A stretch of 39,827 nucleotides of DNA from Chthoniobacter flavus (GTDB lineage: Bacteria > Verrucomicrobiota > Verrucomicrobiia > Chthoniobacterales > Chthoniobacteraceae): NCBI GenBank assembly GCA_945861435.1, contig CAMAUX010000053.1, positions 1 through 39,827 of the forward strand, given 5' to 3'. Shown here piece by piece: positions 1-39,827 of the stretch. The notes under the pieces are model-generated. The model did no database searches and had not been told where the DNA came from. It was given only the letters and a program-made list of their open reading frames with translations. Positions within the stretch are counted from its first letter, which is position 1; the number at the start of each line of letters is the position of its first letter. The translations under genes were made by a program, and so were the position numbers.

Positions 1-70
1 CTTCTCGGTATGAAGTTGAGAAGCTGCTTGAGAACGATAATGTCGGTGCGGGCTGGTTTTTGGTTCACAC

Positions 71-88
71 CCCTACTGAGTGGTAGGG
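71..88. terminator. Small hairpin in the leading intergenic region, possible terminator
   Basis: CCCTAC at 71-76 pairs perfectly with GTAGGG at 83-88 around a 6-nt loop, followed by a short pyrimidine stretch (CCTTTCT). It could end a plus-strand transcript entering from outside the window, but the U tract is weak. The rest of 1-323 contains no ORF that I believe is coding. Confidence 0.3.
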
Positions 89-194
89 ATCCTTTCTCCA
101 GCCCAACTTTTTTTACCCTGCCACGTCATTCCTATGGGACGGCTGTGAATTCCTTTCTTTCCATTAGGGCGATTGGACGTCGACGGGTTTCGAC

Positions 195-211
195 GATCGC
201 AGCCTGCGATC
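195..211. repeat. 17-bp perfect palindrome-type inverted repeat
   Basis: GATCGCAG at 195-202 and CTGCGATC at 204-211 are perfect inverted copies separated by one base. The same GATCGCAG word starts the inner part of the REP-like hairpin at 19839, so this may be a remnant of the same intergenic repeat family. No gene lies over it. Confidence 0.4.
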
Positions 212-323
212 CGCACGTTTGCTCCGGCGCTCCGGTGGTCAAAGCGTCTGGTGACGAGTGCGGGACGCCCCCCAACCACCAAGCCCCGTAAAACCATGCA
301 GCCCGCGCCAGCCGGGCGTGGCC

Positions 324-794
324 TTACGCCAGATCTTCCGTCGAAACTGCCACCTCGCCCCCGGGGGACTGCTGCACCGCCTGCTCAAACGCTCGCCACG
401 CGAGGGTCGCGCACTTCACCCGCTGCGGGAACTTCCGCACCCCGTTCAGGAGGCGCAGGTCGCCGAGCATCCGGGGCGGATCGGACACCTCCATGGTGAC
501 CAAGTCGTGAAACGCACGCGCCATCGCAACCGCCTCCTCACGCGGTTTGCCCTTGAGCTTGGTGGTCATCATGGACGCCGACGCCTGGCTGATCGCGCAC
601 CCCTGTCCGGTGAACTTCACATCCTCCACCAACCCCTCCGGCCCAAAGAGAACATGCAGATGGATCTCGTCCCCACAGGACGGATTATCGCCATGCACGT
701 GCACCGCGCCCTCACCGAGCTCGCCGAAATTCCGCGGCCTTTTGGAATGGTCGAGGATGACCTGCTGGTAGAGTTCTTCGAGTTCGGAGTCCAT
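324..794 (-). CDS. sufU: SufU-type iron-sulfur cluster assembly scaffold (NifU/IscU N-terminal family)
   Basis: Predicted 156-aa cytoplasmic scaffold on which Fe-S clusters are built before delivery to apo-proteins. The family is recognised from the opening (LYQQVILDHSKRPRN), the SCGDEIHL block with Cys40 and Asp42, the GQGCAISQASASMM block with Cys66, and Cys128 near the C-terminus; these match the three Cys and one Asp ligands of SufU. The spacing between the second and third Cys is long, as in SufU rather than IscU. The frame is open upstream to 908, but homology begins at the ATG at 794, so I start there; no clear Shine-Dalgarno sequence is present. No other suf genes are in view, so the partner SufS desulfurase and SufBCD must be elsewhere or left of the window. 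Confidence 0.88.
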   Translation of the reverse strand: MDSELEELYQQVILDHSKRPRNFGELGEGAVHVHGDNPSCGDEIHLHVLFGPEGLVEDVKFTGQGCAISQASASMMTTKLKGKPREEAVAMARAFHDLVTMEVSDPPRMLGDLRLLNGVRKFPQRVKCATLAWRAFEQAVQQSPGGEVAVSTEDLA

Positions 795-963
795 GAGCGC
801 GTCGGGTGGGATGAATTCAACGCTCCCACAAAGACCCCGCCTCACCAAGGCAAGACATCGCAGGACCGGCGGCGTCTCTGAAAGACCGACTTCATTCATG
901 TAGGTCAAACACCCACCACCCGTTTCACAACCACAAGAGGTTTGCCTTGCGTTGAATAGGTGA

Positions 964-970
964 GGAGGGG
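964..970 (+). promoter_or_regulatory. Strong Shine-Dalgarno sequence that decides the start of the ankyrin/L,D-transpeptidase gene
   Basis: GGAGGGG ends 7 nt before the GTG at 978 and 13 nt before the ATG at 984. The spacing favours GTG 978. It stands out because most genes in this window have C-rich leaders and no such motif. Confidence 0.6.
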
Positions 971-977
971 AAAAGAC

Positions 978-2639
978 GTGGAAATGTCGCGCATACTTGC
1001 GATCTGGGGAGCCCGGGCCGCGAAAAGTTCAGCAGTCCCGCTGGGGGCTGCAGCCCTTTGGGGCGCGATCGCGCTCGCAGAACCCTCACCGCAACCAACC
1101 AGCGCTCCCGACCGCGATTCCGCTCATGCGCGAATCCGGAACCTCGGTCTCTCGCTCGATGGCGAGGGCTTTGTCGCCGCAGTCACCGCGCGCAACCGGA
1201 GCCTTTCCGGCGCCTTCCTCCAAAGCGGGATCAGCTTGGAATCCGAGGACGCCGAGGGACGCACCCCGCTCTTTGCCGCGGTCGTCACCGGCCAGTGGGA
1301 TCTCGCGGAGGATCTTCTCAAAGGGGGCGCGAATCCCGGACACGCCGACGCGCAGGGACGCACCCCGCTGATGGCGGCTGTGCTTCAACAAGAGGCCCCC
1401 ATGGTCCGGAAACTCCTCGATCGCGGGGCGGATCTCTCGCAGGCCGACCGCACGGGTCTCGCCGCTCTCCACTACGCCGCGACGACCAACGACCCCACAC
1501 TCACCTCCCTTCTTCTGCGCCACGGCGCGGACCCAAACCTCGTCGATCACAGGGGGCACACGCCCCTCCACCTCGCCGCCGCCGCCGCCCGGGAGGCCGT
1601 CCTCGGCGCATTGCTGGACGGCGGGGCGGACCCCGCAGCCACCGACAACGCGGGCCACCGGGCGCTTCATCTGGCGGTGATCGCGGGCAGTGCCTCCATC
1701 GTCACCCGCCTGCTTCCGCTGGACCCGGATGCGCTGGGCCCCTGCTGCAAAGTCTCCGGGCTGGCGGCTCATGCCTTCGCATCGGGGCAATGGCCCGTCA
1801 TCGAGCTTGTGCTGGGAGCCAGCGAGCCACTGCCGCGATGGAGCCCCGAGGCGCTCGCATGGATGGAAAAGGCATTTGAGCAGCGCTCCTGCGACCATGC
1901 ACGCCTCGTGCTCTCAAAGCACAGCCGCCCACCACAACACCCGGGCAGCGAGCACCCCCTCGCCGCCCACCTCATCGCAGAGGGCAAACGCGACTACCTC
2001 CGCTTCCTGATCGAACAAGGAATGGACCCCAACATCGACGTGCAAACCCCCGCCCAAAAGGACCTCCTTCAAAAAGTCGCCCCCAGCAACTTCCGCGACT
2101 ACCTCCGCATCGAACCGGGCATGACTCTGCTGATGCTCGCCGCGGCACTGGGATCGCCAGACGACGTCCGGTTCCTCATTGAAAAAGGGGCGCAGCGCAA
2201 TGCACGCACCTCGCGCTACAAGATGACAGCCCTCCACTTCGCCGCAGCCGCCAACAACGCCCCCACACTCCAAGCCGTCATCGGCGGAGCACCGCCTCCG
2301 GAGGAACTGCGGGTCGAAATCTCCCTCCGCGCACAGCAGGCCTCGGTCCTGCGAAACGGCACGGTGGTGCTCCAAACCGCTATATCCACGGGACGCCCGG
2401 GTTACTCGACACCCACGGGCGACTTCGTGGTGACCGACAGGCACCTCGAGCATTCCTCGACCATTTACAAAGTGCCCATGCCCTTCTTCCTCCGCCTCAA
2501 CTGCCGCGACTTCGGCATGCACGCCGGCAACACCTCCTCTCCCTTTGCCTCCCACGGTTGCATCCGCGTCCCGCCGCGCGCCGCAGAGCAACTCTTCCGC
2601 GAAGTCCCCCAGGGCACGCTCGTCCAGATCCGCCCCTGA
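978..2639 (+). CDS. Exported ankyrin-repeat protein with C-terminal L,D-transpeptidase (YkuD) domain
   Basis: A 553-aa protein. A hydrophobic stretch around residues 15-35 looks like a signal peptide or anchor. Residues about 85-250 hold at least four ankyrin repeats (DAQGRTPLMAAV, HRGHTPLHLAAAAA and similar), and a second pair lies near 380-440 (GMTLLMLAAALG, KMTALHFAAAANN). The last roughly 100 residues are a YkuD domain: the glycine/threonine block STGRPGYSTPTGDF, then MHAG with His near 515, then SHGCIRV with the catalytic Cys near 528. L,D-transpeptidases of this fold make 3-3 peptidoglycan crosslinks or attach proteins to peptidoglycan through a Cys thioester. The ankyrin part would bind a protein partner in the periplasm. 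GTG 978 is chosen from the ribosome binding site; ATG 984 is the alternative. The gene stands alone, divergent from sufU. Confidence 0.85.
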   Translation: MEMSRILAIWGARAAKSSAVPLGAAALWGAIALAEPSPQPTSAPDRDSAHARIRNLGLSLDGEGFVAAVTARNRSLSGAFLQSGISLESEDAEGRTPLFAAVVTGQWDLAEDLLKGGANPGHADAQGRTPLMAAVLQQEAPMVRKLLDRGADLSQADRTGLAALHYAATTNDPTLTSLLLRHGADPNLVDHRGHTPLHLAAAAAREAVLGALLDGGADPAATDNAGHRALHLAVIAGSASIVTRLLPLDPDALGPCCKVSGLAAHAFASGQWPVIELVLGASEPLPRWSPEALAWMEKAFEQRSCDHARLVLSKHSRPPQHPGSEHPLAAHLIAEGKRDYLRFLIEQGMDPNIDVQTPAQKDLLQKVAPSNFRDYLRIEPGMTLLMLAAALGSPDDVRFLIEKGAQRNARTSRYKMTALHFAAAANNAPTLQAVIGGAPPPEELRVEISLRAQQASVLRNGTVVLQTAISTGRPGYSTPTGDFVVTDRHLEHSSTIYKVPMPFFLRLNCRDFGMHAGNTSSPFASHGCIRVPPRAAEQLFREVPQGTLVQIRP

Positions 2640-2669
2640 GCCCGGGCGCGCGCCCCATCCCGGGCCACC

Positions 2670-3920
2670 TCAAGTCGAGGGCACAAGCGGCTTCGCGGCC
2701 GCAACACGCCCCCCGCGGTAGCTCACCAGAAAGAACCCAAGGATGAGCGCAATCACCCCGGCAAGCCCCCCCCAGAAAAGCGGCCATGCACGCTCCCCCG
2801 CCCGCTGCGCCACGGCAAACCAACCGCCCGTCCCGAGGTAACCAAACAGGTTTCCCACCCCGCCCGTCAGCATGCTCACCAGCGCCTGCGCACGCACCCG
2901 CCACGCAGGGGCAACCCGCTGGTCGAGGTAGATCTGCGCCGTGATGAACACGCAGGTGAAACAGGCCCCGTGCAGCAGGATTCCCAGGAGCAGCAACCCC
3001 TCCGTGTTTGCCGCACAGCAAAGGAACCGCAAGAGCCCGAACCCCAACCCCACCGCCACCGTGTACTTGATCCCCAACCTGCCCACGACAGCCGATAGCG
3101 CAAACATCGCGATCACCTCCGTAACCTGTCCCAGTGTCATCCAAGCCGCCGTGTGCACGAACCCCAGCTCGTGCAGCTGCCTCGGCGTGTAGGGGTAAAA
3201 CGCCGCAAGCGGAATCGAGAACAGCACGAGCGTGACGAACATCACCCGGTGGTCGTGATGGCGCAGCAGCGTCAGCGCATCCCACCCGAATCGCTCGGCA
3301 AGCGTCAGACGCACCCCACCGTCATCGCCACCACCGCCCTCCGAGGCCGCACCAGGGGGCGGCGCAGGCAGAAAAAAAGTGAGCACGATCACCAGCACCC
3401 ACAACCCCGCCGACGCATAGCAAAAGGTGGTCGAACGGTCCGCATCGAATCCGCTGATCAGCCAGCACCCCACCATCCAACCCAGCGATCCCAGCGCACG
3501 GATCGGTCCAAACTGCCGCTGCGCATCCCGCAACCGACTGAACACGATGGAACTCGTCAGCCCCCATGTCGGCGCCGCACAGAGGGACTGCAGCTGGATG
3601 GCCCCGAGCACCACCATCCCCGAAGCTCCGCTGCGCAGCGTCAATGCCACCAGCATCAACGCCGCCGCAGTCGCCGCCGCAAGCCAGCGCAACACCCGCA
3701 CGGGCGCAAAATGGCGGTCCGCCATCGCCCCGAAAAGCAGGGGCGACACGAAGGCCGCCGTGGCCGAAGTCACGAATGCATAGGGCTTGAACGCCTCCAG
3801 TTCATGCGCATCGAGCACGCTTCCCAGAGGCACCAGCCACGCCCCCATCGCTGCCGCCTGAAAGAAAAACGGGGACGACAACTCCGCAAATTCCAGCGCC
3901 GCACTTCTACGCTCGTTCAC
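2670..3920 (-). CDS. MFS transporter, nucleoside:H+ symporter-like
   Basis: About 416 aa with some twelve hydrophobic segments and a glycine-rich, acidic cytoplasmic loop in the middle (PPGAASEGGGGDDGG). The first helix (PFFFQAAAMGAWLVPLG) and the LSSIVFSRL-like and GPIRALGSLGWM segments resemble the nucleoside:H+ symporter branch of the major facilitator superfamily that is common in Planctomycetota and Verrucomicrobiota. Substrate is not determined. The frame is open to a TTG at 3977, but that part runs through a tandem repeat, so I use the GTG at 3920, which leaves the first helix intact. It lies downstream of ribD on the same strand with 83 nt between, so cotranscription is possible but no functional link is evident. 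Confidence 0.75.
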   Translation of the reverse strand: MNERRSAALEFAELSSPFFFQAAAMGAWLVPLGSVLDAHELEAFKPYAFVTSATAAFVSPLLFGAMADRHFAPVRVLRWLAAATAAALMLVALTLRSGASGMVVLGAIQLQSLCAAPTWGLTSSIVFSRLRDAQRQFGPIRALGSLGWMVGCWLISGFDADRSTTFCYASAGLWVLVIVLTFFLPAPPPGAASEGGGGDDGGVRLTLAERFGWDALTLLRHHDHRVMFVTLVLFSIPLAAFYPYTPRQLHELGFVHTAAWMTLGQVTEVIAMFALSAVVGRLGIKYTVAVGLGFGLLRFLCCAANTEGLLLLGILLHGACFTCVFITAQIYLDQRVAPAWRVRAQALVSMLTGGVGNLFGYLGTGGWFAVAQRAGERAWPLFWGGLAGVIALILGFFLVSYRGGRVAAAKPLVPST

Positions 3921-3960
3921 GCGCCAAAGAAGGCGCCCCCGCAAAAAATTACAAGCCCAC

Positions 3961-4010
3961 GCCTCACACTGCCTCAAGCCGTCTCAGGCCGTCTCAAGCC
4001 GCCTCAGGCC
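3961..4010. repeat. 10-bp tandem repeat between ribD and the MFS gene
   Basis: Four near-identical 10-bp units, consensus GYCTCARGCC, run from 3971 to 4010, with a degraded fifth unit at 3961-3970. The array covers the ribD stop codon (4004-4006). Units alternate A/G at one position (CAAGCC, CAGGCC), suggesting an older 20-bp unit. Confidence 0.8.
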
Positions 4011-5029
4011 GGATACTTCAACAACCCGCTGCAGCACAAGTCGTCGCCAATCCGCGTGTACACCGGATCCAGCACCCGCGCCGCCTGCGCGCTTGCCCCC
4101 ACCCCGAGCCCGCCAAACGCAGGCTCCGCCCCGCCGCACAACATCGGCGCAAGATAAAGCCGCACCTCGTCCACCAACCTCGCATCCAGCGCCGCCCCCA
4201 GCACACGCGATCCCCCCTCGATCAGCACGCTCGTCACCCCGCGCTGCCCCAATTCGCCCAACACCGCACCCACCGTCTGCCGCCGGTAAACCAGCGTCCG
4301 CTCCCGGTGCGCATCGGTGAAAAGATGCCCCCCCCGCGGAATCCGCCCCTCCCCGGCGAGCACCACCCGCCACGGCTGCACAGGCCCGCGGATCCCACGG
4401 ATCGTCAGCTTCGGATTATCGTGCCGCAGCGTGTTCGCACCGATCAGTACCGCATCCACACGCGCACGCAATCCCATCGCATCCGCACGCGACTCCGCAC
4501 TCGTGATCCAGCGCCCCTCACCGGGCGGCCGCGTCAGCCGGCCATCCAGCGACATCCCTGCCTTTGCGATCACCCAAGGCCGCCCGTGCACCACCCACTG
4601 GTTGAACCCCGGATTCAGCGCACTGCATTCCCCGGCCAGCACCCCGCTCACCACCTCAACCCCGGCCGCCCGCAACAACTTCAGCCCGCGGCCCGCATGA
4701 GCCGGGTTCGGATCCACGGCACCCACCACCACGCGGCGCAGTCCCGCGGCAAGGATCGCCTCCACACACGGCGGCGTCCGACCATGCGTTGAGCAGGGCT
4801 CGAGGGTCACATACAACGTTGCCCCACGCGCTTTACCCGGCTCCGGCAAAGCACGCAATGCCTCCACCTCCGCGTGCGGAAGCCCTGCCCGCCGATGATA
4901 CCCGGCAGCTAGCACCCGTCCTCCGCGCACCACCAACGCCCCCACCCTCGGATTGGGCGAGGTGGCGTTGAAGGCGCGCCGCGCCTCCTCAAGGGCCAGT
5001 CGCATGAAGCGCTCGTGCTGCATCCCCAT
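4004..5029 (-). CDS. ribD: RibD, bifunctional diaminohydroxyphosphoribosylaminopyrimidine deaminase / uracil reductase
   Basis: A 341-aa cytoplasmic enzyme that performs two consecutive steps of riboflavin synthesis: deamination of the pyrimidine ring, then NADPH reduction of the ribose side chain. The N-terminal half has the zinc deaminase signature, HAEVEAL (His52, Glu54) and PCSTHGRTPPC (Cys79, Cys88), after the SPNPRVGALVV block typical of RibD. The C-terminal half, from KAGMSLDGRLT to VTSVLIEGGSRVLGAALDA, is the reductase domain. Length fits the family (about 360 aa). Start taken at ATG 5029 (MGMQHERF); ATG 5023 is equally possible and the frame is open to 5068. No other rib genes are nearby. 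Divergent from rmuC, with 118 nt between. Confidence 0.93.
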   Translation of the reverse strand: MGMQHERFMRLALEEARRAFNATSPNPRVGALVVRGGRVLAAGYHRRAGLPHAEVEALRALPEPGKARGATLYVTLEPCSTHGRTPPCVEAILAAGLRRVVVGAVDPNPAHAGRGLKLLRAAGVEVVSGVLAGECSALNPGFNQWVVHGRPWVIAKAGMSLDGRLTRPPGEGRWITSAESRADAMGLRARVDAVLIGANTLRHDNPKLTIRGIRGPVQPWRVVLAGEGRIPRGGHLFTDAHRERTLVYRRQTVGAVLGELGQRGVTSVLIEGGSRVLGAALDARLVDEVRLYLAPMLCGGAEPAFGGLGVGASAQAARVLDPVYTRIGDDLCCSGLLKYPA

Positions 5030-5147
5030 TGTCTTTAAGATCAATCCAGCGCCGGGGAAAGCGTTCAATCACAACCCCCGCACCGCGGAGACGAGACCAT
5101 TGGACATCCAATGTCCCATCCCACCTCTCATCCTCTTCATCCACCCC

Positions 5148-6554
5148 ATGCCTCACAACGACCCCGTTCTCCTCGGCGTCATCGCCGCCGCAATCCTCAT
5201 CGCTGCTCTCCTCAGCTGGCTGCTCGGACGCCGCAACGCATCGCCCCACGTCGATCCCGGACTCACCGAAGAACTGCGCCGCAGCCTCGCCTCCGCACAG
5301 GACGAAGCACACCTCAAAGACACCGCCCATCAGGAGGAACTGGTCCGCGCCACCACGCTCGAAACCCGCCTCGCGGAAACCCTCCAGCGCCACACCGAGG
5401 CCGAACAGCGCCACGCCGAAAACCTCGCCGCCGCACACGCTGAGATCGACCGCATCCGCGCCGAGTATGAGCGGGAAAGAGCGACACTCGAGCAACGGCA
5501 CAGCCGGGACCTCGAGGAACTCAAGAACGCCTTCGCCAAGATGAGCGGCGACGTCCTGCGCGGAATGACTCCCGACGTCACCAAGGAGGTCGCCACCAAA
5601 GTCGAACCGCTCATCACCCAAATCAACACCACCCTCTTCAACTATCAGCAGGCCCTCCAAAACAACCTCACCGGCCAGACCGACCTCCTCACCCAAGTCC
5701 GCGAACAGATGATCCGCGTGGGCCAGAACACCGCCGATCTCACCACCAGCACCAACGAGTTCACCGCCGTCCTCAAAAGCTCCCAACACCGCGGACGCTG
5801 GGGCGAACAAACCCTGCGGCGCGTCGTCGAAGCCTCCGGCCTCAGCTCCGCCTGTGACTTCATCGAGCAAGACTCCCAAAGCACCTCCCGCCCGGACCTC
5901 GTCGTCCGACTGCCCCACGAACGCTGCATCATCATCGATTCCAAGGTGCCTGAATTCGATGCAGCCCTCGCCAACCATGCCGCCCCCAACCGACAGGACC
6001 TCGTCCGCTCCCACGCAAGAAAACTGCGCGAAACCCTACTCGGTCTCGCCGCCAAAAACTACCCCGCCGACCAGCGCAAAGCCGGCCGTACCCCCTTCGA
6101 ACACGTGATCCTCTTCCTCCCCGCCGAGTCCCTCCTCAGTACCGCGCTGGAGGGCGACCAAGACCTCGTCCTCGATGCCGCCAAACACAACATTCTCCTC
6201 GCCACCCCGGCCACCCTCATCGGCTTCCTCTCCGCCATCAACCTCGCATGGCAGCAGCACCAACAAGTGGAGAATGCCTCCAAAATCGCCGGCGAAGCCC
6301 TCAATCTCTACGAGCGCGTCCAGAAACTCGTCCAGCATCTCAGCAAACTCCGCGCCGGCATGGAATCCACCAGCAGCGCATTCAACGAGGTCCTCGGTTC
6401 CTACGAAAGGCGCGTCCGCCCAACCGGCGAGGCTTTGCGCAAACTCGGCGTCGCCTCCACCCATGAACCACTCGCCACTCTCGATGATCTGCCAACGCAA
6501 CTCCGCATCCCGCGCGGAGAGGAGGGTGCGGAACCCGCCGCCAATCCCTCCTGA
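5148..6554 (+). CDS. rmuC: RmuC-family DNA recombination-limiting protein
   Basis: A 468-aa protein. Residues about 8-24 form one membrane helix (LGVIAAAILIAALLSWLLG), residues 40-140 are a long charged coiled coil rich in Glu, Arg and Ala, and the rest is the conserved RmuC domain: SSQHRGRWGEQTLRRVVEASG, the acidic IIIDSKVPEFDA segment and PFEHVILFLPAESLLSTAL. The IDSKVP block resembles a PD-(D/E)xK nuclease core, which the family is thought to contain. RmuC limits illegitimate recombination and inversion at short repeats in E. coli. ATG 5148 is chosen because the hydrophobic helix follows at once; the open frame upstream to 4953 overlaps ribD. Leader is C-rich without a Shine-Dalgarno motif. 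Confidence 0.92.
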   Translation: MPHNDPVLLGVIAAAILIAALLSWLLGRRNASPHVDPGLTEELRRSLASAQDEAHLKDTAHQEELVRATTLETRLAETLQRHTEAEQRHAENLAAAHAEIDRIRAEYERERATLEQRHSRDLEELKNAFAKMSGDVLRGMTPDVTKEVATKVEPLITQINTTLFNYQQALQNNLTGQTDLLTQVREQMIRVGQNTADLTTSTNEFTAVLKSSQHRGRWGEQTLRRVVEASGLSSACDFIEQDSQSTSRPDLVVRLPHERCIIIDSKVPEFDAALANHAAPNRQDLVRSHARKLRETLLGLAAKNYPADQRKAGRTPFEHVILFLPAESLLSTALEGDQDLVLDAAKHNILLATPATLIGFLSAINLAWQQHQQVENASKIAGEALNLYERVQKLVQHLSKLRAGMESTSSAFNEVLGSYERRVRPTGEALRKLGVASTHEPLATLDDLPTQLRIPRGEEGAEPAANPS

Positions 6555-6644
6555 CACCAGTTCGCCCGCATTCACCGGTCCCTCTTGAAAGGAACGCTGC
6601 GCAAACCAATACTCCCCAACACCTCCTCAGATCACCCCCCTGCC

Positions 6645-8063
6645 ATGCGACACCCCCATCTCCTCCGACTCCTCCGACTCCTCTGCGCCCTTGCTCCGCT
6701 CTTGTCCGCCCCCTCCACCACGACAGCCGCCGAGCAGCGCCCGAACATCCTCTTCCTCTTCGCTGATGACCAACGCGCCGACACCATCGCCGCACTCGGC
6801 AACCCCCATATCCAGACGCCCGCGCTCGACCGCCTCGTCCACCGCGGCCTCTCCTTCACCCGCGCCCACATGCAAGGCGGCCGCAACGGCGCCACCTGCA
6901 TCCCCTCGCGCGCCATGCTGCTTTCCGGCCGCAACCTCTTCCACATCGACGAAAAGTTGATGACCCACGCCACTTGGCCCGAGGCCTTCGGCAAAGCCGG
7001 CTACACCACCTTCGCCAGCGGCAAATGGCACAACGGCGATGCCTCACTCGCCCGCTCCTTCCAACTCGCTCGCTCCATGTTCACCGGCGGCATGACCAAC
7101 CCCATGAAGGCTCCCCTGCGCGACCTCGCCCACGGCAAACTCGGCTCCGCACAGGTCTCCCCAAAACACGCCTGCGAAACCTTCGCCGATGAAACCATCC
7201 GCTTTCTCAAAGAACACTCCGGCGGCCCCTTCTTCGCCTACGTCCCTTTCGACGCCCCACACGACCCCCATGTCGTCCCGAACAGTTTCCCCATCCGCTA
7301 CGACGCAGCCAAAATCCCCCTCCCACCCTGCTTCCTCCGCCAGCATCCCTTCGACAATGGCGAGATGACCATCCGCGATGAGCACCTCCTCCCATGGCCG
7401 CGCTCGGAAGCTGCCGTCGCCGCCCTGCTCGCCGAGTACTACCGCTACATCTCCTACCTCGACGCCCAGATCGGCCGCGTGCTCGACGCCCTCGAGGCAT
7501 CCCCCCACGCCGCCAACACCATCGTCGTCTTCTCCGCCGACAGCGGCGTCGCCCGCGGCTCCCACGGCCTCATCGGCAAACAAAACCTCTACGAATTCGA
7601 CTCCGTACGCGTCCCCCTCCTCATCGCAGGTCCCGGCATCCCCGCCGACAAACGCACAGACGCACTCTGCTACCTTTTCGACGTCCTCCCCACCCTCGGC
7701 AAACGCTGCAACATCCCCGCACCGGGCCCAGGCGCGGGCGATGGCTTCGATTTCACCGCCACCCTCGCCGATCCCGCCGCCCCTGCCCGTCCTCACCTCT
7801 TCTTCGCCTACAAAGATCTCCAGCGCGCGTTCACAGACGGCCACTGGAAGCTCATCCGCTATCCGCACGTCGACCGCACCCAACTCTTCAACCTCGACTC
7901 GGATCCGCACGAAGCCACCGACCTTGCCGCCAAACCCGAGCACGCCGATCGCATCAAGGACCTCCTCGCGCGCCTTGAAAAAGAAATGCGCGCAGCCGAC
8001 GACGCAGCTCCCCTCCGCGTCTCCAACCCAGCCCCCGCCGATTGGCACCCAAAGTCCCGCTAG
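6645..8063 (+). CDS. Secreted type I (formylglycine) sulfatase
   Basis: A 472-aa protein with an N-terminal signal peptide (residues 1-29). It opens with the sulfatase metal-site motif RPNILFLFADDQRAD (Asp41, Asp42) and has the formylglycine motif CIPSRAMLLSGR with Cys85 as the residue to be oxidised. ASGKWHNG supplies the substrate Lys, and GSHGLIGKQNLYEF near the middle is the second conserved block. The second metal motif reads FSADSG, with Ser where Asn or His usually follows Asp. Sulfatases of this type in this phylum usually strip sulfate from algal or animal polysaccharides. Substrate cannot be told from sequence. ATG 6645 is chosen so that the signal peptide is at the start; the frame is open from 6585. 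It lies 90 nt after rmuC and is followed by the hexanucleotide repeat locus. Confidence 0.9.
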   Translation: MRHPHLLRLLRLLCALAPLLSAPSTTTAAEQRPNILFLFADDQRADTIAALGNPHIQTPALDRLVHRGLSFTRAHMQGGRNGATCIPSRAMLLSGRNLFHIDEKLMTHATWPEAFGKAGYTTFASGKWHNGDASLARSFQLARSMFTGGMTNPMKAPLRDLAHGKLGSAQVSPKHACETFADETIRFLKEHSGGPFFAYVPFDAPHDPHVVPNSFPIRYDAAKIPLPPCFLRQHPFDNGEMTIRDEHLLPWPRSEAAVAALLAEYYRYISYLDAQIGRVLDALEASPHAANTIVVFSADSGVARGSHGLIGKQNLYEFDSVRVPLLIAGPGIPADKRTDALCYLFDVLPTLGKRCNIPAPGPGAGDGFDFTATLADPAAPARPHLFFAYKDLQRAFTDGHWKLIRYPHVDRTQLFNLDSDPHEATDLAAKPEHADRIKDLLARLEKEMRAADDAAPLRVSNPAPADWHPKSR

Positions 8064-8087
8064 GGCCTCTGGTGTAATCCATATTTA

Positions 8088-8300
8088 TTACTCTTACTCG
8101 TACTCGTACTTTTACTTTTACTCACACCCACCCACCTGCGCTGCGAGCCAGAATAAGCAGTAAGAATAAGCAGTAAGAGTAAGTGGTAAGCAGCAAGAGT
8201 AAGCGGTAAGAGCAACCGGCAAAAGCAAGAGTAAAAGTAAGAGTAAAAGTAAGAGTAAAAGTAAGAGCAAAAGTAAGAGTAAGAGTAAGCGGTAAGAGTA
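8088..8300. repeat. Hexanucleotide repeat locus 1 (TTACTC array facing GAGTAA array)
   Basis: Positions 8088-8123 are about six copies of TTACTC and its variants (TACTCG, TACTTT). After about 25 nt of ordinary sequence, 8150-8300 is a longer array of the reverse complement (GAGTAA, AAGTAA, GGTAAG, GCAGTAAGAATAA variants). The two arms are complementary over roughly 36 nt with mismatches, best between 8088-8123 and 8229-8264, so the RNA or single strand could fold into a long imperfect hairpin. It begins 24 nt after the sulfatase stop. The same hexamer forms a second locus at 38300-38408. Confidence 0.9.
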
Positions 8301-8331
8301 CGGGCGCGAGCAGAACAAACCGCATGCGCCC

Positions 8332-8371
8332 CACCACCCCCACCACCCCCACCACCCCCACCACCCCCACC
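8332..8371. repeat. 9-bp tandem repeat CACCACCCC, G-quadruplex-capable on the minus strand
   Basis: Four perfect CACCACCCC units at 8332-8367 plus a partial fifth. The minus strand therefore carries several GGGG tracts separated by short loops, a pattern that can form G-quadruplexes. It sits about 80 bp upstream of the small secreted protein gene at 8453. Confidence 0.85.
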
Positions 8372-8452
8372 GCGCCCATCTCGATGGCACGAGCCACCCC
8401 CCGATGGCACCCATTTCACGGCCCTGTATCGATTCCACTGGAGACTATGCCT

Positions 8453-8872
8453 ATGAAAACAAACCTCCTCTCCTGTAGGGCGCTGCTCCTCGCCGGCGCC
8501 ATGTCCTCCGTGTGTCTCAGCCCGCGGTCTGCATCCGCTCACGAAAGTCCCTCATCCCCCGCCCACTCCGGCTCGGCCGACGGATCCCACCGCGAAATGC
8601 GAAAGGAAATGCGACGCGAAATGATGGAACAGGCCGAATCCACCGACCGCGAAATCCAGAAACTCGCGGAGCGCATGAATTCCGCCTCTGGCGAACAGCA
8701 GTTGGACGCCATGCGGGCCGTCATCAACAAACTCCTCGAACAGCGCACCGCGATGCACCAGAAAATGATGCACGGCAAAATGGGCGGCCCACAAAAGCCC
8801 TCTTCTGCGGAAAAGGAGACGGCCCCGGAATCGGAACCCCCGTCGGAGACTTCGGAATCCCGCAAGCCGTAA
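8453..8872 (+). CDS. Small secreted Met/His-containing coiled-coil protein, function unknown
   Basis: A 139-aa protein not recognised as a member of a named family. Residues 1-28 are a signal peptide ending near SASA. The central part is charged and helical with many Met residues (REMRKEMRREMMEQ, AMHQKMMHGKMGG) and reads as a coiled coil; the C-terminus is a disordered Ser/Glu/Pro tail. The composition recalls periplasmic metal-binding or chaperone-like small proteins (the Spy/CpxP type), but the LTxxQ motif of that family is not seen, so this is only a loose resemblance. ATG 8453 is chosen because GGAG at 8440-8443 is 9 nt upstream; ATG 8447 is too close. The upstream continuation of the frame runs through the CACCACCCC repeat and is not coding. 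Confidence 0.65.
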   Translation: MKTNLLSCRALLLAGAMSSVCLSPRSASAHESPSSPAHSGSADGSHREMRKEMRREMMEQAESTDREIQKLAERMNSASGEQQLDAMRAVINKLLEQRTAMHQKMMHGKMGGPQKPSSAEKETAPESEPPSETSESRKP

Positions 8873-10065
8873 CCCGCGCGTGAGATTCGGGGGGGGCGCA
8901 CCGGGATGAACCCGGTCTCCAAACCGCGCAGGGTCGAAACGCCCCCTTCCCCGGCATCCCGTCGCGCCCCGGGGCCGGTGAGGGGTTGGACGCCGGGATT
9001 GACCGAGAGCCAGGATCAAATGCCGCTGATTGAGCCTCACGTGCTTCCGTGACACCCGGAGCGGGCTTCGCTTCTCCCCGTGGCGAGTCAACCCCTTGCG
9101 TAATGCTCAACAGTTACGCCTGAAAACGGGAATGGACTTCTCCAAAGCGGGGGGGGGCGCGCTCAAACGCAACCTTCTACGATGGAGTGTATTCTCACCC
9201 AATCAGTTCATTGCGGAGCACAGGGAATTCCCTGCCTTTGAAAGGCTTCCGTATCAACGCCTCGTCCCATCGCCGTTTTTAGATTGAGGGCATCGGTCGT
9301 GCCTTGTTGAGAGAGCCCGCGCAAGAGTCTGTCCCTCGCAACACCGCCATCTCGGAGGCTCCAAAGATGGTGGCCGGGGCCGACCGCAGCCCACAACGCG
9401 GATGCAGCGGACCTGCCGGATCGCGTTTCCCCACCCGACACGCCCCGGAGAAGAGCGCGAGAAGGACGATGATGAGAAGAAATCTCCCGTCCCCTATCGT
9501 CTCCCGCTTGCAGGCTCTCCTTGGTGCCCTTGTGCCTTGGTGTGCCCTTCAGTCTCCGTTTTTCACACCAAAAAACACAGCTGGAATAAACCTCAATGCG
9601 GCGATGAAAACTCGTCAGATCTGATGTGAGTTTCTGTGGAAACGGAAGTTGCAGCTTAAAATCATCCCGTTCCAGACTCACCCGTTGGGTGCGTCTCTTT
9701 AAGCGATCTTCAAAGTCGGTAACGACAGGGCTGTTACCCTCAATTATCCAGGCACTGAGAGGACTCAGCAGTCGCCTGAACCCCGAGAGTTCCCAATGGC
9801 CCACGGAACGCACTGAATGCACGGACCACGCAACAGACTCTCCTCCTCATCCACCCCATTCCTTCCGTGCCGTCCGCGTGGATTCCGTGGGTCGTCCATT
9901 CACGTTTTTAGATTAACGGGAAATAATACCCCTCACAAATCATGAGAGCATCGGCAAAGGCGCTTCACTCCGCCCACCTGCAACGCGATGCTCCAGTCAT
10001 CGATCGCGCCGCTCCTCATCAGAATCAGGCGCCGTCCGCGCTCCCCGCCATGTTCCGCATACGTC
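8873..10065. other. Gene-poor region of about 1.2 kb with degenerate repeats
   Basis: No ORF here looks like a real protein. The longest (minus strand 9208-9822) has a composition unlike its neighbours and no recognisable domain. The region holds G runs near 8891 and 9149, a degenerate copy of the REP-like element (9376-9500), and two copies of the 12-bp word CGTTTTTAGATT at 9274-9285 and 9903-9914. It reads as decayed intergenic or former mobile DNA. Confidence 0.5.
9376..9500. repeat. Degenerate copy of the REP-like intergenic element
   Basis: Aligns with 19831-19955: both carry a GACCGCAG/GATCGCAG word, CGCGGAYGCAG, CGCCCCGG, then the 19-bp word GCGCGAGAAGGACGATGAT (9455-9473, identical to 19911-19929) and a shared AAATCTC..GTCC..TAT tail. 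The outer hairpin arms have decayed in this copy. Confidence 0.6.
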
Positions 10066-10845
10066 CTACAATCCCAGCCTCCGCCTCGCGCTTTTCACCG
10101 CCCGCTCGACGGCAAGAAGCTTCCTGTAAACGCCCGGGCGCGCACGAAACTTCCCCAGATTTCTCCGATGCCTGAGGTAAAGCATGAACGTCTCCGCAAA
10201 GTCCTCACGGCTCTGCGTGGAGGCGTACTGCGAGACGAAGTCCTTCAGCAATTCCTTCTCCAGAAATTTGTCCCGCCCCGACTCTGTCCTGAGTCTCTTG
10301 TATCTCTTTAGAAAATCCCGGCCCCGGCGTTTCCGGAGCACCCACGCCTCGGCGGGAACCGTGTCGGTGTCAGTGTAAGCAAACGAGAACGCCTTCTCAT
10401 ACCATGCTCCCTCGAAAAACTCCGGATCCAACCACTGCCAGCAGTGCCCATACTCGTGCCGGATCGTATCGGCCAGGTTCCCTCCAGGAATGTGGGTTCT
10501 GAGATCCGGGATGTCGCCGGGAAGATAAATGACGCCCTCTCGGAACCCGAGCATCCGTAAACGTTTTGGAGCTTCAAGCATGACATACCCGGCTTCCCCA
10601 AGACTTGGCAGCAGGGCCACTTCGAGATCAATGCAGTCGAGATAAACTCCGTCGTCCAGAAGGCCCACCTCGCACAGTTCATTTCGAACTTTTTGGAAGG
10701 ATCGGTTCACCCGGTCCATCTTGCTATCCAGCCTCCAGCGGGCCACGGCACTCCGAGTGGCGAGGACCGTGGCCTGCAGAATCACGCGGGGCACAAACGT
10801 CAGGACGCCACCAATGCCGGCTAATGCTGAGCCAATGGATGCCAT
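10066..10845 (-). CDS. Membrane-anchored gluzincin-like protein with HExxH motif, orphan
   Basis: A 259-aa protein. Residues about 5-32 are hydrophobic (a signal anchor), and the rest is soluble and basic. HEYGH at residues 130-134 fits the HExxH zinc motif, and SREDFAETFMLYL places Glu218 about 85 residues later as the likely third zinc ligand. This HEYGH plus DFAETF pairing is seen in putative zinc-binding metallopeptidases and in domesticated lethal-factor-like folds. I therefore call it a possible metalloprotease without naming a substrate. The frame is open to 11082, but the added part is Arg-rich and has no homology I recognise, so the ATG at 10845, which puts the hydrophobic helix first, is preferred. 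It is flanked by gene-poor DNA on both sides; 10846-11292 holds nothing else that I can identify. Confidence 0.6.
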   Translation of the reverse strand: MASIGSALAGIGGVLTFVPRVILQATVLATRSAVARWRLDSKMDRVNRSFQKVRNELCEVGLLDDGVYLDCIDLEVALLPSLGEAGYVMLEAPKRLRMLGFREGVIYLPGDIPDLRTHIPGGNLADTIRHEYGHCWQWLDPEFFEGAWYEKAFSFAYTDTDTVPAEAWVLRKRRGRDFLKRYKRLRTESGRDKFLEKELLKDFVSQYASTQSREDFAETFMLYLRHRRNLGKFRARPGVYRKLLAVERAVKSARRRLGL

Positions 10846-11292
10846 AAAATTTTTGACGAAGGGGTGGACCGCATCGCAGCTCAAATTCAACAAATCTAAG
10901 CGGCAGCGAAGCAGATGTTTCAAGAACCTCGGGAGAGGGCGCGCCCTCTTCAAGCGCAAATGCAGATCGGCACGAACGGCCCCAACTGCATGCCTCCCGT
11001 CCTCACTCCGCCGCGTTGCGCGCGAGCTCCACATTTCCCATGGCTTCTGTATTGAGGCGACCTCCTCCCCGCAGCCCGGCACCGCTTCTCCACGGTGACC
11101 CCTCAGCCTGCTTCAACAGGTGAGTCCCTCGCATTCCCAATCCTCAGCGCCCACCCCGCATCAATCCTGCAGCCTCCAGAATGCCGAGGGCACCGCCACA
11201 AATGGCGGAAAAGCCTCCTCACCGCCGCGTTCTTCTCAGCCCCCCGCGGCATCCGCCTTCAAAGAAAAGCACCCCCCGCTGGTTCTCCCTTC

Positions 11293-12120
11293 ATGCCCCC
11301 GAAATTGCACCCCGGAATCCTCTGCCTCCTTGCCGCCTCCGCACTGCACGCCGCCGATGCAGAAAAAGCGCCAACCTCAAAACCAGAGCCCTCCGCCGCC
11401 CAAACCGCCCCTGCCACCCCGCAAAACCAAGCATGGAAGGCACATGACATGGCGCGCCCGCGCCCGGCTGTCGTCACTCCGCCGGACTGGGGCTCCAACG
11501 ACAAACCCGCAAGCACCCCAAGCGACGCCCATGTGCTCTTCGATGGCAAAGATCTCTCCCAATGGAAACGCGATCCCAAAAAGGATGACCCCAACCCCAC
11601 CGACGATGCCGCACGTTGGAAGGTCGAGAACGGCTACTTCCAAATCGCGCCCGGCACCGGCGGCATCCGCACCCGGGATAAATTCAAAGGCGACATCCAA
11701 CTTCATTTGGAATGGGCCACACCTTCCGAAGTGAAGGGCAACAGCCAGGGCCGCGGTAACAGCGGTGTCTTCCTCAGCGGCTTCCCGGAAATCCAGGTCC
11801 TCGACTCCTACGAAAACGACACCTATCCCGACGGCCAGGCCGCCGCGCTTTACGGAAAACATCCGCCTCTGGTCAACGCCTCCCGCAAGCCCGGCCAATG
11901 GCAGACCTACGACATCCTCGTCGAACGCCCCGTGCTCGGGGAAAAGGGCGAGGTCCTGCGCAAAGCCCGTCTCACCGTCATCCACAACGGTCTCGTCGTT
12001 CAACTCGCCCGCGAGTTCGACGGCAAGACCATGGAAGGCGACCTCTCGCTCCAAGACCACGGCAACCCGGGCCGGTTCCGCAACTTCTGGTGGCGCCCGC
12101 TCACCCCGTCCTCCCCGTAA
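11293..12120 (+). CDS. Secreted DUF1080 (3-keto-disaccharide hydrolase family) protein
   Basis: A 275-aa protein with a signal peptide (residues 1-21) and a Pro/Ala-rich linker to about residue 80. The DUF1080 beta-sandwich follows: HVLFDGKDLSQWK, the NSGVFLSGFPEIQVLDS block and the closing FRNFWWRPL. Members characterised in gut bacteria cleave glycosidic bonds of 3-keto-glycosides by elimination, and others bind or hydrolyse sugars. The fold is lectin-like. The start follows the signal peptide, and the upstream open frame (from 11095) is ignored. It is the first gene of a same-strand run with the cytochrome, DUF1501 and ThuA genes, 142 nt before the next one. Confidence 0.87.
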   Translation: MPPKLHPGILCLLAASALHAADAEKAPTSKPEPSAAQTAPATPQNQAWKAHDMARPRPAVVTPPDWGSNDKPASTPSDAHVLFDGKDLSQWKRDPKKDDPNPTDDAARWKVENGYFQIAPGTGGIRTRDKFKGDIQLHLEWATPSEVKGNSQGRGNSGVFLSGFPEIQVLDSYENDTYPDGQAAALYGKHPPLVNASRKPGQWQTYDILVERPVLGEKGEVLRKARLTVIHNGLVVQLAREFDGKTMEGDLSLQDHGNPGRFRNFWWRPLTPSSP

Positions 12121-12262
12121 CCCGGCGGCACCAACGCCGCTCCTGAGGTCCTCCAAGCAACACCACACCTCCCCCAAAGGAAGGGTTGGCGGCGCGCGTA
12201 CCGCAGAGATAGCGTTGTGCTCCACGCAGCCAGCGCCGTTCCGCACTGCGAACCCCACCCCC

Positions 12263-15200
12263 ATGCATCCGACGCCCCGCTCCGTGCGCACCTGCGCCCT
12301 ACTCCTCACCTCGCTGCTCTCGCCTCTGCCGCTCGTCGCCGCCGGCCCCGCCGAGCCCAAGCTGCAGTTCAACCGCGACGTGCGTCCCATCCTCTCCGAC
12401 ACTTGCTTCGCCTGCCACGGACCCGACGAAGCCAAGCGCAAAGGCAAACTCCGCCTCGATGTGCGCGAGGCTGCACTCAAGGGCGGCAAATCCGGCTCCC
12501 CAGCAATCGTCCCGGGCAAGCCACAGGAAAGCGAGATCCTCAAACGCGTCACCTCCACGGACCGCGAAGAGGTGATGCCTCCGCCCAAAGATCACAAAAA
12601 TCTCACCCCCTCTCAAACCGCCACCCTCCAACGCTGGGTCGCGGAAGGCGCCGAATACCAAGGTCACTGGGCCTTTGAAAAACCGCAGCGCCCTCCCGTT
12701 CCTCCTTTCCCGAAGAATCCTACGCCCCCTCAAAACCCCGAGGTCGCAGGCCCTTCCTCCCACCCGGTCGACGCCTTCATCCGGACGCGCCTCACCTTGG
12801 AAAACCTGCATCCATCGCCATCCGCAGACAGGGCGGTGCTGCTACGCCGCGTGTCGCTCGACCTCACGGGCCTGCCTCCCACGCCATCCGAACTCGAAAC
12901 CTTCCTCAACGACCCGCGCCCAGACGCCTACGAGTCGGCCGTGGACCGGCTCCTTGCCTCCCCCCGTTACGGCGAACGCATGGCGATGCAGTGGCTCGAC
13001 TTCGCCCGTTACGCCGACAGCAACGGCTTCCAAAGCGACACCAGCCGCGAGATGTGGCACTGGCGCGACTGGCTCATCAACGCCTTCAACCGCAACGTGC
13101 CCTTCGACCAGTTCACCACCGAACAACTCGCCGGCGACCTGCTGCCCAGCGCCACCAACGACCAGATCACCGCAACCGGCTTCCACCGCAACCACCGCCT
13201 CAACGGAGAGGGCGGCCGCATCGTCGAGGAATGGTTCGCCGAAAACGTCATCGACCGCGTGGAAACCACCGGCCTCACATGGCTCGCGCTCACCCTCAAT
13301 TGCTGCCGCTGCCACGACCACAAATTCGACCCCATCTCCCAAAAGGAATTCTACCAGTTCTTCGCCTTCTTCAACTCGTGCGATGAATCCGGCGTCCTCG
13401 GCGAATTCGGCGGCTCGGCTGAAACCCGCAAGGGCGGCAACACGCAGCCCGTACTCTTCCTGCCCACCGCGGAAGAGAAGCAGCGCGTCGCCTCCGCGGA
13501 AAAGGCGGTGAAGGAATCCGAGACGCGTCTCGCCGAAGCCCGCAAGCTCCTGCCCGCCGCGCAGACCGCATGGGAGCAGGACTTCGCGACCAAGCTCGAC
13601 GTCCAGCCATGGAGCCCGCTCACCCATACCGGAGCCCGCAGCCTCGAAGGCGCCACCCTCACCGCGCAGCCCGACGGCTCCCTCCTCGCCAGCGGCACCA
13701 ATCCTAAGAACGACACCTACGAGATCACCGCCCCGCTCGCACAGGGCAGCCTCGGCGGCATCCTGCTCGAGGTTTTACCCGACCCCTCGCTCCCCAATCA
13801 AAGCCTTGGCCGCTCCAGCAACGGCAACTTCGTGCTCACCGGCATCGAGGCCGAGATCCTCACACCCGGCGCCACCGATCCCGTCCCCGTGAAATTCACG
13901 CGTGCCCAGGCCGACTACGAGCAGAAGGGTTACGAGGTCGCAAAGCTCGTCGCCGACACCGCCATGCCCGCCAAGCCCGGAGCAAAGGGGCGCGGCAAAG
14001 CCGCCGTCAAACCCTCCTCCAACAAGCCCGGCTGGGCCATCGACGGCAACGACCCCGCAAAACGCCTCCCTCGCACCGCCCTCTTCGCCTGCGAACCGCA
14101 AAATATCCCCGCCGGATCCACCCTCACCGTCCGCCTCCTTCACCACTCGCAATTTGGCGACCACAACATCGGCCGCTTCCGTCTCCAATCCAGCGGACTC
14201 CCACCCGCTCTCCTCAAGATCGGCGGCAGCGCCCTTCCGGATTCCGTGCGCACGGCCCTCAAGCTCGAAGCCGCCAAACGCTCTCCGGCACAGCGTCAGG
14301 AGCTTCAGAAGTTCTACCTCGCCAACACCGACAACCCGGTCCGCACCGAAGAAGCCGCTCTCACAAAGCTGCGCGAGGAACTCAAGAATGCCGTCGATAG
14401 CCAGCAGAGCACCATGGTTCTCAAGGAGGCCGCGAAACCCCGCGATGCCTTCATCCTCAAGCGCGGCGAGTACGACAAGCCCGGCGATAAGGTCGAACGC
14501 GGCGTCCCCGCAGCCCTTCCTCCACTTCCATCCGGCGCACCCGTCAACCGGCTCGGACTCGCCCAATGGATCGTCTCCCCGGAAAACCCGCTCACTGCTC
14601 GCGTCTGGGTGAACCGCGCATGGGAGCGGTTCTTTGGCACCGGGCTCGTGAAGACCTCCGAAAACTTCGGCTCTCAGGCTGAGTGGCCCAGCCATCCCGA
14701 ACTCCTCGACTGGCTCGCGTGCGAGTTCATGCAGCCCACCGTCAGCCCCGCCGTCAACGGCCAGCCCGCGCGCCCGTGGGACATGAAGGCTCTTCAGAAA
14801 CTTCTCGTCACCAGCGCTACCTACCGCCAGTCCGCCGCGATCACCAAGCAACTCCTCGAACGCGATCCCGACAACCGCCTGCTCGCACGCGGCCCGCGCT
14901 TCCGCCTCCAAGGCGAACTCGTGCGCGACCAAGCACTCGCCGTCAGCGGCCTGCTCGTCGAACAACTCGGCGGCCCCAGCGTCCGTCCCTACATGCCCGC
15001 GGGCGTCTGGGACGAAACCAGCGTCTACGGCAACCTCCGCAATTACCAAGCCGACAAGACGCCCGACGGCCTCTACCGCCGCTCCGTCTACACTATTTGG
15101 AAACGCACCGCCGCTCCGCCTTCCATGCTCCTCTTCGACTCCCCCAACCGCGAGATCTGCACCGTCAAACGCTCCCGCACCAACACCCCCACCCAGGCCC

Positions 15201-15532
15201 TCGCGCTCCTCAATGAAGTCACCTTCGTCGAAGCCGCTCGCGCCCTCGCCCAACGCATGCTCTCCGAGGGTGGCACCGCCCCGGAAGACCGCATCCGCTG
15301 GGCTTTCCGAGCCGTCACCGCAAGAACGCCGCAACCCGAGGAAGTGCAGATCCTCGTCTCCGGCCACACCCGCCGCAGCACGCGCTACCAACAAGATCCC
15401 GCGGCCGCCGCTCAACTGATCTCCCAAGGCGCCAGCAAACCCGAAGCCCGGTTCGCACCCGCCGAACTCGCCGCCTACACCGCCACCGCCAACGTCCTGC
15501 TCAATCTCGACGAGGCCGTCACCCGCGAATAA
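12263..15532 (+). CDS. Large secreted PSCyt1-DUF1549-DUF1553 protein (planctomycete-type cytochrome)
   Basis: A 1089-aa protein with a signal peptide (1-27). FNRDVRPILSDTCFACHGPD carries the heme c motif CFACH (Cys48, Cys51, His52) of the PSCyt1 domain, followed by PAIVPGKPQES and the VMPPP segment. DUF1549 spans about 170-380 and contains a second CxxCH ([11 protein letters not shown]), which may be a second heme or a metal site. DUF1553 forms the C-terminal third, from RLGLAQWIVSPENPLTARV to TPTQALALLNE. The middle 400-720 is a variable insert. These proteins are hallmarks of Planctomycetota and Verrucomicrobiota, occur next to DUF1501 genes, and have no established reaction. DUF1501 follows after 20 nt, so the two are surely cotranscribed. 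Confidence 0.92.
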   Translation: MHPTPRSVRTCALLLTSLLSPLPLVAAGPAEPKLQFNRDVRPILSDTCFACHGPDEAKRKGKLRLDVREAALKGGKSGSPAIVPGKPQESEILKRVTSTDREEVMPPPKDHKNLTPSQTATLQRWVAEGAEYQGHWAFEKPQRPPVPPFPKNPTPPQNPEVAGPSSHPVDAFIRTRLTLENLHPSPSADRAVLLRRVSLDLTGLPPTPSELETFLNDPRPDAYESAVDRLLASPRYGERMAMQWLDFARYADSNGFQSDTSREMWHWRDWLINAFNRNVPFDQFTTEQLAGDLLPSATNDQITATGFHRNHRLNGEGGRIVEEWFAENVIDRVETTGLTWLALTLNCCRCHDHKFDPISQKEFYQFFAFFNSCDESGVLGEFGGSAETRKGGNTQPVLFLPTAEEKQRVASAEKAVKESETRLAEARKLLPAAQTAWEQDFATKLDVQPWSPLTHTGARSLEGATLTAQPDGSLLASGTNPKNDTYEITAPLAQGSLGGILLEVLPDPSLPNQSLGRSSNGNFVLTGIEAEILTPGATDPVPVKFTRAQADYEQKGYEVAKLVADTAMPAKPGAKGRGKAAVKPSSNKPGWAIDGNDPAKRLPRTALFACEPQNIPAGSTLTVRLLHHSQFGDHNIGRFRLQSSGLPPALLKIGGSALPDSVRTALKLEAAKRSPAQRQELQKFYLANTDNPVRTEEAALTKLREELKNAVDSQQSTMVLKEAAKPRDAFILKRGEYDKPGDKVERGVPAALPPLPSGAPVNRLGLAQWIVSPENPLTARVWVNRAWERFFGTGLVKTSENFGSQAEWPSHPELLDWLACEFMQPTVSPAVNGQPARPWDMKALQKLLVTSATYRQSAAITKQLLERDPDNRLLARGPRFRLQGELVRDQALAVSGLLVEQLGGPSVRPYMPAGVWDETSVYGNLRNYQADKTPDGLYRRSVYTIWKRTAAPPSMLLFDSPNREICTVKRSRTNTPTQALALLNEVTFVEAARALAQRMLSEGGTAPEDRIRWAFRAVTARTPQPEEVQILVSGHTRRSTRYQQDPAAAAQLISQGASKPEARFAPAELAAYTATANVLLNLDEAVTRE

Positions 15533-15552
15533 CCCCGCACACTTTCTTCGCC

Positions 15553-17040
15553 ATGAACTGCAACGACCATCTCTTCCATGCGCTCCCGCCCGAGGCCCGC
15601 GTCGCACTCACCCGCCGCACCTTCCTTGAACGCGCAGCGGGCGGCATGGGAATCGCCGCGCTGAGTTCGCTGCTCGGCAACTCCGCAACCGCAGCCCCCT
15701 CCACCGGCGCACCAGCATCACAGGGCCTCGCGGGACTCCCCCACTTTCCCGCCAAGGCAAAGCGCATCATCTACCTGTTCCAAAGCGGCGCGCCCTCCCA
15801 GATGGATCTCTTTGATCCCAAGCCCGGCATGGCCAAGCACCGCGGCGAAGATCTCCCGGAGTCCATCCGACGCGGCCAGCGTCTCACCACCATGACCTCC
15901 GGCCAGAAGAACTTCCCGGTGGCACCCTCCATCTTCCAATTCGCGCAGCATGGCCAGAGCGGCGCATGGCTGAGCGAGGTGTTCCCGCACCTCAGCACCG
16001 TGGCCGATGACCTCTGCTTCGTCCGCTCCATGTTCACCGAGGCCATCAACCACGATCCGGCCATCACCTTCATGCAGACCGGTTCCCAGCTCGCCGGTCG
16101 CCCCTCCATCGGCGCGTGGTCCAGCTACGGCCTCGGCAGCGAGAACCGCGACCTCCCTGCCTACATCGTCCTCACCTCCTTCGGCACCGGACGCAAAAGC
16201 GACCAACCTCTCTACGACAGACTCTGGAGCGCCGGCTTCCTTCCCGCCAAACATCAGGGCGTCAAATTCCGCAACACCGGCGACCGCGTCCTCTATCTCT
16301 CCAACCCGGCCGGCATGGATCGCGAACTCCGCCGCGACACCCTCGACGACCTCGCAGCCCTGAACCGGCGCAGGTTCGACGCCCTCGGCGATCCCGAGAT
16401 CCAGACCCGCATCGCCCAGTACGAAATGGCTTTCCAAATGCAGGCCAGCGTTCCCGATTTGCTCGATATCTCCAAGGAACCCCAGCACGTCCTCGACCTC
16501 TACGGACCAGAGGTGAAGACCCCCGGCACCTACGCTTCCAACTGCCTCCTCGCGCGCAGACTCGCCGAACGCGATGTGCGCTTCGTCCAACTCTTCCACA
16601 TGGGCTGGGATCACCACGGCGGACTCCCGCCCGCCATCCGCGGCCAGTGCAGCGACACCGACCAACCCACCGCTGGTCTTCTCAAGGATCTCAAGGACCG
16701 CGGCCTCCTCGACGACACCCTCATCGTCTGGGGCGGCGAATTCGGGCGCACCATCTACTCCCAGGGCCAGCTCACAGAAACCAGCTACGGTCGCGACCAT
16801 CATCCCCGCTGCTTCACCATGTTCCTCGCCGGCGCAGGCGTGAAGAAGGGCCTCACCTACGGCGCCACCGACGACTTCTGCTACAACATCACGGAGAACC
16901 CCGTCCACGTGCACGATCTCAACGCCACCATCCTCCACCTCATGGGCGTCGAACACACGCGCCTCACCTACCGTTACCAAGGCCGCGACTTCCGCCTCAC
17001 CGACATCCACGGCGAGGTCGTCCGCGACCTTCTCTCCTAA
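15553..17040 (+). CDS. Tat-exported DUF1501 protein, partner of the upstream PSCyt1 protein
   Basis: A 495-aa protein whose N-terminus has a twin-arginine signal (TRRTFLERAAGG) followed by a hydrophobic stretch ending near SATAAP. The body is DUF1501, a member of the alkaline phosphatase/sulfatase superfamily: IIYLFQSGAPSQMDLFDPKP, HDPAITFMQTGSQLAGRPS, the GGEFGRTIYSQG block and YGRDHHPRCFTMFLAGAGV with the paired His residues expected at a metal centre. Folding in the cytoplasm before Tat export fits a metal-bound enzyme. Compared with the second DUF1501 in this window (20280-21707) it shares the same blocks but differs in the central region. Activity is unknown. Confidence 0.9.
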   Translation: MNCNDHLFHALPPEARVALTRRTFLERAAGGMGIAALSSLLGNSATAAPSTGAPASQGLAGLPHFPAKAKRIIYLFQSGAPSQMDLFDPKPGMAKHRGEDLPESIRRGQRLTTMTSGQKNFPVAPSIFQFAQHGQSGAWLSEVFPHLSTVADDLCFVRSMFTEAINHDPAITFMQTGSQLAGRPSIGAWSSYGLGSENRDLPAYIVLTSFGTGRKSDQPLYDRLWSAGFLPAKHQGVKFRNTGDRVLYLSNPAGMDRELRRDTLDDLAALNRRRFDALGDPEIQTRIAQYEMAFQMQASVPDLLDISKEPQHVLDLYGPEVKTPGTYASNCLLARRLAERDVRFVQLFHMGWDHHGGLPPAIRGQCSDTDQPTAGLLKDLKDRGLLDDTLIVWGGEFGRTIYSQGQLTETSYGRDHHPRCFTMFLAGAGVKKGLTYGATDDFCYNITENPVHVHDLNATILHLMGVEHTRLTYRYQGRDFRLTDIHGEVVRDLLS

Positions 17041-17105
17041 TCCCTCCCGCCAGATTGCATCCGCACACCATCTCCCCCTAAATTCCCAATCTCCCACCTC
17101 ACCCC

Positions 17106-17999
17106 ATGAAGCTCCTCCGCCTCTCCACCCTCCTCCCATTCGTCGCACTCGCAACCGCCGCCCTCGCGCCGCTCCCCGCCCGTGCAGCGGATCCCAAGCC
17201 CATCCGTGTCCTCCTTCTGGACGGCCAGAACAATCACAGTTGGAAGACCACCTCGCCCATTCTCAAACAGGCTTTCGAAGCTTCCGGCCGCTTCACCGTC
17301 GACGTCTCCACCTCCCCGGAAAAAAACGCCGCTGCCGAAGCGTGGAGCCAGTGGAACCCCGCCTTCACCTCCTACGATGTGGTGGTGAGCAATTACAACG
17401 GCCAGCCTTGGCCCGACAGCGTCCGCACCGCCTTCGAAAAATACGTCTCCGGCGGCGGTGGCTTCGTGTGCGTGCACGCCGCCAACAACTCCTTCCCCGA
17501 ATGGCTCGAGTACAACCGCATCATCGGCATCGGCGGCTGGGGCGGCCGCAATGAGAAGAGCGGCCCGTATCTCTTCGTCAAGGAAGGCAAGGTCGTCCGC
17601 GACCCCGCACCAGGCGGCGGCGGCTCCCACGGCCCACAACACGAGTTCATGGTGGAAATGCTCAACACCACCCACCCCATCACCGCCGGAATGCCCGCCC
17701 GCTGGCTTCACGCCAAGGATGAACTCTACGACTCCCTCCGCGGCCCGGCCGAAAACGTCGAGGTCCTCGCCTATGCATTCAGCGACAAGAGCAAGAAGAA
17801 CGAGCCCATGATGATGACCCTCTCCTATGGAAAGGGCCGCGTCTTCCACACCCCCATGGGACACGCCGACTACTCCATGAAGTGCGCCGGCTTCCAATCC
17901 GTCATGCTCCGCGGCACCGAATGGGCCGCCACCGGCAACGTCACCATCCCGCTCCCCAAAAACTTCCCGGGCGCCGAGGCCGTGGTCTCCGTCCCCTGA
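17106..17999 (+). CDS. Secreted ThuA-domain protein
   Basis: A 297-aa protein with a signal peptide ending near ARAA (residue 27). [14 protein letters not shown] opens a ThuA-like fold related to class I glutamine amidotransferases; [18 protein letters not shown] carries the conserved HA(A/G)xxxF region, and [19 protein letters not shown] and [13 protein letters not shown] complete it. ThuA proteins take part in use of trehalose and related disaccharides and in 3-keto-sugar metabolism, with the exact reaction unclear. It lies 65 nt after the DUF1501 gene on the same strand and is likely part of the same operon. The 178 nt after it separate it from the convergent isomerase-like gene. Confidence 0.88.
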
Positions 18000-18177
18000 T
18001 CTGCGCTGGCTTGGGCGCGTGCGAAGGCGCCACTGAGAGGGGCCGCCGACGTCGTATTTCCCTGCTCCCACGGCGGGCGAGAACGTCATCCACTCCCTGC
18101 AAAACCGCGCGCGTCGCTGCCACCATCCGATCCGCAACAACGCGGACTCAGAGCTTCAGCCCCGCCTCCCTTCGCGC

Positions 18178-19014
18178 TTATTTGAGCCCCTGCAAATACC
18201 GCACGCTCTGGGGCAACTGGACTTCCACGGTGGGCGACTCGTCCTCGAGGAAGTAGTGCTTCACGCCCACCTTCGCCGCCGCACGCAGCACCGCCGGCCA
18301 ATCCACCACGCCCGTCCCGACCGGCACCTGGTTCGTCTTTGCGCTGAGCTTCGGCGGCAGTCCCACCGGGGCTCCCTTGCGAAGGTCCTTGAGATGCATC
18401 AGCGACCAGCGTCCAGGATACTTCTCCAACCACGCCACCGGATCCTGTCCCGCCTGCACGATCCAGTACACATCCATCTCGAAGGAGACCACCTCGGGCT
18501 TCGTCTCCGAGATCAGCAGGTCGAGCATCCGCCCCGCCCCATGCCGCAGAAACTCGAACCCATGCGGATGATAGGCAAACCGGATCCCGGCGTCGGCAAA
18601 CGCAGCGCCCCACGCGTTGAAGTCTGCGATCGCCTGGCGGCATGTGGCCTCGTGAAAACCAGTGATCGGGTGGGGAATCCACGGCACCGCCACATACTTC
18701 AACCCCAGCTCCTTCGCCTCCGCCACAGAAGCTGCGACGTCCTTCTCCAAAGCCGCGTACTGGTAATGCCCGCCCACCGCCACAAGGCCCCGCTCTTTCA
18801 ACAGCGCGAGCATCTCAGCCGGTGTCTTCCCATAAAGACCGCCCAGTTCCACCTCCGTGATCCCCAACGCCTTCACCTTGTCGAGGCTCCCGGGCACATC
18901 CTGCTTGAAGGAATCCCGTAGACTGTAGAGCTGCAGACCGATCTGGCCCGTAAAGTCACCAGCCACAAGGTGCGAAGCCGCAACACAAAGAAGGACAAGA
19001 AGGCGTGTTTTCAT
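18178..19014 (-). CDS. Exported sugar phosphate isomerase/epimerase-like TIM barrel
   Basis: A 278-aa protein with an N-terminal signal peptide (MKTRLLVLLCVAASHLVAG) followed by a xylose isomerase-like (AP endonuclease 2 fold) barrel: IGLQLYSLRDSFKQD, GITEVELGGLYGKT, the metal-site region FAYHPHGFEFL, EMDVYWIVQAG with the conserved Glu/Asp, and SLMHLKDLRKG. Such secreted relatives are common beside DUF1080 and ThuA genes and have been linked to 3-keto-sugar or inositol-type conversions, but the substrate is unknown. ATG 19014 is chosen so that the signal peptide is first. The gene is convergent with the thuA gene, so it is not in that operon though probably in the same pathway. Confidence 0.85.
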   Translation of the reverse strand: MKTRLLVLLCVAASHLVAGDFTGQIGLQLYSLRDSFKQDVPGSLDKVKALGITEVELGGLYGKTPAEMLALLKERGLVAVGGHYQYAALEKDVAASVAEAKELGLKYVAVPWIPHPITGFHEATCRQAIADFNAWGAAFADAGIRFAYHPHGFEFLRHGAGRMLDLLISETKPEVVSFEMDVYWIVQAGQDPVAWLEKYPGRWSLMHLKDLRKGAPVGLPPKLSAKTNQVPVGTGVVDWPAVLRAAAKVGVKHYFLEDESPTVEVQLPQSVRYLQGLK

Positions 19015-19148
19015 GGAGGCCCGCCAGCATGCCCGCAGCACCCCCGCACGGTCGATCCCCAAGCCCGTCCCTTCTCGCAATCAGGCTCCCCGCCCGCCGC
19101 AGAGCAAGCTGGAGGCGCACACTCGCTGATGGCATACTGCCAATTCGC

Positions 19149-19673
19149 ATGCGCTGGCTCGCAGAACGACACCACCCCCTTCTCATCGCCGCCCGCTGGA
19201 TCGCCGCTGCGGTGCTGCTGCGTATCTCTCTCCGCTGCCTCGCCGCTTCGCAGCAGGGCGACATGATGGGAGGCCTCGGCTACGGACTCGTCGGCGTCGG
19301 CCTGCTGGCAGGCGCCGTCATCATCGCCAGCCCAGACCTCATCCGCATCGCCTCGAATCTCATCAGCCGGTTCATCATCGGCCTCTTCTTTCCCCAAGAG
19401 CACGCCACCCTTCCGCTCGATTACACCCTCGCCCGTTTCTACCGCAAAAAAGAACGTTGGGAGGAGGCGCTCGCACAATACGAGAAACTCCTCGAAGCCC
19501 ATCCCAAGACACTTCCCGCGTACATCGAGGCCATCGAGGTGGCCTCCGCAGCAGGCTGGCCGGAGGAGGCCCGAAAGCTCCTCACCAAAGCCCTCCGCCG
19601 CCTCCCTCCCGAGGACCACGCAGAACTCCGCACCGGATACGCCGCCGTCTCACGCACCAATCCTCCCGTGTAG
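19149..19673 (+). CDS. Membrane-anchored TPR protein
   Basis: A 174-aa protein. The N-terminus has two probable membrane helices (about 8-26 and 38-58), a short basic linker, then from about residue 90 a pair of tetratricopeptide-like repeats (YTLARFYRKKERWEEALAQY and the following VASAAGWPEEARKLLTKAL). TPR domains hold partner proteins, so this may tether something at the inner membrane. No closer family is recognised. ATG 19149 is chosen because it precedes the first helix; the upstream frame overlaps the divergent isomerase-like gene. Confidence 0.7.
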   Translation: MRWLAERHHPLLIAARWIAAAVLLRISLRCLAASQQGDMMGGLGYGLVGVGLLAGAVIIASPDLIRIASNLISRFIIGLFFPQEHATLPLDYTLARFYRKKERWEEALAQYEKLLEAHPKTLPAYIEAIEVASAAGWPEEARKLLTKALRRLPPEDHAELRTGYAAVSRTNPPV

Positions 19674-19764
19674 TCTCCTCCCTCCCGCAATCCACAGCGG
19701 CATGCGCCCATTCAGCACACACGCACGGAGAGAGAACCCCAACAGCCATCAGGCACTCTGAATG

Positions 19765-19823
19765 TCGGCATGCCGGAGGCATGAGAGGACACTCTCAAAC
19801 TCGGCATGCCGGAGGCATGAGAG
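19765..19823. repeat. Two perfect 23-bp direct repeats
   Basis: The 23-bp word beginning TCGGCATGCCGGAGGCATG occurs at 19765-19787 and again at 19801-19823, a period of 36 bp. GCATGCCGGAGGCATG is itself almost a palindrome. The pair leads directly into the REP-like hairpin at 19831, so they probably belong to one intergenic element. Confidence 0.9.
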
Positions 19824-19830
19824 AAATTAG

Positions 19831-19955
19831 CCGGTGGTGATCGCAGTCCGCATCGCGGACGCAGGGAACCACCGGACCACCACACACCACGCGATGCGCC
19901 CCGGCAGCGGGCGCGAGAAGGACGATGATCAGAGAAAATCTCGTCCGTCCCTATT
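19831..19955. repeat. REP-like intergenic element with nested hairpins
   Basis: Outer arms CCGGTGGT (19831-19838) and ACCACCGG (19868-19875) are perfect inverted copies, and inside them GTCCGC (19846-19851) pairs with GCGGAC (19855-19860). A second hairpin follows with GCGCCC and GGGCGC around CGGCAGC (about 19897-19916), then the tail shared with 9455-9500. Together this resembles repetitive extragenic palindromes. No transposase of the RAYT kind is in the window. The rest of 19674-20279 shows no gene. Confidence 0.75.
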
Positions 19956-20279
19956 GGCTCTCCGACATCTCACCGCCCGCCACCTCGGCCATTGCCGCCC
20001 GAATCTGGCCGGCCATTGCCAGACCCAGCCACCCTTCGCACGCCAACCCCCGATGTCCTTCTCGAAGACGGACGGCTCCCTTCCAAGGGCAGCTCAGGCT
20101 GAGTCGGGACCGTGTTTCCCGAACGCTTCCGAAAACGCGCGACGAGGTTCTGGAGGAATGTCTTCATCATAGGAGGACGGCTTTCGTGCCGGCGCCCATT
20201 CCACCAGACACCGTGGGACATTGGCTGTCCCTCCCCCTCGGCGCCCCATGCACGGACGCTTCGCGCTTTCCCGTTTCCC

Positions 20280-21707
20280 TCAGCTCAGAATGGCCTGGAT
20301 CACCTTCCCGTGCACGTCGCTGAGTCGGAAGTCGCGGCCGCCGAAACGATAAGTGAGCCGCTCGTGGTCGAGCCCGAGCAAACCCTGCACGGTGGCCCAG
20401 AGATCGTAGACGGTGGTGACCTGATCGACCGCGTAGTAGCCGAGTTCATCGGTGGCGCCGTGGACGTGGCCGCGGCGCAGCCCGCCTCCCGCAAGCATCA
20501 CACTAAACCCCATGGGATTGTGGTCGCGGCCGTCGCTGCCTTGGGAAAACGGAGTGCGCCCGAATTCGCCGGCGAAAATGACAAGGGTCCGCTCAAAAAG
20601 TCCGCGCGCCTTGAGATCCTGAAGGAGAGCGGCAACAGGTTGATCCACCTGCAGCGCCATCTGGCCATGCCCCTCGTGGATCTTGCCGTGCTGATCCCAC
20701 GGGTTCGCAGCGCCTCCCGCCCCAATACCGGAAGTCAGACAGCTGAGTTCGATAAAACGCACACCACGCTCGACAAGACGTCGCGCGACAAGTGCCTGCC
20801 GACCATAAGCGGCGAGGAGCTTGTTCGCGGAGTCGAGACCGTAAAGCGCACGCGTGGCTTCGCTCTCCCCGCGGATGTCGCAGAGTTCGGGTACTGCGCG
20901 CTGCATGCGGTAAGCCGTCTCGTAGTTTTCGATGGCCGCCGCCACGTTGGCGTCCGGTGCCTCTTTGAGGAAGCCTTCGTCGAGGGACCGCACAAAATCG
21001 AGGCCCGAGCGCTGACGCTGATCAACCTGTCCCGGAGTGATGAACGCGAGCGGTGCATCACCGTCGACCTTCAAAATGGACGCCTGATGCTGGGCCGGAA
21101 GATAACCGGAACTGAACACACCAACGCCCCCATGCGGGGTGGTCGCGCCACCACTCTGGAGCACAACGAATGAAGGCAGGTCCTTGTTCGCGGAGCCAAG
21201 ACCGTAGCTCATCCATGCACCGGCGCTGGGATGCCCCATGAAAGGAAAGCCGGTGTGGAACATGTAATTCCCCTGCGCATGTTCATTGACCTTCGTGGTC
21301 ATGGACCGCACCACCGTGAGGTCGTCGGCATGCCGCGCGATGTGAGGAAACAGGTCGGTCATCTGGATCCCGGACTGGCCCCGGGTCTCACTCTGCCAGG
21401 GGCTCGGCATGATGTTGCCGTTGTTGTTGAACATCGTCGGCTTCACCGGGACCGGCATCGGCTGGCCGGCGCGCCTCGCCAACTCAGGCTTCGGATCGAA
21501 CGAATCGACATGCGAAAACCCGCCGCTCATGTAGCAGAAAATCACGCTGTCCACCCGGGCGTTGCGGCGCGGCACAGGCGTCTTCGCAGCCGCACTTGGA
21601 TTCCGCGGCTCGGCGGCACCCGCGAACAGGTCACAAAGAGCGAGCGAACCAAAGCCCAGCGAACACTGGGCCAGCATCGAGCGGCGCGAGAGGAGGCGGA
21701 TTTTCAT
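20280..21707 (-). CDS. Tat-exported DUF1501 protein, partner of the PSCyt1/LamG protein
   Basis: A 475-aa protein with a twin-arginine signal ([14 protein letters not shown]) at residues 8-30. DUF1501 blocks are all present: [88 protein letters not shown] and [18 protein letters not shown] at the end. It is a phosphatase/sulfatase-superfamily protein of unknown substrate, exported folded. It is the last gene of the minus-strand operon, 43 nt after the PSCyt1/LamG gene, mirroring the arrangement at 12.3-17.0 kb. Confidence 0.9.
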
Positions 21708-21750
21708 GGCAGGGCAGTGAGGACAGTAGGGACAGGCACTTTGGCGTGGT

Positions 21751-24700
21751 TCAGCGCAGGTAGAGGAATTCCTTCAGATTGAAGAGCGCGTGCGCGAGGG
21801 GTTGCAGGTCGTCGGAGGAACCACTGGTCTGGAGCAGATCCGCGGCCTTGCGCGCCTCGTCTGCCGTGGGCGGCCGCCCGAGAGCACTCCAGAACATGGC
21901 GTCGATGCGCGCTGCACGGTCGGGATACGCGCGCGCCACGCTCTTCGCCCAGCGATCCGCCATGGCAAGGATGGCAGGGTTGTTCAGGAGGGTGAGGGAC
22001 TGCGCGGGCACCGTGGTCACATCGCGCCGGCCATGCGTGGTGAACGGCACAGGCGCATCGAAGGTCGCCGGCAGCGCCGGCATGTTGTTGCGTTTCTGTG
22101 AGAGATACACGCTGCGTCTCGGAACGTCTGCACCCACCGGCGGTCCGAAAAGCTTCGCGTCCAGCGAACCGGAAACCATCAGCAGAGCGTCCCGGATCGG
22201 TTCTGCCTCGAGTCGGCGCACACTGGCGTGCGAAAGCAGCGCGTTGCCGGGATCCTTCTGTTGCGCGGATGGCGATGGCGTCGAGGAACGCTGGAAGGCC
22301 TCCGTCTCCACAAGAAGCGCGAGCATCCGCTTCAGCGACCATTCATGAGCAGGCAGTTGGAGCGCGAGATAGTCCAACAGTTCAGGATGGGTCGGCGCGC
22401 CGCCCATGCGCCCGAAGTTGTCGAGCGTCGGAACGATCCCGGCACCGAACACCCAGTACCAAATCCGGTTCGCCAGAACGCGCGCAGTAAGCGGGTTCTG
22501 ATCGGACAAGATCTGATCGGCAAGCGCACGCCGGCCGCTCTTCGGACCATCGAACCTCGGTGAGCCAAGCACTTCGAGGTAGCTCCGCGGGACCGTCGCG
22601 CCGGGCTGTTTGTGATCGCCGCGGTTCCTGAACACGGCGTCAAAGCCCCGGTGTTCGATGACGCCCGGAACCGTGGTGGGTGTGGGGATCGCATCGACTG
22701 CGCTCCTGTACTGGGCGACCTTCGCGGCCAACAGCGGAGAGGAATCGTGTTTCGTGGCAAGCAGGCCCGCCTTCAACGCGGAGTCGAGCATCTCGCGCTG
22801 CGGTTCCGTGAGAGCGTCGTCCTTCCATGCACGCACCGCATCCACAAGGGCGTCCCGCGTGGCATCGATGACGGCGGCCGCTTCATTGGATCCAATCCTC
22901 CCGAGCAGCGCGGCAAGTCCCTCGTGCGTGGGACGCGGCGGCGCCGGGTTCTCGTGGAAAACAATCCGCTCCACGACGAAGGTCGCGAGCAAGGGATCAA
23001 ACTTGGATCCGCTCTTCGCCGGTCCGGCCGGGCGGGTCTGGTAGCCCGGGGTGCTGAATTCCAGATACACGCTGGAACCGACGCGGTAGGCCGTGTCGAG
23101 GCGCGTCCATTCCGAATTGGTCCGCTGAACCACGGCATTGGCAAAGATGCTGCCATTGTTGCCGAGCGGATAGTTGTCCGGAACCAGACGCACAAGCGCG
23201 CCGTTTGCGCCCGCAAACTTCACGCTCACGGACTTGGATTTCAGCGGGAATTCCGGCGAGGAGAGGATTCCGCCAAATGCACTCTTCGGAATGAGAGATG
23301 CCGCCGCAACGCCAGCAGGCATCAAGCTTTCGAGCACAGAATCACCGCCGGGCAGGACCCGGAATTCGCCCCTCTTCACCGTCCGCACATCGGCCCCTTC
23401 GGTGAACCATTTGGCCGCATCTGCAGCACCGAGATCCCATGCTTTTTCAAAACCGCCGCCCTCATTGAAGGCGCGATCCTCGGCGATCTTCGCAGTCATC
23501 CGCGTGCGGTAACCGGCTGCGAACGCCGTGAACTCCCGCGCTGATAGCGTGGCAGCCTTGAGCGCGAGATGGAGCGGGTGTTCAGCCTTGGAAGCCGCTT
23601 CAGAAAGGGATTCAGCGGTGGATGGCTTCTCCTTCTTCGCGAGTTCGGCACGGAGCGACGCCACCTCTGCGCGCAATTTCGCAAGCGGCTCGGCCGCCAC
23701 CGCGCCCGGGCCCGCGCCCTTCTCCGACGGGCGGTCGCTGACGGATCCCGCTGCGAAGGAAGCGGCCACTTCCTCCGCGGAGAGCGCATGGTCATAGAGG
23801 CGGGCTTCGTCGATGGAACCTTGGAAGAATCCGTTGCCGGCACCGGTGTGACGCAGCCCAATGAGGATCCGCGAATCGCCCGCCGGATAAGTGTGGAGGC
23901 CGCTTTTGCGGTAAGGCTTTCCGTAGGGAACGCCATTGCGGTACGTGGCGATGGTGCCGTCAGCGAGGTAGCTGATGGCCATGTGGACCCGCTCGGTGGC
24001 GGCTGCCGTTTCCTCAGCACCCTCGGGCTGTTCGGTGCGCTGGAAGTTGTTGCTCCCAGGCAGCCAGCGGCGGGCGCTTTTCTCCGCGTAGACGATCGTG
24101 TCGAACGCATGGGTGCTGATCTCCTCAATCCCAAGCACACCGCCCCCACGCTGGGCGGGATCCGCCACCATCAGCCATGCCTCGAGTGTGCGCTCGCGGA
24201 TCTCCGCGGGCAGGATGCTGGTTTCAAGGAAGGACCCCTTGTCTCCAAGAATCAGCGCGCCATCGCGGACCGCGGCGTTCCCCTTGAGCTTCGACTCCAC
24301 GCGCCCAAGCAGCTCTTCCGGACCCGCGCTGAAGGTCCAAAGGGCATACGGCGCCGGAGATCTCCGGTCCCGCTCCCCCGAGATGCGCGCCCACTCAAGG
24401 GAGGCGAGTTCGCGACTGGCCTGAGCGAGGCGCTTCTGGACAGGCTCCAATTCAGGATCCCCTGGTGGGTGCACTTTCTGTGAGAGAGTTTGCGCGAGGT
24501 GCGGGAGCTCCTTCATCCACACGTCCGCAAGCGCCGCGCGGATCTCGAGCTTCAACCGGGCGAGCCCGGCCTGCCCCGCAATCTGAAGGCGTTCCGGAGA
24601 GTCGACGGCAATCTGCGCGGGCCGGACGCTCGCGAAGACGCCGTAGAGCGCGGTGTAGTCGCGCTGGCTGATCGCGTCGAACTTGTGATCGTGGCACCGG

Positions 24701-25815
24701 GCGCAGCTGACGGTGAGGGCTTGGAAGGCCTTCGTGACGACGTCGATCTGGTTGTCGACCGCCTTCACCTGGTCGTCGAGGCTGTCGACCGGCTGGAACC
24801 CGTGGTCCACCATCCGCAGGTGGGCGGGCCCGATGCGGGACTCGTTGATGCCCTCCGGAGAAATGCGCGGCTTCTCAAGAAGGTCGCCGGCGAGATGCTC
24901 GCGGATCAACTGCTGGAGCGGCACATCGGTGTTGAAGGCGCGGATGAGATAGTCGCGGTAGAGGTGGGCGTTGGGGATCTCCGGATCGCTCTCGCTGCCG
25001 TGCGATTCCGCATAACGCACCAAGTCCATCCAGCGACGGGCCCAATGCTCCCCAAATGCCGGCGAATCGAGGAGCTGCGCGGTGCGCTCATGCACTGCAG
25101 CGGCACGGCTTGCTGCGTCGGATCCGCAAGCGCGAACGAAAGAGCGCACCTCGTCCGGAGTAGGCGGCAGCCCCGTGAGCAGGAAGTGCAGCCTGCGTGC
25201 AAGGACTGCAGGTGTCGCAGCGGGGTTGGGTTCGAGGCCGGCCTTCCGGATTGCATCGTTGAGGAAGAGATCGACGGGCTGGGCGTTGGGCGCGGTGTCC
25301 GCGGCGCGTGGCGGCTCGGTATGAGCGAGCGGCTGCAGGGACCACCAGGTACGGCGGGCCGCGAGAAGCTGGGGCCACGCGGGCTTCGCCGCATCCGCGG
25401 TGGGCGGATTGTCGCGCGGGTCCGGCGCACCCATGGAGACCCACTTGGCGAAGTCCGCGAGCACAGGATCGGCAAGCTTTGGCGCCTTGTCGGGCATCTT
25501 GAGGTCAGGCTCCTCGTGACGGATGGTCCGCAGGAGCAGGCTCTCAAGCGGCTTGCCCGGGATGATCACCGCCCCGCTGTCGCCGCCCTTCTGCCAGCCA
25601 GGACGCGAATCGAGACGAAGCCCCCCCTTCGTTTTCTGCGCGCCGTGGCACTCGATGCACTCGGCCACGAGCACCGGACGGATCTTGTTTTCAAAGAACT
25701 CAGCGGCCTCGGCCGGGAGCGCCGCTCTGGACTGAGATTCCAGTGCCGCGAGCGTGCCGAAGCCGATGCCCACGGCGAGGGCACCACGTTGAAAAAGATC
25801 GAGGGGATCGGACAT
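21751..25815 (-). CDS. Large PSCyt1-DUF1549-LamG-DUF1553 protein
   Basis: A 1354-aa protein. After a short hydrophobic N-terminus (residues about 10-28), the PSCyt1 domain carries CIECHG (Cys53, Cys56, His57) and [17 protein letters not shown]1549 spans roughly 160-400 with the second Cxx[13 protein letters not shown] LamG/concanavalin-A-like domain is inserted around 480-650 ([19 protein letters not shown] to [18 protein letters not shown]), a coiled-coil linker follows, and DUF1553 ends the protein ([31 protein letters not shown]). LamG inserts usually bind glycans, so substrate binding is likely. The start is ATG 25815, because the longer open frame to 26514 overlaps the IclR gene in another frame. 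It follows iclR by 31 nt. Confidence 0.9.
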
Positions 25816-25846
25816 CAGTAGGACGGTGAGTGGCTGGGAAGTCCCA

Positions 25847-26611
25847 TCAGAGCAGGAACTGAAGGGCGGCATCGGATGCAGCATCGGCAATGAACACGCC
25901 CCAACCGGCAAAGCGGGCCTGCGGAATGCGAGCGGAGGGGCCGGCGATGGTGATGGCCGCAAAGGGGACGCCGTGCACATCACGCAGCGGGGCGGCGATG
26001 CAATGGATGCCCTCGAAATGCTCCGCCCGGTCAATCGCATAACCGCGTGCGCGGATCTGGTCGAGTTCGCGCAGGAGCGCATGCCGGGTGGTGAGCGAGC
26101 GCGGGGTGAACTGTTCAAAGACGAGCGAGTCCAGCACCTCGTCGAGCTGCGGTTCCGGGAGGAAGGCGAGCATGGCTTTTCCCGGCGCGCAGCAATGCGT
26201 CGGAGCTTGGGAACCAAGATCCACCACGTATTTGAACGGATGCCGGGAGGCGAGTTGCTCGATGATGATGCAGCGGGCGTCAGCCAGCACGCAGAGCTGC
26301 GTGGTCTCGTTCGTGTGCGCCAGGATCGCGTGCATCGAAGGAAGACAGGCCTCGATGAGACTGCGGCTGCCCGAATGCGGCTGCCCCAGAAGGAGAAGCT
26401 TCTGAGTGACTCGCAATGTGCGCGATGCCGGATGGCGCTGCACGTAGCCGAGCTCTTCAAGGGCCAGCGCGATGCGGTGCACGGCCGTCTGGGGAAGGTG
26501 GAGCAAAGAGGCAAGCTCGCTCTGGGACGCTCCGTTCGGACGGGTGGCGAGCGCCTCGAGCAGGGCGAGTCCGCGCTGGAGAGCGGGGACCTGCGGTGTG
26601 CGGGTTTTCAT
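25847..26611 (-). CDS. IclR-family transcriptional regulator, first gene of the cytochrome operon
   Basis: A 254-aa regulator. Residues about 8-70 form the winged helix-turn-helix (VPALQRGLALLEALA, SELASLLHLPQTAVHRIALALEELGYV), and the rest is the IclR effector-binding domain, with the CAPGKAMLAFLPE block and the ITIAGPSARIP region near the end. IclR regulators are dimers that often repress a catabolic operon until a small carbon metabolite binds. It begins at ATG 26611, inside the 40-bp dyad at 26602-26641, so autoregulation is likely. It is followed after 31 nt by the PSCyt1/LamG gene, so regulator and targets probably share a transcript. Frame open to 26668, but the added segment crosses the dyad and lacks homology. 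Confidence 0.9.
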   Translation of the reverse strand: MKTRTPQVPALQRGLALLEALATRPNGASQSELASLLHLPQTAVHRIALALEELGYVQRHPASRTLRVTQKLLLLGQPHSGSRSLIEACLPSMHAILAHTNETTQLCVLADARCIIIEQLASRHPFKYVVDLGSQAPTHCCAPGKAMLAFLPEPQLDEVLDSLVFEQFTPRSLTTRHALLRELDQIRARGYAIDRAEHFEGIHCIAAPLRDVHGVPFAAITIAGPSARIPQARFAGWGVFIADAASDAALQFLL

Positions 26612-26641
26612 GGGCGGAAAGGGTTTCCGTAATGAAAACCC
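26602..26641. promoter_or_regulatory. Candidate IclR operator, 40-bp nested dyad over the iclR start codon
   Basis: Outer arms GGGTTTTCAT (26602-26611) and ATGAAAACCC (26632-26641) are perfect inverted copies. Between them, CGGAAAGGGTTTCCG (26615-26629) is a perfect 15-bp palindrome apart from its central base. GGAAA-N3-TTTCC matches the core known for E. coli IclR-type operators. The left outer arm contains the ATG of the iclR gene on the minus strand. Confidence 0.7.
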
Positions 26642-26775
26642 AAAACCCGCGCGTTTGTTAGCCTCCATCGCATCCCGCCCAGAAGCGCCCGAAATGCGCC
26701 CGCCCCGAAACCAGCGAGCCCCCCACCGGAAACCCGAGGAACGCTGCCACTCTCAGCAACACCCCCCTGGTCCAT

Positions 26776-27576
26776 TCAGTCCCTGTAGTCCATGTCGTCC
26801 ACCGCTCCGCCAAACGCCTCCAGCGCGAAGACGCTCACGTCCACCGGATCCGCTCCCAGCACCGACTCCGGCGCACCCTCACACGCAAATCCCGCCGCCC
26901 GGGCGGGCCCCACGCTGTGCCCGCCAAGCGCGACCGCATCAAACCGATAAGGTTCATGGTGAACCCGTCCGCTGAAAAGCTGGCCATCCGGCGCCGCCGC
27001 GAAAAGCAGGTAACGTTCGAGCAGGAAGAACTCGAGCGAGCCGGGCTCAGCGGTTCGTGATCCGCATGCGGGTTCCCATTCGTAGCACCAATCGGGGCCC
27101 CCGGCGCCCTCGCGGCGGCAGCGATACTGGATCCGCTCATCAAGCCTCTCGCATTCCATGTGGGCGCGGAAATAAGGCAGGTGAAAGAACCGGCGGGCGA
27201 GCGCGACAGCGAACGGCTGGTTGCAGTCGAGCGAGTAGAACCACACGCCCGGCCTGCCATGCGCATCGTGCACGTAGGTCCGGACGTTGAGCTCGAGAAA
27301 CCACGAAAGCCATGGCAACGGAGGCAGGCCCGCGGGACGCACCCGCTCCATTTTGAAGGGCACAATTCCCACATAGGCCGCGCCCCCAAACGTGTCCACG
27401 TGCAGGCCCCGGGGCAGACCCGCCTGCACCTGTGCTGGATCCACCCGCCAGTGCAGGAACAGCAGATCGCTCCATCGTTGCCGCCCCACGGCCCACCGAT
27501 CCGGCCGTTCGCGCACGGCCAGTCGCGCCGCGGTGTCGGGAGCGGAAGTGTGTGAAGACGAGCCGGGCTGGGACAT
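26776..27576 (-). CDS. DUF2071 (YqjF-like) protein
   Basis: A 266-aa soluble protein. The DUF2071 blocks are clear: RWSDLLFLHWRVDPAQVQAG, LPRGLHVDTFGGAAYVGIVP, FLELNVRTYVHDAHGRPGVW and FYSLDCNQPFAVALARRFFHLPYF. The family is widespread, has a beta-sandwich resembling acetoacetate decarboxylase, and has no proven function. ATG 27576 is chosen because homology begins shortly after it; an upstream GTG/ATG-led frame to 27639 has no support. It is divergent from recG, with 220 nt between, and it is not obviously part of the iclR operon although it lies on the same strand 164 nt upstream of it. Confidence 0.88.
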   Translation of the reverse strand: MSQPGSSSHTSAPDTAARLAVRERPDRWAVGRQRWSDLLFLHWRVDPAQVQAGLPRGLHVDTFGGAAYVGIVPFKMERVRPAGLPPLPWLSWFLELNVRTYVHDAHGRPGVWFYSLDCNQPFAVALARRFFHLPYFRAHMECERLDERIQYRCRREGAGGPDWCYEWEPACGSRTAEPGSLEFFLLERYLLFAAAPDGQLFSGRVHHEPYRFDAVALGGHSVGPARAAGFACEGAPESVLGADPVDVSVFALEAFGGAVDDMDYRD

Positions 27577-27796
27577 GGGAAGGATGAGAGAATTGCAGGA
27601 GCGCGCAGGCATGAATGCGGGCCGATGGTGCGCACCCATCGAAGGACCCTACACTGAACCCTCGGGCCGCAGGTGTTCCACTCCCGAAATCACCGACGCT
27701 GCGAAAGGGGAAAAGCGACGGCAACGGGGAAGCGCCTCGCGCCCGATCACGCGCTGGGACCTTGTCAGCGCCTGCACGCAGACCGATGATCCTTCT

Positions 27797-29866
27797 GTGA
27801 CCCCCGAGACCCCGCTGTCGGCACTGGACTGGATCGCACCGCAGCGTGTGCGGCAGCTGAACCGCTGCGGAATCGTGACGCTGCACGATCTGCTCACCCA
27901 CTTCCCGCGCCGCCACGAAGACCGTTCCCAGTTCGACCGGTTCCCCGGCTCCGACACCGACAACGCGGTGTGTCTGTGCGGGGTGGTTGCAAGGACCTCC
28001 GTGCGCCGCGTGCAGGGCGGCCGCAAGATGTTCGATGCCATCCTCGAGGAAGCCAACGCACATGCGCTCAGCACGCGGATCACCCTGCGCTGGTTCAACG
28101 CGCACTGGGTGGAGCGTGCGATCGCCACGGGCCACAAGCTCGTGGTTTACGGCAAGGCAAAGCGCAGCGGTTCGCAGCTCGTCATGGCCCATCCGGAGCT
28201 GGAGGTGGTGGAGGAGGAGGCCGGCCCGTCCATCCATCTTCAAAGGATCACCCCGGTCCACCGCGCCACCGAGGGCCTCAGCGCCCGCGTGATGCGGCAG
28301 CTCATCTGGGAGGCTCTCGCACACATCCCGGATCTTCCCAATCTCCTGCCAGAAAGCCTCGATTCCACCCAGCGCACCCACGCCCTCCGCCAGATCCATT
28401 TCCCGGATTCCTGGGAGGAACTCGCACGCGCACGACGTCACCTCGTGCTCGAGGAATTCTTCGGCATCCAACTCCGCGTCGTGGCCAAGCGCAATCGCGA
28501 GCAGATGGCCGCGGGGATCGCCCACTGCGGCCCGGGCGCGCTGATGGAACGCCTGCACCAGAGCCTTCCCTTTCCGCTCACGAATGCCCAACAACGGACC
28601 ATCGGGGAGATCCGCGCCGACCTCGCCACACCGCATCCCATGAACCGCCTTCTCCACGGAGACGTGGGCTCCGGCAAGACGCTCGTGGCGCTGAGCGCGA
28701 TGCTTCTCGCGGTGGAGGCCGGTTACCAAGCCGTCCTCATGGCGCCCACCCAGATTCTCGCCGAACAGCATTACCTGCAGTTCCAACGACTGCTGCGTCC
28801 GCTGGGGATCGGAGTCGCCCTCCGCACCGGCAACCGCCGCGAGGAATCGCTCGCCATGCCGCTCTTCGACGGCGTCCAAGCCACCGGGGATGCGCAGGTC
28901 TACGTCGGCACCCACGCCCTGCTCTTTGATGACGGCGGCGATCTGAACCGGGTCGGCCTCGTGGTCATCGATGAACAGCACAAGTTCGGCGTCCTCCAGC
29001 GGGCCCGCCTCCGCGAACAGGGCGCGATGCCCGATGTGCTGGTGATGACCGCCACGCCGATCCCGCGCACGCTCACCATGACGCTCTACGGGGATCTCGA
29101 AGTGTCCGTGCTCGATGAACTGCCCGCCAACCGCGGAAAGATCATCACCGCCGCGCGGGACTCGTCCAAGCTGCCGGATGCCGCCGCCTTCATGCGCCAG
29201 CAGCTCGAACAGGGTCGGCAGGCCTACGTCGTCTATCCGCTCATCGACGAATCCGAAAAGCTCGAGGTCAAGGCCGCCACCACCGAGTTCGAAAAGTGGC
29301 GCACCCTTCTCGCACCCTTCACCTGCGAGCTTCTGCACGGTCGCGTTGCTCCGGAAGAAAAGGACGCCATCATGGAACGTTTCCGCCGCGCGGAGACCAA
29401 GGTCCTTGTGGCCACCACCGTGATCGAGGTCGGCATCGACGTCCCCAACGCCAACCTCATGCTCATCGAAAACGCAGAACGCTTCGGCCTCGCACAGCTC
29501 CACCAGCTCCGCGGCCGCATCGGACGCGGCATCCACAAAAGCTACTGCGTGCTCCTGAGCTCCGCCAAGGCCGACTCCACAGGCCTCGAAAAACTCCGCA
29601 TCCTCAGCGAAACCACAAACGGTTTTGAAATCGCCGAGGCCGACCTCCGACTCCGCGGCCCGGGCGACCTCCTCGGCACCGCCCAGAGCGGCACCGCTCC
29701 GCTCAAGATCGGCGACCTCCTCGGAGATGCAGAGCTGATGCTGCTTGCGCGCGAACGAGCCTTTGCTCTGCTCCGCGAGGACCCCTCCCTGCAGCAACCC
29801 GCGCACAACGCCCTGCGGGCACTGCTGGCCGCCGAGACCAAGCTCACCCTCGCCGGAGTCAGCTGA
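27797..29866 (+). CDS. recG: ATP-dependent DNA helicase RecG
   Basis: A 689-aa helicase, close to the 693 aa of E. coli RecG, that remodels stalled replication forks and Holliday junctions. The N-terminal wedge region includes an OB fold (CLCGVVARTSVRRVQGGRK). The motor has GDVGSGKT (Walker A), DEQHKFGV (motif II, typical of RecG), MTATPIPRTL (motif III) and QLRGRIGRG (motif VI), ending with the GPGDLLGTAQSG block. Start GTG 27797 gives the family length; the open frame extends to 27392, but that stretch overlaps the divergent DUF2071 gene and lacks homology. It is followed by 117 nt without features. Confidence 0.93.
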   Translation: MTPETPLSALDWIAPQRVRQLNRCGIVTLHDLLTHFPRRHEDRSQFDRFPGSDTDNAVCLCGVVARTSVRRVQGGRKMFDAILEEANAHALSTRITLRWFNAHWVERAIATGHKLVVYGKAKRSGSQLVMAHPELEVVEEEAGPSIHLQRITPVHRATEGLSARVMRQLIWEALAHIPDLPNLLPESLDSTQRTHALRQIHFPDSWEELARARRHLVLEEFFGIQLRVVAKRNREQMAAGIAHCGPGALMERLHQSLPFPLTNAQQRTIGEIRADLATPHPMNRLLHGDVGSGKTLVALSAMLLAVEAGYQAVLMAPTQILAEQHYLQFQRLLRPLGIGVALRTGNRREESLAMPLFDGVQATGDAQVYVGTHALLFDDGGDLNRVGLVVIDEQHKFGVLQRARLREQGAMPDVLVMTATPIPRTLTMTLYGDLEVSVLDELPANRGKIITAARDSSKLPDAAAFMRQQLEQGRQAYVVYPLIDESEKLEVKAATTEFEKWRTLLAPFTCELLHGRVAPEEKDAIMERFRRAETKVLVATTVIEVGIDVPNANLMLIENAERFGLAQLHQLRGRIGRGIHKSYCVLLSSAKADSTGLEKLRILSETTNGFEIAEADLRLRGPGDLLGTAQSGTAPLKIGDLLGDAELMLLARERAFALLREDPSLQQPAHNALRALLAAETKLTLAGVS

Positions 29867-29983
29867 CCGGCGGGCGGTTGATCTGTCCAAAAAAGGCGGG
29901 CACCCGGTTCCTCACGCCGCTAGCCTCCCATTCCTCCACCCCGCTGCAGCACGCGTTGCCGCAGCACTTCACCACCCCCTCCC

Positions 29984-31141
29984 ATGAACAAATCCGCAAG
30001 GGTTCCGCGCGCAATCACATCGTTCCTTCTCCCCCTCCTCCTGTGCCTCTGCGCCATGCCAGCAGCCGTGCGCGCCGGCACGGAACTCACCGCCAAGCTC
30101 GAGACCGCCGTGCAGAAGGGCGTCCTCGCTGGAGCCGTCGTCCTCGTCGCACAGGGCGACCGCGTTCTGGCCTCCGAAGCCGTCGGCTTTTCGAACCTCA
30201 AGGATCAGACACCGATGCGCGTCGACGACCTCTTCTGGATCGCCTCCATGACCAAGCCCATCACCGCCGCCGCTCTCATGATGCTCGTGGACGAAGGCCG
30301 CGTCCGCCTCGACGAACCCGTCGCCACCTATCTCCCAGAGTTCACAGCAGTCCAGCTCGCAAAACCCGACGGCTCTCTGGCGAAACCCTCGCATCCCATC
30401 CGCGTCCGCGAAATCCTCAGCCACACGGGCGGCCTGCGTTTCCTCAACACCAAGGATCGCCAGAAGATCGACTCCGTGCCGCTCGCGGTTTCCATCGAGC
30501 ACGATTTGCTCGAGCCGTTGGTGCACGATCCCGGCACCCACTACCTCTACTCCAACGAAGGCACGGACACCGTGGGACGCATCATCGAGGTGGTCGCAGG
30601 AATGCCCTACGAACGCTTCCTGCAGGCGCACCTGTTCGCACCGCTCGGAATGAAGGACACCACCTTCACCCCCTCCTCCGCCCAGCTCGCACGCCTCGCC
30701 AAGAGCTACCTCACCAACGGAAAAACCCTTCAACTGGAGGAAACCCAGATCCCTTACCTCACCTATCCCCTCGACGGCCCGGGCCGTCATCCCGCGCCAG
30801 GAGGCGGCCTGTTCTCCACCGCCGCCGACGTCGCCCGCTTCTGCCTCATGCTCGCCAACCACGGCCAGCTCGACGGCAAAACCTACCTCTCCAAGGACGC
30901 CGTCCACCAAATGACCATCAAGCAGACCGGCACTGCCGTGGCTGAAAAATACGGCTTCTGCTTCAAGGTCGAGGAGAACGGCTCCTTCGGCCATGGGGGC
31001 GCTTTCCAGACCTCCATGACCGTCGACCGCTCCATGGTGCAGGTCTTCCTCGTGCAGCACACCGGCAAATGGTCCGAAGGCAATCCGGGCGCAGACTTCG
31101 CCGCCGCCGCACGCGCGCTCTATCCGCAGCCCAAGCCCTGA
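29984..31141 (+). CDS. Secreted serine hydrolase, class C beta-lactamase fold
   Basis: A 385-aa protein with a signal peptide (residues about 12-31). The serine beta-lactamase/transpeptidase-fold motifs are intact: SMTK with Ser88 and Lys91, YSN at 189-191, and HGGAFQT near the C-terminus in place of KTG. Relatives include D-aminopeptidases, esterases and carboxylesterases that act in the periplasm or outside; true lactamase activity is not implied. It is led by a C-rich sequence and the ATG at 29984. A sialidase gene follows after 53 nt on the same strand, so the two may be cotranscribed. Confidence 0.9.
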   Translation: MNKSARVPRAITSFLLPLLLCLCAMPAAVRAGTELTAKLETAVQKGVLAGAVVLVAQGDRVLASEAVGFSNLKDQTPMRVDDLFWIASMTKPITAAALMMLVDEGRVRLDEPVATYLPEFTAVQLAKPDGSLAKPSHPIRVREILSHTGGLRFLNTKDRQKIDSVPLAVSIEHDLLEPLVHDPGTHYLYSNEGTDTVGRIIEVVAGMPYERFLQAHLFAPLGMKDTTFTPSSAQLARLAKSYLTNGKTLQLEETQIPYLTYPLDGPGRHPAPGGGLFSTAADVARFCLMLANHGQLDGKTYLSKDAVHQMTIKQTGTAVAEKYGFCFKVEENGSFGHGGAFQTSMTVDRSMVQVFLVQHTGKWSEGNPGADFAAAARALYPQPKP

Positions 31142-31194
31142 TCCTGAACGCGCGTCTTGGTCCGCTCCCACAGAAACCCCCACTCCGCATTCCG

Positions 31195-32406
31195 ATGAAA
31201 GCCCCCCTTCTTTCCCTGCTCCTGAGCGTCTTCTGTGGCGTGATCTGTGCCGCGGAATCCCTCCTCGAAAAGCGCGACCTCTTCACCGTCGGCGACGATC
31301 CCGCCTACCAGCTCTACCACATCCCAGGAGTCGTCGTGACGGCCAAGGGCTCGATCCTCGCATGGTGCGAAGCGCGCAAGCACCCATCAGGCGTAAGCGA
31401 CTGGGACCACATCCGCATCCTCCTGCGCCGCAGCACCGATGATGGCCGGACATGGGACGCCCCCAGAAACATCGCCTCCGTGGACGGCCCCCTGCAGAAA
31501 AACCCCCTCGCACTCGGCATGCGCGGCGTCGATCCGCAGGACATCACCTACAACAACCCCGTGCTCATCGCCGGCAGGGACGGCACAGTGCACATGCTCT
31601 TCTGCATCGAATACATGCGCTGCTTCTACCAGCGCAGCACGGACGACGGCCTCACCTTCAGCCGCCCCGTGGAAATCACCGCAACCTTCGAAGCGTTCCG
31701 CACCGCGTACGATTGGAAGGTGCTCGCGACCGGGCCCAATCACAGCATCGAGCTCAGCAGCGGCCGACTCGTGGTGCCCGTGTGGCTCTCGACCGGCACC
31801 GGCGGCAATGCCCACCGGCCCAGTGTCACAGCCACCATTTACAGCGACGACCACGGCGCCACGTGGAAGGCGGGCGACATCGCCATTCCCTGCACCGAGG
31901 AGTGGATCAATCCCAATGAAACCGTCGCTCTGGAACTCCGCGATGGAAGCGTGCTCCTCAATGCTCGTAGCGAGAGCAAGGCGCACCGACGCCTCATCAC
32001 CACAAGCCGCGACGGGGCCACCGGCTGGAGCACGCCGCGCTTCGACGACGCCCTCCTCGAACCCATCTGCATGGCCGGCATCGCCCGCTACCAGCACGAT
32101 GGCAAACAGCTCATCCTCTTCTCCAACCCCCACAATCTCTCCCGCGCAAAGGGCAACGAAACCCCCGGCACCTCCCGCGACCGCAGGAACCTGAGCATCA
32201 AACTCAGCAGCGACGAGGCACGGTCATGGTCCGTCAACAAGCCCCTCGAACCCGGCCCCAGCATGTACTCCGACATCGCAGTCTCCCATGCCGGCACCAT
32301 CCTCTGCTTCTACGGCCGCAGCGGCGAAAACACCGGTGCAGCAGCCTTCGCAGGCGGTCGCCTCACCATGGCCCGCTTCAATCTCGACTGGCTCACCGCT
32401 CCGTAG
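31195..32406 (+). CDS. Secreted exo-alpha-sialidase (BNR/Asp-box family)
   Basis: A 403-aa protein with a signal peptide ending near CAAE (residue 20). The family is shown by YHIPGVVVT (the FRIP-type motif, with the Arg triad position occupied by His here), WCEARKHPSG, and Asp boxes STDDGRTWD, STDDGLTFS, SDDHGATWK and a degraded SSDEARSWS. A six-bladed beta-propeller is expected. Such enzymes release sialic acid or related sugars from glycans, although some relatives act on other sugars; the altered FRIP motif makes the specificity uncertain. It follows the serine hydrolase gene by 53 nt. The repeat-protein gene converges on it 41 nt later. Confidence 0.85.
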   Translation: MKAPLLSLLLSVFCGVICAAESLLEKRDLFTVGDDPAYQLYHIPGVVVTAKGSILAWCEARKHPSGVSDWDHIRILLRRSTDDGRTWDAPRNIASVDGPLQKNPLALGMRGVDPQDITYNNPVLIAGRDGTVHMLFCIEYMRCFYQRSTDDGLTFSRPVEITATFEAFRTAYDWKVLATGPNHSIELSSGRLVVPVWLSTGTGGNAHRPSVTATIYSDDHGATWKAGDIAIPCTEEWINPNETVALELRDGSVLLNARSESKAHRRLITTSRDGATGWSTPRFDDALLEPICMAGIARYQHDGKQLILFSNPHNLSRAKGNETPGTSRDRRNLSIKLSSDEARSWSVNKPLEPGPSMYSDIAVSHAGTILCFYGRSGENTGAAAFAGGRLTMARFNLDWLTAP

Positions 32407-32447
32407 ACTTCGCGGCAGCACTCGCCCGCAACACCCGCGAGAACGCC

Positions 32448-32972
32448 CTATTTACGGCCTTCCTCAACCCGCGCGGACCCCGTGATCCGACCCGTCGCGT
32501 CCCGGAACGTCACCATCCCTCCAGAAACCGAGCTCGTTCCCGTAATCCGCCCCGTCGCATCGCGGAACGTCGTCTGACCTCCATTGAGCCCACTCGTCGT
32601 CGCCGTTCCATTGATACGCCCAGTCTGATCCCGGTACGTCGTCTGCGCTGAAAAACCTGAGCCCGGTTGCACCGTGTTCGCGGATCCCACGATCCGCCCC
32701 GTGCCATCCCGGAAGGTCGACGTCGCCGCCGTCCCCATTCCCACACCCGTACCCACCGTGCTCGCGGATCCCGTGATCCGCCCTGTCCCGTCGCGAAACG
32801 TCGTCTGACCGGTCGTTCCCACGGAACTCGTCGATCCGACGATCCGGCCCGTCGCATCGCGCACCGTCGACTGCTTTCCCGCGAGCGCTCGCTGCTCGCT
32901 CGTCGGCTCGCCCGAACTCACGGCGAGCACGGCACAGAAAAAGAATCCAAGGGACGGAACGATAGTCTTCAT
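32448..32972 (-). CDS. Secreted protein of six FRDATGRI repeats
   Basis: A 174-aa protein. Residues 1-21 are a signal peptide, followed by a short charged spacer. The remainder is six repeats of about 20-27 residues, each with a core like TTFRDATGRITGS (variants VRDATGRIVGS, FRDGTGRITGS, YRDQTGRINGT) separated by Gly/Ser/Thr-rich linkers of varied length. Each core is predicted as a short beta hairpin, so the whole may form a small beta-solenoid or a flexible chain. Similar FRDxxGRxxG repeats occur in scattered bacterial and phage proteins of unknown role. The repeat is also visible in DNA, so copy number may vary between strains. It ends 41 nt from the convergent sialidase gene. Confidence 0.8.
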   Translation of the reverse strand: MKTIVPSLGFFFCAVLAVSSGEPTSEQRALAGKQSTVRDATGRIVGSTSSVGTTGQTTFRDGTGRITGSASTVGTGVGMGTAATSTFRDGTGRIVGSANTVQPGSGFSAQTTYRDQTGRINGTATTSGLNGGQTTFRDATGRITGTSSVSGGMVTFRDATGRITGSARVEEGRK

Positions 32973-33013
32973 GGGGTGGTGGCGGGGTGCGGAGGTGAAC
33001 GGCGGGGGTGAAA

Positions 33014-33054
33014 CCTGCGGAGCCGCAGGCTTGAGAACAGTTGTATATCAAGCC
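33014..33054. repeat. Two overlapping inverted repeats between the repeat-protein and metal-uptake genes
   Basis: CCTGCGG (33014-33020) and CCGCAGG (33023-33029) form a 7-bp stem with a 2-nt gap; GGCTTGA (33028-33034) and TCAAGCC (33048-33054) form a second around an AT-rich spacer containing TTGTATAT. This spacer is the best candidate for a minus-strand promoter of the repeat-protein gene. Confidence 0.45.
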
Positions 33055-33125
33055 ACGCCCGCTGCGTCCAGCCTCCCGACGCCGCCCACGCGGCAGTGGG
33101 CCGGACAACGGGCGACGGAAAGCGC

Positions 33126-33160
33126 TTGCCCTTATTGCAATCCATTTGCTTTAGAGGGGA
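33126..33160 (+). promoter_or_regulatory. Candidate promoter/operator of the metal-uptake operon
   Basis: An AT-rich patch in GC-rich surroundings directly before the first gene. TTGCCC (33126-33131) and TTTAGA (33150-33155) are 18 bp apart and could serve as -35 and -10; in between, GCAAT and ATTTGC form an imperfect dyad. A Zur-type regulator might bind here, but it does not match a Zur consensus that I know. Confidence 0.3.
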
Positions 33161-34387
33161 ATGCCCGTCGCCCCTCCCCATCGCCACGCGCTCTTCCTCC
33201 TCCCCACTTTCACCACCCTCCTCGCCCACCTCGCGCTCCTGTCTTCCACCCACGCCGCCACTCCCCAGCTCCTCGCCGGCGACGACTGGATTACCGGACG
33301 CGACATCACTCTCTTCGACGGCGTCCTTTCCCCCCACCTCCACCTCGACACCACCTTCGGCACCGCCTCGCGCCCTCAGGAAGAACTCGCCACGGGCCAT
33401 CACGACCCGATCCGGCGCGATGGCTTCACGTTTCAAAACCTCGAGTTCACCCTCTCGGGACGCCTCGGCGAACATCACGCATTCTTTGCGACCTTGGCTG
33501 GGCCGATCGATGATCGCGACCGTTTCCGCCCCATCTTCGAGGAGGCATTCTGGAAACTGCAGGAACTGCCCGGCGGCTTCGAGGCGCGACTCGGGAGATT
33601 TTACAACCGCTTCGGGATTCAGAACACCTACCACCCCCATGGGTTCGACTGGGTGGACCAGTACCTCGCCAGCAGCCGGGCTTTTGGCGATGACTCGCTC
33701 ACGACCATCGGCGCCGAACTCACATGGCGGCTCCCCACGCCATGGACCTCCCAGATCGATCTCGCCGCAGGCGCCTCACCCGGACCGGACGACGACGCCC
33801 ATGGCGGGGACGATTTCCACAGCCCGCGCTACAACCCGGAAGAGGGCTTCTACGCAAAGGACCGCGCCCAGTACGTCCTCAACTGGACCAACCTTTATCG
33901 ACCCACCGATTTCCATCAATTCCGCGCCGGTCTCTCGTCGGCCTTCGGTGAGAACCTTTCCGGATTGCGCACCCAGATTCATGGCGCCCATCTCGAGTAC
34001 CAGTGGCGCGAGAACGGCCTCGAGCCCGGCGGCCGCTTCCTCCGTGCACGCTCCGAAGCCATGATGCGCCGGTTCCGCGTCGAGGATGAGCTTTCCGAAG
34101 GAGCCACGCCCGAGGCACAGCGGGAGTTCGGTTGCTACACGAGCGTGACTTACGGCCTGCCCTCCGGCCTTGAACTCGGCCTGCGCGGGGAATACCTCGA
34201 TGGCAATTCAGAGACCGGCACCGAAGCCCGCTTCCGGGTCAGTCCCGCAGTCACATGGTACGCCAATCAGGAGCACACCCTGCGTCTCAGGCTCCAATAC
34301 AACTACGACCGCGGCCATGAGCGCGGCGACGACCACGCACTCTGGGCCCAGATCAGTCTCAGCTGGGGCGGCCCTGAGGTGCGCTGA
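33161..34387 (+). CDS. Outer-membrane beta-barrel protein, first gene of the metal-uptake operon
   Basis: A 408-aa protein with a signal peptide to about residue 32. The rest shows alternating polar and hydrophobic beta strands rich in aromatic residues (FHQFRAGLSSAFGEN, LELGLRGEYLDGNS, EHTLRLRLQYNYD) and ends in a strand. A central loop has clustered Asp and His (PDDDAHGGDDFH), which could hold divalent metal. Proteins of this kind precede znuA-type genes in several Gram-negative groups and are thought to pass zinc across the outer membrane; the role here is inferred from position. It starts at ATG 33161, where GAGGGG ends two bases before, too close for a normal Shine-Dalgarno. The znuA-like gene follows after 43 nt. 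Confidence 0.75.
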   Translation: MPVAPPHRHALFLLPTFTTLLAHLALLSSTHAATPQLLAGDDWITGRDITLFDGVLSPHLHLDTTFGTASRPQEELATGHHDPIRRDGFTFQNLEFTLSGRLGEHHAFFATLAGPIDDRDRFRPIFEEAFWKLQELPGGFEARLGRFYNRFGIQNTYHPHGFDWVDQYLASSRAFGDDSLTTIGAELTWRLPTPWTSQIDLAAGASPGPDDDAHGGDDFHSPRYNPEEGFYAKDRAQYVLNWTNLYRPTDFHQFRAGLSSAFGENLSGLRTQIHGAHLEYQWRENGLEPGGRFLRARSEAMMRRFRVEDELSEGATPEAQREFGCYTSVTYGLPSGLELGLRGEYLDGNSETGTEARFRVSPAVTWYANQEHTLRLRLQYNYDRGHERGDDHALWAQISLSWGGPEVR

Positions 34388-34430
34388 TCCCTTGATTTCC
34401 CGCCATCCCCAACGAGCTTTTCCACCGCCC

Positions 34431-35348
34431 ATGAAAATCCTCTTCCAGCTCCCGCCGTTGCTCCTTCTCCTGAGCGTGTTCGCCATGCTCGGCAGCACCC
34501 AGGCCGCCGCTGCGCTGAAGGTGGCGGCCCTCCACCCCATCCTCGCCGACCTCGCTCGTCAGGTGGGCGGGCCTGAAATCGAGGTCGTCGAAGTCCTCAA
34601 ACCCGGTGCAGACGCCCACCACTTCGAACCCTCCACCCGCGACCTCGCCAGCATGCGCGGCGCCCAGCTTGTGCTCGCCTGCGGCAAGCATCTCGAACCC
34701 TACCTCGACAAACTGCGCGACAGCCTCGGCTCCTCCACCAAACTCGTCGAAGTCGGCCGCTCCATCCCTTCGCTCCTGCTCGACCCAAAAAACGAACTCT
34801 TCCTCTGCTGCCCTGCCCACTCCGCCGGCGGCATCGACCCCCACTGGTGGCACAGCGCCGAAAACATGCGCCGCGCCGCCCTCGTCCTCGCCGAGGAATT
34901 CACCGCCGCCGACCCCTCGCGAAAGGCCGCCTACAACGATGCCGCAAAGGCCGCGGGCGTGCGCTTTCTCGATCTCAAGAGCTGGGCCCAGCGCGAGTTC
35001 TCCGCCATCCCGCGCGCCGACCGCAAGCTCGTCACCGCTCACGCCGCCTTCGGTTATTTCTGCAAGGAATACGGCTTCAAGATGCTGCCCCTCATGGGCA
35101 CGACACGCAGCGACGACAGCTCCGCCGCGCATCTCGCAAAGTCCATCGCCCTCATTCGCGAACACAAAATCCGCGCGGTGTTTCCCGAAGACCAAGCCAA
35201 CCCCAAGGTGCTCGCCGAGATCGTGCGCAGCACCGGCGCAAAAATCGGAGCGGCCCTCATCGCCGACGGCACCGCAAAGGACGCACACACCTTCGAAACC
35301 ATGTTCCGACACAACGTCAACGCCATCACCAGCGCCCTGAAACCCTAG
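34431..35348 (+). CDS. znuA: Periplasmic metal-binding lipoprotein-type protein, ZnuA-like (cluster A-I)
   Basis: A 305-aa solute-binding protein with a signal peptide (1-24). It opens LKVAALHPILADLARQVGG and carries candidate metal ligands in AHHFEPSTRD, PHWWHS, TAHAAFGYF and FPEDQANPK, which match the three His and one acidic residue of zinc/manganese binding proteins of this family. The His-rich loop of many ZnuA proteins is missing, so manganese cannot be excluded; the His-rich tail on the ATPase argues for zinc. No lipobox Cys is obvious. It is followed 14 nt later by the 161-aa accessory gene and then by the ATPase and permease. Confidence 0.85.
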   Translation: MKILFQLPPLLLLLSVFAMLGSTQAAAALKVAALHPILADLARQVGGPEIEVVEVLKPGADAHHFEPSTRDLASMRGAQLVLACGKHLEPYLDKLRDSLGSSTKLVEVGRSIPSLLLDPKNELFLCCPAHSAGGIDPHWWHSAENMRRAALVLAEEFTAADPSRKAAYNDAAKAAGVRFLDLKSWAQREFSAIPRADRKLVTAHAAFGYFCKEYGFKMLPLMGTTRSDDSSAAHLAKSIALIREHKIRAVFPEDQANPKVLAEIVRSTGAKIGAALIADGTAKDAHTFETMFRHNVNAITSALKP

Positions 35349-35362
35349 CCCTCCACGCCCGC

Positions 35363-35848
35363 ATGCGCGGATTTCCACCCCTCCAACTTCTCTGCCTCGC
35401 CCTGCTCTTCGGGCTGCTCGCCGTGCCCCTCGTGCGCCTCACCTCCGGCACACCCGCAACGCAGGCTGCAGCACACTCGTCCGGCGAATCCTCCGCACAG
35501 GGCGTGGTCGCCGGATCCGATCACCACCCCGCCGAAGCGCATGTACACAAGGTCCGCACGCGGTTCCGTCTCCGCTTCGCCCATGCCCCGGCGCAGTTGA
35601 GCCTCCGCCAGGAGGGACGCGAACTCGTCCCGAAACCCAACGCCACAACGGCCTCCCCGCTCGAATTCGAGGCCGAACTGGAGATCGACCACGCGGGCAA
35701 CGAGCTGCTCCTCTCGGCCGCATGGCCCGAGGGCACACCGGAGACTGCACTCACCGTCGAACTCGAACCCGAAGGGCTCGAGACACGCGACGCCACCCGC
35801 TGGTCCAAGTCCGCAAAGCTCGAGGAGGTGCTCCTTTTCCAATGGTGA
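35363..35848 (+). CDS. Unrecognised 161-aa exported His-containing protein of the metal operon
   Basis: Not recognised as a known family. Residues about 5-25 are a membrane helix or uncleaved signal peptide. A short segment GSDHHPAEAHVHK has four His residues in thirteen, then the rest is predicted beta-rich with alternating charged and hydrophobic residues (RFRLRFAHAPAQLSLRQEG, LEFEAELEIDHAGNELLLSA). It ends in a WSKSAKLEEVLLFQW tail. Its stop codon (35846-35848) overlaps the start of the ATPase gene (ATG 35842), so translation is coupled and the protein must work with the transporter. A periplasmic metal chaperone is the simplest idea. Start ATG 35363; no other candidate gives a hydrophobic N-terminus. 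Confidence 0.75.
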   Translation: MRGFPPLQLLCLALLFGLLAVPLVRLTSGTPATQAAAHSSGESSAQGVVAGSDHHPAEAHVHKVRTRFRLRFAHAPAQLSLRQEGRELVPKPNATTASPLEFEAELEIDHAGNELLLSAAWPEGTPETALTVELEPEGLETRDATRWSKSAKLEEVLLFQW

Positions 35849-36687
35849 ACCATCCACACTCCAACGGTCCTGAAGGCGCCCATGGAGACCATGGAGCCCC
35901 TCACGATCACGCCCACCAACCTCATGGCGACCACGTCTGCTGGGGCGGCGGCGGCTGCGGCCACGGGCATGCCCACCGTCTCGAAGTGCGCTCCCTCCGC
36001 GTCCGTTACCGCGAGGTGCTCGCCCTCGAAGACGTCAGCTTCGCCACCGAATGCGGACGCAGCCTCGCACTCATCGGCCCCAACGGCGCAGGCAAAAGCA
36101 CCCTCCTCAAAAGCCTCGCCGGACTCCTCACGCTCGACGCCGGCTCCATCCTCTGGCGCGGACAACCCCTCACCGGCAAAAGCCACGAAATCGCCTACCT
36201 GCCCCAGCGCGGCGACGTCGACTGGAACTTCCCTCTCACCGTCCGCGCACTCGTCGAAATGGGCCGTTACCCCAACCTCGGCTGGTGGCGCAAATTCTCC
36301 GGACACGATGCCGACATCGTCCTGCGCGCACTCACCGCCATGGACCTCCTCGACCTCCAAGACCGCCAGATCAGCGCCCTCTCCGGCGGCCAGCAGCAGC
36401 GCGCCTTCATCGCACGCGCACTCGCACAGGAAGCGCACGTCCTCCTTCTCGACGAACCCTTCACCGGCCTCGATCAGCCCGCTCAGGAAAACCTCTCCAA
36501 CCTCTTCCGCGACCTCACTCGCGAAGGCCGCCTCCTCATCGCAAGCCACCACGACCTGCGCACCGTCGAAAACCACTTCGACGACGTCCTCCTTCTGCGC
36601 CGCCGCCAGATCGCCTTCGGCCCCGTCGCCGAATCCTTCACCAAGGCGAACCTCGCCCAGACCTACGAAGCCACCGCCACCGCATGA
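35842..36687 (+). CDS. znuC: Metal ABC transporter ATPase with His-rich N-terminal tail, ZnuC-like
   Basis: A 281-aa ATPase that drives the permease encoded by the next gene. The ABC core is complete: GPNGAGKST (Walker A), ALSGGQQQRAFIARAL (signature), VLLLDEPFTGLD (Walker B) and ASHHD (switch His). Before it is an unusual tail of about 45 residues rich in His, Asp and Gly (HGDHGAPHDHAHQPHGDH, CGHGHAH) with a Cys pair, which looks like a cytoplasmic zinc sensor or sink. It begins at ATG 35842 inside the preceding gene (ATGGTGA overlap) and ends in an ATGA overlap with the permease gene. Confidence 0.9.
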   Translation: MVNHPHSNGPEGAHGDHGAPHDHAHQPHGDHVCWGGGGCGHGHAHRLEVRSLRVRYREVLALEDVSFATECGRSLALIGPNGAGKSTLLKSLAGLLTLDAGSILWRGQPLTGKSHEIAYLPQRGDVDWNFPLTVRALVEMGRYPNLGWWRKFSGHDADIVLRALTAMDLLDLQDRQISALSGGQQQRAFIARALAQEAHVLLLDEPFTGLDQPAQENLSNLFRDLTREGRLLIASHHDLRTVENHFDDVLLLRRRQIAFGPVAESFTKANLAQTYEATATA

Positions 36688-37541
36688 GCACGGACCTGCC
36701 CTCCCTCACGGATTTCCTCGCCGAACCCGTCGCCCGCCGCGCCCTGCTCGCCTGCGTTCTCATCGGCTTTGCCAACGGCTTCGTCAGCGCCTTCGTGGTC
36801 CTGCGCAAATCCGCCCTCAAAGTCGGCACCCTCTCGCACGCCCTGCTTCCGGGCATCGCGCTCGCAGTCCTTCTCGTCGGCCTCACCCAATGGAGCGCAC
36901 TGGCGGGCGCACTCTTCGCCGCCATGCTCGTGGGCCTCGGCTCCATCTTCCTCTCGCGTTCCTCCCGCCTCGACCAGGACACCTCGATGGGAATCCTCTA
37001 CACCACAGCATTTGCGGCCGGTTATCTCGTCCTCACCCAGCTCAACATCCGCCAGAAGCTCGATGAATGGCTCTTCGGCAGCATCGTCGGAATGGCCGAC
37101 ACCGACCTCTGGATCGCCTTCGCCATCAGCGCACTCGCCGTCCTCACCCTCACCGCCCTCCAACGCCCGCTGCTCATCTACCTCTTCGAACCCCACATCG
37201 CCGCGAGCCTCGGCGTGCCCGTCCGCTTCCTGAACTACGCCACCTTCGCCATCACCATCCTCGTCCTCATCTCCTCCCTCCAAGCCGTGGGCTGCATCCT
37301 CAGCGTCGGCCTCATGGTCGCGCCTGCAGCCACCGTCTTTCTCCTCACCAACAACGCGCGCGCCCTCTTCTGGGGCGGCGGTATCATCGGCGCACTCGGC
37401 TCCGTGGCCGCCTTCTTCCTCAGTTACCCACTGGGCTGGTCTGTGAGTGCCACCATCATCGTCGTTCTCGGCGCCCTCTTCCTTCTGGCCTTCATCTTCA
37501 GCCCTCGTTACGGCCTCTTCAGCAGCCGCAGACGCTCCTGA
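36684..37541 (+). CDS. znuB: Metal ABC transporter permease, ZnuB/ABC-3 family
   Basis: A 285-aa inner-membrane protein with about eight hydrophobic helices. The ABC-3 blocks are clear: FVVLRKSALKVGTLSHALLPG (the SHALLPG loop contacts the ATPase), DTSMGILYTTAFAAGYL, LFGSIVGM, LQAVGCILSVGLMVAPAAT. It ends in a basic tail (SSRRRS). It forms the channel for the metal delivered by the periplasmic binding protein. Start ATG 36684 overlaps the ATPase stop by 4 nt. Zinc is favoured from the operon context, manganese possible. Last gene of the operon; 47 nt to the glycosylase gene. Confidence 0.9.
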   Translation: MSTDLPSLTDFLAEPVARRALLACVLIGFANGFVSAFVVLRKSALKVGTLSHALLPGIALAVLLVGLTQWSALAGALFAAMLVGLGSIFLSRSSRLDQDTSMGILYTTAFAAGYLVLTQLNIRQKLDEWLFGSIVGMADTDLWIAFAISALAVLTLTALQRPLLIYLFEPHIAASLGVPVRFLNYATFAITILVLISSLQAVGCILSVGLMVAPAATVFLLTNNARALFWGGGIIGALGSVAAFFLSYPLGWSVSATIIVVLGALFLLAFIFSPRYGLFSSRRRS

Positions 37542-37588
37542 TCCGCTGCCGCCCCACATCCCGGCACCATCCTCCACCCAAGGACACC

Positions 37589-38218
37589 GTGACCCGCACC
37601 GCCCTCAAGCTCCTCGCAAAAAACGATCCCTCACTCGGCGCCCTCATCACACGCGTCGGCCGCTGCAAGCTTGCCCCCGAGCCCGAACGCCAGCCCTTCG
37701 AGTCCCTCGTGCGCGCCGTCGCACACCAGCAACTCCACGCGCGTGCCGCCGCCCGCATCCTCGAGCGCTTTCTCGCCCTCTTCACCGGCTCGCGCTTTCC
37801 CACCGCCCGTGCGCTCGGCTCCGTGTCGGATGAACAACTGCGCGCCGCGGGCTTCTCCGCCTCCAAAACCGCCGCACTGCGCGACATCGCCTCCAAATCT
37901 CTCGAGGGCATCATCCCCAGACGCGCCCAACTCGCGAAACTCCAAGACGAAGCCATCATCGAACGTCTTGTCACCGTCCGCGGCGTCGGCCGCTGGACCG
38001 CCGAGATGCTCCTCATCTTCCAACTCGGCAGACCCGACGTCCTGCCCGTCGACGACTTTGGTGTGCGCAACGGCTTCCGCATCGCCTTCGGCCTCCCTGC
38101 CATGCCCAAGCCCGCCGAAGTCCGTGCACGCGGCGAACTCTGGCGCCCCCACCGCACCACCGCTGCCTGGTACCTCTGGCGCGCCGCAGACGCCGCCAGC
38201 GTACCGCAGGAAATCTGA
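37589..38218 (+). CDS. DNA-3-methyladenine glycosylase, AlkA/HhH-GPD family
   Basis: A 209-aa base-excision repair enzyme that removes alkylated purines. ESLVRAVAHQQLHARAAARI is the entry helix of the family, VRGVGRWTAEMLLIF (residues 130-144) is the helix-hairpin-helix, and PVDDFGVRNGF carries the catalytic Asp (Asp155 or Asp156). There is no N-terminal AlkA domain, so it is the short form common outside enterobacteria. Start GTG 37589 with AAGGA just upstream (4-nt spacing, short). A 96-bp fragment of a near-identical gene lies at 39224-39319. No Fe-S Cys cluster is seen, in contrast to Nth/MutY. Confidence 0.87.
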   Translation: MTRTALKLLAKNDPSLGALITRVGRCKLAPEPERQPFESLVRAVAHQQLHARAAARILERFLALFTGSRFPTARALGSVSDEQLRAAGFSASKTAALRDIASKSLEGIIPRRAQLAKLQDEAIIERLVTVRGVGRWTAEMLLIFQLGRPDVLPVDDFGVRNGFRIAFGLPAMPKPAEVRARGELWRPHRTTAAWYLWRAADAASVPQEI

Positions 38219-38299
38219 GCCGCCCCCAGACTCTGCGCGAAAGGATACGCGATGTCCGCGCAATCCTCGGGAAATCAGGGGTACGCGCACTCGTCGGTG

Positions 38300-38408
38300 T
38301 ACGAGTAGGAGTAAGAAGCCGGGGAACTGCGCGGCAAAGCTCTTACTCTAACTCTTACTCTTACTCTTACTCTTACTCTTACTCTTACTCTTACTCTTAC
38401 TTCTTACT
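38300..38408. repeat. Hexanucleotide repeat locus 2 (GAGTAA arm facing TCTTAC array)
   Basis: Ten TCTTAC units (one TCTAAC) run from 38341 to 38400, followed by a slipped unit to 38408. A short arm GAGTAAGA at 38309-38316, within TACGAGTAGGAGTAAGAAGC, can pair with TCTTACTC at 38341-38348. Flanks are GC-rich. It lies between the glycosylase gene and the convergent vapC gene and uses the same hexamer as 8088-8300. The region 38219-38479 holds nothing else. Confidence 0.9.
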
Positions 38409-38479
38409 CCCACTTCTACTCCCGCCCCTGCAGGCCAACCCTCTCTGCTCCCACCCATCGTCAGCCTTCGGCGAGGGCT

Positions 38480-38845
38480 TTAATGATCTAAATAAGAAAC
38501 GCCCAATTCTTGGGCGGCATCATCCAGACGGCGATCCCTGGACCACAAACGATTTCCAGAAAGGCGCGCTGCGACCAGTATTTGAATATCTCTCCAGCCG
38601 ATCCCCCGTCCGTAAAGCCGGTGGGTTTCAATAAATTGCATACACTCGTCTGCCGTGCCGACCTGAACCTTTGGCAGAAAACGCAAGGCAGCCAGAGTTT
38701 TGGACCGGTCCAGGAGATTCCCCGTCGCAAGTTCCCCCAGAATCACGGGATGGATTGCAATAAGACCCTTCTGGAGGATTTGTGCAAAACGAGGGAGTCC
38801 GTGGCGGAAGTGGTAAATCCAAACGGAAGTATCTGCGAGAATCAC
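38480..38845 (-). CDS. vapC: VapC toxin, PIN-domain ribonuclease
   Basis: A 121-aa PIN-domain protein. The acidic catalytic set is visible: Asp5 in MILADTSVWIYHF, Glu in VILGELATGNLL, Asp in GWRDIQILVAARL and Asp in WSRDRRLDDAA. VapC toxins cleave tRNA or rRNA and are held inactive by the paired VapB. Its ATG (38843-38845) overlaps the vapB stop by four bases, which is the usual translational coupling. Full length, with all catalytic residues, so probably functional. Confidence 0.93.
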   Translation of the reverse strand: MILADTSVWIYHFRHGLPRFAQILQKGLIAIHPVILGELATGNLLDRSKTLAALRFLPKVQVGTADECMQFIETHRLYGRGIGWRDIQILVAARLSGNRLWSRDRRLDDAAQELGVSYLDH

Positions 38846-39048
38846 TTCGCGTGGGATTTCTCAGACCGAGTCCGTTTTGGGATCTCTAACAAGGGCATCT
38901 GCCCCCCCAGCGCTGCCAGTCTCCGAGACGCTTCGCGTTCGACGAGCGCTTCCAAGCCCATTCTCACCAGCGCTGTTTTTTCAGTTTCGCCAGTGTACTC
39001 GCCAGCCAGAGCAAGTAACGACCCATCGATGTTGAGTGTCGTCCTCAT
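38842..39048 (-). CDS. vapB: VapB antitoxin
   Basis: A 68-aa antitoxin starting MRTTLNIDGSLLALAGEYTG, which fits the ribbon-helix-helix-like VapB family, followed by KTALVRMGLEALVEREASRRLAALGG and a C-terminal toxin-wrapping tail (PLLEIPKRTRS). It binds and inhibits VapC and represses its own promoter. ATG 39048 matches homologues; ATG 39054 or TTG 39057 would add two or three residues. The start lies in a pair of 10-bp direct repeats (39047-39066). Confidence 0.92.
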   Translation of the reverse strand: MRTTLNIDGSLLALAGEYTGETEKTALVRMGLEALVEREASRRLAALGGQMPLLEIPKRTRSEKSHAK

Positions 39049-39066
39049 ATGCATCAATATGCATGA
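39047..39066. promoter_or_regulatory. Candidate VapB operator: tandem ATATGCATSA repeats
   Basis: ATATGCATCA (39047-39056) and ATATGCATGA (39057-39066) sit back to back, one helical turn apart, each with a palindromic ATGCAT. They overlap the vapB start, as expected for autorepression. Low GC compared with surroundings. Confidence 0.5.
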
Positions 39067-39223
39067 TTCAGATGCCTTGCGTCAATTTTCGACACGGGAA
39101 AATAGACTCAGCGGGCAAATCCCGCCCCCCTGATTTGTGGAGCCACTCTCGTTTGGTATGCAGAGCCCAGCGAAAGTGCATTTGCCTTCTCTTGGTCCAC
39201 GGATGCGATCGGATTCAGGCTGC

Positions 39224-39319
39224 CGTCCTGCCCGTCGACGACTTCGGTGTCCGCAACGGCTTCCGCATCGCATTCGGCCTCCCTGCCATGCCCAAGCCCG
39301 CCGAAGTCCGCGCACGCGG
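39224..39319 (+). pseudogene. 96-bp fragment of an AlkA-type glycosylase gene
   Basis: Aligns with 38038-38133 of the intact glycosylase gene with four mismatches (TTT/TTC, GTG/GTC, GCC/GCA, CGT/CGC). All four are synonymous third-position changes, so the source gene was still under protein-level selection after it split from the resident gene. The fragment covers the catalytic segment VLPVDDFGVRNGF and ends at RARG. Both ends are abrupt. It is in a different reading frame from the adhesin fragment that follows, so no fusion protein results. Confidence 0.85.
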
Positions 39320-39597
39320 TGGTGAAGTGGAACAGCTTTGATGTCGGCAGCGACGCCAGCGTCAACTTCCAGCAACCGGGCTCGGACTCCGTCACGCTGA
39401 ACCGCGTGCTCTCCAGCAACCCCAGCGAGATCTTCGGCAAGATCACCGCCAAGGGGCAGGTCTTCATCACCAACCCCAACGGCGTCACCTTCGGCCGGAG
39501 CTCCTCCGTGGAAGTCGGCGGCCTCGTCGCCACCACCCACCACATCAGCGACGCCGACTTCATGGCGGGCCTCACCACCTTCTCGCGCAAGGGCGCT
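39319..39597 (+). pseudogene. Fragment of a two-partner-secretion exoprotein (filamentous haemagglutinin N-terminal domain)
   Basis: About 93 codons that read as the TPS domain: VVKWNSFDVGSDASVNFQQP, SVTLNRVLSSNPSEIFGKI, GQVFITNPNGVTFGRSS, VGGLVATTHHISDADFMAGL. The NPNGV motif is diagnostic of the haemagglutination activity domain that guides secretion through a TpsB pore. The start, signal peptide and the rest of the protein are missing; the 5' end abuts the glycosylase fragment and the 3' end stops near 39597, where unrelated DNA begins. Confidence 0.85.
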
Positions 39598-39827
39598 AAC
39601 CCGCATAAATCACGGCGTGCGAGTTTGGGGTCAGTAATTTCAGATTTGGGTGGGGGCGCGGCCTTGGCGTGACGCGATCAGGCGCCGCTGCGCGGTGATG
39701 ACCGGGTTTTCTCGCTCTGTTGGCAGATTTGGAAGGCGCGGAGCAGCCTTTCTTCCACCTCGAGGGCAGGACGTTCCACGGTCATCGATGATGGCCGTTC
39801 TTTCGCTGACTTTTGACTGCGCCGGTC
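39598..39827. other. Unidentified DNA interrupting the adhesin fragment, possible insertion-sequence end
   Basis: Homology to the adhesin stops at about 39597 and sequence of a different character follows, including TAACCCGCATAAATCACG at the border. A minus-strand frame is open from the window edge to a stop near 39677 (it includes EVEERLLRAFQICQQ), which could be the C-terminus of a transposase, but I do not recognise it. No terminal inverted repeat can be confirmed because the other end is outside the window. Confidence 0.3.

Follow-up and report, generated by a model that had tools for sequence, protein, structure and literature searches.

Facing NTAMTC hexamer arrays recur between genes in several bacterial phyla and may represent a dispersed inverted-repeat element

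The window analyzed in this study (the whole stretch of 39,827 nt) contains two facing hexanucleotide arrays at positions 8088-8300. We tentatively read this region, at close to an even chance, as a worn copy, expanded by slippage, of an inverted-repeat element that is dispersed, extragenic and non-autonomous and looks more like a movable sequence than a transcription stop signal. The regular form of the element is composed of about five NTAMTC units, a core of mostly 5-45 bp and about five GAKTAN units, with outer inverted repeats in some lineages. A dispersed element is supported by its recurrence, preferred arm length, variable sixth base, lineage cores and free orientation, as well as by its scarcity in divergent gaps, one clean presence/absence difference and its occurrence in two viral-collection contigs.

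Sequence reading combined with a repeat search revealed that the pyrimidine arm (8088-8124, minus strand) consists of six NTACTY units (TTACTC, TTACTC, GTACTC, GTACTT, TTACTT and TTACTC). A GC-rich spacer (8125-8149) separates it from the purine arm on the plus strand, which comprises a degenerate inner portion (8150-8221), placed within a mosaic of 13-, 20- and 33-bp repeats, and a clear hexamer portion (8222-8300) of GAGTAA/AAGTAA units, with a clear AGAGTA/AAAGTA array at about 8222-8293. The TTACTC array originally placed at 8088-8123, beginning 24 nt after the sulfatase stop codon (position 8063), was confirmed by the tandem-repeat search of the window (6.0 copies, 86% matches). The predicted right arm (8150-8300) also exists, although in degenerate form: its 24 copies show 72% matches and 7% indels, with clear hexamers only from about 8222.

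The arrays occupy a tandem gap of approximately 380 bp between the sulfatase gene (6585-8063, plus strand) and a gene of the same direction without a Pfam match (8447-8872, plus strand), which probably starts at 8447 (picked by eye from the preceding GGAGA). The sequence AGAGTAAGAGTA, with up to two mismatches, was found 29 times in the window, compared to a mean of 0.37 and a largest value of 3 in shuffled sequences, in agreement with the claim that the arrays are not due to chance. Their proposed ability to form a hairpin was likewise borne out by RNA folding of the array region (-66.5 kcal/mol, z -3.7; none of 200 shuffles equally good). A perfect 9-bp tandem repeat (CCCCACCAC, 4.8 copies) is located directly behind the first array (8329-8371).

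A second array in the window, missed by the original prediction, was detected at 38338-38423 (minus strand); it contains approximately ten TTACTC units and a tail. Pattern matches identified a short GAGTA arm (38302-38313, plus strand) on its outer side, in reverse order. A distance of 83 nt separates the start of the whole cluster (38302-38423) from the preceding HhH-GPD gene (37067-38218). In this region the gene-calling script missed a Pfam-supported PIN-domain gene (38480-38845).

The arrays are widespread in the genome from which the window derives (G000). Exact matches to GAGTAAGAGTAA were found 77 times genome-wide (1 for the reversed control), and a loose 18-mer (up to three mismatches) gave 261 matches (3 for the control); hence, the array is not confined to one place in the assembly. 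From approximately 100 of the 261 loose matches, at least 24 clusters could be derived, and among these matches listed 14 clusters are facing, 7 are one-stranded and 3 are reversed. The contexts of these 24 clusters are tandem (14), convergent (5), divergent (2), contig edge (2) and within a called ORF (1). The facing clusters, together with facing arrays in other genomes (see below), uphold the suggestion that opposed arms exceed what slippage would produce. In several G000 clusters, whole units have been duplicated in tandem, and these local duplications, together with the long arms, indicate that in this genome the regular element has apparently drifted by slippage and duplication.

Among 57 relatives, TAMTCNTAMTCNTAMTC was found in G000 (82 matches), its congener G002 (104), G018 (397), G026 (79) and G035 (13), and four more genomes gave 1-7 matches, with a similar control in three of those. 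The congeners G001 and G003 gave no matches, which indicates a patchy distribution. Of 387 genomes sampled across the phylum, 36 contain the facing TAATC/GATTA pattern (maximum of 152 forward matches), compared to a single control match in one genome. G018, which we take to be Chthoniobacter flavus Ellin428, gave 136 forward facing matches and no reversed ones; match counts include overlapping registers, so the elements are fewer than the matches. The matches listed carry the record titles Chthoniobacter flavus, Chthoniobacteraceae, Opitutaceae, Lentisphaerae, Kiritimatiellae, Planctomycetota, Desulfobacteraceae, Deltaproteobacteria and Ignavibacteria (taxa by record title, mostly MAGs).

Most of the 16 array-rich genomes compared retain the TAATC-core-GATTA order, and 12 of them have no reversed matches. 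In genus g118 the reversed order is commoner (59 and 72 matches, vs. 27 and 16). Many GATTA-core-TAATC arrays with recurring cores were seen in loci L326-L332 of this genus.

Two viral-collection contigs, L405 and L333, also carry facing arrays, in which each arm has three units. In L405, a phage contig, a facing TACTC array (4180-4280) lies between the genes of the terminase large subunit and the portal protein. The neighbors of the L333 array look, by eye and without library confirmation, like terminase and portal genes, and its core resembles the cores of MAG MiH-14oct19-36 and of G151. A third viral-collection contig, L406, matched a shorter pattern only; repeated GGTCACTGGTGACTAG units occur there at approximately 5850-5920, next to a short TAATC/GATTA pair.

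A broader proposal, which we consider rather doubtful, is that facing NTAMTC arrays constitute a class of mobile, multimeric protein-recognition elements of PVC bacteria, of some Desulfobacteraceae and relatives, and of their phages. A putative reader protein would contact five of every six bases in both arms, and phages may carry the element between hosts. If the dispersed-element reading is right, several phyla and also phages have acquired an easily recognized repeat that is not described in the literature searched (largely without subscription papers), in which no description of facing NTAMTC arrays was found. The constant part of the element, inverted arms in which a pentamer recurs at 6-bp steps, would make a sharp prediction about its reader protein. 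Since Ellin428 is a cultured strain, and G018 has 136 facing matches, mapping of transcript ends, pull-down and insertion tests are feasible.

The anatomy of the element was determined from sets of 161 (8 from G000), 183, 213 (2 from G000) and 243 (2 from G000) arrays, found with patterns that require TAMTC units, in loci picked for their arrays and not at random. The unit is N-T-A-A/C-T-C, with N being T (.40), G (.33), C (.14) or A (.14) in 2359 units. Exactly five units are present in 159 of 366 arms of the set of 183 arrays, and core length peaks at 15 (32/183). Cores are shared by the arrays of a lineage: they are 30 nt long in MAG TH-08apr19-195, approximately 15 nt in genus g133 and several MAGs, and 5 nt in Desulfobacteraceae CSMAG_2466; those of C. 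flavus (G018) are diverse. A common core motif across lineages, sought by EM, was weak (4.4 bits, vs. 1.4-2.1 in five shuffles) and good mainly within genera. The flanks of the arrays are also shared within GWF2_57_35, MiH-14oct19-100 and CSMAG_2466. Outer inverted repeats were identified in two MAGs (TH-08apr19-195 and MiH-14oct19-36) and were not seen in C. flavus (G018) or G002. A likeness of these repeats to attC was weighed by eye and dropped.

The genes surrounding the arrays were called with our own codon-model script, so that their starts are approximate. The 213 arrays lie in tandem (114), convergent (31) or divergent (25) gaps, within an ORF (16) or without a call (27), the last two groups making 43 without usable context. 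Tandem-gap arrays follow the stop codon at a median distance of 28.5 nt and precede the next start by a median of 63 nt, and 76 of the 114 are nearer the stop (p=0.001). The expectation of gene-end placement is therefore upheld for most of these arrays, but the placement is not conserved at the sulfatase of congener G003, where no array was seen behind the single related gene examined (read by eye). Divergent gaps are under-represented, both in a strict subset (12/98, vs. 22/92 in the background; p=0.039) and in another array set (22/139 vs. 64/208; p=0.0015). Some divergent arrays have two well-supported neighbors, which indicates that array sites are not strictly limited to gene ends. The 34 arrays of C. 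flavus (G018) are distributed among tandem (21), convergent (6) and divergent (4) gaps, ORFs (2) and an edge (1), and the stop/start difference in its tandem gaps is not significant (p=0.27). The 25 arrays of G002 comprise 13 tandem, 7 convergent and 5 divergent cases (p=0.057). The orientation of the core relative to tandem genes is not fixed (14 same, 16 opposite).

In eight pairs of arrays, the members of each coming from different genomes, at least one of the two flanks is similar. Within these pairs 381 of 395 pentamer bases are identical, a conservation that arises partly by construction, as the detection patterns require TAMTC. The sixth base agrees at 41 of 79 positions (approximately 0.30 expected from composition), and the cores mostly differ. 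The pairs vary in this respect: the sixth base agrees at none of 11 positions in the G191/G326 pair (L304/L325, flanks 83% identical), at 11 of 11 in L192/L340 (flanks 69-71%) and at 9 of 11 in L168/L148.

Both C. flavus (G018) and G191 carry an array between the MoxR and DUF58 genes. No array was found within 320 bases upstream of the gene at any of 30 further DUF58 loci, which were retrieved from 16 genomes and comprise those of G002, G000, G003 and G326 (a congener of G191) and 26 more. Conserved placement between these two distant genomes was therefore dropped, and since the nearer relatives have no array, we read the two cases as independent. Comparison of G191 with G326 revealed a clean presence/absence difference of approximately 96 bp, in which the flanks (85.6% and 84.5% identical) meet with a gap of -3. 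This could equally be a clean insertion or an equally precise loss. The MoxR gene of G191 (L307, 3098-4147) has arrays on both sides (2997-3092 and 4205-4303).

For the dispersed element we tentatively propose the following mechanism. An enzyme supplied in trans would read the repeated TAMTC pentamers and copy the units to new intergenic sites. Copies would survive mainly behind stop codons, presumably because they do least harm there. In the window's genome, slippage and the duplication of entire units in tandem would then have lengthened the TACTC arms.

Several results weigh against mobility. There is only one clean empty site, and no target duplication was detected across 239 arrays in comparison with permuted partners, except at 4 nt (29 vs. 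20.7); one possible case of a 3-bp duplication was found. Divergent gaps hold 22 and 25 arrays in two sets (by our own gene calls), and sixth bases were also kept in two of the eight pairs. Few array flanks are shared in C. flavus (G018) and G002, so that copying is not visible in these genomes. A comparison of flanking genes between the G002 and C. flavus (G018) loci gave two shared pairs. The search for a mobilizing enzyme was negative: 39 of 40 genomes encode Y1 transposases, whether or not arrays are present, and none of 10 Y1 loci (6 in G000, 3 in G018 and 1 in G002) holds a two-unit array.

A rival explanation places selection at the level of double-stranded DNA. According to this explanation, which we judge rather unlikely, the arrays are binding sites kept by selection for a chromosomal host protein (nucleoid, segregation or regulatory) that reads TAMTC every 6 bp on both sides of the core. 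The retention of pentamers while sixth bases and most cores change in the eight pairs points this way, as do the preference for five units and the arm order of genus g118, which is reversed and still inverted. Two variant units also show no strand asymmetry (7 in 5′ arms, 9 in 3′ arms); the same counts were considered as a wobble sign of selection on RNA, a comparison of low power, and this idea was dropped. A conserved host site is harder to reconcile with the absence of arrays from G001 and G003, with presence and absence at the same MoxR-DUF58 gene pair and with copy-like families that have common flanks in several lineages. The seven one-strand clusters among the matches listed for the window's genome also argue against it, and no candidate protein emerged.

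The original prediction proposed that the hairpin could serve as a terminator or an mRNA stabilizer, i.e. as a 3′-UTR structure that ends transcription or blocks exonucleases. We consider this unlikely, despite the fold of the window array, the location of arrays close behind stop codons and the facing arrangement of the arms, which most of the genomes tested preserve (136 to 0 in G018). The complementarity of the sixth bases was 0.422 in register, 0.421 and 0.424 one unit off, and 0.397 and 0.433 two units off; with partners permuted over all loci (a smaller set) it was 0.305. Taken together, these values indicate that N is biased per locus or genome and is not paired by register. The loop ends showed no covariation (1.40 outer core pairs, vs. 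1.52 permuted, in 154 cores of at least 12 nt). Real arrays exceeded N-shuffled ones in stability by a small margin (-0.74 ± 0.33 kcal/mol; 68/120), and this small gain and the fold z-score of the window array lean toward an RNA hairpin, opposite to the other pairing tests.

Intrinsic terminators resemble the arrays in being inverted repeats near gene ends, but they have a GC-rich stem and a T-run, and the arrays have neither. T-runs follow only 13 of 486 array ends and none at the window array, near which a single terminator-like site was predicted (1.1 expected), outside the array itself. Rfam 15, at the gathering score, gave no matches in the window or in 20 array loci. Moreover, 12 of 98 arrays lie in divergent gaps, 7 of at least 24 clusters (among the matches listed) are one-stranded, and arrays also occur between same-direction, probably co-transcribed genes, such as MoxR/DUF58 and the phage terminase/portal genes. 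On the pairing, loop, T-run and stability tests, a terminator or stabilizer hairpin was rejected as the main reading, and facing arrays of this kind call for caution against terminator annotation.

Least probable, and disfavored, is an origin as neutral microsatellites, in which slippage and hairpin-templated copying create facing arms without function or mobility: the long uniform arms and local duplications of G000 fit it, but templated copying or correction of one arm by the other predicts an in-register match that is absent, and the same hexamer across phyla, the five-unit mode and lineage-wide cores are unexpected from slippage.

Returning to a dispersed element, we compared the arrays with known repeat families. 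MITE-like and ERIC-like elements are short, non-coding and intergenic, have inverted ends and occur in either orientation. The arrays are likewise short, non-coding, intergenic and present in either orientation, with outer inverted repeats in two lineages; they differ in their constant inner hexamer arrays and in that no target duplication was seen. REP/BIME sequences associated with RAYT transposases are described as dispersed, extragenic, palindrome-like, divided into many families and present in some species, including the verrucomicrobial Opitutus terrae (PMC3733652). The arrays share the dispersed, extragenic and palindrome-like character, the many families and the patchy occurrence across species. 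However, according to the same text REP stems are 5-13 bp long (PMC3733652), whereas the array arms are hexamer arrays of typically 30 bp, and the array hexamer, unlike REP, is the same across phyla. REP tags were not enriched: of 474 ends, 18 have GTAG/CTAC at a distance of up to 15 nt (40.3 expected) and 30 have CGTC/GACG (37.8 expected). REP/RAYT identity was rejected on this tag test and on the absence of arrays at the 10 Y1 loci examined.

TAACTGA repeats of Beggiatoaceae, Cyanobacteria and Bacteroidetes are similar to the arrays in being intergenic, composed of short units and scattered over phyla; the Maribeggiatoa draft has 169 direct sets and one indirect set, most of them immediately upstream of start codons (PMC4679880). 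They are almost always direct heptamers, whereas the arrays are built of inverted NTAMTC units with a 6-bp period and a variable base, rather than of the direct heptamer, and more often lie behind stop codons. We file the array as a kind of extragenic inverted repeat, for which the REP tests run were negative and the MITE tests mixed.

A second dispersed palindromic repeat (ctcgcgccccatgccggggcgc ... gcatgcctccggcatgc) was observed between array copies of the window's genome, in L045 (4530-4650 and 4845-4940) and L053 (4600-4720 and 5100-5220). The window contains a sequence resembling this palindrome at 19754-19823, where a 36-bp unit with GGCATGCCGGAGGCATG is present in 1.9 copies.
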